Source of the DNA: Nitrospirales bacterium LBB_01 | Lineage (GTDB): Bacteria > Nitrospirota > Thermodesulfovibrionia > Thermodesulfovibrionales > Magnetobacteriaceae | Reading direction: 5' to 3' | Length of the DNA: 64,000 nucleotides | NCBI GenBank assembly: GCA_004376055.2 | Contig: CP049016.1 | Location: 558,001-622,000, forward strand | Shown here: positions 1 to 64,000 of the stretch, piece after piece | Layout of the letters: every line of letters starts with the position of its first letter | Position numbering within the stretch: the first letter of the stretch is position 1 | Notes under the pieces: model-generated | Database searches by the model: none | What the model was told of the DNA's origin: nothing | Seen by the model: only the letters and a program-made list of their open reading frames with translations | Made by a program: the position numbers and the translations under genes

Positions 1-1383
1 ACCGAGATGCGGTACTCCGGAAAAGCCGCCTCAACTTTGCGGGCATGGAAAGCGCTGTATTTCTCCCTGTTATTACACACCATCATCAAAGCTCAGGTAA
101 TACTTGCAATGGCTAAAATACTTGACGCCACACTTGGATGGGGTAAGTGGACTGCTATCTTAATTTCAAGCTCTGTGACAATTGTCTATTCACTGCTTTC
201 TGGGTACTGGGGAGTTATCGTCACGGATTTTTTTCAATTTGTGCTTGCTCAGGCTGGAGCCATCTTAGTTGCCGTATATGCTGTCAATAAAATTGGCGGA
301 CTAAGCCAACTAAAACCTCAAATAGACGCTATCTACGGAGACAACCATTTTATGGATTTTATGCCGCCAATAGACGGCGGGTTTCTCTCCCTGCCAATTC
401 TTACATTTATTGCCTACATGGGGATGAGCTGGTGGTCTAAGTACTCATCGGATGGCGGCGGTGTGGTTGTTCAACGTATGGCATCCTGTAAAAGTGAAAA
501 AGACGCTATCGGCGCCACGTTTTTCTTTAACGTGATAAATTATGCGCTAAGGAGCTGGCCGTGGATAATTGCGGCTCTGGCCTCTTTGATTTTATATCCG
601 GCAATTAAAGACCACGAATCGGTGTATCCGATTATGGCTCTGAATATTCTTCCAAATGGACTGAAAGGCATTGTGTTTGCCTCGTTTTTTGCCGCCTTTA
701 TGTCCACAGTCGGTGTCTATCTAAATCTCTCCAGCGCCTACTTTATGAAAGATTTTTACATGCGATTTGTTAAACAAAACGCTACGGAAAAACACTATAT
801 ATTTGTAACACGGCTCTCTATGCTTGCAATAAGCGGAGTTACCGCAGTGGTCACCTACTACGCAACCTCAATAGAGGGAACGTTTAAGTTTCTGATAGCC
901 TTTGGAAGCGGCACAGGACTTGTGTTTATCATGCGGTGGTACTGGTGGCGCGTAAACGCTTGGAGTGAAATATCAGCCATGACGGCATCCACAATTTCTG
1001 CCTCCGCTATATACATATTCTACGGAGACATCCCATTTTACCAGAAACTGTTTTTCATAATATTCTCTTCAACCGTAGTGTGGGTGGCTGTAACGCTTTT
1101 AACAAAACCAACTGATGAAAGCACTCTGATAGAGTTTTATAAACGCGTGCCGGTTGGTGGTTTTGGCTGGAGGCCAGTTGAGGAAAAGTTAACGAGAGCT
1201 GGTATTAAACTAAATAAAGTGGAAACATCGGTCTTTGATTGGCTGCTTGGAATAGTGTTTGTATATGGACTGACCCTTTCAACCGGAATGCTTCTATTGA
1301 GCAGATATACAGAAGGACTGATTTGTTTGATAACTGGTATAATATGTTTTACTATGCTAAAAAAGAGGATTTTTACCGCATGA
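1..1383 (+). CDS. Sodium:solute symporter family protein (5' end cut by window)
   Basis: A polytopic inner-membrane transporter of the SSS/SSF family, which couples sodium entry to uptake of a solute such as a sugar, amino acid or carboxylate. The reading frame is open to the left edge, so the first helices are missing; the visible 458+ residues start in the conserved MRYSGKAAS region that normally follows helix 3. About ten hydrophobic segments follow, with small-residue-rich helices typical of the LeuT-fold core (FASFFAAFMSTVGVYLNLSSAYFM region, near residues 225-245). The stop overlaps the next gene start by 3 nt (ATGA), so it is translationally coupled to a NagA-like deacetylase. That coupling suggests an amino-sugar-related substrate, but this is inference. 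Confidence 0.85.
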   Translation, partial: TEMRYSGKAASTLRAWKALYFSLLLHTIIKAQVILAMAKILDATLGWGKWTAILISSSVTIVYSLLSGYWGVIVTDFFQFVLAQAGAILVAVYAVNKIGGLSQLKPQIDAIYGDNHFMDFMPPIDGGFLSLPILTFIAYMGMSWWSKYSSDGGGVVVQRMASCKSEKDAIGATFFFNVINYALRSWPWIIAALASLILYPAIKDHESVYPIMALNILPNGLKGIVFASFFAAFMSTVGVYLNLSSAYFMKDFYMRFVKQNATEKHYIFVTRLSMLAISGVTAVVTYYATSIEGTFKFLIAFGSGTGLVFIMRWYWWRVNAWSEISAMTASTISASAIYIFYGDIPFYQKLFFIIFSSTVVWVAVTLLTKPTDESTLIEFYKRVPVGGFGWRPVEEKLTRAGIKLNKVETSVFDWLLGIVFVYGLTLSTGMLLLSRYTEGLICLITGIICFTMLKKRIFTA

Positions 1384-2264
1384 GAGTGGTTGACATTCAC
1401 ACGCATGGAATTGGCGGGTTTGACACCTCAACTGCCTCCCGCAAACAGATTATCCGTATGGCTGAGGTTCATTTCCAGCACGGAGTCACTGAAATCCTGC
1501 CTACAATTTATAGTGACGAGACAGCGGTCATGCGCCTTCACATAGAGACGGTTAAGCGTGCAATGGAAATTCAGGCACAATCGGAAAACAAAATAACAAC
1601 TCAGGCTAAAATAATTGGTATAAATCTTGAGGGGCCATTTCTTAACCCCACCAAGTGCGGCGCATTAAACAGGCAGTCGTTTACTACGCCTGATGTTAAA
1701 GTCTTTGACCGGCTGGTTGAGGGGTTTGAAGATATTGTAAAAATTATAACGATAGCTCCGGAGCTGGATGGCGCAATTGAGTTAATAAAACACGTTGTAA
1801 AACGTGGGATTATAGTAAGCATGGGGCACTCTGAGGCAACGTACTCACAGGCTGAGGCGGGGTTTTATGCAGGGGCCACCGGAGTCACTCATTTATTCAA
1901 CGCTATGCCTGTGTTTCACCACAGAGAGCCGGGGCTTACCGGTTTTGCTCTTACAAATAAAGATATTTACATAGAGGTCATTGGGGATTCGTATCACCTT
2001 CATCCAAAAACCATAGAACTCATTTTTAACCTAAAACCGCCCGAAAAAATAATCCTTATCTCAGACTCCGTCAAGGAGGCTAAAACCACCCTTGCCACAG
2101 GCCGCATTGTTGATTCTAAGGGGACACTGATGGGCGGCTCAATGACTCTTATGGAGGCCGCTAAAAGACTGATTAGTCTGGGGTTTGACGAGCAGTTGGT
2201 CATGAGGACTGTTACCGACAATCCCCAAAGATACCTTAGTGTTTTAACATCTAAAATGGTGTAA
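1380..2264 (+). CDS. N-acetylglucosamine-6-phosphate deacetylase-like amidohydrolase (short form)
   Basis: A TIM-barrel metal-dependent amidohydrolase related to NagA, which removes acetate from GlcNAc-6-phosphate. The ATG at 1380 overlaps the upstream stop and has AGAGGA about 10 nt upstream; a longer frame would overlap the symporter gene heavily. Visible motifs are HTHG near the N-terminus, INLEGPF with the metal-ligand Glu, MGHSEAT, THLFNAM and the catalytic Asp in ISDSV. At 294 residues it is much shorter than E. coli NagA (about 380) and lacks the N-terminal beta-sandwich strands that normally precede HxHG. All recognisable active-site motifs remain, so catalysis is plausible, but the substrate could differ from GlcNAc-6-P. 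Confidence 0.8.
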   Translation: MRVVDIHTHGIGGFDTSTASRKQIIRMAEVHFQHGVTEILPTIYSDETAVMRLHIETVKRAMEIQAQSENKITTQAKIIGINLEGPFLNPTKCGALNRQSFTTPDVKVFDRLVEGFEDIVKIITIAPELDGAIELIKHVVKRGIIVSMGHSEATYSQAEAGFYAGATGVTHLFNAMPVFHHREPGLTGFALTNKDIYIEVIGDSYHLHPKTIELIFNLKPPEKIILISDSVKEAKTTLATGRIVDSKGTLMGGSMTLMEAAKRLISLGFDEQLVMRTVTDNPQRYLSVLTSKMV

Positions 2265-3252
2265 ATGAAGTAAACACAACCGGCCACACCGATAAAACAG
2301 CAAAAACTATCAGAAAAATGATTGAAAGCGCTGCCCATTTCTTTTGTGCATTTTCTACTACTGCGGTAGTGCCAGGCAGTCGTTTAAAAAACTCTGCAAT
2401 ACCCGTTCCCATTGCAAAAGCCACTGTGCCAAAAAGCCCTGCATACAGCGGGTATCCGACATAATTATACTGTCCTTGCAATAGGTCAAATGGGCAGTGA
2501 TGGGTGGGAAGCTCATAGTAGTATATTGAGATAAAGGATATGACAGATGCCAAAGATATTAGGAGATATGGTATTGAAAACGCAAAGAGTAAATACTTAA
2601 ACACAGCTGACTTTGTTCTAAGTGAGATGATTAACGAAACAAGCATGATACATGTAGAAATATAAAACACATACATCATTTGCTTTACAGGGAGAGCGGC
2701 AAGGGCAGAGGCGACGGTTTTTTCCTCAGCGCTAAAAAGTGAGCTGCAACAGGTGGTAACCATTTGAGGTTTAAGAGCGCTAAAGTAGTTAAGTGTCAAA
2801 ATGAAATCAAACAGTATCAATGGAGCAATCAAAAGCAGGAGTTTATACTTAAACTTAACCAGTGGGTAGTTTTCGCACCTTTGATCTATGTGATTAATAA
2901 AAAGCCAAGCGGATGAGACCACAAAGGTCAGGATTTTGGCGTATAAGACATACCAACCGGTGGGTTCAGCGTTAAGCGAACCGGTAGCGCACATAGCGCC
3001 CACAAACAGCTTGTGTATGTCATCGGCAGTAAACACAAAAAGAAAAAGCGACAGAACCTCAATAATCAAAGCAGTGTTGATAATTGTTGCAACGAGATAG
3101 GTTTTTTTTTCAAGTGTCAGCTGAAGCTCAGAACTGCTGGTAATGTCCCAGTGTCTTGATATTGATAAACCAACAAAAGCTGCAAAAAGTGCCATAACAG
3201 ACACAATGGCAGATGCAAGCAGGAGGGCAAGCACTCCGGGGTGAAGAATCAC
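2251..3252 (-). CDS. Polytopic membrane protein of unknown function, next to an ABC transporter
   Basis: 333 residues with about eight predicted membrane helices. I do not recognise a named family. Conserved-looking Cys/His features sit in loops: a Cys in GAMCATGS (about residue 87), a CC pair in TTCCSSLF, and THHCPFDLLQ near the C-terminus, which could bind metal or heme. The gene overlaps the ABC ATPase gene upstream by 4 nt (ATGA), so it is coupled to it, and it forms the last gene of the NosL/permease/ATPase cluster. The 3' end overlaps the convergent nagA-like gene by 14 nt. A role in metal transport or assembly of a metalloprotein is inference from context. Confidence 0.7.
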   Translation of the reverse strand: MILHPGVLALLLASAIVSVMALFAAFVGLSISRHWDITSSSELQLTLEKKTYLVATIINTALIIEVLSLFLFVFTADDIHKLFVGAMCATGSLNAEPTGWYVLYAKILTFVVSSAWLFINHIDQRCENYPLVKFKYKLLLLIAPLILFDFILTLNYFSALKPQMVTTCCSSLFSAEEKTVASALAALPVKQMMYVFYISTCIMLVSLIISLRTKSAVFKYLLFAFSIPYLLISLASVISFISIYYYELPTHHCPFDLLQGQYNYVGYPLYAGLFGTVAFAMGTGIAEFFKRLPGTTAVVENAQKKWAALSIIFLIVFAVLSVWPVVFTSFTPF

Positions 3253-3941
3253 CTTATTACAACCTCTTTGAGTAATCCATCTCTCATTTCCACTGTTTTC
3301 ATCACATGCGGTGAATCATAGACAAGGGGATCATGGGAGGCGATTATAATAGTTTTCCCCTGATGGTTAAGAGTGTGTATGATTTCAAGAAAATCATTGG
3401 ATAGTTTAGTGTCAAGGTGAGCAGTTGGCTCATCGGCAAGGATGATTTCTGGGTTATTTATTAATGCCCGAGCAATGGCTACCCGCTGCTGCTCACCGCC
3501 TGAGAGTTGTTTTGTTTTAAAGTCCTTTTTGTGAATTATATTTAGCTGCTCTAACACATTATTAGCGCGCTCTTTTATCTCAGAGTATGGCATGATGAGA
3601 GGATACAGAGGAAGCATCACATTTTCAAGCACAGTGATACCTTTTATAAGGTTAAATTGCTGGAATATAAAACCGAAAGTACTTCGCCGTATCTCTGTAA
3701 GAAACCGCTCAGGGAGTTTTGCCACATCTCTTTGTCCCACTATGATTTTCCCTGAAGTTGGACGGGACATGCAGCCGATTTGACCTAAAAGCGTAGTCTT
3801 ACCTGAGCCGCTCGGGCCCTTAAACACTACAAACTCTCCTCTGAATACCTCAAAAGATACATCCGTAAGCGCCCTCATCTCATCAGGAAGCCCTGAGTTA
3901 TACACTTTAGAGACATTCTCTACTTTTACTAAAATATCCAA
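3249..3941 (-). CDS. ABC transporter ATP-binding protein, MacB/LolD type
   Basis: A 230-residue cytoplasmic ATPase. Walker A is GPSGSGKTT (about residues 38-46), the Q-loop FQQFN, the signature LSGGEQQRV, Walker B IILADEP and the H-switch SHD; all catalytic residues are present. The sequence belongs to the LolD/MacB/FtsE branch, which works with FtsX-like permeases rather than with import permeases. The permease gene lies 4 nt upstream and the polytopic gene overlaps downstream. With NosL nearby the complex may export or insert a metal-related substrate, in the spirit of NosFY, but the permease type differs. Confidence 0.9.
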
Positions 3942-3945
3942 TCGC

Positions 3946-5109
3946 CTACATCCTCATAATTGTATCGGGGTCAGTTATCGCAGCTTTCCATGAGGGCACC
4001 ACAGTGCTTACCACATAGGGGACAACTGTCAGAAAGAAAATTGAAAACACATGATAGATGTTAATATACGGAATTGGTTGAAAAGGCGGAAATAGAACCG
4101 ACCATCCTTTAAGCACCGGGCCAAAAAGTACCGCTCCAAATAAAAACACATGAATGTAGGCAAATATAAGCCCTGTAAGAAATGACACAAGGGAGACCAC
4201 CGTGCCCTCCCAGAATTTTAACTTAAGCACGTCAGAGGTTTCCCAGCCGATAGCTTTAAGAATACCTATCTCCTGTTTTTCTCGAGCACTTAGACCGGTT
4301 GCCTTATCCCACACAAATATAGCAAACGCAAGCAGCGCTCCAAAAAACATCGTGACAATCATTCCCCCGCGCCAGTTAAACACGCTGTCATAGGTACGAA
4401 TTATGTCGCCTTTGAGTATAATTCGAGTGTCAGGAAAGGCTCTTGCTATTTTCCGGGCGACCGTTTGAATTTCCGTATCGTTATAGACCTCCACGACTAA
4501 ATCTGTGGCACGGTCTTTGGGAATATCAAAGAAAGTAATCAGATCGTCTTTGTCCATAATTATCAGGTCATTGGTAAGCATTGCCGATGTGCTGTCAAAA
4601 ATCCCAACGGTTTTAAGCGAGATACTCTTACCCTCGCCTATAGCAAGAAACATGGTGTCGTTAAAGTTTAATTTTCTAAGCTCTGCCACACCTTTACCCA
4701 CGGCACACTCTCCCGTTCCCTGCGGAAGTTTACCGTTTAGAAGTTTAAGAGTTGGCAGCTCCTTTGTAAGACCCATGACTGTATAATTAGCACGAGTAAG
4801 TGAGTCATAGTAGTAACCCCAGTATCGGGGTAGCACCTTACCAACGCCGGCAATTGAGGAAATTGTATCAACATAACTGAGCGGTATTAAATCATGTCTG
4901 CCCACAGAAAGTCTTTGAACAATTATCTCAGGTGATTCGTAAAAAACGTTCATTGCCTCCACTTTAAACGCATTGGTAAGAAACAGTATGGAGCTTATTA
5001 TGGCAATTATTATACTAAAGACTACAATTATGGCGAGGTTTTTATATTTTTTCCTAATCAAGGAGGAAATTGCATATTCAAGTATCTTATTGTGTCCCCA
5101 GTCTGCCAT
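3946..5109 (-). CDS. ABC transporter permease, FtsX/MacB family
   Basis: 387 residues with the MacB/LolC layout: one N-terminal helix (IIVVFSIIIAIISSILFL, about residues 25-43), a large extracytoplasmic domain of about 200 residues, then three C-terminal helices. The cytoplasmic motif SAREKQEIGILKAIGW before the last helices is the classic FtsX-family coupling segment. The start at 5109 (MADWGHNK) was chosen over an in-frame start at 5157 because AGGAG lies upstream of it, although the 14-nt spacing is long. It pairs with the ATPase 4 nt downstream. Its upstream partners appear to have been separated from it by the CHASE2 gene and a miniature element. Confidence 0.85.
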   Translation of the reverse strand: MADWGHNKILEYAISSLIRKKYKNLAIIVVFSIIIAIISSILFLTNAFKVEAMNVFYESPEIIVQRLSVGRHDLIPLSYVDTISSIAGVGKVLPRYWGYYYDSLTRANYTVMGLTKELPTLKLLNGKLPQGTGECAVGKGVAELRKLNFNDTMFLAIGEGKSISLKTVGIFDSTSAMLTNDLIIMDKDDLITFFDIPKDRATDLVVEVYNDTEIQTVARKIARAFPDTRIILKGDIIRTYDSVFNWRGGMIVTMFFGALLAFAIFVWDKATGLSAREKQEIGILKAIGWETSDVLKLKFWEGTVVSLVSFLTGLIFAYIHVFLFGAVLFGPVLKGWSVLFPPFQPIPYINIYHVFSIFFLTVVPYVVSTVVPSWKAAITDPDTIMRM

Positions 5110-5338
5110 AAAAATAATTGTAACTCCTCTTGCATTTAAGCAATTGCAAAACACCATACTCCAAAATAGAGCCCATCTGCTTTCTAATGTCAGTATAACA
5201 ACTGCCCACTCTCTGCGTCAACTTTGTTGTTCCGCCCTTTTTTTACAATTAGACGCTTACTCTTTATCACTTTTTACACAGTTATATGTAACATTTAAAA
5301 AATATGATAATTACTGGTAATATTATGAGATAATGATA

Positions 5339-5574
5339 AATGCTTATTGAGTTAACTCCGGTAGAGTGTTTTCATGGTTCTAAGGAGGTAGGTTTCTATG
5401 TTTTTTAAAGTGGAAAAAAGGACTGGATTCCCGCTCGTAGGCGGGAATGACAAGAAAAACGGCGGGAATGACAAGGATGGGAGCGATTTTACAGGGAATC
5501 CCCTTTAGGGGAGGTCATTCCTGCGAAGGCAGGAATCCAGTTTTTTTGTTAATGGAGTTAACTGCATAGTCAAT
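5339..5574. mobile_element. Miniature inverted-repeat element, copy 1 (inverted relative to copies 2-4)
   Basis: Bounded by imperfect 21-nt terminal inverted repeats, AATGCTTATTGAGTTAACTC(C) on the left and GGAGTTAACTGCATAGTCAA(T) on the right, matching at 16 of 21 positions. Exact 8-bp direct repeats TAATGATA flank it at 5331-5338 and 5575-5582. Inside are two hairpins, ATTCCCGCTCGTAGGCGGGA(AT) and ATTCCTGCGAAGGCAGGAAT, joined by repeats of GGCGGGAATGACAA. No coding sequence is present, so it must have moved using a transposase encoded elsewhere. The right target duplication contains the start codon of the CHASE2 gene. Confidence 0.85.
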
Positions 5575-5576
5575 TA

Positions 5577-6671
5577 ATGATAATTCATTTAAGATATAAA
5601 TATTTTTTTCTGTTATCTTTTTTAATAGCATATTTTGTATCTGATGTTTCATTTATAATCAGAGAATATCTTCCTATCATAGACGATTACCTTTATGGCA
5701 GGCGGTTTCCAACTATGAGTAAGAGCACAACCCCGATACTCATTGTCGAAATAGATGACGAAACTGTTAAGCGATATGGTTATTTGCCATATAAGCGTTC
5801 TTCATATGGCGAGGTTATTTCAAGGATTCTTGAAGGGAAACCAAAAGTCCTTGGTATAGATATTTTTTTCTATAAGATTAGAGACCTTAATGACGATATC
5901 AAACTTGTTAAAATACTTGAAAATGCAAAATCTAACGTAGTACTTGCCTATGAAAAAGATGAATTGGACAGATTACTATTAAATCAGCTTAGCTATAAAA
6001 CAGCCTATAGAAACAATGACAACGTTACCCTTGCAAACGCTAAAGTAACACATGTTTCCTATAATAACGAATCTTTTGCTATAGATGTGAATACCGATAC
6101 TTACAAAGGTAAAGACTATCTGCCATTTCCTTTTGAGGTAGTAAGTAAATATCTTGGCGGCAAAGCTATCCATTCGTTTTATAAAAATCTTTCATACCAT
6201 TATACATTAATTAATTATACCGACAGGAAATTCCCCTCGATACCATTTTGGAAAGTTAAAGACACAGAGCCAGCAGTTTTTAAAGATAAAATAGTGTTGA
6301 TTGCGGCAACTTCACTCCCTTTAGGCGATATACACCAAACTCCAATCTCAAAAAAGACGCCCGGCACGTACATTCTTGCTTATACAATAGATATGCTGCT
6401 TAACGGAAATTTCATCGTCCCGATAGATGAAAATCACCAGAAAGCTCTGACATTTTTAGCAGCTTTCGTAACTTCATTAATAGCGCTAACTTTAAAAAGA
6501 TTACCGGCTTTTTTTGTAACAATTTTTTCCATCATAGCGATAAAGCTTGTAACGGATATGTTGTTTCATGATTACCTGATATACATGTATTTTGTGCCTT
6601 TTTTGTTTGCCCTTCTAATTACACATCTAATTGTTATAGTTTATACAAACACCTTGAAATCAGTATGTTGA
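5577..6671 (+). CDS. CHASE2-domain sensory membrane protein without output domain
   Basis: 364 residues: an N-terminal helix (about 8-25), an extracytoplasmic CHASE2 domain (about 40-270), then three closely spaced helices (about 285-360). CHASE2 signatures seen are ILIVEIDDETVKRYG, the small-residue strand VLGIDIFF, and DKIVLIAATSLPLGDIHQTP followed by PGTYILAYTIDMLLNG. CHASE2 receptors usually continue into a cyclase, kinase or c-di-GMP domain; here the protein stops just after the last helix, so it is an orphan sensor or a truncated gene. The start codon lies in the target duplication of the miniature element and no Shine-Dalgarno is visible. The 3' end overlaps a convergent gene by 12 nt. 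Confidence 0.8.
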   Translation: MIIHLRYKYFFLLSFLIAYFVSDVSFIIREYLPIIDDYLYGRRFPTMSKSTTPILIVEIDDETVKRYGYLPYKRSSYGEVISRILEGKPKVLGIDIFFYKIRDLNDDIKLVKILENAKSNVVLAYEKDELDRLLLNQLSYKTAYRNNDNVTLANAKVTHVSYNNESFAIDVNTDTYKGKDYLPFPFEVVSKYLGGKAIHSFYKNLSYHYTLINYTDRKFPSIPFWKVKDTEPAVFKDKIVLIAATSLPLGDIHQTPISKKTPGTYILAYTIDMLLNGNFIVPIDENHQKALTFLAAFVTSLIALTLKRLPAFFVTIFSIIAIKLVTDMLFHDYLIYMYFVPFLFALLITHLIVIVYTNTLKSVC

Positions 6672-6950
6672 GCCTCTATTTGGCGGCACTATGGAGCCTG
6701 CAGGAAAGTGGTCTATTGAGGAGGGAAAATCCTGAAAAGCGGTGAAAAAATCCGCTTGTGACGGATGCCTCGTATAACGGGCCTCCGTCCAAACCGCAAC
6801 ATCTGTAAGAGTAAGCTCACGCACCAACTGTCGTTTGGCGTCAAGCTGCACCTGCATGTGAGTCAGAGAATAAACCGAAAACACTGAAAACACCAACAAC
6901 AGCAGCGTTTCAAAAAACACCAAAAGTATAAAGGTTTTTGTTTTTATCAT
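6660..6950 (-). CDS. Small membrane-anchored protein downstream of NosL, unknown function
   Basis: 96 residues: an N-terminal membrane anchor (ILLVFFETLLLLVFSVFSVY, about 8-27), then a soluble tail with a TEARYTRHPSQADFF motif and a FQDFPSSIDHFPAGSIVPP segment. From memory, similar short proteins with the TEARYTRHPSQAD motif occur beside NosL and FtsX-type permease genes in other anaerobes; I could not check this. It starts 13 nt after the nosL-like stop, so the two are probably cotranscribed. Function is unknown. The Tyr/His/Arg-rich motif may bind a partner or a metal. Confidence 0.65.
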   Translation of the reverse strand: MIKTKTFILLVFFETLLLLVFSVFSVYSLTHMQVQLDAKRQLVRELTLTDVAVWTEARYTRHPSQADFFTAFQDFPSSIDHFPAGSIVPPNRGSTY

Positions 6951-6963
6951 TAGTTACATATTC

Positions 6964-7464
6964 TTAATGTTTTTTCATACTGTCATCGTGCATTGACATA
7001 CCAGGTATATCAGCCGCTGTTATCTCGCTAAATTTAAGCGTCTTATCACCCTTATGGTCAAGCATAAACCCTTTTACTTTACCCTCAGAAACAGGCACTA
7101 CCTCAGTTCCCATAGGGCCCTCGACGTTGCTTCCAATCACAAAGACTACCGAGTCTGCCTTCACGGTCTTTGCACTATAGTACTCGGTCACGTATATGTC
7201 GGATATATCAGCCTGAGTCTTGTGCTTGTTGTATTTAGCAACATCAAAGTAGAATTTGAGCATATCCTTTGGACCGTCAAAATACACATAGGTTCCGTCT
7301 TTAAACACTATCTGAGCTGCCCATTTTGGGAACGGCTTAACGAGCATACCGCATACAGCACACTTATCGTTAGCGCCTGGTTTTTTAGCATCATGCGCCC
7401 AAACAGGCATAGTTATTCCAAAAACTAAAAGAAACACTGCAGCATACATAACCTTTCTTAACAT
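6964..7464 (-). CDS. nosL: NosL family copper-binding protein
   Basis: 166 residues with a cleavable signal peptide ending near VWAHD (residue 24) and a NosL domain. The Cu(I) site motif CAVCGM gives Cys35, Cys38 and Met40. The downstream pattern QIVFKDGTYVYFDGPKDML is typical of the family. NosL proteins deliver copper for nitrous oxide reductase maturation, but NosL-like proteins also occur without nosZ, and no nosZ is present here. The C-terminal tail MSMHDDSMKKH is Met/His-rich and may add a copper site. A good Shine-Dalgarno (GGAGGGG, in the complement of 7466-7480) precedes the ATG. It heads the minus-strand cluster. Confidence 0.85.
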   Translation of the reverse strand: MLRKVMYAAVFLLVFGITMPVWAHDAKKPGANDKCAVCGMLVKPFPKWAAQIVFKDGTYVYFDGPKDMLKFYFDVAKYNKHKTQADISDIYVTEYYSAKTVKADSVVFVIGSNVEGPMGTEVVPVSEGKVKGFMLDHKGDKTLKFSEITAADIPGMSMHDDSMKKH

Positions 7465-7548
7465 TAACCCCTCCTTTAGTGAAATATCACAGTAGTCACT
7501 CTTATGATAACACCTGAGACATGAAAAATACTACAGAAGGCAACTTGC

Positions 7549-9039
7549 TTAAACTGTTCTGTTTGGTAAATATATATTAAAAGTGCTTCCCTTACCAATT
7601 TCCGAGAGCACCTCAATACGTCCTCCGTTTTCAGAAACAATCTTCTGTGTTACAGAAAGCCCCAGACCTGTTCCTTTAGAGCCTTTGGTGCTGAAAAAAG
7701 GCTTGAAAATGTTTTCCAACGTTTTTTTATCCATACCGCACCCTTCATCTTTTATGCCTATCAGGATTTCTTTTCCACAGTCTTTTGTAGTGATTTCCAC
7801 AGTTGCATCTTTTTTGTGAGCGCTTGCCTCAAGTGCGTTTGATACCAGATTTAAAACTGAGCGATATATACCTTTTTGATCTATTCGAATATCTTGCATC
7901 CTGTCCCCAGGTTGAAATACTATCTTTAGACCCAGCTCTTGTGCCTTTCCCTCCATCAAATGAACGATAGACTCTGCAATATCGTTTACATTTGCCGATG
8001 TGTACTCTGGATGTCTATCTTTCGAATATGTAAGCATGTCGTTTACAAGGTCAGTTAATCTGCTTATATTTTTTTCCAGCATATTGTAGCCTTTTAAGCC
8101 AGAGGTGGCGTCAAGTTTTTTAATTTCTGAATTGAGAATATACAAGCCGCCCTTAAGACCATTCAGCATATTTTTCACACAGTGGGAAATTCCTGTTATC
8201 GCCTGCCCTATGCTTGCCATTCGCTCAGCCTGCAGTGATTCCTCTATCAGTTGAAAATTATGCATCGCAACAGCCACCTGACTGCTGATTGAAGTTGAAA
8301 GGAGTTTATCATAATCGTCAAAACCGCCGGGATTTTTCTTGTTAACCATTTGAAGCGCTCCCAGGCACTTATCCTCCACCATAAGAGGCACACACAACGT
8401 GGAACGGGTGATGAAGCCGCTTGTGTCGTCAGCGCTGCTGCAAAAATTCGCATCCATTATGACATTGTTTACAATTATCGGTTTCTCATTGACTATACAC
8501 TTTCCGACTATCCCCTCAGCCCACTTTATCCTGAAATTAATCAGCTTGGTGGACTTATTTCCACAGACGGAGTGAAACACCAACTCTTTAGTTCCAGGTT
8601 CTACTAAAACAATACTGGTTCCCTCCACAGCCATCATGGCATTAGTAACCTTTACAATCATAAGAAGAAGTTTTTTCAGGTCGCGTGTTGAGGAGTGAAT
8701 AATATGAGATGTCTCTATAAGTCCTTGGAGTTCCATATCTTTAAGGTGAAGTTTTTGATCGGATTTGCGTCTGCCGTGATATTCTTTTTTTTGGTTTTGG
8801 ACTTCTATCATGGCTTTGCCGCAATTACAGTACACCTCCGTACCAAGACGATATTTTTGCAACTCATGCGTATGACCGCACTCGGGACAGTTCATCACCT
8901 GAGGCTCTGATGTAATCTTACGTAAAAAAATGGAAGGTTGTATAACAAAAGTTTTACCGCATAAACAACAAAATTCCTTAGCCACAGCTGACTTTTCAAC
9001 TTCAAACTTTACATTACATTGCGGACATATAATTAACAT
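7549..9039 (-). CDS. Soluble histidine kinase: zinc ribbons, GAF, HisKA, HATPase
   Basis: 496 residues with no membrane helix, so a cytoplasmic sensor. The N-terminus has two zinc-ribbon-like units (CPQC and CCLC within residues 5-26, then CPEC and CNC at about 50-72), a short charged linker, a GAF domain (about 110-260) with an FNxxDxxLL-like GGFDDYDKLLST, and a histidine-kinase core. The phospho-acceptor His lies in GISHCVKNMLNG, a variant of the usual HE[IL]RNP box. The ATPase lobe has SNALEAS (N box), DEGCGM (G1) and GTGLGLSV (G2). It is divergent from a response-regulator gene that starts 153 bp away, the likely partner. The GAF ligand and metal role are unknown. Confidence 0.88.
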   Translation of the reverse strand: MLIICPQCNVKFEVEKSAVAKEFCCLCGKTFVIQPSIFLRKITSEPQVMNCPECGHTHELQKYRLGTEVYCNCGKAMIEVQNQKKEYHGRRKSDQKLHLKDMELQGLIETSHIIHSSTRDLKKLLLMIVKVTNAMMAVEGTSIVLVEPGTKELVFHSVCGNKSTKLINFRIKWAEGIVGKCIVNEKPIIVNNVIMDANFCSSADDTSGFITRSTLCVPLMVEDKCLGALQMVNKKNPGGFDDYDKLLSTSISSQVAVAMHNFQLIEESLQAERMASIGQAITGISHCVKNMLNGLKGGLYILNSEIKKLDATSGLKGYNMLEKNISRLTDLVNDMLTYSKDRHPEYTSANVNDIAESIVHLMEGKAQELGLKIVFQPGDRMQDIRIDQKGIYRSVLNLVSNALEASAHKKDATVEITTKDCGKEILIGIKDEGCGMDKKTLENIFKPFFSTKGSKGTGLGLSVTQKIVSENGGRIEVLSEIGKGSTFNIYLPNRTV

Positions 9040-9129
9040 TGAACTAAGTCACAGCCTCCAGCGGCAATAGTAGTATTAGTAAACAAAAATTTTAGAGTTT
9101 TGTCAATAAAAATAATTTCAAAACAATGT

Positions 9130-9158
9130 TGACATTTTTTCTATAATAATTTACACTT
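9130..9158 (+). promoter_or_regulatory. Candidate sigma-70 promoter for the response regulator
   Basis: TTGACA at 9130-9135 and TACACT at 9153-9158, spacer 17, about 35 nt before the ATG at 9193. The -35 is a perfect match and the -10 matches four of six bases. It lies in the divergent intergenic region shared with the histidine kinase. Confidence 0.4.
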
Positions 9159-9192
9159 ACTTTAAGTTTATGCAGAATCTGGGGGTACGAAT

Positions 9193-9735
9193 ATGAGCAA
9201 GCACATTTTGGTTGTGGACGATGAGGAGGACACGAGGGATTATTTGTCCGCTGTTCTTATAGAAAACGGCTATAGTGTTACTGTTGCTGAAAACGGCAAT
9301 GAGGGATTTCAGAAGGCAAAAGCTGAGAAACCGTCTCTTGTCGTAAGTGATATAATGATGCCCGAGAAAACCGGCATTGGTTTGCTGCAAGAGTTACGTA
9401 ACGATAAAGATTTAAAAGACATTCCAATTATAATGCTAAGCGCAATTAAACGATTTATGGAACAAGCGCGCGAGGAAACCAACAATGTGGAAATTTTAAA
9501 ACAAATGGAAACTCTGTTGGATAACCCCGGCAGCAAGTTAGAGAAGTTCTTTTTACGTTTCCACTCATTCCGCAAAATGCTGCTTATTGACAGAGACGGA
9601 ATGATAGAACAGTTCCGTAAGGGAAACTTGCCATTAATGGGTATTCCGGTGCTTCCTGACGTGTTTTTGGATAAACCCGTAGATCCGGAGGAGTTTATTC
9701 ATGCAGTGACTAAACTGATTGGGCAAGCCTCGTAA
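9193..9735 (+). CDS. Response regulator with an insert in the receiver domain
   Basis: 180 residues. The receiver features are complete: acidic pair DDEED (about 9-13), phospho-acceptor Asp in VVSDIMMP (about residue 53), the Ser of IIMLSA, and Lys in FLDKPVDPEEF (about 162). A normal receiver has about 20 residues between the Ser strand and the Lys strand. Here about 70 residues intervene (roughly 87-158), containing a predicted helical, charged segment. No DNA-binding output domain exists, so it is a single-domain regulator acting by protein contact. It is probably the partner of the divergent GAF kinase. Confidence 0.85.
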   Translation: MSKHILVVDDEEDTRDYLSAVLIENGYSVTVAENGNEGFQKAKAEKPSLVVSDIMMPEKTGIGLLQELRNDKDLKDIPIIMLSAIKRFMEQAREETNNVEILKQMETLLDNPGSKLEKFFLRFHSFRKMLLIDRDGMIEQFRKGNLPLMGIPVLPDVFLDKPVDPEEFIHAVTKLIGQAS

Positions 9736-9842
9736 GAAATTTTTGTAAGTATTCGTTTTTAAAGACTGCTCTTTCCCGAATTAGATGAGTAATGTAAGAA
9801 GCGCTTGCAGCCATAAAATTGCCTTACGCTAAACAGAAATAC

Positions 9843-9872
9843 TTGACATCACCCCTCAACCCGTTATATAAT
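9843..9872 (+). promoter_or_regulatory. Strong sigma-70-like promoter before the flagellin-like small gene
   Basis: TTGACA at 9843-9848 and TATAAT at 9867-9872, spacer 18, both perfect consensus hexamers. The expected start is near 9879, giving a leader of about 54 nt that contains the GGGGG Shine-Dalgarno before the ATG at 9933. This argues for sigma-70 rather than the flagellar sigma-28. Confidence 0.6.
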
Positions 9873-9932
9873 TTTAATAAGGTAAGTATAAACTGCTGTT
9901 AACTAGAACATTAACTAATTGGGGGTAACTGT

Positions 9933-10294
9933 ATGGACATTAAAATTAATTCTGATTCGAGTCAACGACGTCCCATCGATCAACCGGGAAAAACATTCGT
10001 CAAACTGAGCTCAGGCTTGAGACTACACAACAAAACTACGCAAGACACCAATAACAACGATGCGACGAAGGTGAAGTTGTCCCAGGCAGCCAAAGACGCC
10101 TTTGCAATGAATACTCAAACCAATACAACCAGCACTGAAACAGCCGCCAAAAGGACACCTCAAACATAAGCGATGGGGATATAGAGAGACAAGTGAATGA
10201 GGCAATGGCGAAAATGGCTGTGAAAGAGGCGAATAGGGGTTCATTAGAAGATATTAATCGTGGTGCTCAGGGTTCTGTTAGATTACTAGGTTAA
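9933..10294 (+). pseudogene. Small flagellin-N-terminus-like protein, frameshifted at an A-tract
   Basis: The first frame (9933-10169, 78 residues) begins MDIKINSDSS and contains KTFVKLSSGLRLHNK, close to the FKKLSSGLRINSA signature of flagellin N-termini, then a KVKLSQAAKDAFAM segment. It stops in a Thr/Asn-rich stretch. A second frame opens at the AAAA run at 10149-10152 and reads KDTSNISDGDIERQVNEAMA and so on to a stop at 10292-10294, with helical, codon-like composition and no start or ribosome site of its own. Restoring one A joins them into about 120 residues. It is a sequencing error, a real frameshift mutation or programmed slippage. A full flagellin is not present, and a FlaG-like gene follows. 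Confidence 0.55.
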
Positions 10295-10409
10295 GAGATG
10301 GGTCTTAGGCGTCTCTAAGCAGATGCGTAAGGGGCGGCACGTATCTTTTGGAAGAGTGGGGGGGATAACGAGATTGTTGTGCACGTATGAATAGCGTTAA
10401 GGTCAGATC

Positions 10410-10844
10410 ATGAATATAAAAGGATATGTCATAAACCCAACTGCGTTGGCACAGACGGCAGTGAGGATGGCCGCAAATCTTTCAGGGACGAACACTGCGG
10501 GCAGCGGTGCAGCCGAAGTCAGCAATGCCTCACCTCCGTCACTAAACAACAATACCATCGTAGATACTGTCAATATCTCACCGGCCGGCAAGACATCCGG
10601 GGACTCCACCGGTGACACAAAGCCACTGAAGAAACAACAGGATGCAAAGGGGAAGGATGTGCAGGAATCCCTTGCCACAGCCAGCAAGGCATACTATTCC
10701 GTGGAAAACGATACCAACAGAGTTGTCATCAAGATAGTGGACAACAAGGGTAATGTTGTTAAGCAGATACCCCCTGAGGATTATCTCAAGGCGGCCAAAC
10801 TCATGAATATGACGACTCAGGAGCTCTTTTACACGAAGGCATGA
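10410..10844 (+). CDS. flaG: FlaG-like flagellar protein
   Basis: 144 residues. The N-terminal half is Ser/Thr/Asn/Pro-rich and probably disordered; the C-terminal half (about 92-140) matches the FlaG fold: YSVENDTNRVVIKIVDNKGN followed by VVKQIPPEDYLKAAKLM. FlaG proteins affect filament length or flagellin export in Campylobacter and Pseudomonas. It follows the flagellin-like fragment by 115 nt with no clear promoter between them. It is longer than classical FlaG (about 110-125). No other flagellar structural genes are in the window. Confidence 0.75.
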   Translation: MNIKGYVINPTALAQTAVRMAANLSGTNTAGSGAAEVSNASPPSLNNNTIVDTVNISPAGKTSGDSTGDTKPLKKQQDAKGKDVQESLATASKAYYSVENDTNRVVIKIVDNKGNVVKQIPPEDYLKAAKLMNMTTQELFYTKA

Positions 10845-11043
10845 AGCATAGGCCAGAAGTCAATAGAGGCGGCAACGACGGGACGCAGAGAGGGACAGGT
10901 TTCCCGTATGTGCATTGGGGTAACGTTTTCACTCATCGGTCAACTATAATCATAAGGGAAACACATTTCAACATAGGTTGAGTTTCTTCTGCTCTGCCCG
11001 CCCGTTGCTGTTAAATACCTTTTAGTTGTAAACTATCGGACAT

Positions 11044-12015
11044 ATGTTTAAATATTTATCAAAGAAAACTTTTGAGATATTGATTACTTTTTTAGGGATA
11101 ACGGTAATCAGTTTTTTTATAATTCATTTGGCTCCAGGTAAGCCTACAGACGTGCTGGCCGAGCTAAACCCAAAGATTACGCCTGAGGCAAGGGCACGCC
11201 TTGAGAAATTTTATGGACTGGATAAACCAATCTATACTCAATATGTGCTTTGGCTTAAACGTATCGTAAAGCTTGACTTCGGTAACTCCTTTTCCTCAGA
11301 TCGCCGCCCAGTGTGGGACAAAATCCGTCAGCGCCTTCCGGTTACACTTTCCATAAACATAATCTCACTTTTAATAATATTTATAATTGCGCTCCCTACG
11401 GGAATTTACTCCGCTATTGCCAGATATTCACTCTACGATAAGGTGATGACACTTATTGTGTTTACCGGGTTTGCAATGCCCGGGTTTTGGCTTGCGCTTT
11501 TGCTTATGATGTTTTTTGGAGTACATCTTGGAATTTTGCCAATATCCGGCCTAAAGTCTGTAAACTATGATTTTTTAACCACCTCAGGCAAGCTTGCCGA
11601 TATGGGTAGGCATCTGATAATGCCCATATTTGTATCTGCCTTCGGAGGGGTTGCCTCTATCTCACGTTACATGAGAAGCTCCATGCTTGAGGTAATCAGG
11701 GAGGACTATATGGTAACGGCTAAGGCAAAGGGGTTAACCGACAATCGTATAACATACATTCATGGCGCACGGAATGCGCTTTTGCCGATAGTCACCATAC
11801 TTGGACTATCAGTGCCCGGGCTTATTGGCGGTAGTGTTATATTTGAACAGGTGTTTTCAATTCCCGGAATGGGACAGCTATTTTACATGGCAGTAATGAC
11901 CCGCGACTATCCGCTTGTCATGGGAGTGCTGACTATCGGCGCTGTGTTGACACTGCTTGGCAATCTGCTTGCAGACACTGGCTACGCTTTGGTTGATCCA
12001 CGAATCAGAAAGTAA
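11044..12015 (+). CDS. Oligopeptide/dipeptide-type ABC permease (DppB/OppB family), orphan
   Basis: 323 residues with six helices and the family start [19 protein letters not shown], then APGKPTDVL and the binding-protein-dependent transport EAA loop [20 protein letters not shown] (about 222-241) followed by HGARNALLP. It is full length and intact. DppB normally works with DppC, one or two ATPases and a binding protein; none lies in the window. Upstream is a 199-bp gap after flaG, and downstream the convergent NtrC gene ends 28 nt away. It either serves a system encoded elsewhere or is a relic of a broken operon. Confidence 0.85.
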
Positions 12016-12042
12016 TACCGACCACACACACAGTGTTTCCAG

Positions 12043-13380
12043 CTACACATCCGTAACATCCTCTTTAAGCAGTCTCCACAGGCTGGTGCGCGAAATCCCG
12101 AGGGCATCTGCCGCAAGGGATTTATTGCCATCATACATTTCTATCACTCGCTGCGTGTAGTCTTTGGTAAGCTGCTCTATGGTAAGGATTTTACCCGGAG
12201 TCAGCGTCTCTATCTGGAAAAAGGATAGTCCCTGAGGAAGACTCCCTGCAGTTATAGCATCAGTACTCTCTATGATTACTCCCCGCTCGATTATGTTTTC
12301 AAGCTCCCGCACGTTTCCCGGGAAATCATAACTCATCAGAGTTCTCATCGCCTTCTCACTTATAGCAGTAATGTTTTTTTTGTATTTTGCGGCATACTTA
12401 TGAAGAAAAAACGTTGCAAGCGGTTTAATGTCATCTTTTCGCTCCTTAAGCGGTGGGATATTGACCTCCATTACGTTAAGCCGGTAGTAGAGGTCTTCTC
12501 TAAATTTACCCGTTGTTATAAGAGTTTTGATGTTATGATTTGTTGCGGCAATAAACCGCACATCGACCTTGATTAACTTTGTCCCTCCTACCCTGTAAAA
12601 CTCCCCGTCCTCAATTGCTTTTAAAAGGCGCGCTTGCAGATTTGTCGGCATCTCCGCTATCTCATCCAAAAACAACGTGCCGTCATGACTAAGCTCTATC
12701 AGCCCTTTTTTTGTCGCAACTGCTCCAGTGAATGCTCCCCTTTCGTGACCAAATAGCTCACTTGCTAAAAGCTCTTCTGTCAGCACAGCACAGTTGATTC
12801 CTATAAACGGTTTTTCAGCTCTTACGCTTAAGTGATGTATTAGTTTTGCCGCCTGCCCTTTTCCTGAACCGGTTGCTCCCGTAATTGTCACATTGCAGTC
12901 GGAGTCTTTTAGTTTATCAATCATATCCATAACCAGCCGCATTCCGGCGCTTTTATAAATAAATGGGATTTTGCCGCTTAATCCAGCCGATGCCTTCAGC
13001 GCCTCTATCTCGCTTTTGAGTGAGTTTCGTTCTTTGATTTTTGACAGTTTGACAAGGAGATCATCCATATTAAAGGGCTTTGTGATATAATCCTCAGCGC
13101 CTTTTTTTATAGCCTCTACCGCTGTCTGAACCGTTCCATAGCCGGTTATGATGATAACACTGATTTCCGGGTACTTTTCCCTCATGATAGCAAAGAGTTC
13201 AAGACCATCCATACCCGGCATTTTTATATCCGTTATGAGCACTTGATATTGCCGTTTCTCCATCTCTTGTAATGCCAAAAGACCGTTTGTTACGCCTCGT
13301 GCGCTGTATCCCTCATCCTCTAAGGCATAGATAAGGTGCTTCCTTGATACATCCTCGTCTTCTGCTATCAGTATGTTCAT
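12043..13380 (-). CDS. Sigma-54-dependent response regulator, NtrC family
   Basis: 445 residues: receiver (1-120) with Asp in LITDIKMP and Lys in YITKPF; AAA+ domain (about 140-370); Fis-type helix-turn-helix at the C-terminus (SLAADALGISRTSLWRLLK). The sigma-54 contact loop GAFTGA is present in ERGAFTGAVATKKG. Walker A is GATGSGKGQ, where the usual Glu of GESGTGKE is Ala, and Walker B is GTLFLDEIAE. It activates sigma-54 promoters when phosphorylated. Its gene overlaps that of the membrane kinase by 4 nt. The target genes are unknown. Confidence 0.92.
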   Translation of the reverse strand: MNILIAEDEDVSRKHLIYALEDEGYSARGVTNGLLALQEMEKRQYQVLITDIKMPGMDGLELFAIMREKYPEISVIIITGYGTVQTAVEAIKKGAEDYITKPFNMDDLLVKLSKIKERNSLKSEIEALKASAGLSGKIPFIYKSAGMRLVMDMIDKLKDSDCNVTITGATGSGKGQAAKLIHHLSVRAEKPFIGINCAVLTEELLASELFGHERGAFTGAVATKKGLIELSHDGTLFLDEIAEMPTNLQARLLKAIEDGEFYRVGGTKLIKVDVRFIAATNHNIKTLITTGKFREDLYYRLNVMEVNIPPLKERKDDIKPLATFFLHKYAAKYKKNITAISEKAMRTLMSYDFPGNVRELENIIERGVIIESTDAITAGSLPQGLSFFQIETLTPGKILTIEQLTKDYTQRVIEMYDGNKSLAADALGISRTSLWRLLKEDVTDV

Positions 13381-14972
13381 GCCCCATCCTCCGATGTGTT
13401 CCTAAGCGGCAATGTTATTGTGAAAGTTGTACCGGTGCCGGGTGCGCTCTCTATGGTTATATCCCCTTTGTAGTTTTTGACTATGTTATATGTTATAAAA
13501 AGCCCAAGCCCTGTGCCCTTGCCTTTTTTTGTGAAAAACGGTTCAAACACACGCTCTACATCATCAGGGTCCATTCCCTTACCGGTGTCTGAGACCTTCA
13601 CTATTGCCTCATGGTCAGTTGTGGCGATGTTTACTTTAAGAGCGCCCTGACCCTCCATTGCATCCACCGCATTGATAAACAAATTGGTAAACACCTGCTC
13701 CAACTGTTGATGGCCAGCACTTATAAATCCCTCTCCTTCTACAGAAAACGCTATGCCGCTAAGGTCTGCCGAAGCGTTGAGTCTTTTGTAGGTGTCAGTG
13801 ATGAGGCTATAAAGCTCAAACTGTTCATACTGAGGCTTTTTACTTCTGACAAATTCCAACAGATCACTCACGATTTTTTTCATACGCATGGTTTGGGAGA
13901 GGATATCCAGCACTGAGTCAGATATTATCTCAGGATAGGCGCCTTTGGTAACTGCTCTTGTCAGGGTTTGTGCTGCAAGGTGGATATTATTTAACGGGTT
14001 ATTTAACTCGTGAGCCACTCCTGAGGCAAGAGTGCCAAGGGCGGCAAGCTGCTTACTTTGGTGCAGCTGTTCATCCTTGCTGTTAATCTGCTCCTGACGA
14101 TGCCTCAAGTCCTCTGCCATTTTATTGAATGTGGTTTTAAGATGCTCAACCTCATCTCCGCTTCCTCTTATGTGAACCGACGGGAAATACCCGTGTGCCG
14201 CTTTTTCCATCGTTGTTTCCAGCTCCTTCAGGCGGTTAACTACCTTTTGGGTAATTTTTAAAAGCAGTACAAGTCCAAGAGCAAACGATATAGGTAAAAA
14301 TATAAGACCACTTATCTGTACGACTTTGATAAGACGCTCTATCCTGTCTCTTGCCGTTCTGTCGAGGTCTTTAGATGCCGAGATTAGCTCATCCCCGAGT
14401 TTTCTTAACACTGTGACGTCATAAGATATATCATTGAGGAGTGTAATCATCTCGCGGGTGCTCTCTTCTGAAAACGTTTGTTTAAGCACCTCTATGTTTT
14501 CAATGGGATGTTCACGGTATGTGGCGTTAATCAACGGCATTAAGGCAAAATGCGGCGAGTCCTTGCGGATTATCTTGTTGTTAATTTTTTGAAATTCCAG
14601 TGACTTGCTAAGTATATCACTAAATATGGCTGAATATTTATCTAAATTCCCACAAAGGTCATTTATAGACGACTCAGTCCTTGTATTAAAATCCCCTGTC
14701 CGAATAATACCCTTAATATCCGCTGCAAAGGTCTGAACCCTAAGTGCTGCAGAGTCGTCGCCATTTAGAAAGTTTTTTTCGTATCTCCGCATTTCAAGGG
14801 TTTTGCTGCGTACTCTGTCTGTGGTCTCAAGAGAGCGGACATCCTCCATGATTTTAATAAAAGCACTGTAGGCTAATATGACAAGAATGAGCATAAGAGA
14901 AAAACTTACCATAAAACTAAGTATAATCTTTCTCTTTATGGACATACGTAGTTTTGCTTTAGGATTATTCAA
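13377..14972 (-). CDS. Membrane sensor histidine kinase (HAMP, HisKA, HATPase)
   Basis: 531 residues: first membrane helix about 15-37, a mostly helical periplasmic sensor of about 180 residues (with RYEKNFL, seen in four-helix-bundle chemoreceptor-type sensors), second helix about 222-243, then HAMP, a coiled coil, HisKA with the His in GVAHELNNPLNNIH, and an ATPase lobe with NAVDAM, DTGKGM and GTGLGLFI. It is the partner of the NtrC regulator, whose start codon overlaps this stop (ATGA). It lies 14 nt after the ClC channel gene, so the three genes are probably one operon and the kinase may answer to ion or envelope stress (inference). Confidence 0.92.
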   Translation of the reverse strand: MNNPKAKLRMSIKRKIILSFMVSFSLMLILVILAYSAFIKIMEDVRSLETTDRVRSKTLEMRRYEKNFLNGDDSAALRVQTFAADIKGIIRTGDFNTRTESSINDLCGNLDKYSAIFSDILSKSLEFQKINNKIIRKDSPHFALMPLINATYREHPIENIEVLKQTFSEESTREMITLLNDISYDVTVLRKLGDELISASKDLDRTARDRIERLIKVVQISGLIFLPISFALGLVLLLKITQKVVNRLKELETTMEKAAHGYFPSVHIRGSGDEVEHLKTTFNKMAEDLRHRQEQINSKDEQLHQSKQLAALGTLASGVAHELNNPLNNIHLAAQTLTRAVTKGAYPEIISDSVLDILSQTMRMKKIVSDLLEFVRSKKPQYEQFELYSLITDTYKRLNASADLSGIAFSVEGEGFISAGHQQLEQVFTNLFINAVDAMEGQGALKVNIATTDHEAIVKVSDTGKGMDPDDVERVFEPFFTKKGKGTGLGLFITYNIVKNYKGDITIESAPGTGTTFTITLPLRNTSEDGA

Positions 14973-14986
14973 CTTGTGCCGTCCCT

Positions 14987-16789
14987 TTAGTCAGCGTGAC
15001 GCCTTAGTATTTCTCTGTTATATGCCGATATTACAATGCTTCTTTTTAGTATTCCAATAATCTTACGTTTATTAAGCGGATTTACCACGGGGAGTTCCTC
15101 AAAGTCAGCGCTTGAGAAGCATTCAAACGCTTTTCGCAAGTTATCGTAACCTGTAATAACAGGAATATCCTCGGTAGCAAGCTCTCCAACCGTAACCACC
15201 TCCTGAATATAGTCTTCAGAAAACACAGCTCTTATGTCGTCAACCGATATAATACCCTTAAGATTGTCATTCTCATCTACCACAGGATAACATAATCCCT
15301 TGCCCTCTACAATGAGATCCAGAACCAGCTTTAATGGCTCACTTTCCTTTATTGTAACAAATTCCTTCAACATTATATCCTTAACTTTAAGCGATTCAAG
15401 GACACTGACCTCTTTGCCGGTCACAAGTTCTATGCCATGCCGGGAAAGGGCAAAGGTATCAATGGAATCTTTCATAAGTGTTTTTGCCACAAACACGCCG
15501 GTAATACTGGTTAACATAACAGGGATTATAACTTTGTAGTCGCCTGTCATCTCAAGCATGAGAAACATGCCGGTAAGGGGAGCGTGTGTTACGGCAGCTA
15601 AAAATGCCCCCACACCAAGCGTTGCGTATGCTTCAGGCATAGAGGTAAAATTTGGCAGCATACGATGTGCCACAGCGCCAAATGTCCTGCCTGCCATAGC
15701 GCCTATAAAAAGCGACGGTGCAAAGATTCCTCCGGCAGAACCCGAGCCAAGCGTCACACTTGTTGCAAACATCTTTAAAAACACAAGAGCAAGACAAAGC
15801 AAAACTGCATATCGCCCTATTAATACGTTTGTAATGTGCTCATAGCCGTCACTCATTATCTGTGGGAAAAAAATTGCAATCATTCCGACCACTAATCCGC
15901 CAAGCACCGGTTTTAAATATTGATTTACACGACAACCCGCACAAAAGTCCTGAATTTTATAAAATATCTTTATAAAAAACACGGCAAGCGCTCCGATAAA
16001 TATACCAAAAACGAGAAAAACCGGTGTTTCCGTAAGACCTATAAAGACATGTTGAGGAACTATAAAAATGTTAGAATCACCAAAATGAGCCTGAGATACG
16101 GCTGTTGCCATTCCGGCTGATATTACGATTGCTCCAAAGGAAATCATTTCATAGTTGCCAAGCAGGATTATTTCCATAGCAAACATAACGCCTGCTATGG
16201 GAGCATTAAAGATGGCTGCTATGGCGCCTGCCGCCCCTGAGGCGATAAAAAGCGTTACCCTTTTTTCAGAAATCCCTAACCACCTGCCAACTATTGAACC
16301 AATACCGCCGCCAATTACCGCAGCCGGCCCCTCCACTCCAGCAGACCCCCCGGAGCCTATCGTTATAGCGGGAGCCACAATACGCAATAACACTGTTTTT
16401 ATGCCGATTACACCGCCTTTTACATTTACCTGTGCAAGAAAATTGGGGAATGTGTAACCATTGACCTCTCCGGGAAATTTCTTTATAAATATAATCATCA
16501 AAGCCCCGCCAATGGCTGGAATTAGAGGAAGCAAAAGCCTGCTGCTTAAGCTTTCCCCTATTCCAAGAAGCTGCTCTCCATTAACAAGTAAAAGCTCTTT
16601 TAGCGTATCCAATATGCTGCGAAATAAAATTACCGCCGTGGCGCTTAATATCCCAATAAACATCGATATCAGAATTGTTGAGGTGTGTTTGTCCAGTAAA
16701 AAACGTAAAATACCTCTGCTTAGAAATCTTCTTACCTTGTGGTTCATGTACCGGAATTTTCTTAATAGTGCGATTGAGGCTTCTTTCAT
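14987..16789 (-). CDS. ClC-family chloride channel/antiporter with C-terminal CBS pair
   Basis: 600 residues. The membrane part (about 35-450) has the selectivity motif GSGGSAGVEGP with the gating Glu at about residue 153, and GSGSAGGIFAPSLFIGA, the GxFxP signature of helix N. The C-terminal region (about 465-600) has two CBS motifs, each with a DIMLKEF or ATEDIPV start and a VSVDDIRAVF or LKRSIVISA end, which bind adenine nucleotides in related channels. It moves chloride or similar anions; I cannot decide channel or proton antiporter. It is the first gene of a likely operon with the kinase and NtrC regulator. Confidence 0.9.
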   Translation of the reverse strand: MKEASIALLRKFRYMNHKVRRFLSRGILRFLLDKHTSTILISMFIGILSATAVILFRSILDTLKELLLVNGEQLLGIGESLSSRLLLPLIPAIGGALMIIFIKKFPGEVNGYTFPNFLAQVNVKGGVIGIKTVLLRIVAPAITIGSGGSAGVEGPAAVIGGGIGSIVGRWLGISEKRVTLFIASGAAGAIAAIFNAPIAGVMFAMEIILLGNYEMISFGAIVISAGMATAVSQAHFGDSNIFIVPQHVFIGLTETPVFLVFGIFIGALAVFFIKIFYKIQDFCAGCRVNQYLKPVLGGLVVGMIAIFFPQIMSDGYEHITNVLIGRYAVLLCLALVFLKMFATSVTLGSGSAGGIFAPSLFIGAMAGRTFGAVAHRMLPNFTSMPEAYATLGVGAFLAAVTHAPLTGMFLMLEMTGDYKVIIPVMLTSITGVFVAKTLMKDSIDTFALSRHGIELVTGKEVSVLESLKVKDIMLKEFVTIKESEPLKLVLDLIVEGKGLCYPVVDENDNLKGIISVDDIRAVFSEDYIQEVVTVGELATEDIPVITGYDNLRKAFECFSSADFEELPVVNPLNKRKIIGILKRSIVISAYNREILRRHAD

Positions 16790-16834
16790 CTAAATATAGT
16801 TAGCTCTTATGTTACTGTATCTGGACACTTTTCA

Positions 16835-16951
16835 TCAATGCAGCAAATCAAAAACTGTATCTACTTTGTCAGTTAACTCCGGAGAACCTTTTAATAATTT
16901 GCCAAGTTTTTTAAGGAATGGTTTGTCAGTGTCAAGGTTATGAGTTTTCAG
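16835..16951 (-). other. Possible 38-codon reading frame after the 88-residue gene
   Basis: In another frame, overlapping the 88-residue gene's stop, a stretch reads KTHNLDTDKPFLKKLGKLLK and then GSPELTDKVDTVFDLLH before a stop at 16835-16837. The amphipathic, Lys/Leu-rich composition looks protein-like, but there is only a CTG start and no ribosome site. It may be a C-terminal remnant after a frameshift or chance. Confidence 0.2.
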
Positions 16952-17204
16952 CGACAGACTCCAGAGCCGCCTTTATCAAGGTTTTGGAATTATTAAAGGT
17001 AACCTTTTCAGGGTTGACGGCAGCGGCAAGAGTTTCTTCAACGAAGATTTTATGTTTAAGCTCTCTCTCGGCAAGATAATCTATAAAATCAGCGGCCTCT
17101 TTAATACGCTCAGGAGACAGCGCCAGCAGCATCTCAATGATACGTTCGATATCAGGAGTCTTTACAACGGCCTCTGGGGGCTTCTCAATAATCATTTCGC
17201 TCAT
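16938..17204 (-). CDS. Small acidic helical protein, possibly antitoxin-like
   Basis: 88 residues, no membrane segment. The region IERIIEMLLALSPERIKEAA then DFIDYLAERELKHK resembles the LPPEKLKEVLDFIDFLLE pattern of DUF2281-type and other small antitoxin-like proteins, which mostly sit beside PIN or RelE toxins; no intact toxin gene lies beside this one. The C-terminal half (VTFNNSKTLIKAALESVAEN) is not recognised. It stands alone between the ClC gene and the next plus-strand gene. Role unknown. Confidence 0.5.
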   Translation of the reverse strand: MSEMIIEKPPEAVVKTPDIERIIEMLLALSPERIKEAADFIDYLAERELKHKIFVEETLAAAVNPEKVTFNNSKTLIKAALESVAENS

Positions 17205-17343
17205 AATGATATTGTAGCATAAGGGCGGTTTTAATGGCTATATCAAAGAAAATAAAGTTACCCCACCTGCAGTGTGTCCCGTTATTAGAATTAATCTTTT
17301 TAATCTCCGATCTCATTCAGTAAATTAGTAAAGGACTATAAGT

Positions 17344-18663
17344 TTGACAGATAGATTCATCAAGTATTATAGTTTTTCTGTATTTATGAAACAGAAACTA
17401 AAGTTATATTTATTAATGAACAGCTTGAATAACCGGCTGATACTTTTTCTTTTTTTAGTTTTGTACTTTCTGCTGTTTGGTGCGCTATTCAACCATTTGA
17501 ATGAGTATTCAATGACCTGCAAGATTTTTGGCATTTACTCATCGAAACCGGCAGATGATTTGCGCGTGATAGCCTGCAGCATGGAATGTCTCAGAAAAGG
17601 CATGGATATCAAAAGTAAAGAGGTATCTGACATCTGCGGCGGGTACTTTAACTACACAAAGTTTGCGCGTTTTTTAGTCTATACCGGTATTAAAGCAAGC
17701 CACACTAAAACAATAGCCATTGTTTTAATCATTTTGTATTTTTTTGTACTTTTCAGGTTTATTGGCGAAATAGACTCATTCGGGCTTGTTGTCTATGTTC
17801 TTTTGCTTTATTCACCTGCTCTGATGCTGCTTGTTGAACGAGTTAATATTGATATGCCGATATTTATAGCATTATATACATCGCTCTATTTTCTAAGAAG
17901 GAATAGGGCAGCAATATCAGCCTCAATAATATTGTTTCTTTCACTTATGAAATTATATCCAATATGTGCACTTTCTATTTTTTTGAAAAGAAATGTTGGA
18001 AACAGCATCAAAATATCTGCAGTCACGTTATTGTTGTATTTGCTTTACATTTTTTTAATCAGAGGGGAGTTTCCTGATATCTATAATCTTACCGGACGAG
18101 GAATCGGATTTTCGTATGGCGCTCAGATTTTTATAGATAGTATTTATCCTTTTCTTGGTTATTGGGGGATTACAAGATATGTCCCATTTAGTATAGGTCA
18201 GTTTCATGTTTTGTTTTTTCTGATTGCGTTGCTTATAGTATCATTAGGGGTATCAAAGGGTCTGTGTGAGAAAAGTGAAGATACAGATAGTCTACACATT
18301 GATGGCCTGAGACTTGGAGCTGGAATTTACATAGGAACCTTTCTTATAGGCAATAACTGGATTTACAGGTTATGTTTTATTTTATTCACAATACCGCAAA
18401 TTCTTAACTGGTGTAAAAAAAGAAAAGCCATGAGGATTCTTTCGCATTTAGCATTAATGTGTATTACTGTCTATATTTACAATGATTTTTGGGCAATAAG
18501 AAAGCTTGTTAACTTCACATTATTATTTTATGCCAAAGAGTTTGCTGCATGGTTTTTGCTGTTTTATTACAGTTATGCCTTAGCACTGACAGTCCCTATA
18601 TCCCTCCGATTTCTATACCCCTGTAACCACTTGAAAATAAAGACAGCCGGGGAAGGGATTTGA
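17344..18663 (+). CDS. Polytopic glycosyltransferase-like membrane protein (GT87/DUF2029-like)
   Basis: 439 residues with about ten membrane helices. A loop after the first helix contains DDLRVIACSMECLRKG. The ERVNIDMPIFIALY segment is like the ERGN-D motif of polyprenol-phosphate-dependent GT-C enzymes of the GT87/DUF2029 group, and GNNWIYRLCFILFTIPQI is like their late NYRL motif. It probably transfers a sugar from a lipid donor on the outer face of the inner membrane. The TTG start at 17344 has AAGGA 9 nt upstream; ATG codons at 17386 and 17416 have no ribosome site. The last 19 nt lie inside an antisense tRNA gene, so the C-terminal tail after the last helix is fixed by tRNA sequence. Confidence 0.6.
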   Translation: MTDRFIKYYSFSVFMKQKLKLYLLMNSLNNRLILFLFLVLYFLLFGALFNHLNEYSMTCKIFGIYSSKPADDLRVIACSMECLRKGMDIKSKEVSDICGGYFNYTKFARFLVYTGIKASHTKTIAIVLIILYFFVLFRFIGEIDSFGLVVYVLLLYSPALMLLVERVNIDMPIFIALYTSLYFLRRNRAAISASIILFLSLMKLYPICALSIFLKRNVGNSIKISAVTLLLYLLYIFLIRGEFPDIYNLTGRGIGFSYGAQIFIDSIYPFLGYWGITRYVPFSIGQFHVLFFLIALLIVSLGVSKGLCEKSEDTDSLHIDGLRLGAGIYIGTFLIGNNWIYRLCFILFTIPQILNWCKKRKAMRILSHLALMCITVYIYNDFWAIRKLVNFTLLFYAKEFAAWFLLFYYSYALALTVPISLRFLYPCNHLKIKTAGEGI

Positions 18664-18716
18664 ACCCTCGACCTGCTGATTACGAATCAGCTGCACTACC
18701 ACTGTGCTACCCCGGC
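18645..18716 (-). tRNA. tRNA-Thr (anticodon CGT)
   Basis: A 72-nt cloverleaf on the minus strand. The acceptor is GCCGGGG paired with CCCCGGC and discriminator T; the D arm is GCAC/GTGC; the anticodon stem is GCTGA/TCAGC around loop TTCGTAA with anticodon CGT; the T arm is GAGGG-TTCAAAT-CCCTT. CCA is not encoded. It reads ACG codons. It overlaps the 3' end of the glycosyltransferase-like gene on the other strand. Confidence 0.95.
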
Positions 18717-18781
18717 AACACGTTATCCTAACATAAATTACATCGTTTATTTAACCCTGAAAAGTATTTTGATATTTTTGC

Positions 18782-18810
18782 TTGACAATTATTTATAGGT
18801 GTGTTAAGTT
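18782..18810 (+). promoter_or_regulatory. Candidate promoter of the ATP synthase operon
   Basis: TTGACA at 18782-18787 with a weak -10 (TAAGTT, 18805-18810) at 17-nt spacing, about 58 nt before the first start codon at 18868. The -35 is perfect and the -10 poor. Confidence 0.35.
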
Positions 18811-18867
18811 AAGCGTGTTTTAATGATTGTAGTTGTTAAAAACTTGTGTGTTTGGAGAGATGCTTAA

Positions 18868-19305
18868 GTGGTAGAATTTAACGCACTGTGGTTTTTCGTA
18901 CTTGTTACCAACTTTATCGTGCTGGCAGTTCTTCTTAATTTCATATTGTTTAAGCCGCTCATATTTCTGCTAAAAGAACGGCAGCGTTTAAAAGATGAGT
19001 CTGCTAATGAGGTTAAAGCCCTGAACGAAAAGCGGGATGTTGCCTTTGCACAGTTAAAAGAAGAGATGACTGCGGCCTCCGAAAAGGCTAAAGAGGAATT
19101 TTCCAGATTAAAAAAAGAAGGGCTTACTGTTCAGGCTGAAATGATCTCAAAAGCCCAAGCTGAGGCCATAGAAAGACTTAGTGCCGCTCTTAAAGAAATC
19201 TCATCAGAAGCGGCAGCAGCTAAGGGAAAACTAAAAGCAGGAATAGCGCTCCTTTCTGCTACTATTGTCAACAAACTAATGTATGACCATATTAAGCAAA
19301 ATTAA
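18868..19305 (+). CDS. F1Fo ATP synthase subunit b'
   Basis: 145 residues: one N-terminal membrane helix (about 7-28: LWFFVLVTNFIVLAVLLNFI) followed by a long charged coiled coil, the layout of the peripheral-stalk b/b' subunit. It is first in the operon and is followed by a second b-type gene, so a heterodimeric b'b stalk is expected, as in photosynthetic bacteria, Aquifex and several other lineages. The start is GTG at 18868 with GGAGAG about 9 nt upstream. It overlaps the next gene by 23 nt. Subunits a and c, normally upstream, are absent from this locus. Confidence 0.85.
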   Translation: MVEFNALWFFVLVTNFIVLAVLLNFILFKPLIFLLKERQRLKDESANEVKALNEKRDVAFAQLKEEMTAASEKAKEEFSRLKKEGLTVQAEMISKAQAEAIERLSAALKEISSEAAAAKGKLKAGIALLSATIVNKLMYDHIKQN

Positions 19306-19870
19306 ACTAATTAAAGAACTTGCAGCGGCAATGTGCCTCGTGTTTATTGCAGCGGTTAATGTTTCAGCCTCTGAGGAGGCGGCTCATTCATCCGGCGCAT
19401 CGCATTGGTTTTGGATGATAGTCAATTTTGCCGTGTTTCTTTCTGTCATCATATTTTTCCTAAAAAAACCTCTGTCAGAGTACTTTGCAAACCGGACACG
19501 TATGATCGAGCAGACCCTTGAAGAGGCGAAGGAAACCAAAATCCTTGCTCAAAAAGCTCTTGATGAAATAGAAAAACAGCTTAAAATGAAAGACAGCGAA
19601 ATAGAAAGAATAATCCACATAGCCAAAACATCCGGTGAGGCAGAGCGTGACAAGTTGATTGAAAACGCTAAGCGTATGGCCGAAAAAATCAAAGAAATAA
19701 CAGAACAAAATATAGATTTTGAAAAGCGGAGAGCTATTTCAGATATTAAGAAAAGTGCTGTGGAAAGCGCAATGGAAATGGCTGAAAACTCCATTAAAGA
19801 AAACATCTCACCAAAGATTAAAGACAAACTCTTTGATGATGCCATTTTACAAATAGGCGGTAAGAATTGA
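19283..19870 (+). CDS. atpF: F1Fo ATP synthase subunit b
   Basis: 195 residues. The N-terminus (1-29) looks like a signal peptide ending VNVSASEEA, followed by a membrane helix (about 43-62: WFWMIVNFAVFLSVIIFFL) with the KKPLSEYFANRT segment typical of subunit b, then a coiled coil to the end. The extra N-terminal hydrophobic stretch, as seen in some delta-proteobacterial AtpF proteins, is longer than E. coli b (156 residues). It overlaps the b' gene at its 5' end by 23 nt and the delta gene at its 3' end by 4 nt, so translation is coupled. Confidence 0.88.
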   Translation: MTILSKIKLIKELAAAMCLVFIAAVNVSASEEAAHSSGASHWFWMIVNFAVFLSVIIFFLKKPLSEYFANRTRMIEQTLEEAKETKILAQKALDEIEKQLKMKDSEIERIIHIAKTSGEAERDKLIENAKRMAEKIKEITEQNIDFEKRRAISDIKKSAVESAMEMAENSIKENISPKIKDKLFDDAILQIGGKN

Positions 19871-20409
19871 AGGTTAACAGCAAGGTGGCTAAAAGATTCG
19901 CTAAAGCTCTTTTTGATTCCCAAGGGCTTGAAAAAACAGAACAAGCCCTCAAAGATTTAGATTTGTTTAATAAGGTGCTGTTGTCTGATTTAGTTATAGC
20001 CTCAATTTTTACTAATCCCTCTTTTAACCTTGATGAGCGTACCAAAGCTGTGTCTGTCATTGCAAATAAGCTGAAACTCACCGAGACTGTTGAAAAGTTT
20101 TTAAAAAATTTAACGCAGCGAAATTATATTACAGGTCTTGCCATGATTATTGAGACACTCAGAGCGCTATACATGGAAAAAACCAAAAAGGGAAGGGTAA
20201 CCGTAATAACCGCCTCAGCGCTTGGTAAGGATAAAGAAGAAAAGTTAAAAAATGCACTGCTTAAGCGTTTAAATAAAAAGGTTGAAATAGACTACGTTAT
20301 AGAGGAATCCATATTGGGCGGATTAGTTGTAAAGGTGGAGGGTTATGTGCTTGAGACCAGCATTAAGGGCCAGTTGAGGCTTTTAAAAGAAGCTCTATTG
20401 AAGGAGTAG
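19867..20409 (+). CDS. atpH: F1Fo ATP synthase subunit delta
   Basis: 180 residues with the delta/OSCP pattern: [13 protein letters not shown] at the start, a helical N-domain, [21 protein letters not shown] in the middle, and [20 protein letters not shown] near the C-terminus. It links the stalk to the top of the alpha3beta3 head. The start is TTG, overlapping the atpF stop (TTGA). The alpha gene follows after 4 nt. Confidence 0.92.
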
Positions 20410-20413
20410 CAAA

Positions 20414-21928
20414 ATGCAAATTAACATTGAAGAGATTGGTGAGTCTATAAAAAAGGGGATTTACGGGTTCGAGGAAAAGATAGATGTAAGTGAAATCGGA
20501 ACCGTTGTCAGTGTCGGTGACGGTATTGCAAAAATATATGGCCTCACAGATGTTATGGCTGGAGAGTTGCTGAGTTTCCCAAGCGGTATCTATGGTATGA
20601 CGTTAAACCTTGAAACCGACTCCGTGGGTGCGGTGCTCTTTGGCGACTCAAAGAGCGTTAAAGAGACAGACGTCGTAAAACGCACAGGGCGTATCATGGA
20701 TGTGCCGGTAGGGGATGCCCTTTTAGGACGCGTTGTCAACGCAATAGGAATGCCTATTGACGGCAAGGGACCTATTAACACCACAGAGCGCAGAATGGTT
20801 GATGTTATTGCTCCCGGTATCATTGAAAGAAAGCCTGTTCATGAACCGCTTCAGACTGGTATTAAGGCTATTGACGCTATGATTCCTATTGGGCGCGGGC
20901 AAAGAGAGCTTATCATCGGCGACCGTCAAACCGGTAAAACATCCATTGCAGTTGATGCCATAATTAACCAAAAAGACTCAGGAGTTTTTTGCATATATGT
21001 GGCTGTAGGACAGAAAAACGCTAACGTTGTCCGTGTCGCTAAAAAACTTGAAGAATATGGAGCGCTTGATCACACTATAATAGTTAACGCAACGGCAAGT
21101 GAGCCGGCTCCCCTCCAATATCTTGCCCCATATACAGGGTGTGCGATGGGCGAATACTTTAGAGACAAGGGAAAACACGCTCTCATTATATATGACGATC
21201 TAAGTAAACAAGCGGTTGCTTACAGGCAGTTATCACTTCTGTTAAGACGGCCTCCCGGACGTGAAGCGTTTCCCGGAGACGTATTTTTCTTACACTCAAG
21301 ACTACTTGAAAGGGCCTGTAAACTCTCCGACGCCCTTGGGGCAGGTTCCCTTACAGCGCTCCCAATCATAGAAACACAGGCCGGAGACGTTTCCGCCTTT
21401 ATTCCAACTAATGTTATCTCAATTACTGACGGGCAGATATATCTTGAACCAGACCTCTTTTACGCCGGCATTAGACCTGCCGTTAACGTAGGACTTTCTG
21501 TTAGCCGTGTCGGAAGCGCCGCTCAGACCAAAGCAATGAAACAGGTGGCTGGAACCCTTAGACTTGATTTGGCACAGTTTAGAGAGCTTGCCGCTTTTGC
21601 TCAGTTTGGCACAGACCTTGACAAGGCTACGATTGCTCAGATAGAGCGCGGCAAACGAATGGTTGAAATTCTAAAACAGTCACAGTACGCCCCTATGCCG
21701 TTTGAAGAACAGGTGCTTGTGCTTTTTGCAGGCGCTCAGGGACATCTTGACGATATACCGGTTGCTCAGTTAAAGGAATTTGAAACCAGTTTGCTTGCCT
21801 TTATGAAGTCACAAAAACCTGCAGTACTTAAGGCTGTTGCTGAAAAGAAGGCTCTTGATGACGAGTTGAAACAAAACCTTACTGATGCCATTAAGGATTT
21901 TAAAAAATCGTTCGTTGTGAATAGTTAA
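20414..21928 (+). CDS. atpA: F1Fo ATP synthase subunit alpha
   Basis: 504 residues, the normal length. It carries the non-catalytic nucleotide site GDRQTGKTS (about 170-178), and the signature [17 protein letters not shown] with the family arginine at about 365. The N-terminal beta-barrel begins after [18 protein letters not shown]. It forms the head with beta. The spacing to delta is 4 nt and to gamma 10 nt. Confidence 0.97.
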
Positions 21929-21938
21929 TAGAGAAAAT

Positions 21939-22823
21939 ATGGGCAATTTAAGAGAAATAAGAAATCGTATAGAGTCGGTTAAAAATACCGGCAAGATTAC
22001 AAGAGCTATGCAGATGATATCTGCCGCAAAGCTCAGGAAAGCTCAGAGCGCTATGCTTGCCACAAGACCATACTCTGACGAGCTGGACAGGCTTATCACT
22101 GAGGTTATCCCTAATGTGCAGAAAGAAAGCTACCCGCTTTTAAATCCACGGGAAAAGAAGTCCGTAGAGGTCATGGTACTTACAAGCGACAGGGGACTTT
22201 GTGGTGCTTTTAACACGAACGTTTTAAAGGAGACGTTGAAACTCACCAAAGAGCTATCCTATCAGCAGTTGTCAGTCAGTGTGCTGGCTATGGGAAAAAA
22301 AGCGCGGGATGGTTTGCGCCGTTGTGATATAAAACCGCGGCTTTCGTGGGTGGATTTTTGTAAAAAAGTTACTTTTGACGATGCTAAAGCAGTTGCTGAT
22401 GAGATAATAGAAAGATACTTAAATGGAGAGATTGATGAGTTTGTGCTTGTCTATAACGAGTTTAAGTCTATGATGGTACAGTCAGTAAAGTGCCTTAAAA
22501 TGCTGCCGATTGAAGCTGTTGACACTGCCTCAGATTATGACAATTCAGCAGCTCAGGTTATCTCAAAATATCTGTATGAACCTTCTGAGGAGGAGTTTCT
22601 TAAAAATCTGCTTCCAAAATATGTGGAAAACCTGCTGTTTAAGGCTATTTTAGAGTCCCGGGTTTCAGAGGAGGCATCACGTATGATGGCGATGGAAAAT
22701 GCCACGAAAAACACCAAAGAGCTTCTGACCTCACTGACACTTCAGTACAATAAGGCGCGTCAGGCCTCTATCACATCCGAGCTTATGGACATTGTGGGCG
22801 GCGCTGAGGCTATCAGCAAATAG
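21939..22823 (+). CDS. atpG: F1Fo ATP synthase subunit gamma
   Basis: 294 residues. The start NLREIRNRIESVKNTGKITR and the end SRMMAMENATKNTKELL then LTLQYNKARQASITSELMDI are the conserved coiled-coil termini of the rotor shaft, and LTSDRGLCGAFN is the central signature. It is complete. It is separated from the beta gene by 167 nt that hold a dispersed repeat, the only large gap in the operon. Confidence 0.95.
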   Translation: MGNLREIRNRIESVKNTGKITRAMQMISAAKLRKAQSAMLATRPYSDELDRLITEVIPNVQKESYPLLNPREKKSVEVMVLTSDRGLCGAFNTNVLKETLKLTKELSYQQLSVSVLAMGKKARDGLRRCDIKPRLSWVDFCKKVTFDDAKAVADEIIERYLNGEIDEFVLVYNEFKSMMVQSVKCLKMLPIEAVDTASDYDNSAAQVISKYLYEPSEEEFLKNLLPKYVENLLFKAILESRVSEEASRMMAMENATKNTKELLTSLTLQYNKARQASITSELMDIVGGAEAISK

Positions 22824-22835
22824 AGATTAACAACT

Positions 22836-22963
22836 TGATACCAAGCAGCAGTCTGAAGGATAACAAGGCGGCAAGGAGAAAGCGACGCAGGCGTACTTCA
22901 GTACGTTGAGGAGCTTTTGACGCAAGCCAACGATGTTAGGCGATAGAATGCGGCTTGGGTGAG
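22836..22963. repeat. Dispersed 125-bp repeat, copy A, inside the ATP synthase operon
   Basis: Shares long near-identical blocks with 49364-49487: GCAGTCTGAAG, TAACAAGGCGGCAAGG, AAAGCGACGCAGGCGTACTT, GTACGTTGAGGAGCTTTTGA and GTTAGGCGATAGAATG. The ends are imperfect inverted repeats (GATACCAAGCAGCAGTC against the complement of GAATGCGGCTTGGGTGAG). It sits between atpG and atpD without breaking either gene. Confidence 0.75.
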
Positions 22964-22990
22964 TTTATAATAAGTTTAGGAGGATTATAG

Positions 22991-24411
<1,421 letters not shown>

Positions 24412-24412
<1 letters not shown>

Positions 24413-24678
24413 TGGAGGAGGGTAAACTCGCACTTAAAATAATAACCCCTGACGGTTTTTCAATTACAGAGGACGTTGACGAGGTAGTAGCTCCCGGCAC
24501 AGAAGGAGAGTTTGGAGTGCTCTACGGTCACACACACTTTATCACGACACTCTCAACCGGCATTCTAACATTCAGACAAGGCAAAACAGTTAAAAAAGTA
24601 CAAGTGGCATCGGCATACGCAAAAGTAGAACCCGATAATGTTCTGATTCTTTCAGACAGCGCCGGGTTTGTTGAATAG
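24412..24678 (+). CDS. atpC: F1Fo ATP synthase subunit epsilon, short form
   Basis: 88 residues covering only the N-terminal beta-sandwich (ITPDGFSITEDVDEVVAPGT then EGEFGVLYGHTHFITTLSTG). The C-terminal helical hairpin of about 45 residues that can inhibit ATP hydrolysis is missing; the stop is clean and followed by a terminator-like hairpin. Short epsilons of this kind are known in Chlorobium. The start is GTG, with GGAGGA of the coding strand following it. The enzyme probably lacks epsilon-type autoinhibition. Confidence 0.9.
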
Positions 24679-24703
24679 ATAAGGATAGAAGGAATAGATA
24701 GGT

Positions 24704-24730
24704 AAGGGAAAGGGCGTTGCCCTCTCCCTT
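24704..24730 (+). terminator. Hairpin after the ATP synthase operon
   Basis: AAGGGAAAGGGC-GTT-GCCCTCTCCCTT forms an almost perfect GC-rich stem 26 nt after the epsilon stop. A second stem, AAGGGGAATGATTCCCCTT, follows at about 24745-24763. Neither has a long T tract, so the first is a weak intrinsic terminator or an RNA-stabilising hairpin. Confidence 0.5.
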
Positions 24731-24763
24731 AAACCCTCTCCCACAAGGGGAATGATTCCCCTT

Positions 24764-25178
24764 GACCCTCAGCTTTTAGATAGCGATAATCAAAGGCCGT
24801 CATTGCGAGGAGCGGTAGCGACGTAGCAATCTCCTCTTTCAATATAATGTTATGTGTTTGTACTTGTGAGTAGATAATTTTTCAATTGGCATTCTGCCAC
24901 TTAAAAAGTTTCACTTGCGAGTTTCACCCGCAAAAACAGATGAAAAGATTTATCTGCGAAAATCTGCGCAATCTGCGGATAAAAATTTTTAATATACTAT
25001 TCAGCGTTGGAGCAGTCTTGCAGACTGCTCCGAAACGTTTGGGATTGGAATACAAACTGTAGTATAAATTATTACTGTAAAAGAGATTAACATTACAGCT
25101 TTTTCATATTTCAAAACACTGTGTAGCAATCAACATGATTGCTCCAACGCAGAGGAAATTCTTATGATATTATTCTAT
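24764..25178. other. Non-coding stretch with common dispersed repeat fragments
   Basis: No gene is visible. At 24798-24834 there is GTCATTGCGAGGAGCGGTAG followed by CGACGTAGCAATCTCC, a palindromic repeat type common in many bacterial genomes. At about 24950-24985 the GCGCAATCTGCGGAT block resembles the complement of ATCCGCAGAT at 47269-47278. At 25125-25150 GCAATCAACATGATTGC forms a short hairpin. The rest is AT-rich. Confidence 0.4.
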
Positions 25179-25385
25179 TCAGATAACCTCGTTTAGCTCT
25201 TCAATTTATAATCCGGTTTGGTTTAATATAGCTTTTAGAGTTCCTTTAGCGATTTCTTTATGGTTTGGGACAACGACTCTTCTGAATGGTGGAAGGTGAT
25301 TTCTAAGAATAATATGGCTTCCTGTTTGATGGTCAATAAAATATCCGAACTTCTATAATGCTTTACATAAATCTTTTACGCTCAT
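25179..25385 (-). pseudogene. hicA: Broken HicA-type mRNA interferase toxin gene
   Basis: Translating the minus strand from the ATG at 25385 gives MSVKDLCKAL, a TAG stop, then KFGYFIDHQTGSHIILRNHL and PPFRRVVVPNHKEIAKGTLK with AILNQTGL, a TAA stop, and IEELNEVI. This is the HicA/YcfA double-stranded-RNA-binding-like fold: the GSH motif with the catalytic His and the VPNH-EIAKGTL-AIL signature are both visible. Two in-frame stops (codon 11 and about codon 58) kill it. No hicB antitoxin frame is evident next to it. It is a decayed toxin-antitoxin locus. Confidence 0.8.
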
Positions 25386-25404
25386 TCTCTGATATAATAG
25401 TCAG

Positions 25405-26628
25405 ATGAAATTACCGGAACTGCTTGCTCCTGCAGGTAACTCAGAAAAGCTCCGTGTAGCAATGCACTATGGGGCGGATGCGGTTTATCTGGGGCTTTCG
25501 GAGTTTAGTTTAAGAGCAAAATCTGGTGGATTTTCAGAGACTGAGATTCATAAAGCGATTGAGTTAACCCACAGAGCCGGTAAAAAAGCTTATGTCACTA
25601 TTAACATTTTCCCTCACAACAGGGATATTGGTTTAATTTCTGATCATATCAGTTTTTTAACAGCCGCAGCTCCCGATGGCGTTATAGTTTCAGACCTCGG
25701 GGTGTTTGAATTGATGACGAAACATGCGCCACAAATCCCCATTCACATAAGCACTCAGGCCAATATTACTAATTATAAAAGCGCTAAGTTTTGGGAACGG
25801 ATGGGGGCTGCCAGATTGGTGCTTTCACGAGAATTAACCATAGAGGAGATTTCTGAGATACGCGCACAGGTCAGCTTAGAGCTTGAGTGCTTTGTCCACG
25901 GCTCTATTTGTATCTCTTATTCAGGCAGATGTTATATAAGCAGTTTTTTGGCAAACCGCTCGGCTAACGAGGGGCTTTGTACTAACTCATGCAGGTGGCA
26001 ATACACGCTTATGGAGGAAAAACGCCCGGGCGAATATTTTCCGGTCTATGAAAATCAACGCGGGACTTATGTGCTTAGCTCTAAGGATTTGTGTATGCTC
26101 CCGCATCTGGATAAACTCTACAAAGCCGGTATCAATTCCTTTAAGATAGAGGGCAGAATGAAGGGAATCAACTACCTTGCCGGTGTGACAGCTGTTTATA
26201 GAGATGCAATTGATTCGCTCTCTTGTTCAGATTACAAAGTTGAGGAAAGCTGGCTTCAGACTCTAAAGATGTCGTCAAACAGGGGATTTACTACAGGCAT
26301 GTTTATGGGTGCGCATCCTCAAAACGATTACAATCATGATGATGGCGAAGTGTATACCGCAACACACGCGCTTGTTGGAATAGTAGCGGCTATAAATCCT
26401 GATGGCATAGGCGAGGTGTTGCTAAGAAACAATTTAAAGGTTGGAGATACCGTTGTAGTTCAAATCAAAAACCAACAAAATTCTGAATTTGAAGTGTCTC
26501 ACATAAAAGACATTGAAGGAAACGAGGTAATATCGGCACATAATGAACAAACAGTAATTATCCCTTTGCCAGCCAAAGCGTCAGTAAACGACTTAATCCG
26601 CTGCAAAATAAACAAGAGCGCTATTTAA
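25405..26628 (+). CDS. Peptidase U32 family protein, TrhP/YegQ type
   Basis: 407 residues. The start PELLAPAGNSEKLRVAMHYG, the block ADAVYLGLSEFSLRAKSGGF and the U32 signature ELECFVHGSICISYSGRC (about 158-175) are clear; CTNSCRWQYTL and the later FKIEGRMKG supply the conserved Cys and Arg. U32 proteins of this class act in tRNA U34 5-hydroxylation (TrhP/YegQ), with cysteines that hold an Fe-S cluster, rather than as proven peptidases. No Shine-Dalgarno precedes the ATG; a TATAAT ends 6 nt before it, so the mRNA may be leaderless. Confidence 0.88.
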   Translation: MKLPELLAPAGNSEKLRVAMHYGADAVYLGLSEFSLRAKSGGFSETEIHKAIELTHRAGKKAYVTINIFPHNRDIGLISDHISFLTAAAPDGVIVSDLGVFELMTKHAPQIPIHISTQANITNYKSAKFWERMGAARLVLSRELTIEEISEIRAQVSLELECFVHGSICISYSGRCYISSFLANRSANEGLCTNSCRWQYTLMEEKRPGEYFPVYENQRGTYVLSSKDLCMLPHLDKLYKAGINSFKIEGRMKGINYLAGVTAVYRDAIDSLSCSDYKVEESWLQTLKMSSNRGFTTGMFMGAHPQNDYNHDDGEVYTATHALVGIVAAINPDGIGEVLLRNNLKVGDTVVVQIKNQQNSEFEVSHIKDIEGNEVISAHNEQTVIIPLPAKASVNDLIRCKINKSAI

Positions 26629-26635
26629 ACTTTTT

Positions 26636-26644
26636 TGCTATAAT
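26636..26644 (+). promoter_or_regulatory. Extended -10 promoter before the CheY-like gene
   Basis: TGCTATAAT at 26636-26644, an extended -10 with a perfect TATAAT, 59 nt before the ATG at 26704. No good -35 is seen, as is usual for extended -10 promoters. Confidence 0.4.
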
Positions 26645-26703
26645 AGCTTTGTTAGCAAAGGACAAGTACTTTCAGCTTGACAGGTGTTAAAAAGGGGGAT
26701 GAA

Positions 26704-27105
26704 ATGAAAGCTCTGGTAGCAGAGGATGACTTTACCAGCAGACAGTTATTGCAAAAACTGCTTTCAGCATACGGACAGTGTGATGTGGTTGTAAACGGTC
26801 AAGAGGCTATAGAAGCCCATGCGCTTGCTTTAGAGACTAACGAACCGTATAACCTGATATGTCTTGACATAATGATGCCTGTGGTGGATGGAATGGAGGC
26901 ACTTAAGGCAATACGCACTAAGGAAATGTCCTACAGTATCAGTTTGCAGCAAGAGGTGAAGATAGTGATGACAACTGCTCTGGACTCTCCCCGGGATATT
27001 ATAGAGGCGCACTATGGCGGCGGTTGTACAGACTATCTTGTTAAACCTCTTGATACCAAAAAGCTGCTAAAGCTGATTAGTAATTACGGTCTGATTACTG
27101 AGTAA
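26704..27105 (+). CDS. Single-domain response regulator (CheY-like)
   Basis: 133 residues forming one receiver: acidic pair AEDDF (about 7-9), phospho-acceptor Asp in LICLDIMMP (about 53), Thr/Ala in VMTTALDS, and Lys in YLVKPLDTKK (about 112). The start at 26704 has AAAAAGGGGG just upstream; an upstream in-frame TTG at 26677 is less likely. A Gly-rich GGGCTDYLVKP replaces the usual alpha4-beta5 loop. No output domain or kinase is beside it. It lies upstream of the RNase-like gene by 22 nt. Confidence 0.88.
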   Translation: MKALVAEDDFTSRQLLQKLLSAYGQCDVVVNGQEAIEAHALALETNEPYNLICLDIMMPVVDGMEALKAIRTKEMSYSISLQQEVKIVMTTALDSPRDIIEAHYGGGCTDYLVKPLDTKKLLKLISNYGLITE

Positions 27106-27127
27106 AACGTGTGCGTCGGGCAGGCAG

Positions 27128-27673
27128 GTGGGAATAACTTCTTTAATAATAGACGGCTATAATGTAATCGGCACAATACATAAGAATCTTGAAAAAGTGC
27201 GTGAGGAACTAATTGATGACCTCAGCAAGTATAGCCGTGTAAAAGGGCATGATGTGACAGTAGTATTTGATGGTTACAAGAGTAATCAACATCAGTCCTG
27301 GGGACAGCGAGGCGGCATAGAGGTCGTCTATTCAGGGCATGGCGAGGATGCCGACACTCTCATAAAACGTACAATTAAACAGCAAAAAAAACGCTACATT
27401 GTGATTACCTCAGACAGAGATATTGCTACATTTGCGTGGGCTAATGACTGTGTGCCGGTACGTGCTGAGGTTTTTGTCAGGAAAATGGAACAGGCAATTG
27501 ACCGATTGGCAGCAAAACCTGAAGCGCTGCCGGATATAAACTCCCCCTATGACAATATAACCTTCGACTATGAATGTGATGAGGATGACAGAGTATTAAA
27601 AAACAAAAAGGGTAATGCAAGGATTCTGTCAAAAAAAGACAAAATAATAAAAAATGCCCTCGATAAACTTTGA
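27128..27673 (+). CDS. NYN-domain ribonuclease-like protein, YacP family
   Basis: 181 residues. The YacP/Rae1-like NYN (PIN-like) fold shows the acidic metal site residues in SLIIDGYNVIG (Asp about 9), VTVVFDGYKS, GHGEDADTLIKR and VITSDRDIATFA. In Bacillus the relative Rae1 cleaves mRNA in the ribosome. The GTG start at 27128 has only a weak ribosome site (CAGGCAG). The C-terminal 45 residues are charged and probably flexible. It is followed by yggU after 12 nt, a pair that often travels together. Confidence 0.82.
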   Translation: MGITSLIIDGYNVIGTIHKNLEKVREELIDDLSKYSRVKGHDVTVVFDGYKSNQHQSWGQRGGIEVVYSGHGEDADTLIKRTIKQQKKRYIVITSDRDIATFAWANDCVPVRAEVFVRKMEQAIDRLAAKPEALPDINSPYDNITFDYECDEDDRVLKNKKGNARILSKKDKIIKNALDKL

Positions 27674-27685
27674 TAAAGATACTAA

Positions 27686-27967
27686 ATGAGTCTTAATTAT
27701 ATAAAAACAACAAACGGGGTATCGTTTAATGTGAGAGTCATACCGAGATCGTCAGTCAGTGAGGTCTGCGGCGTCATAGAAGGTAGTTTGAAGGTTAAAC
27801 TTACTCCGGCTCCTGTTGACGGCAAGGCAAATAAGGAGCTTTTGGAGGTTCTATATGATTATTTTTCTAAAACAATTCCATCTATCAAAAAAAAAGACAT
27901 AAAAATACTTAAAGGAATGACCTCTAAAACAAAGACCATCGAAATAGCAGGGGTTTTTGAGCTGTGA
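27686..27967 (+). CDS. DUF167 family protein YggU
   Basis: 93 residues. The DUF167 core is seen as FNVRVIPRSSVSEVCG, then LKVKLTPAPVDGKANKELLE and KILKGMTSKTKTIEI. The family is small, conserved and of unclear function. It is complete and lies 12 nt behind the NYN gene. Confidence 0.85.
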   Translation: MSLNYIKTTNGVSFNVRVIPRSSVSEVCGVIEGSLKVKLTPAPVDGKANKELLEVLYDYFSKTIPSIKKKDIKILKGMTSKTKTIEIAGVFEL

Positions 27968-28069
27968 CACCATCCTTTGTAAAAATGACTTGTTATATAA
28001 TGCCTGATATGCTAACATAGCTCAGGTTATTTTTGAATATTAAAATCTGAGTTAGAATGCGATAAGAAA

Positions 28070-29521
28070 ATGTTTAGACGGCTACTTTTAAAAAAAGACA
28101 TAAGTTTGCTTTTATCAGGGGCATTTGATGAGTCAACGGGGCTCAGAAGAGCGCTTAGCACCTTTGAACTGGTATCTCTTGGCGTTGGTGGAATCATTGG
28201 GGCAGGGATTTTTGTGCTGACAGGTCATGCCGCCGCAGAGTTTGCCGGGCCTGCTGTGACACTGTCTTTTTTGCTTGCGCTTGTTGCCTGTGGTTTTGCA
28301 GGGTTTTGTTATGCTGAGCTTGCCTCTATGATGCCGATAGCAGGAAGCGCCTACACTTATGCGTATGCCTCTATGGGCGAATTTGTTGCATGGATTATCG
28401 GCTGGGACCTCATCCTTGAGTATTTTCTCGGCGCTACCACCGTGGCGATAGGCTGGTCAGGATACGTTGTCAGTTTTCTGAAAGACTTTGGTATCTATTT
28501 TCCAGAGAAATTAAGCGGACCTCTTATTTCTTACAACACCGACCTCCACAGTTGGCATTTAACCGGTAATATATTTAATTTACCAGCTCTTGCCATACTT
28601 TTTATAGTAACCACCATTCTGATTGTAGGAATAAGAGTTTCGTCACGGGCCAACACCGCTATTGTAGTGTTAAAGGTCACTATCTTACTTGTGTTTATCA
28701 CAACCGGTGTGTTTTATATAAAACCGGAGCTTTGGCATCCATTTATACCACCAAACACGGGGACTTTTGGTTCGTTTGGAGTAAGCGGCGTATTCAGGGC
28801 GGCAGGTTTCATCTTTTTTGCATACATTGGCTTTGACAGCGTTTCCACTGCGGCATCTGAAGCTAAAAATCCTCAAAAATCACTACCTGTCGGCATATTA
28901 GGCTCTCTTGCCATATGCACCGTTCTCTACTTAGTGGTATCACTTATAATGACAGGCGTTGTGCATTATTCAAAATTAGGAGGCGCTGCCCCAATTGCCA
29001 CAGCTACCGACGCTATGGGACTGACTTTTCTCTCTCCGCTTATTAAAATAGGAGCCATTGCCGGGCTTACCTCTGTAATACTTGTTCTTGCACTGGGACA
29101 GACCAGGATTTTTTATGCCATGTCTAAGGATAACCTGCTTCCCCCAATGTTTTCACGTATTCATAAAAGATACAGAACCCCGCACGTGTCAACTATGGTA
29201 GTGGGCGCTGCCGCCTCTTTAGCCGCCACCCTGCTTCCGATTGATATAGTCAGCGAGCTTGTCAGCATAGGCACTCTGCTTGCGTTTCTTATTGTCTGTG
29301 CCGGCGTGCTGATATTGAAGTACACCCGTCCGGACATAAAACGCACATTCATGGTTCCGTGGGGACCGGTTATCCCTATTGGCGGCATAATTTCTTGTCT
29401 CTATCTAATGGCCGGACTGCCTTTGGGGACGTGGTTCAGGCTGATTATCTGGCTAATTTTGGGATTAATTGTTTATTTTGCCTACAGTATAAAAAAATCA
29501 TCGCTAAATAAGATAGCGTAA
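28070..29521 (+). CDS. APC-family amino acid permease (CAT-like)
   Basis: 483 residues with about twelve to thirteen helices. The first membrane motif LVSLGVGGIIGAGIFVLTG is the unwound helix 1 of APC transporters; FAGFCYAELASMMPIAGSAY is the helix-3 signature; FAYIGFDSVSTAASEAKNPQ precedes helix 7. The sequence is closest to the cationic amino acid/YfnA group, but the substrate cannot be set. DedA follows after 22 nt on the same strand. Confidence 0.88.
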   Translation: MFRRLLLKKDISLLLSGAFDESTGLRRALSTFELVSLGVGGIIGAGIFVLTGHAAAEFAGPAVTLSFLLALVACGFAGFCYAELASMMPIAGSAYTYAYASMGEFVAWIIGWDLILEYFLGATTVAIGWSGYVVSFLKDFGIYFPEKLSGPLISYNTDLHSWHLTGNIFNLPALAILFIVTTILIVGIRVSSRANTAIVVLKVTILLVFITTGVFYIKPELWHPFIPPNTGTFGSFGVSGVFRAAGFIFFAYIGFDSVSTAASEAKNPQKSLPVGILGSLAICTVLYLVVSLIMTGVVHYSKLGGAAPIATATDAMGLTFLSPLIKIGAIAGLTSVILVLALGQTRIFYAMSKDNLLPPMFSRIHKRYRTPHVSTMVVGAAASLAATLLPIDIVSELVSIGTLLAFLIVCAGVLILKYTRPDIKRTFMVPWGPVIPIGGIISCLYLMAGLPLGTWFRLIIWLILGLIVYFAYSIKKSSLNKIA

Positions 29522-29543
29522 TGTTATCATAAGAACGCTCATT

Positions 29544-30188
29544 ATGGAATATCTCTTTAAAGCGCTTGACATGCTGATGCACCTTGATAAGCATCTTGTA
29601 GATTTAACTGCCGCCTATGGGCAGTGGACGTATGCCGTGTTGTTTTCTATTGTGTTTTGTGAAACAGGACTTGTGGTTACTCCTTTTTTGCCGGGTGATT
29701 CGTTGCTTTTTGCAACCGGTGCTATATCAGCCCTTGGCACACTGAGTCCTGTAAAATTAGCAGTTACTCTTTTTTTTGCAGCTATCATAGGGGATAATAC
29801 CAACTACTGGATAGGCAGGTTTCTGGGCCCAAAGGTATTCAGCAGGGAGGACTCAATTGTTCTTAATAAAAAGCACCTTGAGCGAACCCAGAGGTTTTAT
29901 GAAAAATACGGCACTAAAACTATAGTCATCGCCCGTTTTGTTCCAATAATCAGAACATTTGCTCCGTTTGTAGCTGGGATTGGCAGGATGCGCTACAGCA
30001 AATTCATCTCTTTTAGTGTCTTAGGAGGTTTGCTGTGGATTTCTCTTTTTATTTCTGGCGGATATTTTTTTGGGAACTTACCACTTGTAAAGAGAAATTT
30101 TACAATCGTTATATTTGTTATAATAATCTTGTCTGTAATGCCTGCAATTGTAGAGGTTTTACGACATAAATTTGAAAGGAAGGAGTGA
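29544..30188 (+). CDS. DedA family membrane protein (undecaprenyl-phosphate flippase-like)
   Basis: 214 residues with the DedA signatures: ETGLVVTPFLPGDSLLFATG, GDNTNYWIGRFLG, and RFVPIIRTFAPFVAGIGRM with the essential Arg residues. DedA proteins return undecaprenyl phosphate or other lipids across the inner membrane. It overlaps the next gene region, whose ribosome site lies in its last codons (AAGGAG). Confidence 0.9.
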   Translation: MEYLFKALDMLMHLDKHLVDLTAAYGQWTYAVLFSIVFCETGLVVTPFLPGDSLLFATGAISALGTLSPVKLAVTLFFAAIIGDNTNYWIGRFLGPKVFSREDSIVLNKKHLERTQRFYEKYGTKTIVIARFVPIIRTFAPFVAGIGRMRYSKFISFSVLGGLLWISLFISGGYFFGNLPLVKRNFTIVIFVIIILSVMPAIVEVLRHKFERKE

Positions 30189-30190
30189 GG

Positions 30191-30607
30191 ATGAAAACTA
30201 TAGTCTTGTTAGTCAATAAGGGCACTATGCCTATGATGAGTTTTTCCTTAAAAGGTTTTGAAAAGGTAGCTGATATACGGTATGTTAAGGACGTTGCTCA
30301 GCTTATGCAGGTTTTTTCTATGCAGCAAGAATGCTGTATGGCCATAATAGAAACTAAGGTAAATGAGGTGCTCATAACGGATTCATTGCCGGAAATCCGC
30401 AAGAAATTTGAAAACGTAAAGTTATTGCTTATTGACTCCGGTGACATATCTCAGGAGCAGATAATAGAGCTGATAAGAACCCACATGTGTCACAGTGTTG
30501 TGCTTAAGCCCTTTACAGCACAAAAAATCTCAGATAATATATACACACTGTGCGGGTTCCCTAAACCAGGCAAATCGTGGTATGAACACACAAAGAAAAT
30601 AAACTAA
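30191..30607 (+). CDS. Degenerate receiver-like protein without phospho-acceptor Asp
   Basis: 138 residues with the alternating alpha/beta pattern of a receiver: KTIVLLVNKG where the acidic pair should be, CMAIIETKVN where the Asp should be (Glu instead), KLLLIDSGD, and SVVLKPFTAQKI with the Lys kept. The acidic pair and the Asp are lost, so it cannot be phosphorylated in the usual way and may act as a constitutive or protein-binding module. The tail LCGFPKPGKSWYEH resembles the DSFGFQKPVEV after the receiver-like domain at 53145. The ATG at 30191 was preferred over a GTG at 30185 because AAGGAG fits it. Confidence 0.65.
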   Translation: MKTIVLLVNKGTMPMMSFSLKGFEKVADIRYVKDVAQLMQVFSMQQECCMAIIETKVNEVLITDSLPEIRKKFENVKLLLIDSGDISQEQIIELIRTHMCHSVVLKPFTAQKISDNIYTLCGFPKPGKSWYEHTKKIN

Positions 30608-30690
30608 TACACCACAGCTTATAGTTGTTGAATTATCTGTGCGTTTTTGTTTCCATCTTACGGTTGTAATTCTCTCTTTCAAACAGAAGG

Positions 30691-31248
30691 TCAATCAACA
30701 GCTATTTTGTCTGTTTCAACCCCATTGGACTCATGTAACGGAGTCATCGGCAAATGAGTTTCAACTCCTGTGTCATCGGCTATACCAATATCGGTATTTA
30801 TACCGTAGTCTTCACGGGTCATATCTGCTAAAGCAAGCAGATGATTGTTTGTGAGGGATGCTAAATCTATGTACGAACCATCTGATAAAACGACTTCAAG
30901 TTTTACACGGGCAATGCCTGTTCTGAGAAGACCAATATCTTTTGCAGCAAGATAGGACAAGTCTATTTCTTTTTTTCTGCCCCTGGGTCCCCTGTCATTT
31001 ATAACTACCACTGTTGACTCACCATTTGAAATGTTTGTGACCTTTACAAGTGTTCCAAATGGAAGCGTTCTATGGGCGGCTGTGCGCTTGTTTTTTTGGA
31101 AAATCTGACCAGATGCAGTCCTCCTGCCGTAGTGTTTTTTCCCATACCATGAAGCTTTATATGATGCTGCCTCTGCACTAATCTCAAAAATCAGAAGCAT
31201 TGAAGCAACACATAAGACTATAGATAACAAAGTTCTTGTTCTTTTCAT
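30691..31248 (-). CDS. rlpA: RlpA-like septal ring lytic transglycosylase domain protein
   Basis: 185 residues: signal peptide (1-27, ending SAEAASY), then the RlpA double-psi beta-barrel: YKASWYGKKHYGRRTASGQI, FTAAHRTLPFGT-type AAHRTLPFGTLVKVTN and VVVINDRGPRGRKKEIDLSY with the catalytic Asp in NDRGP. It cleaves naked glycan strands in the periplasm. No lipobox Cys is seen, so it is soluble or secreted rather than a lipoprotein. The SPOR domain is absent; the tail (about 135-185) is not recognised. Confidence 0.88.
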   Translation of the reverse strand: MKRTRTLLSIVLCVASMLLIFEISAEAASYKASWYGKKHYGRRTASGQIFQKNKRTAAHRTLPFGTLVKVTNISNGESTVVVINDRGPRGRKKEIDLSYLAAKDIGLLRTGIARVKLEVVLSDGSYIDLASLTNNHLLALADMTREDYGINTDIGIADDTGVETHLPMTPLHESNGVETDKIAVD

Positions 31249-31431
31249 TTTACCCCCTTGCTATTGGACGAAAATCTGTACCCCAATACAGATTTTTAAT
31301 TATATTTCGCAGTGAGCTATCCTAACATATTATTTGTATTTTGTCAAGAGAAAAAAATCATCAAGCGTGTGTAGAAAATTAAGTTTTCAGAAACAATAAC
31401 TTCAAAAGAAAAGCAAAGTAAAAAACATTTT

Positions 31432-31624
31432 ATTGCCTATGCAGTTAGCTCCGCAAACAAAAAAATGGATTCCTGCCTTCGCAGGAATGACAAGAAAAAA
31501 AGGAATGACAAAAAAAAGAAATGGCCCCCCTTTGTCATTCCCGCCTACGAGCGGGAATCCAGTCCTTTTAATTGTATCATTTGCTGACTGAAAAAAATCT
31601 ACAGGAGTTAACTCAATAAGCATT
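31432..31624. mobile_element. Miniature inverted-repeat element, copy 2
   Basis: Ends ATTGCCTATGCAGTTAGCTC(C) on the left and GGAGTTAACTCAATAAGCAT(T) on the right, flanked by the exact 8-bp direct repeat AACATTTT (31424-31431 and 31625-31632). It carries the hairpins ATTCCTGCCTTCGCAGGAAT and ATTCCCGCCTACGAGCGGGA(AT). It is almost identical to copy 3 but lacks about 19 bp. It lies between rlpA and rpmI, upstream of the promoter of the ribosomal protein operon. Confidence 0.85.
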
Positions 31625-31654
31625 AACATTTTTATTAGTGATAAAAATTTTGAC

Positions 31655-31684
31655 TTGTAAAAGAAATTAGCATTGTGTTACAAT
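31655..31684 (+). promoter_or_regulatory. Promoter of the rpmI-rplT-pheST operon
   Basis: TTGTAA at 31655-31660 and TACAAT at 31679-31684, spacer 18, with an extended -10 (TGTTACAAT). The ATG at 31722 follows about 37 nt later with AGGAGG at 31709-31714. infC is not present, so the operon starts at rpmI here. Confidence 0.5.
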
Positions 31685-31721
31685 TTTTAGTTAGGAAAGA
31701 CTATATTAGGAGGGCATAGAA

Positions 31722-31919
31722 ATGCCAAAGATGAAGACTCACAGGGGTGCGGCGAAGAGGTTCAGTAAGACCGGCACCGGGAAAATAAAGAGAAACAAGG
31801 CTTATAAGAGCCATCTGCTTACTGGAAAGCCGGCAAAGCGCACTCGCAAGCTGAAAAAATCTGCCATAGTGGACAGCACTCAGCACAAAAACACGGCGAG
31901 GATGATACCGTATCTGTAG
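31722..31919 (+). CDS. rpmI: 50S ribosomal protein L35
   Basis: 65 residues, the usual length, with the conserved start [20 protein letters not shown] and [17 protein letters not shown]. It is followed by rplT after 54 nt. It is the first gene of this operon in the window. Confidence 0.97.
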
Positions 31920-31973
31920 TCGGCTGTTTTATCGTAAATAATATAAATTTATATATTCATAGGAGGGGTATAG

Positions 31974-32330
31974 ATGCCCAGAGCAAAAGGTGGATTTAAG
32001 ACAAGACGCAGGAGAAAGAAGCTGCTTGAAAAGGCGCGCGGTTATTATGGCGGCAGAAGTAAGTTATACAGAGTGGCATCAGAGGCGGTTGACCACGCAC
32101 TTACTCATGCCTATAATCACAGAAAACTGAAAAAGCGTGAGTTCAGAGCGCTTTGGATAATCAGAATAAACGCAGCCGTAAGAGCCATTGGGCTTACCTA
32201 CAGCAAGTTTATTGCTGGCTTAAAGAAGGCTAACGTAGAGCTTGACAGAAAAGTCCTTGCCGACCTTGCGCTTAATGACATAGCCCGTTTTAATGAAATA
32301 GCAGAATCTGTAAAAGCCGGCTTAGCATAG
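31974..32330 (+). CDS. rplT: 50S ribosomal protein L20
   Basis: 118 residues, the usual length. Conserved segments are [40 protein letters not shown] and [20 protein letters not shown]. The Shine-Dalgarno AGGAGGGG lies before the ATG. pheS starts 9 nt after the stop. Confidence 0.98.
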
Positions 32331-32339
32331 TCCAGGTGC

Positions 32340-33377
32340 GTGGATTATTACGCTAAACTAGAAGAGTCATTTCAGAGTGAGCTCCAAAGTGTTTCAAACA
32401 CGGTGGAGCTGCAAACACTCCTTTCAAAATACATCGGCAAAAATGGTTTTATAACTCAGAAACTTAAGGAAATGGCAGCTGCGCCTAAAGAGGAGCGGGC
32501 AGCACTTGGTAAGGCAGTAAATAAACTCAAATGCTATATAGAGGAGCAGGGAAAGGAAAAAAAAGCCTCACTTTCCAAAAAGGACAATCGCACCTATGTT
32601 GACATAACCCTTCCCGGTGCCTACGTAAAACCCGGCGGCAGACATCCGGTAAAAATCGTACTCAATGAAATCATAGATATTTTTGTTTCGATGGGGTTTG
32701 CCGTAGAAGAGGGACCTGAGGTGGAAACCGACTTCTACAATTTTGAAGCGCTCAATATACCTCTAAACCATCCTGCAAGGGATATGCAAGACACGTTTTA
32801 CATAAAACCACTGGGTGCGGAAACACCTGCGAACTCATACAGGGAATCAAATATAGTGCTGAGAACTCATACATCGCCGGTTCAGATTCGTATCATGGAA
32901 AAAAAGAAACCGCCGCTTATGTTTATAGCTCCGGGCAAAGTCTATCGCTGTGATTCCGACATATCGCACACACCGATTTTTCATCAAGTGGAGGGGCTTA
33001 TGGTCGATGAGGGAATAACGTTTGCCAATTTAAAGGCGGTGCTTGAAGCGTTTATTCACATAGTGTTTGGGCCTGATGTTCCGGTGCGTTTCAGGCCGAG
33101 TTTTTTCCCCTTTACCGAGCCATCGGCTGAGGTTGATATGGGATGTTTTTCCTGTAAGGGCACAGGGTGCAGGGTGTGTAAGAACTCTGGGTGGATAGAG
33201 ATACTGGGAGCCGGAATGGTTGACCCTAGGGTGTTTAATAAGGCAGGTATTGACACGAATGTTTATACAGGGTTTGCTTTTGGGATCGGAATAGAAAGAA
33301 TAGCAAGTTTAAAGTATGGGATAGACGATATCCGGCTTAATTATGAGGGTGATTTGAGATTTTTGAGGCAGTTCTAA
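32340..33377 (+). CDS. pheS: Phenylalanyl-tRNA synthetase alpha subunit
   Basis: 345 residues. The N-terminal coiled coil (1-90) is followed by the class II core: PGGRHPVKIVLNEIIDIFVS, the FDALNIP-like FEALNIPLNHPARDMQDTFY motif 1-2 region, LRTHTSPVQIR, GKVYRCDSDISHTPIFHQVE (motif 2) and GFAFGIGIERIASLKYGIDD (motif 3). A Cys-rich insert CFSCKGTGCRVCKNSGW (about 263-279) is typical of many bacterial PheS. The start is GTG at 32340. It binds Phe and ATP with PheT as an alpha2beta2 enzyme. Confidence 0.96.
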   Translation: MDYYAKLEESFQSELQSVSNTVELQTLLSKYIGKNGFITQKLKEMAAAPKEERAALGKAVNKLKCYIEEQGKEKKASLSKKDNRTYVDITLPGAYVKPGGRHPVKIVLNEIIDIFVSMGFAVEEGPEVETDFYNFEALNIPLNHPARDMQDTFYIKPLGAETPANSYRESNIVLRTHTSPVQIRIMEKKKPPLMFIAPGKVYRCDSDISHTPIFHQVEGLMVDEGITFANLKAVLEAFIHIVFGPDVPVRFRPSFFPFTEPSAEVDMGCFSCKGTGCRVCKNSGWIEILGAGMVDPRVFNKAGIDTNVYTGFAFGIGIERIASLKYGIDDIRLNYEGDLRFLRQF

Positions 33378-33380
33378 TCT

Positions 33381-35492
33381 ATGCTTTTACCGATTGAATG
33401 GTTGGCGGATTTTATTGAAATAGTTGAGCCGACTGACAAACTCTCTGCTATGTTTACTATGGCAGGGCTTGAAGTAGAGGCGGTTTATGGTCAAGGACTG
33501 GACACTGTCCTTGAAATAAACGTGACTCCAAACAGAGGGGATTGCCTAAGTATATTGGGGTTAGCAAGGGAGCTTTCGGCAATAACCGGCAGACCGATTA
33601 AATTAAAAAATATAGACAATACTGTTGCCGATAAATCAGAAGAAATATCTATTGAGATAGCTGACACCGATTTGTGCAAGCGGTATTCAGGGAAAATAAT
33701 ACGCAGGGTGAAGGTTACTCAATCTCCCGATTGGTTAACCAAACGCCTTCAGGCTGTAGGACAACTACGTCCTATCAACAACATTGTGGACATCACAAAC
33801 TATGTTTTGTTTGAATTGGGACAGCCGCTTCATGCCTTTGATTTAAACAAGCTGCGTGGAAATGCAATACGTGTAAAGAGAGCAGACAGGGATGTTAAAG
33901 TAAAATCACTTGATGGGATTGACAGAGTTGTCTCAGTCGATAGTCTCTTGATTTGGGACGGAGTTAGACCTGTTGCTATAGCAGGTGTGATGGGAGCTGA
34001 AAACTCTGAGGTAACCCCTGACACGACGGATATATTTCTTGAGAGCGCTTGGTTTTTACCTGAATCGGTGAGAAAGACTTCAAAAGTGCTTGGACTTCGT
34101 TCGGAATCGTCCTATCGGTTTGAAAGAGCTACTGATATTGATGGTACGCTGAGAGCATTAAACAGGGCAGCGGAGCTTATTGTTGAGTTATGCGGCTCTG
34201 CCACGCCATCCATAGATATTTATCCGCAAAGGTACGAGCCTATTAAGATAGTGCTGAAAAATGAAAACGTTAAAAAACTGCTTGGCATAGATATTTCAGA
34301 TGATACGGTTCGGAGTATTTTGGAGCGGCTCGGGTTTATCGTCTCAGGTGATAATGGTGTCTTTAGTGTTTCAGTACCCTCTCACAGAACCGACATCGAG
34401 CTTGAAGCCGATCTCATAGAGGAAATAACAAGAATACACGGTTACAACAACATACCCAGCGTGATGCCACGCGCCTGTGTCAGTGCTAAGATAAATAAGC
34501 ATAAGGAGATATTGTTAAGGCCGCTCGGAGGTCACCTAAGACAGGCAGGATTTACTGAGACAATAAACTATAGCTTTATGCCTCTAGATGCACTGGATAC
34601 ATTTTTAATACCAGATGGGGATGAGAGGCGAAAAACAGTTGAGGTGTTAAATCCTCTTAGTAAAGAGCAATCGGTTCTTCGGACATTTTTACTTCCCGCA
34701 CTTATAGAAAACCTTAAATTAAATTTAAACACAGGGCAAAAGGAAATTCATTTGTATGAGGCAGGAACTGTGTTCATAAACGAGGGAAACACTCTTCCCA
34801 CGGAGCATTTTAAACTTTCTATGGTGTCATACAATGGAACGGCTAAGAAATTATGGCAGTCTGAACACCCAATATTTTATAAATTAAGGGGAATAATAGA
34901 TGCAATGAAAGAATCTCTGTGGCAGACAGACAACCGGGACAGTGAAGATGGTTGGAAACTGATATATAAGGAGTTTTTATCGGCACAACCTTCTGATCCT
35001 TTTCTTTCTAATAATAACGCCTGTGCGATACAGATTGAAAGGAGAAACGAGAAGCCTATACTTATAGGGTATATGGGGCTTCTTTCGCCTGAATTTTTAA
35101 GCAAACTTGGACTAGAAATACAGGGCACAGACGTGGGAGTTGTTGAGTTATCGCTCGATGCGGTTTTTAAAACAGAGCAACATTCATTGAGATACAGACC
35201 ATTTCCAAAGTATCCCCCTATATTGCGGGATGTGGCGATTGTGGTTGATTTGGGGTTTGCCTCAGCAGATATGGTGAAATTAATCAGGGAGTTTGACCGC
35301 AATTTAATCGAATCGGTGGAGATTTTCGATGTTTATACCGGTAAATCCGTGGGTGAGAGTAAAAAGAGCATAGCGTGTCATATTGTATATAGATCAGCAG
35401 AGAGAACCCTTGTAGATGATGAGATAGATGATCTGCATGGGCGAATGGTCAGTCATTTATTGAAAGAAACCGGAGGAGCCTTAAGAAGTTAA
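33381..35492 (+). CDS. pheT: Phenylalanyl-tRNA synthetase beta subunit, lacking the OB tRNA-binding domain
   Basis: 703 residues against about 790-800 usual. It starts normally (LLPIEWLADFIEI) and then jumps from TMAGLEVEAVYGQGLD directly to TVLEINVTPNRGDCLSILGL. The EMAP-like OB-fold domain of about 100 residues that normally lies between these is absent. The B3/B4 editing domain, B5 domain (PSHRTDIELEADLIEEITRI), the catalytic-like core and the C-terminal FDX-ACB domain (RPFPKYPPILRDVAIVVD) are present. The gap falls exactly at a domain border in a smooth frame, so this is a true deletion, not a frameshift. It starts 3 nt after pheS. Confidence 0.94.
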   Translation: MLLPIEWLADFIEIVEPTDKLSAMFTMAGLEVEAVYGQGLDTVLEINVTPNRGDCLSILGLARELSAITGRPIKLKNIDNTVADKSEEISIEIADTDLCKRYSGKIIRRVKVTQSPDWLTKRLQAVGQLRPINNIVDITNYVLFELGQPLHAFDLNKLRGNAIRVKRADRDVKVKSLDGIDRVVSVDSLLIWDGVRPVAIAGVMGAENSEVTPDTTDIFLESAWFLPESVRKTSKVLGLRSESSYRFERATDIDGTLRALNRAAELIVELCGSATPSIDIYPQRYEPIKIVLKNENVKKLLGIDISDDTVRSILERLGFIVSGDNGVFSVSVPSHRTDIELEADLIEEITRIHGYNNIPSVMPRACVSAKINKHKEILLRPLGGHLRQAGFTETINYSFMPLDALDTFLIPDGDERRKTVEVLNPLSKEQSVLRTFLLPALIENLKLNLNTGQKEIHLYEAGTVFINEGNTLPTEHFKLSMVSYNGTAKKLWQSEHPIFYKLRGIIDAMKESLWQTDNRDSEDGWKLIYKEFLSAQPSDPFLSNNNACAIQIERRNEKPILIGYMGLLSPEFLSKLGLEIQGTDVGVVELSLDAVFKTEQHSLRYRPFPKYPPILRDVAIVVDLGFASADMVKLIREFDRNLIESVEIFDVYTGKSVGESKKSIACHIVYRSAERTLVDDEIDDLHGRMVSHLLKETGGALRS

Positions 35493-35508
35493 TCTTGCAA
35501 TCTGACGG

Positions 35509-36891
35509 TTATGACGTAAGCCACCTTAATCCCCGCTTTAATATAAATTTCAAATGCTCGAAACTCTTTATTGTTTTTATTAATTGTAAGAATATCTTTG
35601 GTCTGAAATAAAACTTTAAAAAACCCTTAAATCTTAGAATTTTTATGGCGTTATAACTCATACCATCGGGAATAAAACTTATTGTGTGGAGTGAGTGGTG
35701 AGCGTTTTCAAGGTCAAAACTATATTGTTTATCGTTAAGCAGTTGTTTAAAGTCCTCGGTGCCGGGGTATGGTTGAAAGTACGAAATCCCTATTCTGTCT
35801 AATTCAAGCTCTGTTGTAAATTTTAACGTCTGCTCAATTTCTTTTCGGGTCTCTCCTGGAAATCCTATGATAAAAAAACCGCCTATATCCATTCCTGCCT
35901 GTTTAACCAGAGCAATCTTTTCTTTTATAGTTTCCTTAGTTATCTTCTTTTTAATGAGTTTGAGTCTGCTTTCGTTTCCGCTTTCCACCCCTACATTAAC
36001 CGAATAACACCCGGCACGGGTCATTAGTTTTAAAACCTCAAGGTCAAGGCTGTCTAATCTTAAGCCGTTTGGTAAAGCCCATGTGATATTAAGATTTGTA
36101 CGCATCAGTGATTCGCAAAAATCAACAACACGCTCCTTTTCCATGGAAAAGTTATCATCCTCGATATGAATTTCTTTAACATTAAAATTTTTATTCAGAT
36201 ATTTTATCTCATCTATAACATTTTCAATGCATCTGTATCTGATTTTTTTCCCTGAAATAAACCCTGCCGAGCAAAAAGTACACGGATACGGACAGCCTCT
36301 TGAGGTTATGAGCGGGGCATAAGGGAATTGCTTATAGAAAGCGCCATGAGGTGCTTTGGGGTAAGTCCCGGGGGGCATCAGATCCCAGCGTGGAAAGGGA
36401 AGTTCGTCAAGGTTTTTAGGCGGTATAAGAGCATTTTCTGTTACCTGGCCGTCTTTTAGCCATATAAGATTATCAAAGCTATCAAGATTATCACCCGGAC
36501 GGGGAAGTTTATCAGTAAATTGTTTGAATGCAAGCTCGCTTTCACCTTTGAAACCATAATCTATGAGACCGTCTAAATATTTGAACGTTTCCACAGGCAT
36601 TAATGTAATTTGGACGCCGCCTAATACAATTGTGGTATTTGGCAAAGAAGACCGGAGTTGTGTAACAAAGCGTTTAACAAATGATATATCCTTTGTGTAA
36701 GCAGAAAACCCCAGTATATCTGGTTTTTCATAGATTATCTTTTTAATTAAATCAGTGTCAGAATCTCTATCCCTAAGCTGATCAAAAATCAGAGTGTTTT
36801 TGTCAGAAATAGACGAGCTAAGATAACCATAATTTAGCGGCGGTATTATCTCATCGGCAGTCGTATGTAATCTTACAAACACTGTTTTCAT
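35509..36891 (-). CDS. B12-binding radical SAM protein
   Basis: 460 residues: an N-terminal cobalamin-binding-like Rossmann domain (about 10-135, VFVRLHTTADEIIPPLNYGY, ILGFSAYTKDI) and a radical SAM barrel with the cluster motif CPYPCTFC (about 200-207), then FFIIGFPGETRKEIEQTLKF. Members methylate or rearrange lipids, sugars or cofactors; the C-terminal 80 residues with a basic helix (YFRPKIFLQLIKTIKSFEHL) resemble those of Fe-S enzymes of hopanoid or phospholipid pathways, but I cannot assign one. The start at 36891 (MKTVFVRL) has GAGGTC close by; an upstream start at 36942 is rejected. Confidence 0.85.
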   Translation of the reverse strand: MKTVFVRLHTTADEIIPPLNYGYLSSSISDKNTLIFDQLRDRDSDTDLIKKIIYEKPDILGFSAYTKDISFVKRFVTQLRSSLPNTTIVLGGVQITLMPVETFKYLDGLIDYGFKGESELAFKQFTDKLPRPGDNLDSFDNLIWLKDGQVTENALIPPKNLDELPFPRWDLMPPGTYPKAPHGAFYKQFPYAPLITSRGCPYPCTFCSAGFISGKKIRYRCIENVIDEIKYLNKNFNVKEIHIEDDNFSMEKERVVDFCESLMRTNLNITWALPNGLRLDSLDLEVLKLMTRAGCYSVNVGVESGNESRLKLIKKKITKETIKEKIALVKQAGMDIGGFFIIGFPGETRKEIEQTLKFTTELELDRIGISYFQPYPGTEDFKQLLNDKQYSFDLENAHHSLHTISFIPDGMSYNAIKILRFKGFLKFYFRPKIFLQLIKTIKSFEHLKFILKRGLRWLTS

Positions 36892-37004
36892 TTTGACCTC
36901 GCAGAGAGCGGCAAATATCTCATCGCACCGGAAGTGTATCACATTTTCTGTTCTTTGTCAAATAAACTGTGAAAGCGCCTTGTTTAATAAAAACTTACTT
37001 GTAC

Positions 37005-37043
37005 AAAAAAAAAGACAGCAACCATATAGGCTGCTGTCTTTTT
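37005..37043. terminator. Bidirectional intrinsic terminator
   Basis: Stem GACAGCA (37014-37020) with TGCTGTC (37032-37038), loop region ACCATATAGGC, an A tract before and a T tract after. It ends transcription from the Lys/Ala-rich genes on the minus strand and could act in both directions. Confidence 0.75.
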
Positions 37044-37061
37044 CTTATTGGTGAAAGAAAA

Positions 37062-37259
37062 CTACTTCTTCTCTTCTTTCTTCTCGTCAGCCTTTTTCTC
37101 GTCTTTCTTTGCATCATGCTTCTTTGCATCTTTCTTTGCATCCTTTGCATCAGCTGCTGGGGATGCTGCAGGGGCTGCTGCCTTTTCTTCTGCGAACGCT
37201 ACTACTGAAAGTGAAAGTGCAAATACTGCTGCTACTAAGATTGATATAAGTTTCTTCAT
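37062..37259 (-). CDS. Exported Lys/Ala/Asp-rich small protein, paralogue 1
   Basis: 65 residues: a classic signal peptide (MKKLISILVAAVFALSLSVV to AFAEE, cleavage near 23), then a low-complexity tail of Lys, Ala and Asp (DAKKDAKKHDAKKDEKK). I know no such family by name. It is preceded by AGGAGAACACAG before the ATG, the same leader as the next gene upstream. The terminator follows directly. It may be a periplasmic polycationic or structural peptide. Confidence 0.7.
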   Translation of the reverse strand: MKKLISILVAAVFALSLSVVAFAEEKAAAPAASPAADAKDAKKDAKKHDAKKDEKKADEKKEEKK

Positions 37260-37308
37260 CTGTGTTCTCCTGTTAATTTCTTTAATATCTTTTTAATTAA
37301 TTAAAAAG

Positions 37309-37503
37309 TTACTCTGCTTTCTTTGGCTCTTCTGCTGCTGCCTTTGCCTTTTTTGCCTTTTTTGCCTTTTTTGCCTTATGCTTCTTCATAGGCTTCTCTG
37401 CTGCTGGTGCTGCTGCATCTGCTGCAGGCTCCTCTGCTACTGCAAACACTGCAAATGACAGGGTAAGGGCTAATGTTGCAAGGATCGCTAATAATTTCTT
37501 CAT
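37309..37503 (-). CDS. Exported Lys/Ala-rich small protein, paralogue 2
   Basis: 64 residues: signal peptide (MKKLLAILATLALTLSFAVF, cleavage after FAVAEE), then AAAPAAEKPMKKHKAKKAKK and a Lys/Ala tail. The ATG at 37503 has a perfect AAGGAGGTGA; the longer frame would start inside it. The shared signal peptide and ACACAGATGAAGAAA leader with the next gene show an old tandem duplication with divergent tails. Confidence 0.72.
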   Translation of the reverse strand: MKKLLAILATLALTLSFAVFAVAEEPAADAAAPAAEKPMKKHKAKKAKKAKKAKAAAEEPKKAE

Positions 37504-37727
37504 CTGTGTCACCTCCTTTAAATTCTTTTTTTACTCATTATACTAAACAATGTTTAACACTTTTCTACCTTCTATTCCTCTACTGCCTCCGCCTACTTCA
37601 GGCGGCAACTGTGCAGTACGTTGCAAGTACCATGCCAAAGGCTAAAACAGGTGATTTGATGAAAAAAAAGAGGCTAACATGTAAAATTATATTCCTAAAT
37701 AAGCAGAGTTATCCTCATATGAGGATT

Positions 37728-39302
37728 TCATTTTTCAGTACCTGTCAAGTAGTTGATTGCTAAAGGGATATAGTCTATGAGGTCTGATGCAATAGTGGAA
37801 TAAACCCCTATCTTATCAGCTGCAATCTCACCGGCCATGCCATGTAGATAGACTCCAAGGAGGGCAGCGTATAACGGAGGCAGCCCCTGTCCTGAAAATG
37901 ACGATATTATACCGGTAAGAACATCACCAGCCCCTGAGGTTGCCATAGCAGGGCTGCCGGTTGGGTTGATAAATGTGTTTCCCTCTGGATCAGCCGTTAT
38001 AGTTGGTACTCCTTTAAGTATAAGGTATGATGTTGAGTGGGCAGAAAACTTTGACGCCTCTCCCACTCTGTCCTTTTCAATCTCCATGCACTTAGGGGAG
38101 AGGTTTGATGTTTTGCCCTCAAGCACAAGTCTTGCCATTTCAGCCGTATGCGGTGTTATAGTTACAGGGGTTGGAGATGTGTTTAAAATATTAATTCTGT
38201 CTTGATATTTTAACGCTGAGAGCGAATTAATGCCGTCAGCATCAAGCACAATTGGAACAGGAGAGTTAACTATCAACTCCCTGACCAGTTCCACGGTGTC
38301 AGTGTCAACTCCCATACCGGGACCTATGGCTATAATATCACATCGTTTTTCGGCAAAATCCAGTATCTCAGTAAGAGCCTTTTTAGAAAACCTTCCCTTT
38401 CCCTTATCGGCAACAGGCAGTGTCATCTCCTCGGTAACCCGTGATTGATAACTGTCCAGCAGTGAGGACGGTACTCCGATTGTGACAAGCCCTGAGCCTG
38501 ATCTCATAGCGGCCTTTGCCGCCATTACAATGGCGCCAGTTTTACCCCTTGCACCGCCTATAAAAAGCACATGACCATAATTACCCTTATATGAGTAGTC
38601 AGGACGATTTGGCAAAAACATTGATACCAAATTTTTTTCTACTGTTTCGCATGTTATGCTCTCATCAGTAAGCAAAGATCTCGGGAATCCAATATCCTCT
38701 ACAAACAACTCTCCGGTGTAGTCACGTCCGGGATGCAGCAGATGGCCGCGTTTTGGCAGCCCAAATGTTACCGTACATGAAGCTTTAACGGCACGCCCCA
38801 ATATCTCACCCGTATCTGAGGATATTCCTGATGGAATATCGACTGAAAAAATAAAGCAGCCGCTTGAATTTATATAATCAATGGTTTTTGCCATAGTGTC
38901 TTTTACCTGTTTGGTGAGACCTGTTCCAATCATGGCGTCAACTATGATATTGCCAACAATATCACTTTCACGAACGATAGGTTTTGTAAGGATCTCTGCA
39001 TTGTATTTTTTTAGAAGCTCAAGTTGAAAACGACAGGGGTCACTTAGCGAAGCAAGCTCTGCGGCCATAAACACTTGCACACAGAAACCGTTATTATAAA
39101 GCTCTCTTGCGGCAACAAGACCGTCGCCACCGTTGTTTCCCCCGCCACAGATGACTGTTATCGGCTGGGGCGAAAACTTTTCCATTATCCGCTTTGCTAC
39201 AGCAAGCCCTGCTCTTTCCATAAGCACTACCTGCGGAATCCCCACATCCTCTATAGTTATGCGGTCTATTTCCATCATCTCTTTTGCCGTAACTACTTTC
39301 AC
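37728..39302 (-). CDS. nnrDE: Bifunctional NAD(P)H-hydrate epimerase/dehydratase
   Basis: 524 residues: N-terminal YjeF_N epimerase (about 1-210, CGGGNNGGDGLVAARELY, DAMIGTGLTK) and C-terminal ADP-dependent dehydratase (about 220-520, GHVLFIGGARGKTGA, AIGPGMG, SGAGDVLTGIISSFSGQG). It repairs NAD(P)HX, the hydrated damage forms of NADH and NADPH. It is complete. Its 5' end overlaps acpS by 4 nt, and acpS overlaps pdxJ by 4 nt, a coupled three-gene operon. Confidence 0.94.
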   Translation of the reverse strand: MKVVTAKEMMEIDRITIEDVGIPQVVLMERAGLAVAKRIMEKFSPQPITVICGGGNNGGDGLVAARELYNNGFCVQVFMAAELASLSDPCRFQLELLKKYNAEILTKPIVRESDIVGNIIVDAMIGTGLTKQVKDTMAKTIDYINSSGCFIFSVDIPSGISSDTGEILGRAVKASCTVTFGLPKRGHLLHPGRDYTGELFVEDIGFPRSLLTDESITCETVEKNLVSMFLPNRPDYSYKGNYGHVLFIGGARGKTGAIVMAAKAAMRSGSGLVTIGVPSSLLDSYQSRVTEEMTLPVADKGKGRFSKKALTEILDFAEKRCDIIAIGPGMGVDTDTVELVRELIVNSPVPIVLDADGINSLSALKYQDRINILNTSPTPVTITPHTAEMARLVLEGKTSNLSPKCMEIEKDRVGEASKFSAHSTSYLILKGVPTITADPEGNTFINPTGSPAMATSGAGDVLTGIISSFSGQGLPPLYAALLGVYLHGMAGEIAADKIGVYSTIASDLIDYIPLAINYLTGTEK

Positions 39303-39682
39303 TGTCTTTTGACCTCCTGACTCTCAAGTACTACCAATGCCACACTGTGGGTTGACTCATGACTTATACTTAAATGTATATGGCTTACTCCGTGCTGTCT
39401 TACAAAATCATCAGCACCTCCATAGAGTAAGATGTATGGTTTGCCCAGTTTATCATTACATACCTCAATCAGCGTAAAAGGGAAAAACACGCCAGCTGCT
39501 TTTATAAATGCCTCCTTAGCAGCAAACCTTGCTGCAAGTGAGGTCTCTGAGAAACTATGTCTCACACAGTAGTCACGCTCAGTCTTTGTATATATACGGG
39601 TTAAAAACCTGTCTCCCCATTTTTCAAAAGCTTTTCTTATACGTTGATTTATGATTATATCAACGCCGATACCAAAAATCAT
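39299..39682 (-). CDS. acpS: Holo-[acyl-carrier-protein] synthase
   Basis: 127 residues, usual length. The Mg-binding Asp of GIGVDII and the Glu/Lys of ARFAAKEAFIKA are visible, with HISISHE-like HLSISHES near the end. It attaches 4'-phosphopantetheine to ACP. It lies between pdxJ and nnrDE with 4-nt overlaps on both sides. Confidence 0.93.
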   Translation of the reverse strand: MIFGIGVDIIINQRIRKAFEKWGDRFLTRIYTKTERDYCVRHSFSETSLAARFAAKEAFIKAAGVFFPFTLIEVCNDKLGKPYILLYGGADDFVRQHGVSHIHLSISHESTHSVALVVLESQEVKRQ

Positions 39683-40398
39683 CCGGCCTGCCGTATTAAA
39701 TCACGCATCTGCCGCACTGCCTTTTCAATGCCTGTCATTATAGCCCTGCTCATTATGCCGTGCCCGATATAAAACCCTCTGATTTCTCTTATTGCCGCTA
39801 TAGGTGAAACGTTTCTGTAGTTTAAACCGTGTCCGGCATTTGCTATTAAACCAGCCTTTTGTGCCGCTTGCACTGCTTGTATAATTTTTTGCAGTTCTGC
39901 CATTTTTGCTTTGTCACCCTCAGCATTGGCATAGAGACCGGTGTGGATTTCCACCATTTCTGCCCCGGTCTCGGCACTGGCAGAAACATCAGCCTCCGAT
40001 GGATTTATAAACAGACTGACCGGTATTCCCTCAGACTGGATTTTAGCTACTGCATAAATTAGGCGTTCCTTTTGTCCATGGATATTAAGACCGCCCTCAG
40101 TGGTCAACTCTTGCCGTTTTTCGGGAACCAGTGTGACCATGTCGGGTTTAACAGATCGCGCAATAGCTATCATCTCATCGGTAGCTGCCATCTCAAGATT
40201 TAAAGGAGCGGTTATAATCTGCCGGAGCAGTCCCAAATCCCTGTCTGAGATGTGTCGCCTGTCCTCTCTCAAATGCGCAGTGATACCGTCTGCGCCGCCT
40301 GAGATGGCAAGCAGAGCGCCCTCTACGGGATCAGGCTCAACCCCAAGCCGAGCCTGTCTTAAAGTTGCTATATGATCAACATTTACACTTAAAAACAT
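39679..40398 (-). CDS. pdxJ: Pyridoxine 5'-phosphate synthase
   Basis: 239 residues, the usual length. Signatures are LSVNVDHIATLRQARLGVEP with the active-site His, GADGITAHLREDRRHI and GHGLNYRNVSPIA. It condenses 1-deoxyxylulose-5-P and 3-amino-2-oxopropyl-P in vitamin B6 synthesis. The ATG at 40398 (MFLSVNVDH) is preferred over an upstream frame start at 40425, with AGGAAACGGACT before it. It is the first gene of the operon. Confidence 0.95.
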   Translation of the reverse strand: MFLSVNVDHIATLRQARLGVEPDPVEGALLAISGGADGITAHLREDRRHISDRDLGLLRQIITAPLNLEMAATDEMIAIARSVKPDMVTLVPEKRQELTTEGGLNIHGQKERLIYAVAKIQSEGIPVSLFINPSEADVSASAETGAEMVEIHTGLYANAEGDKAKMAELQKIIQAVQAAQKAGLIANAGHGLNYRNVSPIAAIREIRGFYIGHGIMSRAIMTGIEKAVRQMRDLIRQAG

Positions 40399-40416
40399 AG
40401 TCCGTTTCCTGAGAAT

Positions 40417-40446
40417 ATTATACACTATCAGGTGTTTTTTTTTAAA
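40417..40446 (-). promoter_or_regulatory. Promoter of the pdxJ-acpS-nnrDE operon
   Basis: On the minus strand, TTTAAA (40441-40446) and a perfect TATAAT (40417-40422), spacer 18. The expected start is near 40410, giving a leader of about 12 nt, just enough for the AGGAAA ribosome site. Confidence 0.45.
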
Positions 40447-40484
40447 CAGCCCGAATAGGAGGATAGCAGCCTTGCTCTTTTAAA

Positions 40485-41360
40485 TTAACTAAAAAACTCT
40501 TCAAGCACGGCATCAATTTCGCTCTGTGAAATGCCGCGTTTTTTCTCACACGCTAACTCCCTGTCAGACCTCTCAAGCCGCCCCATAAGCCTTTGTACCA
40601 TAAATATCAGTATTGAAATTGATGACTTCGGGTAGTATTTAAGAAAATTTATAAATGCCGTGCGTTTGAACTTTATCAGGACTGTTTCGGTTTCAGTTAT
40701 AACGTTAGCAGTGCGTCTGCCACGGTCAAATATACAGGACTCGCCAAACACATCGTTAGCCTGAATGCTCCCTACATAGCAAGAGCCGCCTTCTGTATCG
40801 TGAGTGTTTTTTGTAATTTTTAAAGAGCCGGAAACTATGCAAAAAAATTCGTCCGCCTCATCGCCTTCTTTTAAAACCGTCTCCCCGGTATCGTATTTTT
40901 CCGTTAAAGCAATATATGCCAGCGACTCAAGAGCGTTCTCATCAAGCAGTTCAAATATTTTTACTTTTTTCAGAGACTCAGCTAAATCCAGATATTTCTC
41001 TGTCTCACTTTCAAATGAACCAATAACCTCATATAGTTTCTCATGAGTAATATTTCCGGCACTGACGAGGATTTTCCCTAAAAATGGTCTTGTATCAATG
41101 ATTAAGTTATTAACTCTTACCACTTGCTCTTGCGTCAGATATTTTTTCCTCAATGCAACCTCTGCAAATGTAAGATCGGAATCAGCCTGAAAGGTCAAAA
41201 GTTGGAATATCTGCTTCATATTAAGAAGCCCAAGCTCAAGCGAGACCTTTTCAAAGGCGGGACTCTCCCTCCTTTGAATTTCAAGCGCATCCACTACGTC
41301 CTCCTCCATAATTAGGCCCTTGTCTATTAAGTACTTACCTAAGAAAAAATCTTTTCCCAT
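40485..41360 (-). CDS. Cyclic-nucleotide-binding-domain protein with a FliM-like C-terminal EIDA motif
   Basis: 291 residues. The N-terminal half (1-115) contains two tandem FLGKYLIDKGLIMEEDVV-like units similar to the N-domain of type II/IV secretion ATPases (MshEN-like, often c-di-GMP binding). The middle (about 135-255) is a cNMP-binding barrel: EKYDTGETVLKEGDEADEFF, FCIVSGSLKI, DVFGESCIFDRGRRTANVIT. The last residues GISQSEIDAVLEEFF match the SQxEIDALL segment that opens FliM and binds phospho-CheY. It may tie second messengers to flagellar control (inference). The ATG at 41360 has GGGAGG 8 nt upstream; an upstream in-frame TTG at 41366 is rejected. Confidence 0.82.
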   Translation of the reverse strand: MGKDFFLGKYLIDKGLIMEEDVVDALEIQRRESPAFEKVSLELGLLNMKQIFQLLTFQADSDLTFAEVALRKKYLTQEQVVRVNNLIIDTRPFLGKILVSAGNITHEKLYEVIGSFESETEKYLDLAESLKKVKIFELLDENALESLAYIALTEKYDTGETVLKEGDEADEFFCIVSGSLKITKNTHDTEGGSCYVGSIQANDVFGESCIFDRGRRTANVITETETVLIKFKRTAFINFLKYYPKSSISILIFMVQRLMGRLERSDRELACEKKRGISQSEIDAVLEEFFS

Positions 41361-41378
41361 ACACAATACCTCCCACGC

Positions 41379-41387
41379 ATTATATCA
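41379..41387 (-). promoter_or_regulatory. Extended -10 promoter before the cNMP-binding protein
   Basis: On the minus strand TGATATAAT (41379-41387), a perfect extended -10, directly followed by the GGGAGG ribosome site. It lies between the upstream membrane-protein stop and this gene. Confidence 0.4.
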
Positions 41388-41392
41388 TACGG

Positions 41393-42316
41393 CTATTGTT
41401 CAATAATAATTTCTTGGCTTAAAGTGTCCGACTTGATCTGTGTTAATCCAAAATAGTAAGTGAAAAGGCTTGCCATAAAGATATAGGTTAAATAGATGAC
41501 AACAACAGGCATCGTAATATTAAGTGTGAAGCCAAACACTATCCCGATTAAAGGGATGGCCGACATAAGCAAAGTTATGATGAGTAAAATTATCTTTGCA
41601 AAAACGAGTAGAAACAGTAAGACCAGATAGAACCAAAATGTTGAAGGGTTTTTCATCATCACTCTTATACAGTCTTTGAAAACCTCAAAGGTTTTCAAAT
41701 TACCAACAGCAATGGCAGCCGAGCCGTAAAAGGTAAGAGCAATGACTGCATTAAACACAAAAAAAGCAGCTGCAAGCACAAGCAGAAAAAAAAGATATTT
41801 TAAAAAAGTAACGGCAAAACCTGCACTTTCAGAGGGTAAAACATTGTAAAAAATAAACAAAACTACAGCAGCCACTACTAATATAGCAATTGCTGCAAGA
41901 CCAACTAACGATGTGTAGCTAAGCATTGGCATAAAAAGACGCTTTCCCTCAGACATAAAGAAGCTGAAGGAAAAAATATAATTCTCATCAGACAGAGTTT
42001 TTGCTAAGACCCCTGAGGATGCCCCGTAAATAAACAGCATTGCAACTGTCACAAAGATGGTATAAACAAGAGCAAAAGCGGCAAAAAACAACGCAAGCCA
42101 AAGGTACTTAGCGCTAAAGAGGGCCTCTGGGTTAATGTCTTTGATAGAACTAATTGAATCTGCCCCGATAATTATAAAAAGTATCACTAAAGGTACAATT
42201 ATTATTATGGCAAAACCAATCAGCGTCACAATCATTGAGACAACATTAATAAACACCAGCATCCAGTTTTTGTTGACAATATTAATACCGGTTTTTATAG
42301 CATCAGAAAATGTCAT
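41393..42316 (-). CDS. Polytopic membrane protein of unknown function
   Basis: 307 residues with six or so long helices: TFSDAIKTGINIVNKNWMLV at the start, then pairs of helices around 20-50, 75-110, 140-185, 195-230 and 245-290. The pattern of DAIKTGINIVNKN followed by long membrane segments is that of the loosely defined glycerophosphodiesterase-membrane-domain/DUF7544-like group. The start at 42316 has GGAGAAG 8 nt upstream. The gene overlaps the UvrD helicase stop by 14 nt. No function can be given. Confidence 0.65.
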   Translation of the reverse strand: MTFSDAIKTGINIVNKNWMLVFINVVSMIVTLIGFAIIIIVPLVILFIIIGADSISSIKDINPEALFSAKYLWLALFFAAFALVYTIFVTVAMLFIYGASSGVLAKTLSDENYIFSFSFFMSEGKRLFMPMLSYTSLVGLAAIAILVVAAVVLFIFYNVLPSESAGFAVTFLKYLFFLLVLAAAFFVFNAVIALTFYGSAAIAVGNLKTFEVFKDCIRVMMKNPSTFWFYLVLLFLLVFAKIILLIITLLMSAIPLIGIVFGFTLNITMPVVVIYLTYIFMASLFTYYFGLTQIKSDTLSQEIIIEQ

Positions 42317-44309
42317 TATCTTCTCCATAGGAAATCTCAAGCGGCTGGTAAAGGCCGCTTTTAAGCTCATTAATGAATCTTGAGGGTTTCACAGGCCCGA
42401 TATTAGACATCTGTGTGCTGCAAAGATACAACTCATCACACGCCCTTGTTACAGCCACATAAAAAAGCCTTCTTTCCTCCTCCTCTTCACCTGCGGCAAT
42501 GGATTTAAAAAGCGGAAACTGTCCGTCGTTTAGTCCGATTACAAAAACCCGCTTCCACTCAAGTCCCTTTGCCTGATGCACTGAGGTCAGTACGACTTTG
42601 CCCATGTAGCTGTCCTGAACCGCCTCCTCCTCATCGCTGGTTTCGCCCCCAATAGCCATATCGCTGACAAATGTAGAAATGTTGTCGTACTTAATAGCAT
42701 ACTCCGACATTTTGTCTATATCCTCAAGTCTGCTTTCGGCGTTGGTGTAAGCCTCGTAGATAAACTGTTCATAGCCACCCTCAGTGATAAGTTTTATTGC
42801 TCTGGCTGGTGATTTTTGCGTTTTTATTTGTTCAATCGTCTCCAGAAGCAGACGGAAACGTTCTTTGCCTTTTTGCGGCATAGAGTTGAAAAGTTTAGGC
42901 AGTGCGTCTAAGGGGGTCTCCTCATGGTCTTGAGTCAATATAACCCAAAATTTCTCTATGGTTTTATTGCCAACACCCGGGATCATTTTTAATATCCGTT
43001 TCCAGCCAATCTCATCAAAAGGATTTGCCACAACCTTAAGATATGCCATAACATCCTTAATGTGAGCGGTTTCAAAAAACTTCATACCGGAGCGTACCTC
43101 AAAGGCAATCCCATATCGCATCAATTCCAGTTGTAGCTCAAGGGACTGGTAGTGAGCGCGATACAGAACCGCAACATACGAAAATGAGCCACCCTCCTCG
43201 GCTATATCTCTGAGCTTTGAGCAGACAAACACAGCTTGTTCCTCCACGTTGTAAAGTTCCACCAGATATGGGAGCGGACATGGTTTGCCCTCATTTGTTA
43301 CATCGTTTCGGCTGGATTGCAGGTCTTTTTTGTACTGGCGCCGGTTACCTCTTATTATGGCATTAGCAAGATTTAGGATTTGAGGAGTGCTGCGGTAGTT
43401 ATATGTAAGGCGGAATATTTTGGTGTTTGGATAATAATTATGAAATTTTAAAATGTTATCAATATTTGCTCCACGAAATGAAAATATCGCTTGAGCATCG
43501 TCTCCCACAGCCATCACATTTTTGTGTACATCGGACATAAGATAGACGATTTCTGCCTGAACGGAGTTTGTATCCTGATACTCATCCACCAAAACGTGTT
43601 TAAATCTGCTGCTTAGCTGCTCCCGTACATCGGGGAAATCAGTAAGCAGCGTTTTTAAGTTTATAAGCAGGTCGTCAAAATCCATTAAATTAAGCGTGGT
43701 TTTTTTGTGTTCATAGCGTTTAAATATTTCAATTATATCGTCAGTTCCGGTGCGTAGTTTGCTGTATTTTTTTGTTATAGAGTCTTCAATGGTTTTTGAA
43801 GTGTTTTTCACATACGAATAAATATCGGAAAGTACAGCGGCTTTGGGAATGGCGGCAGAGGAATAACCTTTTGTTAGTTTAGCGCCTTCATACTCTAATT
43901 TACAGAAATCAAATAGCTCGTTAGTATCTGTTCTATCCATTATGGTAAAGTCTTTGGTGTAGCCCAGTAGCTCGGCGTATCTGCGCAAGATAGTGTTTGC
44001 AATGTGGTGAAATGTGCCGCCCCAGAGCGAGTTAATCTCACCGCCTGCCAAAATTGCCGCCCGTGACATCATTTCCCTTGAGGCTTTGTTTGTAAATGTG
44101 AGAAGTAGAATCTCAGAAGGTCTGACCCCACCATCTACAAGCCACGCTACACGATAGACCACAGTTGTGGTCTTACCGGTTCCGGCCCCTGCCAGCACAA
44201 GCATAGGCCCGCCCTTATAGGTAACCGCATCCAGTTGCGAGGGGTTAAGCTCCTCTGAAAAATTAATCCGCCTGGATGTTGTATCTCTGCGTATAGTGTA
44301 TTTTTCCAT
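42303..44309 (-). CDS. UvrD/PcrA/Rep-type superfamily 1 DNA helicase
   Basis: 668 residues. Motifs in order: I (LAGAGTGKTTTVVYR, about 43), II (LVDEYQDTNSVQ), III (AVGDDAQAIFSFRG), IV (FRLTYNYRSTPQILNLAN), V (TSVHQAKGLEWKRVFVIG) and VI (RRLFYVAVTRACDELYL). It unwinds DNA 3'-5' in repair or restarts stalled forks. The start at 44309 (MEKYTIRR) has AAAGAGAC upstream. UvrD, PcrA and Rep cannot be told apart here. The C-terminal tail is short, without the usual basic Tudor-like segment. Confidence 0.92.
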   Translation of the reverse strand: MEKYTIRRDTTSRRINFSEELNPSQLDAVTYKGGPMLVLAGAGTGKTTTVVYRVAWLVDGGVRPSEILLLTFTNKASREMMSRAAILAGGEINSLWGGTFHHIANTILRRYAELLGYTKDFTIMDRTDTNELFDFCKLEYEGAKLTKGYSSAAIPKAAVLSDIYSYVKNTSKTIEDSITKKYSKLRTGTDDIIEIFKRYEHKKTTLNLMDFDDLLINLKTLLTDFPDVREQLSSRFKHVLVDEYQDTNSVQAEIVYLMSDVHKNVMAVGDDAQAIFSFRGANIDNILKFHNYYPNTKIFRLTYNYRSTPQILNLANAIIRGNRRQYKKDLQSSRNDVTNEGKPCPLPYLVELYNVEEQAVFVCSKLRDIAEEGGSFSYVAVLYRAHYQSLELQLELMRYGIAFEVRSGMKFFETAHIKDVMAYLKVVANPFDEIGWKRILKMIPGVGNKTIEKFWVILTQDHEETPLDALPKLFNSMPQKGKERFRLLLETIEQIKTQKSPARAIKLITEGGYEQFIYEAYTNAESRLEDIDKMSEYAIKYDNISTFVSDMAIGGETSDEEEAVQDSYMGKVVLTSVHQAKGLEWKRVFVIGLNDGQFPLFKSIAAGEEEEERRLFYVAVTRACDELYLCSTQMSNIGPVKPSRFINELKSGLYQPLEISYGEDNDIF

Positions 44310-44416
44310 GTCTCTTTTGGTTAAAGAACTCCGCTTGTTATTATAATAACAAAGAGGCGCTATTAGCAATATTTGTAAAAATGGCAGACTTAATAAAAAA
44401 ACTGTTTACGCAAGGG

Positions 44417-45478
44417 TCATGGTTTCTGGTGCTTATCAAAGTTGAAGTCGTAGGTGTTCCATGTTTTGCAGGATGGGCAGCGTCCCTCCCAGTCTGACGT
44501 CTCATGGTTACAGTTTAAGCAGTGATACGGGATTCTCAGCGCTCTCTTAAGCCCTATAACTTTTAGAAACTCTGCGGCTGCTTTTTCACAATCGTTCCTT
44601 CGTAAGTGGAGGCTCCCCTTTATCTTATGCACCTCAGAGTATGTGGATGTGCCGTCAAAGGAGTTGAAAATATCCAGCGCTTCGTCAAGCATTTCAAGAC
44701 GATAGTAGAGTTTGCCAAGAAAAAGCTTTATAGCATCAGCATCAGGCCTGTCAGAAAGGGCGTTTTTATATATTCGGATAAGCCGCGACGGTTCGCTCTC
44801 ATTTATAAGTAAATCCTCAAGCCGTGCAAGGATTATCAAAGAGTTTGTTTCCTTGTGAACCTTTTCAAGATAATTTATACCAGCCTCTGTGTTGCCCTCA
44901 AGCAAAAACACCTCAGCAAGCCCAAGATGAGCAGGAATGAAAGACTTATCATACTTTATCACATCCTTAAATATCTTCCCTGCTTTTTCAATTTCGGAGT
45001 TTTCCAGAGACTGCCTGCCGTACTCATATTCATAACCATGTAGAATTCTCTGTTGAGCCTCCTTTTGGGAATCATTATCAGGCAGATTCTTAATTATTGT
45101 TTTTTGCAGACGAATAAGCTCATCCCATCGTGACTGTTGCTCAAATATCTCGTGTTTTTTGCACATGACAAGGTTGTTATTGGTCTCAAACGCTGGAATT
45201 TTATCGGTCGTTTCCACTGCTCCCTGAGACATTTCCTCTTTTTTGCGTTTCTTTTGCGCTAACTTTGATTGAATATAGTTTTTAGTGTCGCGTATAAAGA
45301 AAATCACAAACATAATGATAGCCCCGATTACAGTAGAGATTGCCATAAGGGCTATTAAGGGAAGGTCATAGGCAAGTTCTTTTGTAATGTGCAGTCTTAC
45401 AGAGTGACTGTTGTAAATAGCAAGATAAAAAACACAGCACAACACAGAAAGAAACAATAACGATGTAAATCTTATCAT
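44417..45478 (-). CDS. LapA-LapB fusion: membrane anchor, TPR repeats and rubredoxin-type metal site
   Basis: 353 residues. The N-terminus has two membrane helices (about 4-22 and 40-62) with NSHSVRLHITKELAYDLPLI between, the DUF1049/LapA pattern. TPR-like helical repeats follow (about 100-310: AHLGLAEVFLLEGNTEAGIN, IKLFLGKLYYRLEMLDEALD). The C-terminus has CLNCNHETSDWEGRCPSCKT, the four-Cys rubredoxin-type domain of LapB/YciM. In E. coli, LapA and LapB are separate and control LpxC turnover with FtsH. Here they are one chain. It lies between uvrD-like and rsfS genes and overlaps rsfS by one nucleotide. Confidence 0.85.
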   Translation of the reverse strand: MIRFTSLLFLSVLCCVFYLAIYNSHSVRLHITKELAYDLPLIALMAISTVIGAIIMFVIFFIRDTKNYIQSKLAQKKRKKEEMSQGAVETTDKIPAFETNNNLVMCKKHEIFEQQSRWDELIRLQKTIIKNLPDNDSQKEAQQRILHGYEYEYGRQSLENSEIEKAGKIFKDVIKYDKSFIPAHLGLAEVFLLEGNTEAGINYLEKVHKETNSLIILARLEDLLINESEPSRLIRIYKNALSDRPDADAIKLFLGKLYYRLEMLDEALDIFNSFDGTSTYSEVHKIKGSLHLRRNDCEKAAAEFLKVIGLKRALRIPYHCLNCNHETSDWEGRCPSCKTWNTYDFNFDKHQKP

Positions 45479-45879
45479 TAGTTCAGAGACGCCGTATTGG
45501 GTTGCGAGGTATTATTAAAACTCACCCTGTGGGCGTCAAGCCAAAATCTCTCTAACTCGTAGTACGCTCTTGCCTCAGGATTAAAGATGTGAACCAGTAT
45601 GTCACCGTAGTCTAAAATAATCCAACTGTTGTTCCTTTGTCCCTCTATGTGCAGAGGTTTTATTTTATTTTCCCTTAGCTTACTTTCCACGCTATCTGAC
45701 AATGCCCTTATATGCGGCACTGAGTTTCCAGTACTAATAATAAAATAATCAGCTATCTGGGTTAGTCCTCTTAAATCCAACACTACGGTGTCCTCGCCCA
45801 TTTTCTCTGAAAGAGCCTCCACTACTGTCTTTAAATGTGTCTCAGTTTTTTCCAAATTACCCGCCTTTTTTGTCTGCAT
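45478..45879 (-). CDS. rsfS: Ribosomal silencing factor RsfS
   Basis: 133 residues with the RsfS/YbeB fold: VVEALSEKMGEDTVVLDLRG, ADYFIISTGNSVPHIRALSD, and WIILDYGDILVHIFNPEARA-YYELERFW. It binds L14 and stops subunit joining when nutrients are short. It lies 6 nt downstream of nadD, its usual partner in bacteria, so they are cotranscribed. Confidence 0.94.
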   Translation of the reverse strand: MQTKKAGNLEKTETHLKTVVEALSEKMGEDTVVLDLRGLTQIADYFIISTGNSVPHIRALSDSVESKLRENKIKPLHIEGQRNNSWIILDYGDILVHIFNPEARAYYELERFWLDAHRVSFNNTSQPNTASLN

Positions 45880-45885
45880 TTAACA

Positions 45886-46554
45886 TCACTCTGTGCTTTG
45901 CTCTCTATAGAGCCCCTTATGAATTATATACGATTGGACGTTTTCAGGCAAGAGGTATTTTACACTTTCCCCGCGGCTGATTAATTGCCTGATTTGGGTT
46001 GAGGAGATATCTATTGCGGTTACCTTTAGAAGGAATGCGTCTTTTTTGTGTTTTAGTTTAACTTTGGTTACATTTTTTGATGCGTAAAAGCTCAGAGCGT
46101 CAGCATCAACATAGGGGGACTTTAAAATTTCATTTTCATTAAGGGGCGGTCTTGTAAGAATTATAAAATTAACTGTTGAGATAACATCCAGAGCTTGATA
46201 CCAGTTAGGCAGATCCAAAAATGAATCCATTCCAAGTATAAAATAAAGGACGGCGTGGTCTCCGTAATCTTGAAGTAACTCCTTTAGCGTCCATATTGTG
46301 TAGGAAAGCCCCTGCCGTTTGCTCTCGATGTCTGAGACTTCAAAGCGTACGTTACTTTCTGCGGCAAGTCTGACCATTTCAAGTCTGTCATCAGACGGGG
46401 CAAGACCCTGCTTTTTTAGAGGTGGATTACAGGAGGGAATAAAAACCACTTTTTCCAATGAAAAAGCGGTCAAAACCTCCTCTGCCGCCCTGAGATGCCC
46501 GTAGTGGACAGGATTGAAGGTGCCGCCAAATAGCCCTATACTCCTTAATTGCAA
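45886..46554 (-). CDS. nadD: Nicotinate-nucleotide adenylyltransferase
   Basis: 222 residues. The nucleotidyltransferase motif GLFGGTFNPVHYGHL with HxGH (positions about 17-20) and the C-terminal SSTQIRQLISRGES are clear. It makes deamido-NAD from nicotinate mononucleotide. The ATG at 46554 is followed by the rsfS gene after the stop; only 42 nt separate it from the CBM48 gene upstream. Confidence 0.95.
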   Translation of the reverse strand: MQLRSIGLFGGTFNPVHYGHLRAAEEVLTAFSLEKVVFIPSCNPPLKKQGLAPSDDRLEMVRLAAESNVRFEVSDIESKRQGLSYTIWTLKELLQDYGDHAVLYFILGMDSFLDLPNWYQALDVISTVNFIILTRPPLNENEILKSPYVDADALSFYASKNVTKVKLKHKKDAFLLKVTAIDISSTQIRQLISRGESVKYLLPENVQSYIIHKGLYREQSTE

Positions 46555-46595
46555 AACATTCCTTTTTAAAAATCAGTTTTTCGTGGTTAATTTTT

Positions 46596-46949
46596 TCAAT
46601 CTCTGTATAACTCCACTATTGAGTTTTCAAAATTACCCAGACAGCTTTTTTCGTATCTGTCAGCATTCCAATCGTTTTCCCAACGCTCCCCGTCTATCAG
46701 AAACTTGTACGGATGTTCCGTTTCCGCTTCTAATTCAACAGTGACCGAAAAAATGCCGTTTTTATCTTTTTTAAGTGGTGTGGCCTCCGTATCCCAATCG
46801 TTAAAGTCACCGGTTAAAGTTACTTTTTGAGCGTTTTCCGTAGCCTCCCTTGGCAGCATAAACGTAACTTTGCAGATGTTGGTTCCCTCGATATATTGTT
46901 TTGTAAGCCGAGTTAACTCCGGCTCATTTACCTTTATTGCTTCTTTCAT
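46596..46949 (-). CDS. Stand-alone CBM48/isoamylase N-terminal-like domain
   Basis: 117 residues. The domain is seen as VTFMLPREATENAQKVTLTG, DFNDWDTEATPLKKDKNGIF and YKFLIDGERWENDWNADRYE, the carbohydrate-binding early-set fold of glycogen branching enzymes and AMPK beta. No catalytic domain follows. Such single-domain proteins may bind glycogen or partner proteins. The ATG at 46949 has GGGAGGTC upstream. It begins the nadD-rsfS-lapAB run on the minus strand. Confidence 0.85.
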   Translation of the reverse strand: MKEAIKVNEPELTRLTKQYIEGTNICKVTFMLPREATENAQKVTLTGDFNDWDTEATPLKKDKNGIFSVTVELEAETEHPYKFLIDGERWENDWNADRYEKSCLGNFENSIVELYRD

Positions 46950-47035
46950 CAGAGACCTCCCACACACCTAAGGGTATCAAGCCTTACAGCTTCGTACTTT
47001 TATTGTAACACGATAAGAGATATAAAATATAATTA

Positions 47036-47247
47036 ATTGCCTATGCAGTTAGCTCCGCAAATAAAAAAATGGATTCCTGCCTTCGCAGGAATGACAAGAA
47101 AAAAAGGAATGACAAAAAAAAGAAATGGCCCCCTTGTCATTCCCGCCGTTTCCATTGTCATTCCCGCCTACGAGCGGGAATCCAGTCCTTTTAACTGTAT
47201 CATTTGCTGACTGAAAAAAATCTACAGGAGTTAACTCAATAAGCATT
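47036..47247. mobile_element. Miniature inverted-repeat element, copy 3
   Basis: Same ends and hairpins as copy 2, with one extra 19-20 bp block near 47150 that repeats GTCATTCCCGCC. The flanking 8-bp words TATAATTA (47028-47035) and TAGAATTA (47248-47255) match at seven of eight bases, so the target duplication has decayed slightly. It lies between the CBM48 gene and cobT. Confidence 0.8.
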
Positions 47248-47268
47248 TAGAATTATTTATAAAGATTA

Positions 47269-47330
47269 ATCCGCAGATGACACAGATAAGCGCAGATGAG
47301 AAAAATATAAATCTGCAGAAAAACCTTATT
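47269..47330. repeat. Short dispersed ATCCGCAGAT-type repeat
   Basis: ATCCGCAGATGACACAGATA followed by AGCGCAGATGAG beside copy 3 is related to the complement of the block at about 24950-24985. These GCAGAT-based repeats occur widely in bacterial intergenic regions. No gene is seen. Confidence 0.35.
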
Positions 47331-47348
47331 TAAAGACGCTAAATATTG

Positions 47349-48419
47349 TCACCCTTTATGAATATCTTTATCAGTGTCAGAAACCATAGCCTCAGCAAAA
47401 GTTGCCATCTCTCTGTAAATCTTAAGCGAGGCATCCAAAACTGTCATGGCAAGTGCTGCTCCAGTTCCCTCACCTAGTCTCATGTTAAAGTCAAAAAGCG
47501 GCTCAACTCCCATGAAATTTAAAAGAGGTCTGTGTCCACCCTCCTGAGACATGTGGCTGCCTATAAGATATGCCGACACACGCTTGTCTAACAGACAGGC
47601 TATCGCAGCTCCCGCTGACGATATAAACCCATCCACCACTACCGGTATTCCAACGGATGCCGCCCCTATGCAGAGTCCTGCAATCCCGCCTATTTCAGCT
47701 CCGCCCACTTTTGAAAGCACATCAAGGGCGTCATGTTTGTCAGGTTTATTTACTGCAATAGCAGTTTCTATGGCTTTTACTTTCTTAGCAAGCGCCGCAT
47801 CGTCTATTCCCGTGCCGCGGCTTGTAACGGCCTGAGGCGATAGTCCGGTAAGCACTGAGGTTATTGCAGAAGAAGGGGTTGTGTTTCCTATTCCCATGTC
47901 GCCCGTGCCAAATAACTGATAACCTTTTTCAGCATACTCAAGAGCCAGCGCTATTCCTGCCTCAACTGTCCTTGCTGCCTCATCTTTGCTCATAGCAGGC
48001 CCCTTACACATATTCTTTGTGCCTGAGACCACCTTTTTATCTATCAGACCTGGACAGTCCTTAAAAACGTGGTTGACCCCCATGTCTATTACAAAAACAT
48101 CAGCGCCGGCATGTCTGGCTAAAACATTTATACCTGCCCCTCCCCTTAAAAAATTAAACACCATCTGAGGGGTCACCTCTGAGGGATACGCCGACACTCC
48201 CTCCTCAACCACTCCGTGATCTCCGGCAAACACAAAGACGGCCTTCTTTGGCATCTCAGGCATATCCGTCTGATATATGGCACAGAGCCGTTTAGCAAAA
48301 TCCTCAAGTTTCCCCAGAGAGCCTCTCGGTTTGGTTAAGCTATCGAGCCTCTCTTGTGATAATTTTATGTATTTATCATCTAATGGCTTTATTTTGGCAG
48401 TTGCTTCTGAAATTGTCAT
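47349..48419 (-). CDS. cobT: Nicotinate-nucleotide-dimethylbenzimidazole phosphoribosyltransferase
   Basis: 356 residues, full length. Signatures are LTKPRGSLGKLEDFAKRL, VFAGDHGVVEEGVSAYPSEV, GTGDMGIGNTTPSSAI and GSHMSQEGGHRPLLNFMG, with the catalytic Glu near the end in RLGEGTGAALAM. It activates the lower ligand of cobalamin. No other cobalamin genes and no cobalamin riboswitch are visible in the 92-nt gap upstream. Confidence 0.96.
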   Translation of the reverse strand: MTISEATAKIKPLDDKYIKLSQERLDSLTKPRGSLGKLEDFAKRLCAIYQTDMPEMPKKAVFVFAGDHGVVEEGVSAYPSEVTPQMVFNFLRGGAGINVLARHAGADVFVIDMGVNHVFKDCPGLIDKKVVSGTKNMCKGPAMSKDEAARTVEAGIALALEYAEKGYQLFGTGDMGIGNTTPSSAITSVLTGLSPQAVTSRGTGIDDAALAKKVKAIETAIAVNKPDKHDALDVLSKVGGAEIGGIAGLCIGAASVGIPVVVDGFISSAGAAIACLLDKRVSAYLIGSHMSQEGGHRPLLNFMGVEPLFDFNMRLGEGTGAALAMTVLDASLKIYREMATFAEAMVSDTDKDIHKG

Positions 48420-48476
48420 TAATGCTTAAGTCCTCCATTTTGAAGAGAATATTGTGTGAGGTTCAACTCGCAAGCT

Positions 48477-48498
48477 GCCCCCCTTTTAAAAGGGGGGC
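48477..48498. terminator. Perfect GC-rich palindrome between dsbC-like gene and cobT
   Basis: GCCCCCCTTTT at 48477-48487 is followed by its exact reverse complement AAAAGGGGGGC at 48488-48498, giving a 22-nt perfect inverted repeat just after the dsbC-like stop. It has no T tract on either strand, so termination would be weak; it may also be a mobile or protein-binding palindrome. Confidence 0.45.
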
Positions 48499-48511
48499 AT
48501 GAACGAAGAAT

Positions 48512-49294
48512 TTATTTGTTGCTATCCTGCTTTGCGGGGGCTTTCTCATCCTCATGCTTGTCAGGAGTTTTAGCAGGTGCTTGTTCCTCCGGCTCACCAA
48601 GATACTTGTTGATAAGCGGGATGTTAGCGCCTTGAACCGGTTCACCGTTAACAATCAGAAATGGGGTGCCAGAGTTTGACACTCCAACCTTGTCACCAAC
48701 TTTGCGATATTCCTTTAACATCTCCTCTACTTTATCATCATTACATACAGCGATTTCTTTGTCGTCATATTTACCATCCATAACGTCGTAAAAAGTCTTA
48801 ATTTTGTCCTTAGCACAGAGAATAAACTTTGCTTTCTTTTCTGCGTTAGGATGCAATTGGACTAATGGGTACAGGAAAACATAACGGGTAATATCTTTTT
48901 TAGTCCTTAAGAAGGCATCGGCGCGTCTGCAAAACGGGCAGTCAGGGTCGGTGAATTCAACAACGATATTTTTACCGTCGCCAATTTTCATACCCTTTTC
49001 AAATGGAATATTCTTTACACGATCCTTTATGACTGCCATTAAACTTGCCGATGTCAGATTCTTGCCGTCATTCATCCGCATCTCGCCTAAGATTAAAATA
49101 CCAGTTGCAGGGTCAAAATAAACAATCTCAGATCCCGCCAGAATCTCGTAAACTCCCTTAACTGGGGATTCCTTTATTGAGTCGTATTTAACCTGTGGAA
49201 ATGACTTTTTAAACGCCTCCTCAGGTGTTTCTGCACTGCAATATGCCGCAAGGGCTAAGAAAACACCGAGAAAAATAAGCAGTTTTTTTAACAC
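48512..49294 (-). CDS. Periplasmic DsbC/DsbG-type thiol-disulfide protein
   Basis: 260 residues: signal peptide (1-20, cleavage before ETPEEAF), N-terminal dimerisation-like domain (about 25-90), then a thioredoxin fold with the active site CPFC (Cys119, Cys122) and cis-Pro in NSGTPFLIVNG. A second Cys pair (ILCAKDK and IAVCNDD, about 154 and 179) matches the DsbC disulfide. The last 25 residues are a Lys/Glu/Ala/Pro-rich tail. It isomerises or reduces disulfides in the periplasm. Confidence 0.9.
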   Translation of the reverse strand: MLKKLLIFLGVFLALAAYCSAETPEEAFKKSFPQVKYDSIKESPVKGVYEILAGSEIVYFDPATGILILGEMRMNDGKNLTSASLMAVIKDRVKNIPFEKGMKIGDGKNIVVEFTDPDCPFCRRADAFLRTKKDITRYVFLYPLVQLHPNAEKKAKFILCAKDKIKTFYDVMDGKYDDKEIAVCNDDKVEEMLKEYRKVGDKVGVSNSGTPFLIVNGEPVQGANIPLINKYLGEPEEQAPAKTPDKHEDEKAPAKQDSNK

Positions 49295-49363
49295 TTTTTT
49301 CTTCTCCGTTAGTTTGTTATTTTTAAGCCTTTAAAAAGGCCATTATGTGATACAATTATACTC

Positions 49364-49487
49364 ATACCGAGTTGCAGTCTGAAGTATAACAAGGCGGCAA
49401 GGCAAAAGCGACGCAGGCGTACTTGTAGTACGTTGAGGAGCTTTTGATGATGCCAACAAAGTTAGGCGATAGAATGTAACTTGGTAT
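49364..49487. repeat. Dispersed 125-bp repeat, copy B, at the 3' end of htpG
   Basis: Carries the same blocks as 22836-22963, with clearer inverted ends: ATACCGAGTTGCAGTC on the left against the complement of GAATGTAACTTGGTAT on the right. The right end reaches the htpG stop codon. No direct repeat was established. Confidence 0.75.
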
Positions 49488-51391
49488 CAAGTGCTTTTCA
49501 TATCCTTAACCATCAGCTCTGATACCATAGAAGCAAACAACTGGGAATCCTTCGGCCTGCTCCCTTCTAAAACCAATGCCTGATTGTAGAGCATATCAAT
49601 GTACTTAGGGAGTTTCTCACTTTTCTGATCGTGCTCAAAAAGCTCATTCATTGCCTCAATAAGAGGATGTGTCGGATTAAGCTCAAAGATTTTCTTTGTG
49701 TTGGGAACATCTTTGCCCATAGAGCGGAAAAGTCGTTCCATGTTAGCATCCATAGCTCCCTCATCACCAACAAGGCAGCACGGGGAGTCTTTCAGTCTGC
49801 CAGAAAACCGCGCCTCTTTTACATCGCCCTTAAGCCGCGTGGAGATTAAATCCAACAGCTTTTTGTACTTCTTCTCACTCTCTTTCTTTTCCTCCTCTTT
49901 AGCCTTATCCAGTGTGATATCGCCTCTCAGTGCCGATTTAAAGTCTTTATCTCCGTACTGAAACCCTGTAAAAATCATATCGTCTATCTCATCAAGCAGA
50001 ATCAGCACCTCATAGCCCTTCTCTTTAAAAGTCTCCAGATAAGGGGAATGGATAGCGTCTTCAAAATCCGTAGCCGTCATGTAGTAGATGTCCTTCTGGT
50101 CTTCTTTCATGTTTGCCGTGTAATCTTTAAGAGTAGTGTATTTACCGGTTTCAGTGGCGGTAGAGCTAAAAAGAAGCAGATCAGCCACAGTCTCTCGTTT
50201 TTCATAACTAAAGTGTATGCCCTCTTTAAGGATTCGTCCGAATTGCTTATAAAATCCCAGATATTTGTCAAACTCATTTTGTTTCATATCCGAGAGAGAG
50301 TCACTCACCTTTTTCGTCAGATTTTTGTTGATAACCTCAATTTGCCGGTTGTTTTGCAGGATTTCTCTGGAAACATTCAGCGGCAAATCTGAGGAATCTA
50401 CCACTCCTTTTACAAATCGCAAATACTGAGGAATCAGCTCCTCGCAGTGTTCCATAATTTGAACTCGTCTTACGTAGAGCATAGGGCCGTACTTGAAATC
50501 CTTATAGAAAATATCAAACGGCATCCTTGAGGGTATAAACAAAAGGGCTGTAAACTCCGTTGTACCCTCAGCCTTATAGTGAATAACTTTTGTGGGGTCA
50601 GTAAAGTCGTGAGCAACGTGTTTGTAAAACTCGTTGTACTCGGACTCTGTTATCTCAGACTTATCCCTAAGCCAGATGGCTTTTTGGGAATTAAGTTTCT
50701 CCTCCTCAGTAACGGTATATTTCTTGCCCTTGTCAATTTCACTTTCCTTTTGCCGCTCCACGTCCATTACAACAGGATAGTCAATGTAGTCGGAGTACTT
50801 TGTAACGATACGTCTAAGTTCATACTCTGTGAGATATTTCTCTTTTTCCTCTTCTTTTATGTAGAGTATTACATCAGTTCCGCGTGTTGCTTTTTCAGTG
50901 TCTTCAACAGTAAATGTGCCGTCTGCCGTAGATTCCCAACGAACGCAGTCGTTGGTGCCGGCTTTTTTTGAAATCAGCACAACCCTGTCTGCTACCATAA
51001 ACGAGGAGTAAAACCCAACGCCAAACTGCCCTATCATCTCTGTGGAGTCATCAGGGGATTTCTCTTTTAGTTTTGCCAAAAACTCCATAGTTCCTGAGCG
51101 GGCAATAGTGCCAAGCTCTCGTATGCCCTCCTCTTTATTCATGCCTATACCATTGTCGCTTATCGTAAGCGTACCGGCCGCTTTATCTATAGACAATTTA
51201 ATTTTCCACTCGCCGCCGTCTTTTTGAATATCTGCATTAGTCAACGACTCGTAGCGGGCCTTATCTATAGCGTCTGAGGCATTAGAGATAAGCTCACGCA
51301 GAAAAACCTCTTTGTGTGAGTACAGCGAATGGATCATTAAATCCAACAGCTGATTTACCTCTGTTTTAAACTCTAAAATTTCCTTTGTCAC
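49487..51391 (-). CDS. htpG: Hsp90 family chaperone HtpG
   Basis: 634 residues from GTG at 51391; AGGAGGT lies 9 nt before it. Motifs are LRELISNASDAIDKARYE (ATP-binding Glu/Asn), DNGIGM, GQFGVGFYSSFMVAD and GTDVILYI in the ATPase domain, then the middle-domain SREILQNNRQI and a normal C-terminal domain ending near KYIDMLYNQALVLEGSRPKD. It is a cytosolic chaperone. The stop overlaps the edge of repeat copy B. No CIRCE box is visible upstream. Confidence 0.96.
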   Translation of the reverse strand: MTKEILEFKTEVNQLLDLMIHSLYSHKEVFLRELISNASDAIDKARYESLTNADIQKDGGEWKIKLSIDKAAGTLTISDNGIGMNKEEGIRELGTIARSGTMEFLAKLKEKSPDDSTEMIGQFGVGFYSSFMVADRVVLISKKAGTNDCVRWESTADGTFTVEDTEKATRGTDVILYIKEEEKEKYLTEYELRRIVTKYSDYIDYPVVMDVERQKESEIDKGKKYTVTEEEKLNSQKAIWLRDKSEITESEYNEFYKHVAHDFTDPTKVIHYKAEGTTEFTALLFIPSRMPFDIFYKDFKYGPMLYVRRVQIMEHCEELIPQYLRFVKGVVDSSDLPLNVSREILQNNRQIEVINKNLTKKVSDSLSDMKQNEFDKYLGFYKQFGRILKEGIHFSYEKRETVADLLLFSSTATETGKYTTLKDYTANMKEDQKDIYYMTATDFEDAIHSPYLETFKEKGYEVLILLDEIDDMIFTGFQYGDKDFKSALRGDITLDKAKEEEKKESEKKYKKLLDLISTRLKGDVKEARFSGRLKDSPCCLVGDEGAMDANMERLFRSMGKDVPNTKKIFELNPTHPLIEAMNELFEHDQKSEKLPKYIDMLYNQALVLEGSRPKDSQLFASMVSELMVKDMKST

Positions 51392-51605
51392 TACTGCAAT
51401 ACCTCCTGTCACAATGTTCTCAGGGAAAGCGTTTGAAGCTGACCATATCCCCCGACAAACCCTATTCTAACTGGATTTATGGGAAAATATCAATATGTCT
51501 TTGGATTTGGTAGTGTCTCTGTTTAAAAGTTTATTACTTATTCTTTTGAATTTATAATTTTAAATTATGATACTATCGGTTGCCAAAATTCTCACTCTTT
51601 ATTTC

Positions 51606-52124
51606 TTATAACAACTCAAATATGGTAGTTAAATCTTTATAACTTGGGTTTCTCCACATAAAAACATACAAAAGATTGTTAATATTATTGTTTTCTTGAA
51701 ACGTTTCATTAATATTAACAATTGATTTACCTTCTTCCTTCCATTTAATCTCTAAACCAACTGAAAATGCAACAATTGCATTTAAAAATACATAATCACC
51801 ATTATCATTTCCCTCTAAAATTTGAATAGGTTTTAATCTGTTAAACTATGAAGCTATTGAAGCCCCCTTTTTTGAAGGTGAAGGATTATTATCTTTCATA
51901 TCATGAATATGGTTTGATGAATGTAAATCAATACACGCTGATGCTAATGCCGTATATAATAAATGTGCATCCAATCTTGTCTTACACGTAAGTTTACTTT
52001 CATATTCTTTGTGTGTTTTTGCACATGCCCCCATAAATAAATGTATACGATTTTTAGTTTTTTCATTTGTTAATATTTGTTTAGCTTTTTCACTGAAATA
52101 TAATTTATTTATAATACTATCCAT
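51606..52124 (-). pseudogene. Unknown gene broken by an in-frame amber codon
   Basis: From the ATG at 52124 the frame reads MDSIINKLYFSEKAKQILTN to KKGASIAS, then TAG at 51846-51848, and continues in the same frame as FNRLKPIQILEGNDNGDYVF and LNAIVAFSVGLEIKWKEEGK, INNLLYVFMWRNPSYKDLTT to TAA at 51606-51608. The second part has no start or ribosome site of its own but clear protein character, so the gene was once 172 residues. The AT-rich codon use differs from neighbours. It follows the 69-residue gene directly. I do not recognise the family. The amber codon is a mutation or, less likely, is read through. Confidence 0.65.
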
Positions 52125-52126
52125 AA

Positions 52127-52336
52127 CTATTTTTTATTATTTTCAAAAAAAGATTTATATAATCCAGTTACTACTGTTTTGATTAACTCATCGTCGGGCA
52201 TCATATCTGCTACACCATTATTTACTGTAGCATGTGTCGCTGCATTATTCCCAAAATTAACTAAAGATGCAGCTATATCTCTTTCACTAGTATCTAAAAA
52301 ATCAAAATCATTGGCACTATACAACTTTTCATTCAT
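52127..52336 (-). CDS. Small unknown protein of an AT-rich gene pair
   Basis: 69 residues, no helix for the membrane: MNEKLYSANDFDFLDTSERD, then IAASLVNFGNNAATHATVNN and ELIKTVVTGLYKSFFENN. No family recognised. It has a good Shine-Dalgarno (GGAGGGA) and a strong consensus promoter 70 nt upstream. The next gene starts 3 nt after its stop. Base composition is much lower in GC than the flanks, a sign of transfer. Confidence 0.6.
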   Translation of the reverse strand: MNEKLYSANDFDFLDTSERDIAASLVNFGNNAATHATVNNGVADMMPDDELIKTVVTGLYKSFFENNKK

Positions 52337-52404
52337 ACTCCCTCCTTTTTCGTGTCTTTTTTAAAGTTATTTATAAAAATCTTTCACCTATTGCGTCCTA
52401 GTTT

Positions 52405-52433
52405 ATTATATTTAGTCATTTTCTTATTGTCAA
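52405..52433 (-). promoter_or_regulatory. Perfect consensus sigma-70 promoter of the AT-rich pair
   Basis: On the minus strand TTGACA (52428-52433), spacer 17, TATAAT (52405-52410). Both hexamers are perfect. The start would be near 52398, about 60 nt before the first ATG at 52336. Confidence 0.65.
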
Positions 52434-52680
52434 GTGCATCATTTTGAAATTTATAGTAATTTAGGCAACTTATCTTAATCATTTTAGTTAAATTCACTTT
52501 GTTTTTTGCTACTATTCAACGATAAGAATAATGGCAGCTTTGTGGGTTATTCTTTAGGTTGTTTAGGAGTTAACTCAATAGGCATTAAGAAAAATTATTT
52601 TTTAAATTGATACAATACATTGGATTCTTTTCACAAATAGAAAAAGGGCTTTCTATACCTTTAAGAAAAATATGTTATCA
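52434..52680. other. AT-rich non-coding stretch with a possible solo miniature-element end
   Basis: No gene is visible. At 52565-52586 GGAGTTAACTCAATAGGCAT(TA) is nearly identical to the right end of the miniature elements, with no matching left end nearby. The rest is AT-rich, and a candidate promoter for the next plus-strand gene may lie here but none is convincing. Confidence 0.4.
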
Positions 52681-52745
52681 TAAAATTGTCTGATAGTCAG
52701 ACAGTGGTTAGGGTTATAAATAAAATTGTTACATGGCGGGAAGAA

Positions 52746-53654
52746 ATGGCTAAAAGAGTATCAACACCGGTTACGAAGAAGATTTTCTTTATGTGTGTGT
52801 CTGAGGATGTTGACCATCCCATACGTTGGTGTCTTAAAAATGACTTCAAAAGCCTTATTACCGTGAAAGCATACAAGGCTGCAAAAGATTTAAAAAGAGC
52901 TCTGGAGGCTGACTCTTGTAATTTTATTATCATGGATTCTTTGGTGTTTGATCCTATTTTAAAGCACACTGAGGAAATCTTTGCTAAATACCCATTTTTA
53001 AAAATACTGGCAGTGCTCCCTCCTGAGTTAACGGCTGTTGAGGTCAAAAAAATTAAGGCGTCGGCATCCATTGCCGATGTAATTATAAGACCGTTTACGC
53101 CTGAGAGTCTTTATGCGGTCATGTATGATTCCTTTGGGTTTCAAAAACCGGTTGAAGTCAACATCTTCAATTTGAAAAAGGGAATGGTGGCAGCCGATGA
53201 CATTTTCTCTCAGTCCGGCTCAGAGCCTCTGGTAGAGTGCGGTGTGGTGCTGGATGATGCTCTGATAGAGACACTTAAAAAGCATAATATCAAAAAAGTT
53301 AATGTTCACGATGGCATGACAAAGCTGCTGAACTGTTGGGAATATAAAAAGTGCGGATTTTCAGGTCAATGTCCTGCCTCTGTCTTTGTTGATGCTGACG
53401 GGTACCTGGGTGGAGTGTGTGCCGGGCGTGGGTGCATGTTTGTAAAGGACACTCTGGTAAATAACGAACTTATTAAAGGTAAGAATTTTGCTGAGAAGGT
53501 AACACTAATGTGCGCAAAATGCGAGTTTTGTAAAATTGTCGCTACCGACAGCAAGGGAGCCGTTTCTCATAACAATTTTGTGGAGCATATTAAAAACAAT
53601 AAAGCCGATAAAAGAAATGAAAATCCTCTTATGGAAAAACCAAAGATAAACTAA
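52746..53654 (+). CDS. Receiver-like protein with LKKGM linker and two-CW cysteine domain
   Basis: 302 residues from ATG 52746 (GGCGGGAAGAA upstream); a TTG at 52686 would add 20. A receiver-like domain (about 10-130: KKIFFMCVSEDVD, FIIMDSLVFD, IIRPFTPESL with Arg for the usual Lys) is followed by VNIFNLKKGMVAADDIFSQS, the linker also found before HD-GYP domains, and then the two-CW region: CWEYKKCGFSGQCPASVF, GGVCAGRGCMF and CAKCEFCK. The Cys set probably binds metal or an Fe-S cluster. There is no output enzyme. It is a signalling or scaffold protein of unknown input. Confidence 0.75.
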   Translation: MAKRVSTPVTKKIFFMCVSEDVDHPIRWCLKNDFKSLITVKAYKAAKDLKRALEADSCNFIIMDSLVFDPILKHTEEIFAKYPFLKILAVLPPELTAVEVKKIKASASIADVIIRPFTPESLYAVMYDSFGFQKPVEVNIFNLKKGMVAADDIFSQSGSEPLVECGVVLDDALIETLKKHNIKKVNVHDGMTKLLNCWEYKKCGFSGQCPASVFVDADGYLGGVCAGRGCMFVKDTLVNNELIKGKNFAEKVTLMCAKCEFCKIVATDSKGAVSHNNFVEHIKNNKADKRNENPLMEKPKIN

Positions 53655-53678
53655 GGCGTTTTTAAGGAGTGTCAGATT

Positions 53679-54296
53679 GTGAAAAGAGCTGTAATTTGCC
53701 TTGTTGTTTTTATTTCGATGTTGTTATCAGTTACAGAGGCTGTTTGTGCCCCGCCTGAGAATTTTACCGCTGAGATGACTGTTATGGATATGACCATGAA
53801 AATAGCCAAAATGGGCAGCAAAACCCGTATTGAAGCTCATAGTGCGCCAGGGCTTGTTACAATACTTTTGTCAGATGACAAAAAAATCATATATCTATCG
53901 ACGAAAGCTAAGAAGTATGCGCTGGATTTGATGCAAAGCTCTCTTGCTCCAATGTATGAAGACGATTTAGTGTTAGAGAAAAGGCCAATCGGTACTCAGA
54001 CAATAGCAGGGCACAGGTGTGAAAGATATGATGCGCTTTTTTCCAGAAAAGACAGACCTGATGAAAAGCTTGAAGCTATGATATGGGAGGCTGAGGATTT
54101 AGGAAATTTGATTATTCGCTACGAATATGAGACAAAAGACAGCGAAGGTAAATCAACCGTCGTTACAGCTCAGTTAAGAAACATTGTAATAGGAGGCGCT
54201 AAAGCCTCTATGTTTGCCATACCCAAAGGTTACAAGAAAGTATCCTCTGTCTCCAAACTGACAACCAATGCTGCAACCAGCGGCAAAGAGAAATAA
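53679..54296 (+). CDS. Periplasmic DUF4412-like protein
   Basis: 205 residues: signal peptide (1-24, KRAVICLVVFISMLLSVTEA), then FTAEMTVMDMTMKIAKMGSK, KKIIYLSTKAKKYALDLMQS, TIAGHRCERYDALFSRKDRP and KASMFAIPKGYKKVSSVSK, the pattern of DUF4412/LolA-like lipid- or metal-binding beta sheets. The GTG start has AAGGAG upstream. It is 24 nt behind the two-CW protein and probably cotranscribed. Confidence 0.7.
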   Translation: MKRAVICLVVFISMLLSVTEAVCAPPENFTAEMTVMDMTMKIAKMGSKTRIEAHSAPGLVTILLSDDKKIIYLSTKAKKYALDLMQSSLAPMYEDDLVLEKRPIGTQTIAGHRCERYDALFSRKDRPDEKLEAMIWEAEDLGNLIIRYEYETKDSEGKSTVVTAQLRNIVIGGAKASMFAIPKGYKKVSSVSKLTTNAATSGKEK

Positions 54297-54322
54297 CAGC
54301 TGCAATTGAGCTTTGGGAAATA

Positions 54323-56365
54323 TCAAAATGTGCTTGACACGATTCTCAGTGCCTCTGATAGATCTGTAACAGGTTTTTGGCAGGCATTCCCTGTACAAAT
54401 ATAAATGGCAGGTTTGCCGTCAATGCCGCTCATATCCTTTGTATAGTCTGTCGGGTTGTCTCCTCCTGTATCGGTGGATTTAAGTACAAATACAGAGTTA
54501 GGCAGAAAGTTTTGTCTAAGTGTTTTAAGTATTTTTACGGACTCATCAGTATTGCCTGCAACAACGATTTCATTTCTTTTACCATGCGCTAATCCAGCAG
54601 CAAGAACAAAAAAAGGATATGCTGCAGGGTGCTCCCTGATTTTCCCATAAAAGGCGTCTATGAATGTGAGTGCTTTTTCCTCAAGCGTATGAGAGCCGGT
54701 TATGCGGCTGAGTCTTAGCATATTATAGAGAGAAATGGAATTACCCGATGGCAGCGCACCATCATAGAGTTCCTTTTGGCGTGCTATTAAAGTCTCAGAG
54801 GTTTTACTCGTAAAGAAAAAACCTGACGCCTCATTATCCCAAAAATTATCCAAAATAAAATCCATGTATTTTACGGCTTTTGTAAGAAAGGTTGATTCAA
54901 ATGTGGTTTCGTATAGCTCAATAAGTGCCCACGTTAAAGCCGCATAGTCATTAATGGTAGAGTTTATGGCGCTATGCCCATCTCTGAAACGGTGATACAG
55001 TGCGCCTGACTCAGTTGCCATTGCATTTTCTATGAATAAAACTGAGCCCTTTGCAGCCTTTATAAAACTATCATCGTTAAAAGCGCCTCCGGCTATTGCT
55101 AAAGCAGCAGCCATTAGACCGTTTAAGTCCGTTAGGATTTTATCATCCCTACCCGGGGGAATCCTTTTGGTTCGTTCGTTGTAGAGTTTCTTGAGAGCAC
55201 TTTCAAGCAGCTCAGATTCTGCCTGTGTGCCGGCAGTTTTTACCATATAAAGAATATTCATACCACTTAGAGAGCCAGTTATTTCATCGTGGAAATTCCC
55301 TTCTGCTTTAATATTAAAAATCGCTGTAACGATTTTAGACTCATCGGGGCTTAACAACTTTACAATATCATCATAACGCCAAAGGTAAAACAAGCCCTCC
55401 TGTCCCTGACTTTCAGCATCCTCGGCACAGTAAAAAGCGCCCTCGTAGCTCCGCATATCTCTTAATACATAGGTCAGGATTTCTCGGGCTGTTTTTTCGT
55501 AAAATGGATTTCTGGTTACCTGATAAGCCTCCGTATAGGCTATCGCTAAAAGTGCCTGGTCATAGAGCATTTTTTCAAAGTGAGGCACATGCCAGCGGCT
55601 GTCTGTGCTGTAGCGGTGGAAACCATGCCCAATGTGATCGTAAGTCCCACCCATGCGCATAGCGTACAGAGTTTTTTCCGCCATATGAAGTGCAAACTTA
55701 GTGCCGGTCTCAAAATAGTATCTTAATAAAAATAAAACGTTGTGAGGAGTAGGAAATTTAGGTGCATGAGAAAATCCGCCGTTGTCATTGTCATAACTTG
55801 CAGCAAGTGCCTGATATGTTTTATCGGTTAATTCACTGCTTACAGTGTTGTCTTCATGTGGATGATATGCAGGTTCGTTGAGTTTTTCAGTGATTTTTTC
55901 AGCTACTTGCATAAGCTCAGAGCGTTTTTGCCTCCAGATGCTTTTAATTTGCGGTATTAACTCTAACATTCCCGGCATTGAGCCTCTCCCTATTTTTGGA
56001 ATGTATGTAGCGGCAAAAAACGGTCTGCCGTCAGGGAACATGATAATTGTAAGCGGCCAGCCTCCTTTTCCGGTTATCATCTGACATACTGTCATATAAA
56101 TGTTGTCTATGTCGGGGCGCTCCTCCCTGTCTAATTTAATGGAAATAAACGTATCGTTAAGAAGCTCTGCCACTTCGGTATCCTCAAAACTCTCACGTTT
56201 CATCACATGGCACCAGTGGCAGGTGGAGTACCCAATCGATAGAAAAACGGGCTTATCCTCCTCCTTTGCCCTATTGAAAGCCTCATCAGACCAAGGGTAC
56301 CAGTTAACAGGGTTTTCAGCATGTTGGAGCAAGTAGGGACTCTTCTCATCTTTTAATTTATTCAT
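54323..56365 (-). CDS. YyaL/SSP411-type thioredoxin-domain protein
   Basis: 680 residues: an N-terminal thioredoxin-like domain (about 1-165) starting [20 protein letters not shown] and carrying [15 protein letters not shown] with a CxxC motif (about 48-51), then an alpha/alpha barrel resembling N-acylglucosamine 2-epimerase (about 180-600) and a C-terminal strand-rich tail ending [19 protein letters not shown]. Its function is unknown (human SPATA20 is a homologue). It is complete; convergent with the DUF4412-like gene. Confidence 0.9.
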
Positions 56366-56402
56366 TTCCCCTTCTCCTAACTCATCCTTTAAGTATCTTT
56401 GG

Positions 56403-56437
56403 TTGATTCCAATAAATTCAATATACTATAATAGTAT
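56403..56437 (+). promoter_or_regulatory. Rubrerythrin promoter with a 7-1-7 palindrome (Fur/PerR-type operator)
   Basis: TTGATT (56403-56408) and TATAAT (56427-56432), spacer 18. The -10 lies inside the perfect 15-bp palindrome ATACTAT-A-ATAGTAT (56423-56437). The 7-1-7 symmetry is that of PerR and Fur boxes; a repressor there would block the promoter. AGGAGG before the ATG follows. Confidence 0.5.
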
Positions 56438-56462
56438 AAAACAATAAAGGAGGGGTAAAAGA

Positions 56463-57005
56463 ATGAAGAAATTTACTTGTACCGTGTGTGGCTATACGCA
56501 TGAGGGCTCAGCGGCGCCGGATAAATGTCCACACTGTGGGGCCTCAGCAGATAAATTTATAGAGAAAAGCTCTGAGGGGTTACAGTGGGCAGATGAGCAT
56601 AGAATTGGGGTTGCAAAAAGTGTGGACAAGGAGATTATAGAAGGTCTTAAAGCTAATTTCATGGGAGAGTGCACTGAGGTCGGCATGTACCTGGCTATGA
56701 GCCGTCAGGCTGATAGAGAGGGATTGCCTGAAGTAGCTGAGGCCTATAAAAGAATAGCATTTGAAGAGGCTGAACACGCAGCTAAATTTGCAGAGCTTTT
56801 AGGAGACGTATTGGTTGCGAGCACTAAGGAAAATCTAAAAGCACGGGTAGATGCTGAATATGGCGCATGTAAAGGCAAAAAAGAGCTTGCAACAAAAGCA
56901 AAACAATTAAACCTCGATGCCATTCATGATACAGTGCATGAAATGTGCAAAGATGAGGCCAGACACGGACAGGCTTTTGAGGGATTGCTAAAGAGATATT
57001 TCTAA
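56463..57005 (+). CDS. Reverse rubrerythrin
   Basis: 180 residues. Unlike classical rubrerythrin the rubredoxin-like FeS4 domain is at the N-terminus ([10 protein letters not shown] and [10 protein letters not shown], Cys 6, 9, 22, 25), then the four-helix di-iron domain with [36 protein letters not shown], and [16 protein letters not shown] supplying the Glu and His ligands. Reverse rubrerythrins remove hydrogen peroxide with NADH electrons in anaerobes. It has its own promoter with an operator-like palindrome. Confidence 0.92.
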
Positions 57006-57008
57006 TAA

Positions 57009-57416
57009 TTAGCGCCAACGGCCACGTCCTTGTCCGTGCCACAGTGGCCGTTGTGTGCTTGAATCCCTAAATAGATATGTTTTAGACTCAGCCGGTATTT
57101 CAATAGAATACGCTGCTATGCTTAACTGTCCCTTTCTGTCATAAAACTTTGAGCCTGTGACTACGAGTTTCATACCGGTCTTTATGTCAAGTCCTATTTG
57201 ATTCAGATACCACCTTGGGCCGGTCATTACCTCAAACGTCTTATCAGCTGAGTGAATCGTAAAAACGCAGGGCCCCATCATTGACATGCCAGCTTCGGCA
57301 ACAACTCCGTTAACTGTTACCTCAGTGTTTGAGTCGTAACCACCTGTCTCCTCAGCTCGTACATTTTGCATTAATAACATTGTTATTATAACGGTTAAAA
57401 AAAATATTCTTCGCAT
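57009..57416 (-). CDS. Small periplasmic OB-fold-like protein
   Basis: 135 residues: signal peptide MRRIFFLTVIITMLLMQNVR AEE (start at 57416), then VTVNGVVAEAGMSMMGPCVF, TIHSADKTFEVMTGPRWYLN and KLVVTGSKFYDRKGQLSIAA, a beta-strand-rich small domain like bacterial OB folds. The tail ends PLWHGQGRGRWR, an Arg/Gly-rich end like the one on the neighbour gene. No function. The start rests on the signal peptide; no good ribosome site is seen. Confidence 0.6.
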   Translation of the reverse strand: MRRIFFLTVIITMLLMQNVRAEETGGYDSNTEVTVNGVVAEAGMSMMGPCVFTIHSADKTFEVMTGPRWYLNQIGLDIKTGMKLVVTGSKFYDRKGQLSIAAYSIEIPAESKTYLFRDSSTQRPLWHGQGRGRWR

Positions 57417-57486
57417 GTTGTTTCCGCCTTTACGCAGCGCTGCACGGTATGTGTCGTGCAGCGCAGATATTCTACTGTTCATTATG

Positions 57487-57789
57487 TTAGTTTGCTCTGT
57501 AAGGGCAGTTTGTGCCATATCCCATACCTCTACCCATTCCTCTGCCTCTGCCCATACCTCTGCCAGCCAATGCCGGTCTGCTTGAAAACTCCTTCTTCTG
57601 CTCTGTGGTCATCTCAGGAACTCTCTTGGTAAGCTCAGTGTGTAATGCCGCTCTGTCTTCAACTGTGGCATTCCACATCGTGCCCCTGAGCCCCAAAAGC
57701 TCGTCTGTTGTGTATGTGCTGAAATCCGTTGCATACGCAGCACCCGCCAAAAGTGTAAGGGCTAATATTATAACTATCATCGTCCTCAT
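57487..57789 (-). CDS. Small exported protein with Gly/Arg/Met-rich C-terminus
   Basis: 100 residues: signal peptide (1-20, MIVIILALTLLAGAAYATDF), a helical part (STYTTDELLGLRGTMWNATV to TTEQKKEF), then a tail AGRGMGRGRGMGRGMG that ends YGTNCPYRAN. The helical part resembles DUF1104. It has a strong Shine-Dalgarno (AAGGAGGTGAAAGG). With the downstream gene, whose tail is also Gly/Arg-rich, it forms a periplasmic pair. Confidence 0.65.
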   Translation of the reverse strand: MRTMIVIILALTLLAGAAYATDFSTYTTDELLGLRGTMWNATVEDRAALHTELTKRVPEMTTEQKKEFSSRPALAGRGMGRGRGMGRGMGYGTNCPYRAN

Positions 57790-57957
57790 ATCCTTTCACC
57801 TCCTTTTTGATTGTTCATGCCTATAACACTGCATAGAACATGCCAGAGGTAAAAATCCTTTAATATCAAGCTGTTAACGATATGATTACAAATTAAATAC
57901 GAATTTTTGCATGTGTAAGTGCAATTATTGCATCTCTGGGTATTTATAATTATCTTA

Positions 57958-58167
57958 ATTGCTTATTCCCTTAGCTCCGCAAAGAAAAAAACTGGATTCC
58001 TGCCTTCGCAGGAATGACAAAAAAAGGAATGTCAAGAAACAAAGGAATGACAGAAAAAAGAAACGCACTCTCCTTTGTCATTCCCGCCCCCGAGCGGGAA
58101 TCCAGTCCTTTTTAATGTATTTTTAGCTGACATAAAACTATGTACCTGAGTTAAGTACATAAGCATT
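57958..58167. mobile_element. Miniature inverted-repeat element, copy 4, at the stop codon of an NtrC gene
   Basis: Left end ATTGCTTATTCCCTTAGCTC(C), right end related to GAGTTAAGTACATAAGCATT, exact 8-bp direct repeats TTATCTTA (57950-57957 and 58168-58175). It carries the hairpins ATTCCTGCCTTCGCAGGAAT and ATTCCCGCCCCCGAGCGGGA(AT). The right direct repeat includes the TAA stop of the NtrC gene. Confidence 0.83.
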
Positions 58168-59505
58168 TTATCTTAGACCGTACTCTTTAATCTTATACTG
58201 AAGTGTTCTCATAGAAATTCCTAAAATTTCAGCGGCGTCTTTTCGGCTGCCTCGTGTGTGCTTTAAGGCGTTTTCTATAGTGTTACGCTCTAACTCTATC
58301 AGGTTAAACGTGTCTTTTAGCTCAGGCAACTCAACAGGAATAGCTTTTGTAAACTCAACTATGCCGCCCTTTGACATTATTATAGAGCGTTCAATGACGT
58401 TTTGCAGTTCTCTCACATTACCTGGCCATTCGTATGACAAGAGTTTTGCAATTGATGCCTCAGTAATATCTCCAACTTCTTTTCCTATTCTTTTTGATAT
58501 GGATGAAGCCATAAAACGGCAAAGCTCTGGAATAAACTTCTGTCTTGCTCTTAGGGGAGGAATATTAATAGGAAACACGTTTAAGCGAAAATAGAGATCT
58601 TGCCGAAATTTTCCATTGGCTGTCTCTTTTTGAAGGTCTCTGTTAGTAGCGCATATTATCCGAGCATCTACTTTTTGAGAAACCGTGCCCCCCAAGCGTT
58701 CAAAAGAGCTGCCCTCAAGAACTTTTAAAAACTTTGCCTGCAGGGCTTGTGACATCTCTGAGACCTCATCAAGTAAAATACTGCCACATGAGGCCAGTTC
58801 AAACTTGCCCCGCTTAGCTGAAACGGCTCCCGTAAAGGCCCCCTTTTCGTAACCAAACAACTCGCTTTCCATCAGGTTTTCCGGTATGGCGGCACAGTTT
58901 AACTCTATAAATGGTCCATGTCTTTTACTTAAGGCATGGATAACACGAGCAATCAGCGTCTTTCCGGTACCGGTCTCACCGGTTAGAAGTACCGCCGAAT
59001 TTGTGCCGGATACAGCTGTTACCTCCTCTAAAACGTCCTCCATTCCGCCAAAAATTATCTCAATAGGAGGCAGACCCTTAAGCTGCTCAGCTCTTAGAGC
59101 TTCGTTTTCCGTAAGCAGCCTTCGTCTTTCATATGCCTTTTTAACGGCAAACCTAAGCACATTAGGGTCACTAAGCGGTTTTGTGATAAAATCCATTGCT
59201 CCAAGTTTCATTGCAGTTACAGCGCTATCCACAGTGCCGTATGCCGTTAACACGATAAAATCGGTTTCATGGTGAGACAAGTCACTCTGCTTGTACTTTT
59301 CAATAAACGTAAGACCATCCATTTGCGGCATCTTAAGGTCTAATAAGATGAGATGCGGCCTGAAGTTTTCACAGATTGATAAAGCCTCTTTACCGTTTGA
59401 AGCCGACTTAATCGCATATCCGTCGTCCTCCAAAATGCGTAACAGTAGCAGTCTTATGGACTCCTCATCGTCAACAATCATCACTCTGTAGTTGTCTTTA
59501 CTCAT
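58168..59505 (-). CDS. Sigma-54-dependent response regulator, NtrC family
   Basis: 445 residues. The receiver has Asp in LILLDLKMPQMDG and Lys in DFITKPLSD; the AAA+ domain has Walker A GETGTGKT, Walker B GSILLDEVSE and GAFTGA in EKGAFTGAVSAKRG; the C-terminal Fis-type helix-turn-helix is KDAAEILGISMRTLQYKIKE. All key residues are present. The stop codon lies in the target duplication of miniature element copy 4. It is paired with the kinase whose stop it overlaps by 8 nt. Confidence 0.93.
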   Translation of the reverse strand: MSKDNYRVMIVDDEESIRLLLLRILEDDGYAIKSASNGKEALSICENFRPHLILLDLKMPQMDGLTFIEKYKQSDLSHHETDFIVLTAYGTVDSAVTAMKLGAMDFITKPLSDPNVLRFAVKKAYERRRLLTENEALRAEQLKGLPPIEIIFGGMEDVLEEVTAVSGTNSAVLLTGETGTGKTLIARVIHALSKRHGPFIELNCAAIPENLMESELFGYEKGAFTGAVSAKRGKFELASCGSILLDEVSEMSQALQAKFLKVLEGSSFERLGGTVSQKVDARIICATNRDLQKETANGKFRQDLYFRLNVFPINIPPLRARQKFIPELCRFMASSISKRIGKEVGDITEASIAKLLSYEWPGNVRELQNVIERSIIMSKGGIVEFTKAIPVELPELKDTFNLIELERNTIENALKHTRGSRKDAAEILGISMRTLQYKIKEYGLR

Positions 59506-60751
59506 TGTCGTCTCTCACACATGGGATCGTTATAGTAACCGTAGTGCCATGTGAAGGCTGACTTTCTATTAATAATTTTCCTTCCATTACATTAACCAGA
59601 TTATCAACTATAGAAAGCCCAAGCCCTGTTCCCTTGGTCTTTGTTGTAAAAAACGGTCTGCTTGCGTCTTTAAGCGCTGAGGCGTCCATCCCCTTACCGG
59701 TGTCTTTTATCGTAAATGTGATCATCCTCTTGCTTTCTGTAACGGTTATATATATTTTACCACTTTTTTCGATTGAATCCACAGCGTTAGAAATAATATT
59801 TATCAGAATCTGTTTTAATTTCTCCCTGTCAGAATTTATAGTGTCGTTACTCACAACGATGTTTGTTTCAATTTCATCAGTGAGTGTAAACACTCCTATC
59901 ACCTCATCTATCAGCTGCCTAAGCGACAGAGACTGGATTTTTATCTCAGGCGGCTTAGCGTAAACAAGCAGATCGTTTGTAAGGTTTTCAAGGCGGCTTG
60001 ATTCGTTAACGATAACAGAAAGACCCTCAGCCGCTCTGTCGTTATCTTTGAGCTTTTCGCTTAAGTATTGAGCAAAACCTTTGATGGAACTAAGAGGAGT
60101 TCTGATTTCATGAGCTAGGACGGCAGCCATCTCGCCGACTGCCGCAAACCGTTCCTTTACAAGAGCCTTCTTTTCCATCAAGTCGGTTTTTTTAAGATAA
60201 TAGATAAACATAAACGCAAGAGTCCACATAGCAGTGACAATCCCTATTAGAATGAGCATATGCACCTTTGCGCTTCTTACCGCCTCCATTGAAGGATATG
60301 TGTGAAGAGCTATTGAAAGTACCATTGGCGCAAAGGAATGTATATGCACAGGTATGTTCATGACATATACCTGCTCTCCGGTTTTCAGAGTTACATAGGC
60401 AAATTGAGGAACATTTTCAATAAACGGTTCTGTGACTGTTTGGCCTGTCATTCTGGGGTTAGAGTGTAAGACTATTTTTCGGTCTTTGTCATACAGGCTT
60501 ATATAAGCTATTTGTTCTGAACGCTGCTTTTTTATTATCTCGGAGATTAGACCCTCATCTATCCCGGTTCGGTTGAGAGCCTGGTCAAGAGTTATCCCAA
60601 TAAAATAAGCTGTTGACTTAAGAGATTCCTCAGATGAGCGCTTTGCTATCTCATAAGTAGAAATCGCACTAAAAGCCGACAAGGCTGTAAATATCAGTAC
60701 TGCAGAGATAACAACAACTCTTTGATTATGCGTTTTTAACTTCATTTGCAT
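59498..60751 (-). CDS. Membrane histidine kinase with short extracytoplasmic sensor
   Basis: 417 residues: helices about 10-30 and 165-187, a sensor loop of about 130 residues between them (IAYISLYDKDRKIVLHSNPR, a PDC-like pattern), then HisKA with the His in AVLAHEIRTPLSSIKGFAQY and an ATPase lobe with NAVDSIEKSG, DTGKGM and GTGLGLSI. There is no HAMP of normal size. It is the partner of the NtrC regulator whose start it overlaps by 8 nt. The ATG at 60751 has no visible ribosome site. Confidence 0.92.
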   Translation of the reverse strand: MQMKLKTHNQRVVVISAVLIFTALSAFSAISTYEIAKRSSEESLKSTAYFIGITLDQALNRTGIDEGLISEIIKKQRSEQIAYISLYDKDRKIVLHSNPRMTGQTVTEPFIENVPQFAYVTLKTGEQVYVMNIPVHIHSFAPMVLSIALHTYPSMEAVRSAKVHMLILIGIVTAMWTLAFMFIYYLKKTDLMEKKALVKERFAAVGEMAAVLAHEIRTPLSSIKGFAQYLSEKLKDNDRAAEGLSVIVNESSRLENLTNDLLVYAKPPEIKIQSLSLRQLIDEVIGVFTLTDEIETNIVVSNDTINSDREKLKQILINIISNAVDSIEKSGKIYITVTESKRMITFTIKDTGKGMDASALKDASRPFFTTKTKGTGLGLSIVDNLVNVMEGKLLIESQPSHGTTVTITIPCVRDDNE

Positions 60752-60790
60752 TATAGACTATTTTACTATAAATTCCGACATGCTGTTTTG

Positions 60791-60818
60791 TTGACAACTG
60801 TGTTATACTTTATATAAA
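60791..60818 (+). promoter_or_regulatory. Promoter of the fructose-1,6-bisphosphatase gene
   Basis: TTGACA at 60791-60796 and TATAAA at 60813-60818, spacer 16. The ATG at 60885 is about 60 nt from the expected start and has AGGAGG at 60874-60879. The promoter lies in a 133-bp divergent region shared with the kinase gene. Confidence 0.5.
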
Positions 60819-60884
60819 ATGAGGCAGTTGCAGTGTGACTTTTGTACGATTCTATTAATTTGCTTTTTTTGACAGGAGGTATGA

Positions 60885-61847
60885 ATGCCGGAAATAGGAA
60901 TGGATTTAAACAGGTTTATACTTGAAGAGGAGAGAAAATTTCCGTCAGCTACGGGCTCTCTATCAATAGCTCTCACATCCCTTGAGACATCCGTTAAAAT
61001 CATCGCCTCGCATGTGAGAATGGCAGGCCTTGCAGAGATATTCGGTAAAGCCCAGAAGACAAACATTCAGGGGGAGGAGGTACAAAAGCTGGATGAGTTT
61101 TCTAACAATGTGCTTGTCAGGGTGCTATCGGACAGTGGGCAGTTTTATGCAATAGCTTCAGAAGAACTTGACGATGTAATCTACCCAGAGAAGGGTAAAG
61201 ACGGAAAGTATATAATTGCCTTTGATCCCCTTGACGGCTCAACCAATATAGAGGTAAATATTTCAATAGGCACGATATTTTCTATCTATAAGAGAAGCAA
61301 AGGTACGGATGCTGATTTTATGTGTGGCGGAACTAATCAGATAGCGGCAGGGTATGCTATGTACGGCTCATCGTCAGTTTTTGTATATACCACAGGAATG
61401 GGACTTAACGGTTTTACTCTTGATCCGTCCTCAGGGCTTTTTCTTCTTTCACATCCCAGTATGAGAATTCCTGAAAGCGGTAAAATATATTCCTTTAACG
61501 AGTCCAACTATCCCGGCTGGGACGATAAAACCAAGAAATATCTTGATACACTGAAATCCTCCGGTTACACCCAGCGCTTTATAGGCACCATGGTGGCCGA
61601 TGTTCACAGAACACTTTTGAAAGGAGGCGTATTTGCGTATCCCTCCGATAAAAAAAGTAAAAATGGAAAACTCCGAATATTGTACGAGGTTTTTCCCATG
61701 TCAATGATTGTAGAGGAGTCCGGTGGGCTTGCTGTGGATGGTAAAGGCGATAGAATTCTTGACATAGTACCGACGGAGATTCATCAAAGAGTGCCTGTGT
61801 TTCTTGGCAGCAGAGCCGAAATAGAAATGTTTTTATCTATACAATAA
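60885..61847 (+). CDS. fbp: Fructose-1,6-bisphosphatase, class I
   Basis: 320 residues. Active-site motifs are AIASEELDDVIYP and AFDPLDGSTNIEVNISIGTI (metal-binding Asp/Glu), then GSSSVFVYTTGMGLNGFTLD and a KNGKLRILYEVFPMSMIVEE with the substrate-binding Lys/Arg. It makes fructose-6-P in gluconeogenesis. It is complete and single, with its own promoter. Confidence 0.95.
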   Translation: MPEIGMDLNRFILEEERKFPSATGSLSIALTSLETSVKIIASHVRMAGLAEIFGKAQKTNIQGEEVQKLDEFSNNVLVRVLSDSGQFYAIASEELDDVIYPEKGKDGKYIIAFDPLDGSTNIEVNISIGTIFSIYKRSKGTDADFMCGGTNQIAAGYAMYGSSSVFVYTTGMGLNGFTLDPSSGLFLLSHPSMRIPESGKIYSFNESNYPGWDDKTKKYLDTLKSSGYTQRFIGTMVADVHRTLLKGGVFAYPSDKKSKNGKLRILYEVFPMSMIVEESGGLAVDGKGDRILDIVPTEIHQRVPVFLGSRAEIEMFLSIQ

Positions 61848-61850
61848 CTT

Positions 61851-61985
61851 TCATGCACTCTCAGCAGGCAGCTCTGTTGCATCGTGTGAGTTATTCAGAA
61901 TATTTGGAACTACCTGCGTAAGTTCTGTAATTTTTTCAATAGCATTTATTGGTTGTTTCCACGGGTTAGCTGTTAATCCAAGCAA
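61851..61985 (-). other. Short reading frame just past the tmRNA 3' end
   Basis: In the minus frame a stretch reads LGLTANPWKQPINAIEKITE then LTQVVPNILNNSHDATELPA to a stop at 61851-61853. It has only a TTG start 11 nt past the tmRNA 3' end and no ribosome site. It may be the end of a gene cut off by integration at the tmRNA, where phages and islands often insert; this is weak. Confidence 0.3.
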
Positions 61986-61995
61986 GCACTTAAAT

Positions 61996-62339
61996 GGTGG
62001 AGGCGGCGGGAATCGAACCCGCGTCCGAAAGCACTACTCTTAAGCCGCTACATGCTTAGTCTGTTTTTTAGCTCTTGGGTATTTTAGCGCCAACAGACAG
62101 GCTCACCGTACCCGTATTCCCTATGATCTCACGCCTGATGCAGGGACCTCATCAGCCGCCAGCCCGCTTTATGACGCATATCCAAGGTAGCAGACCTCCC
62201 CAGGAATGCGTGCCGCTTATTTAAGCGGCAAGTGCCAGTTCGTCGTTGGCTTTTGTAAGTTTTTCCGCTTTTTTACGTGACCGCGGAAACACGACATGCT
62301 GCCTAAGCCTCATAACCCCCGTCGAATCCATACGCCCCC
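61996..62339 (-). ncRNA. ssrA: tmRNA
   Basis: Minus-strand tmRNA of about 344 nt, with 5' GGGGGCGTATGGATTCGACG and 3' GGACGCGGGTTCGATTCCCG ending CCGCCTCCACCA; the acceptor stem pairs GGGGGCG with CGCCTCC and CCA is encoded. The reading frame for the tag starts at the GCC at 62248-62250: ANDELALAA followed by TAA at 62221-62223. It rescues stalled ribosomes with SmpB, whose gene lies 10 nt away. Confidence 0.97.
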
Positions 62340-62349
62340 ATGTGCTTTA

Positions 62350-62787
62350 CTAACTAAACTCTCTGTCCATCTCTCTTTTTATATCACGCTCCTTTATTTT
62401 TTCTCGTTTTTCATATTCTCGTTTGCCCTTAGCAAGCCCCACCTCAACTTTCACGTAAGGACCCTTAAAATACACCTTAAGCGGAATCAGCGAATACCCG
62501 CGCTGTGCCGTTTTGCCCACCAGCTTCAGTATCTCCTTTATGTGAAAAAGCAGTTTCCGTGTCCTTAGCGGCTCGTGGTTCATAATGTTACCGTGACTAT
62601 ATGGGCTTATGTGACAATTAAGCATAAACGCTTCCTTGTCTTTGATTATAACATAACTATCCCGCAAGTTTATCCTGCCCTCACGAATGGCCTTTACCTC
62701 AGTGCCCTTTAAACTAACGCCGGCCTCCAGAGTCTCCTCTATCGTGTAGTCATGGTACGCCTTCTTATTTTGAGCCGCCAATCTCAT
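62350..62787 (-). CDS. smpB: SsrA-binding protein SmpB
   Basis: 145 residues from ATG 62787 (MRLAAQNKKAYHDYTIEETL). The conserved core is AGVSLKGTEVKAIREGRINL and RDSYVIIKDKEAFMLNCHIS, then LIPLKVYFKGPYVKVEVGLA and GKREYEKREKIKERDIKREM, a basic C-terminal tail. It binds tmRNA. A longer frame from 62805 is unlikely. A TATAAT ends 6 nt before this ATG and there is no Shine-Dalgarno, so the mRNA may be leaderless. Confidence 0.95.
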   Translation of the reverse strand: MRLAAQNKKAYHDYTIEETLEAGVSLKGTEVKAIREGRINLRDSYVIIKDKEAFMLNCHISPYSHGNIMNHEPLRTRKLLFHIKEILKLVGKTAQRGYSLIPLKVYFKGPYVKVEVGLAKGKREYEKREKIKERDIKREMDREFS

Positions 62788-62793
62788 GTCTTT

Positions 62794-62802
62794 ATTATAG
62801 CA
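62794..62802 (-). promoter_or_regulatory. Extended -10 promoter giving a probably leaderless smpB mRNA
   Basis: On the minus strand TGCTATAAT (62794-62802), an extended -10 with a perfect hexamer, then AAAGAC and the ATG at 62787. Transcription would start at or next to the A of the start codon. A weak TTAAGT sits 17 nt upstream of the -10. Confidence 0.45.
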
Positions 62803-62887
62803 CATTTTTTGCTTTAACTTAATGCTGTTATTTTAATTAATGATAGATGAGACGGCGGTTTTAATCAGAAACGTGTTTTTTGCTTCA

Positions 62888-63217
62888 CTATAAGCTAATA
62901 AGCAACTGAACCTTGTTTACAATATCACGTATAACTTTTTCGGAAAGCTTGCATATATAAACTGCGCGTCTTGCTTGCCAGTCAAGACTTTTTATTTGAT
63001 CAGTCAAGACGGCTCCACTGACAGCTTCTGTACCGCTAATTACTACTTCAAATGGATATCCCTTTATTTGATTTGTGATTGGGCAGCATAATGCTAATCC
63101 GGCTTTTTTATTATATATTTTTGAAGACAGAACAAATGCCGGACGCCGTCCCGTTTGCTCATGACCGCACTGAGGGTCAAAGGAAAGCCTTACGCAATCA
63201 ACGCGGTCAGTGTTTAT
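62888..63217 (-). pseudogene. mazF: MazF/PemK-type toxin gene whose expected start codon is ATA
   Basis: The frame reads NTDRVDCVRLSFDPQCGHEQ, TGRRPAFVLSSKIYNKKAGL, ALCCPITNQIKGYPFEVVIS, then VSGAVLTDQIKSLDWQARRA and ends VQLLISL at TAG 62888-62890. That is the full MazF fold (GHEQ, RRPA, PITN-KGYPFEV and LDW-AR motifs), about 109 residues. No ATG, GTG or TTG lies at its expected start. The codon in the right place (63215-63217) is ATA, three codons before the conserved Asp. A stop precedes it two codons upstream. It is either a start-codon loss or a rare ATA start. Its 5' end overlaps the upstream gene by 11 nt. Confidence 0.6.
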
Positions 63218-64000
63218 TTCCTACGGGACGTCCAAAGTCTAACTCCTTGTGTTGGTTATCGGCAGTTATACCGCTTACAAGTCCCTCCAGTGTGTGTACA
63301 GACTGTTGAGAAAGTCTTCTTAATCTTTCTATCTTAACTGCCCTTCGCTCTATTAAGGAGTCGCCGTTTTTTACTTTATCTATTGTATCTTTACAACGTT
63401 CTATGAAAGCCAGCTTGGGTAATCTTTCTGGTGTGGCATAAGACGTGGCAAAAATAACTCCTGTTTTTGGAACTTTCTTGTTCGCAACATTAATAGCTTC
63501 ATCAAGGTATTTGAAAGAGAGTTTTTTAAGAGTGGTATCTTCTTCTGAGGCAAAACTGTATTCATTTAAGAGAGTAGCCGCACAAAGAAGCACATTAGCC
63601 TTGTAGTGTGGTACAAGCGATAAGCCAAGGTATTCGTCTATCGTTTTCTTTACCATTACAGATTGGTTTTCCCTTTTATTTTCTAACTTTTTCCCTAGAA
63701 GTAAATGTAAAAGAAAAGTTATATTTAATTGATTGGGTTTAGTTTCCTCTATATTCATTATGCTTAACCAATATTTTGCTCTTGCCTTGGAAGCACCAAA
63801 TGATGTTCCTTTATGGAATTCCGCATAAGCTTTTTTACGTAAATCATTGGATTTGTCTACCAATTTGTCAAATGTTTCACCTATATCTACATGGTACAAT
63901 AGCCAATTATCTATAAAATTTGACCAAAAATAGTATAGTAAGCCCGTTTCGGCATATACCTCCTCATTATAAGTATCAAGTTTTATAGCCTGTAACATTA
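63207..64000 (-). CDS. Helical protein ending in a MazE-type antitoxin tail (5' end cut by window)
   Basis: At least 263 residues; the frame is open to the window edge. The main part is all-helical with repeats like TPR (NEEVYAETGLLYYFWSNFID, ALKARAKYWLSI-type pairs, KANVLLCAATLLNEYSFASE). The last 27 residues, VHTLEGLVSGITADNQHKEL then DFGRPVGNKH, match the toxin-binding C-terminus of MazE/PemI antitoxins (YTLEELLAGITPENRHEEVD-FGPPVGKE). The AbrB-like DNA-binding part of MazE is missing. The stop overlaps the mazF-like frame. So the tail of an antitoxin gene is fused in frame to an unrelated helical protein. Confidence 0.6.
   Translation of the reverse strand, partial: MLQAIKLDTYNEEVYAETGLLYYFWSNFIDNWLLYHVDIGETFDKLVDKSNDLRKKAYAEFHKGTSFGASKARAKYWLSIMNIEETKPNQLNITFLLHLLLGKKLENKRENQSVMVKKTIDEYLGLSLVPHYKANVLLCAATLLNEYSFASEEDTTLKKLSFKYLDEAINVANKKVPKTGVIFATSYATPERLPKLAFIERCKDTIDKVKNGDSLIERRAVKIERLRRLSQQSVHTLEGLVSGITADNQHKELDFGRPVGNKH

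What the first reader, a model, noticed from the sequence alone, without database searches (positions are those of the whole stretch)
2251..7464. NosL-linked cluster split by a CHASE2 gene: possible new metal-handling system
On the minus strand the order is NosL, a small TEARYTRHP anchored protein, then after a plus-strand CHASE2 gene a FtsX-type permease, an ABC ATPase and a polytopic protein with CC and THHCPFD motifs. NosL plus a MacB/LolC-type transporter without nosZ is not the standard Nos set. The two halves look like one operon cut by the insertion of the CHASE2 gene and the miniature element.
Basis: partly seen in the sequence, partly recalled or inferred. Interest (0 to 1): 0.65.

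Follow-up and report, generated by a model that had tools for sequence, protein, structure and literature searches.

The report
Uncharacterised five-gene periplasmic copper-handling operon
A widespread but apparently undescribed set of five bacterial genes, built around a known copper-carrier protein and an ATP-driven membrane machine, probably loads copper into enzymes outside the cytoplasm, and in this genome it has been split in two by an inserted, unrelated gene.

Summary
On the minus strand lie NosL (6964-7464), a 96-aa anchored protein ("TRHP", 6660-6950), then after a plus-strand CHASE2 gene a MacB/LolC-type FtsX permease, its ATPase and an eight-helix membrane protein ("POLY", 2251-3252). 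POLY and TRHP match no Pfam, NCBIfam or PDB sequence family. A congener has the operon intact; in the window and two other congeners CHASE2 lies between TRHP and FtsX. Copper is the likely metal: NosL keeps its Cys/Met/His residues and adds a Met/His-rich tail, and neighbours are SCO1, PCuAC and FtrD-like proteins. POLY's invariant Cys/His residues (C88, C168, C169, H251, C253) are predicted to face the periplasm. The client is not NosZ: this genome has nosZ elsewhere with its own NosDFYL, and most carriers lack nosZ. Nearly all carriers have a heme-copper oxidase, a multicopper oxidase or both. Best reading: an ATP-driven periplasmic copper-delivery machine, working like NosDFYL but built on a different ABC type and two orphan families. 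No description was found in open-access literature. The biochemistry is inferred.

The parts
6964..7464 (-). NosL-family periplasmic Cu(I) carrier: signal peptide, CxxCGM, PMG, DHxG, Met/His-rich tail, no lipobox
   Evidence: Pfam NosL 8.6e-25; PDB NosL 7osf by profile 3.3e-13; conserved residues; tail M+H 20.6% vs 6.3% in body
6660..6950 (-). TRHP protein: one N-terminal membrane helix plus conserved tail LTDxxxWTEARYTRHPSQAD...FQDxPxSxxHFPxGS; orphan family; C-terminus changed at the insertion junction
5577..6671 (+). stand-alone CHASE2 gene lying between the two halves of the operon; not part of the system
   Evidence: Pfam CHASE2 3.1e-31; close copies elsewhere in congeners; absent from this spot in L034
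5416..5547 (.). palindromic repeat element in the inserted stretch
   Evidence: inverted repeat I2; core sequence 4 exact copies in window
3946..5108 (-). FtsX/MacB/LolC-type (type VII) ABC permease: 4 TM with about 205-residue periplasmic domain between TM1 and TM2; start re-assigned to 5108
   Evidence: Pfam FtsX 5.1e-10, lolCE 1.6e-10 sub-threshold, hydropathy, alignment of starts
3249..3941 (-). ABC ATPase with Walker A, signature and H-loop intact
   Evidence: Pfam ABC_tran 3.2e-33; motifs
2251..3252 (-). POLY: 8-TM orphan membrane protein; invariant C88, C168, C169, H251, C253 and near-invariant H80, H252, predicted periplasmic

Best explanation
The five genes encode one envelope complex that handles Cu(I) in the periplasm and delivers it to cuproenzymes, chiefly the heme-copper oxidases and, in some carriers, multicopper oxidases. 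Proposed steps: NosL captures Cu(I) through CxxCGM, the PMG Met and its Met/His-rich tail (inferred from the family). The type VII ABC transporter (FtsX-type permease plus ATPase) uses cytoplasmic ATP hydrolysis to drive a periplasmic conformational change without moving a substrate across the membrane (inferred from the family). TRHP, a single helix with an extremely conserved unstructured tail, docks NosL on the permease (inferred). POLY offers a Cys/His site at the periplasmic face that holds, reduces or hands on the copper (the conserved residues and predicted side are shown; metal binding is inferred). SCO1 or PCuAC, often next door, pass the copper to CuA/CuB-type sites. In this genome a CHASE2 gene has been inserted between TRHP and FtsX, separating the two halves; whether the downstream half is still expressed is unknown.
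For: Contiguity: 50 of 66 loci exact, 61 with TRHP, 62 FtsX, 64 ATPase, 54 NosL, median gaps 15-45 nt between successive operon genes. Pairwise distances of the five proteins correlate (Mantel rho 0.40-0.72, permutation maxima 0.11-0.21; this partly reflects shared organismal descent). Copper neighbours: SCO1 in 16 loci, mostly right downstream of POLY, PCuAC in 6, FtrD-like in 8. NosL residues and Met/His tail. POLY: confident 8-TM model (pLDDT 89.7, pTM 0.88); K+R sum 10.3 on one side against 3.4 on the side bearing all conserved Cys/His. Co-occurrence in Nitrospirota: COX1 in 24/25 carriers vs 99/172 others, COX2 15/25 vs 24/172. In 33 non-Nitrospirota carriers: COX1 in 24, and 8 of the 9 without it have a multicopper oxidase. 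NosZ in only 6/25 and 1/33.
Against: No biochemistry or genetics. Nine of 33 non-Nitrospirota carriers, several of them with SCO1 beside the operon, lack heme-copper oxidase, so the client is not one enzyme. COX1-or-MCO is common in non-carriers too (149/172), so that union carries little weight. Co-occurrence tests ignore phylogeny. Foldseek found no significant fold match, so no structural analogy supports POLY's role. FetABCD, a similar assembly, handles iron (PMC10783030).
Confidence: 0.58

Rival explanations
1. A copper (or other soft-metal) tolerance system: the MacB-like transporter and NosL sequester or export excess Cu(I) from the periplasm.
For: MacB-type transporters commonly export; related DUF2318-FtsX-ATPase modules can sit beside a P-type metal ATPase and a metal-sensing regulator (P. 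propionicus plasmid); HlyD/CusB-like protein upstream in two loci.
Against: No recurring copper-sensing regulator, P-type ATPase or outer-membrane factor among the neighbours of this operon; the recurring neighbours are SCO1 and PCuAC, which are assembly factors; carriers are enriched for COX1/COX2.
Confidence: 0.14
2. A thiol-redox machine like FetABCDEF: ABC transporter and POLY relay reducing power for metal (perhaps iron) uptake or disulfide exchange, NosL being a substrate.
For: Same architecture as FetABCD (8-TM protein, ABC transporter, DUF2318; PMC10783030); some POLY proteins read CPFC instead of CPFD (L048, L051); FtrD-like follows POLY directly in several loci.
Against: POLY shows no homology to the membrane part of the E. 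coli DUF2318 protein (hhalign probability 0.5%); no FTR1-type permease or P19 seen beside this operon; SCO1, PCuAC and NosL point to copper.
Confidence: 0.15
3. A second assembly set for nitrous oxide reductase.
For: NosL family; the genome has nosZ; NosZ mildly enriched in carriers (6/25 vs 10/172).
Against: The nosZ cluster has its own NosD, NosF, NosY and lipoprotein NosL, only 28% identical to this NosL; 19 of 25 Nitrospirota carriers and 32 of 33 others lack nosZ.
Confidence: 0.03
4. A lipoprotein-release (LolCDE-like) or other envelope-maintenance transporter with NosL by chance next to it.
For: FtsX permease scores best, weakly, against LolCE (1.6e-10, below cut-off) and the ATPase against FtsE/LolD.
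Against: All specific models are below their cut-offs; NosL adjacency is conserved in 54 of 66 loci; copper chaperones recur.
Confidence: 0.04

Closest known systems
NosDFYL copper-loading machinery of nitrous oxide reductase
   Same: NosL Cu(I) carrier working with an ABC transporter that acts on the periplasm; copper delivery to a periplasmic cuproenzyme
   Different: FtsX/MacB-type permease instead of the ABC-2 type NosY; no NosD beta-helix; adds TRHP and POLY; NosL is not a lipoprotein and has a Met/His tail; present in genomes without nosZ
FetMP-FetABCDEF / FtrABCD iron uptake system
   Same: 8-TM membrane protein plus ABC transporter; DUF2318 (FtrD-like) protein beside the operon in some genomes
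   Different: no FetM/FTR1 or P19 seen here; POLY not homologous to the DUF2318 protein's membrane part; NosL, SCO1 and PCuAC indicate copper
MacB / LolCDE / FtsEX type VII ABC transporters
   Same: permease with 4 TM and large periplasmic domain, ATPase of the same family
   Different: below the cut-offs of all specific subfamily models; partners differ
SCO1/SenC and PCuAC assembly of CuA in cytochrome c oxidase
   Same: found right beside the operon in many genomes; same presumed client
   Different: those are soluble or anchored chaperones without ATPase; here an ATP-driven complex is added

Membership tests
NosL (PF05573) | Pfam NosL domain over cut-off | tested here: met
   88 bits, cut-off 24
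NosL (PF05573) | conserved Cys and Met Cu(I) ligands (CXM / CXXCXM motif) | tested here: met
   CxxCGM and PMG invariant in 16 homologues; motif per PMC6530538
NosDFYL nos assembly machinery | NosD beta-helix protein and ABC-2 type NosY beside NosL | tested here: not met
   FtsX permease instead, no NosD among the operon's neighbours; the canonical set lies elsewhere in this genome
NosDFYL nos assembly machinery | nosZ in the genome | tested here: not met
   present in G000, absent from 19/25 and 32/33 carriers
Type VII (MacB/LolC/FtsX) ABC transporter | FtsX domain, 4 TM with large periplasmic domain between TM1 and TM2, paired ATPase | tested here: met
LolCDE / MacB / FtsEX subfamilies | score above the curated subfamily cut-off | tested here: not met
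   FtsE 201 vs 264.85, LolD 190 vs 307.75, LolCE 40.5 vs 362.45 bits
FetABCDEF / FtrABCD | 8-TM DUF2318 protein homologous to POLY | tested here: not met
   hhalign probability 0.5% against one DUF2318 protein
FetABCDEF / FtrABCD | P19/FetP and FTR1/FetM encoded with it | tested here: inconclusive
   not among the Pfam families shown for adjacent same-strand genes, but only 25 families of each tally are shown
Copper-delivery machine (functional class) | Cu(I) binding and delivery to a cuproenzyme | not testable with these tools
   needs biochemistry or genetics

The most novel reading that the evidence does not exclude
A previously undescribed ATP-driven periplasmic copper-insertion complex, in which a type VII ABC transporter, NosL, TRHP and the eight-helix thiol protein POLY together serve respiratory heme-copper oxidases and multicopper oxidases across Nitrospirota, Desulfobacterota and some Gammaproteobacteria: a parallel, with different parts, to NosDFYL.
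Probability: 0.4. Interest if true: 0.75.

Novelty: new variant of a known kind. Interest (0 to 1): 0.6.

Why it matters
How copper reaches cytochrome oxidases and other cuproenzymes in largely anaerobic, sulfide-exposed bacteria, where free copper is vanishingly scarce, is open. A conserved operon with two unnamed protein families and an ATPase would be a concrete candidate for an energised copper-delivery step. It would show that NosL is a general periplasmic copper carrier rather than only a nitrous oxide reductase factor. It would also give a role to two unnamed families, one of which (POLY) has at least 554 matching loci in the genome collection.

Tried and rejected
NosZ client: rejected, because the genome has a separate complete nos cluster and most carriers lack nosZ. 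One dedicated heme-copper-oxidase client: weakened, because 9 of 33 non-Nitrospirota carriers lack COX1. Multicopper oxidase as general client: not enriched in Nitrospirota carriers (9/25 vs 105/172). POLY as split FetA: tested, no homology. Fold search of POLY: best Foldseek E 0.24, VIA Z up to 11.8 on half-length helical bundles, below the level the tool calls meaningful for such folds. TRHP fold: only the helix is confident (pLDDT 68). Plasmid search with POLY: no match. Literature: eight full-text searches found no description; subscription papers and preprints are not covered.

Full report
Observation. Pfam confirms NosL, CHASE2, FtsX and the ABC ATPase, and finds nothing for the 333-aa polytopic protein (POLY) or the 96-aa anchored protein (TRHP). 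NCBIfam gives only sub-threshold generic hits to the transporter. The PDB holds no sequence relative of POLY or TRHP, while the NosL profile finds solved NosL structures. Small corrections: FtsX most likely starts at 5108, and TRHP's last residues are changed by the junction with CHASE2.

One operon. TRHP is found in 27 of 60 related genomes. In the fetched loci the order NosL-TRHP-FtsX-ATPase-POLY recurs on one strand. A scan of 84,980 species' contigs with the POLY alignment gave at least 554 confirmed relatives. The best 80 lie in Nitrospirota, Desulfobacterota, Chromatiaceae and other Gammaproteobacteria, Acidobacteria and a few others. Of 66 of these loci with at least 4.5 kb upstream, 50 show the exact five-gene order; TRHP is present in 61, FtsX in 62, the ATPase in 64 and NosL in 54, with median gaps of 15-45 nt between successive operon genes. 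Tandem NosL pairs are common (28). Distances among the five proteins correlate across 58 complete loci (rho 0.40-0.72), although common descent of the host genomes contributes.

The split. In congener L034 the TRHP stop codon and the FtsX start codon overlap by one base, inferred from the coordinates. In the window and in congener L033 a plus-strand CHASE2 gene and some palindromic repeats lie between them; L032 carries a CHASE2 copy next to TRHP that reads in more than one frame. Close CHASE2 copies occur at other places in congeners, so CHASE2 is an insertion into the operon, not part of it. The repeat stretch upstream of CHASE2 differs between window and L033.

Metal. NosL keeps CxxCGM, the PMG Met and DHxG. 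It lacks a lipobox and ends in a Met/His-rich tail (20.6% M+H in the last 20 residues against 6.3% in the body). The published NosL binds one Cu(I) with attomolar affinity and supplies nitrous oxide reductase (PMC6530538). Neighbours of the operon are enriched in copper assembly factors: SCO1/SenC in 16 loci, mostly right after POLY, PCuAC in 6, and FtrD-like (DUF2318) in 8. Among the adjacent genes tallied no copper sensor or P-type ATPase recurs. Copper is therefore the likely metal; this is inference.

POLY. AlphaFold2 with 58 sequences gives eight long helices at pLDDT 89.7 and pTM 0.88. Positive charge is concentrated on the loops of one side (10.3 K+R on average against 3.4), so that side is taken as cytoplasmic. 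All conserved Cys/His (H80, C88, C168, C169, H251, H252, C253) are on the other, periplasmic side. In some relatives HHCPFD reads CPFC, which leaves a thiol-redox role open. Foldseek and VIA-align gave no convincing fold relative. I could not measure distances in the model.

Transporter and TRHP. The permease has one N-terminal helix, a periplasmic domain of about 205 residues and three further helices. The ATPase has Walker A, signature and H-loop. This is the type VII (MacB/LolC/FtsX) plan, whose members are known to do mechanical work on periplasmic partners (own knowledge). TRHP is one helix plus an extremely conserved tail that does not fold alone, fitting a docking peptide.

Client. The window's genome has nosZ with NosD, NosF, NosY and a lipoprotein NosL, and two cytochrome oxidases each with a SCO-like gene, one of these just below the SCO cut-off. 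Across 197 Nitrospirota genomes, carriers have COX1 in 24/25 (others 99/172), COX2 in 15/25 (24/172), NosZ in 6/25 (10/172) and multicopper oxidase in 9/25 (105/172). Among 33 carriers outside Nitrospirota, 24 have COX1, 20 COX2, 1 NosZ, and 8 of the 9 without COX1 have a multicopper oxidase. So the operon is not for NosZ, it goes with heme-copper oxidases most of the time, and it must have another client in some Desulfobulbaceae-type genomes. These tests are not corrected for phylogeny, and some genomes are incomplete.

Comparison with known systems. It works like NosDFYL, a NosL carrier with an ABC transporter acting on the periplasm, but fails that family's defining features (no NosD, no ABC-2 permease, not tied to nosZ). 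It resembles FetABCD in having an eight-helix protein with an ABC transporter and sometimes DUF2318 (PMC10783030), but POLY is not homologous to the tested DUF2318 protein. Eight open-access full-text searches found no description of the five-gene set. I therefore rate it a new variant of a known kind (energised periplasmic copper handling), with two unnamed families, and copper delivery as the likeliest but unproven role.

Noticed in passing
window 5514-5538, 31467-31491, 47071-47095, 57994-58018: The palindrome GGATTCCTGCCTTCGCAGGAATGAC occurs four times exactly (0.01 expected): a dispersed repeat of this genome.
   Followed up: partly
window 5577-6671; congener genomes G001, G002, G003: Stand-alone CHASE2 proteins of about 364-397 aa without a visible output domain occur in several copies at different places in the genus, one of them broken in L032.
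   Followed up: partly
L158:7241-8665 (G000:C1:3137241-3138665): A 474-aa protein with an N-terminal NosL domain and a long extra C-terminal part, inside a multihaem cytochrome cluster.
   Followed up: no
L094 and L046 (G051, contig C36): POLY appears to stand alone about 50 kb from the NosL-TRHP-FtsX-ATPase genes on the same contig (inferred by matching contig lengths), so POLY need not be adjacent.
   Followed up: no
L077, L082, L056, L058, L108, upstream of the operon: A second FtsX/ATPase pair with FtrD-like and a TPR protein, or with PCuAC, directly precedes the five-gene operon.
   Followed up: partly
L060, L073, L091, L096, L099, L101: A fused cytochrome c (CxxCH) and periplasmic-binding-protein-like protein of about 570 aa sits beside SCO1 and the operon in several genomes.
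   Followed up: no
L107, L117, L123 (genomes G228, G234, G240): Genomes without any heme-copper oxidase still carry the operon with SCO1 directly after POLY, so SCO1 there must serve something else.
   Followed up: partly
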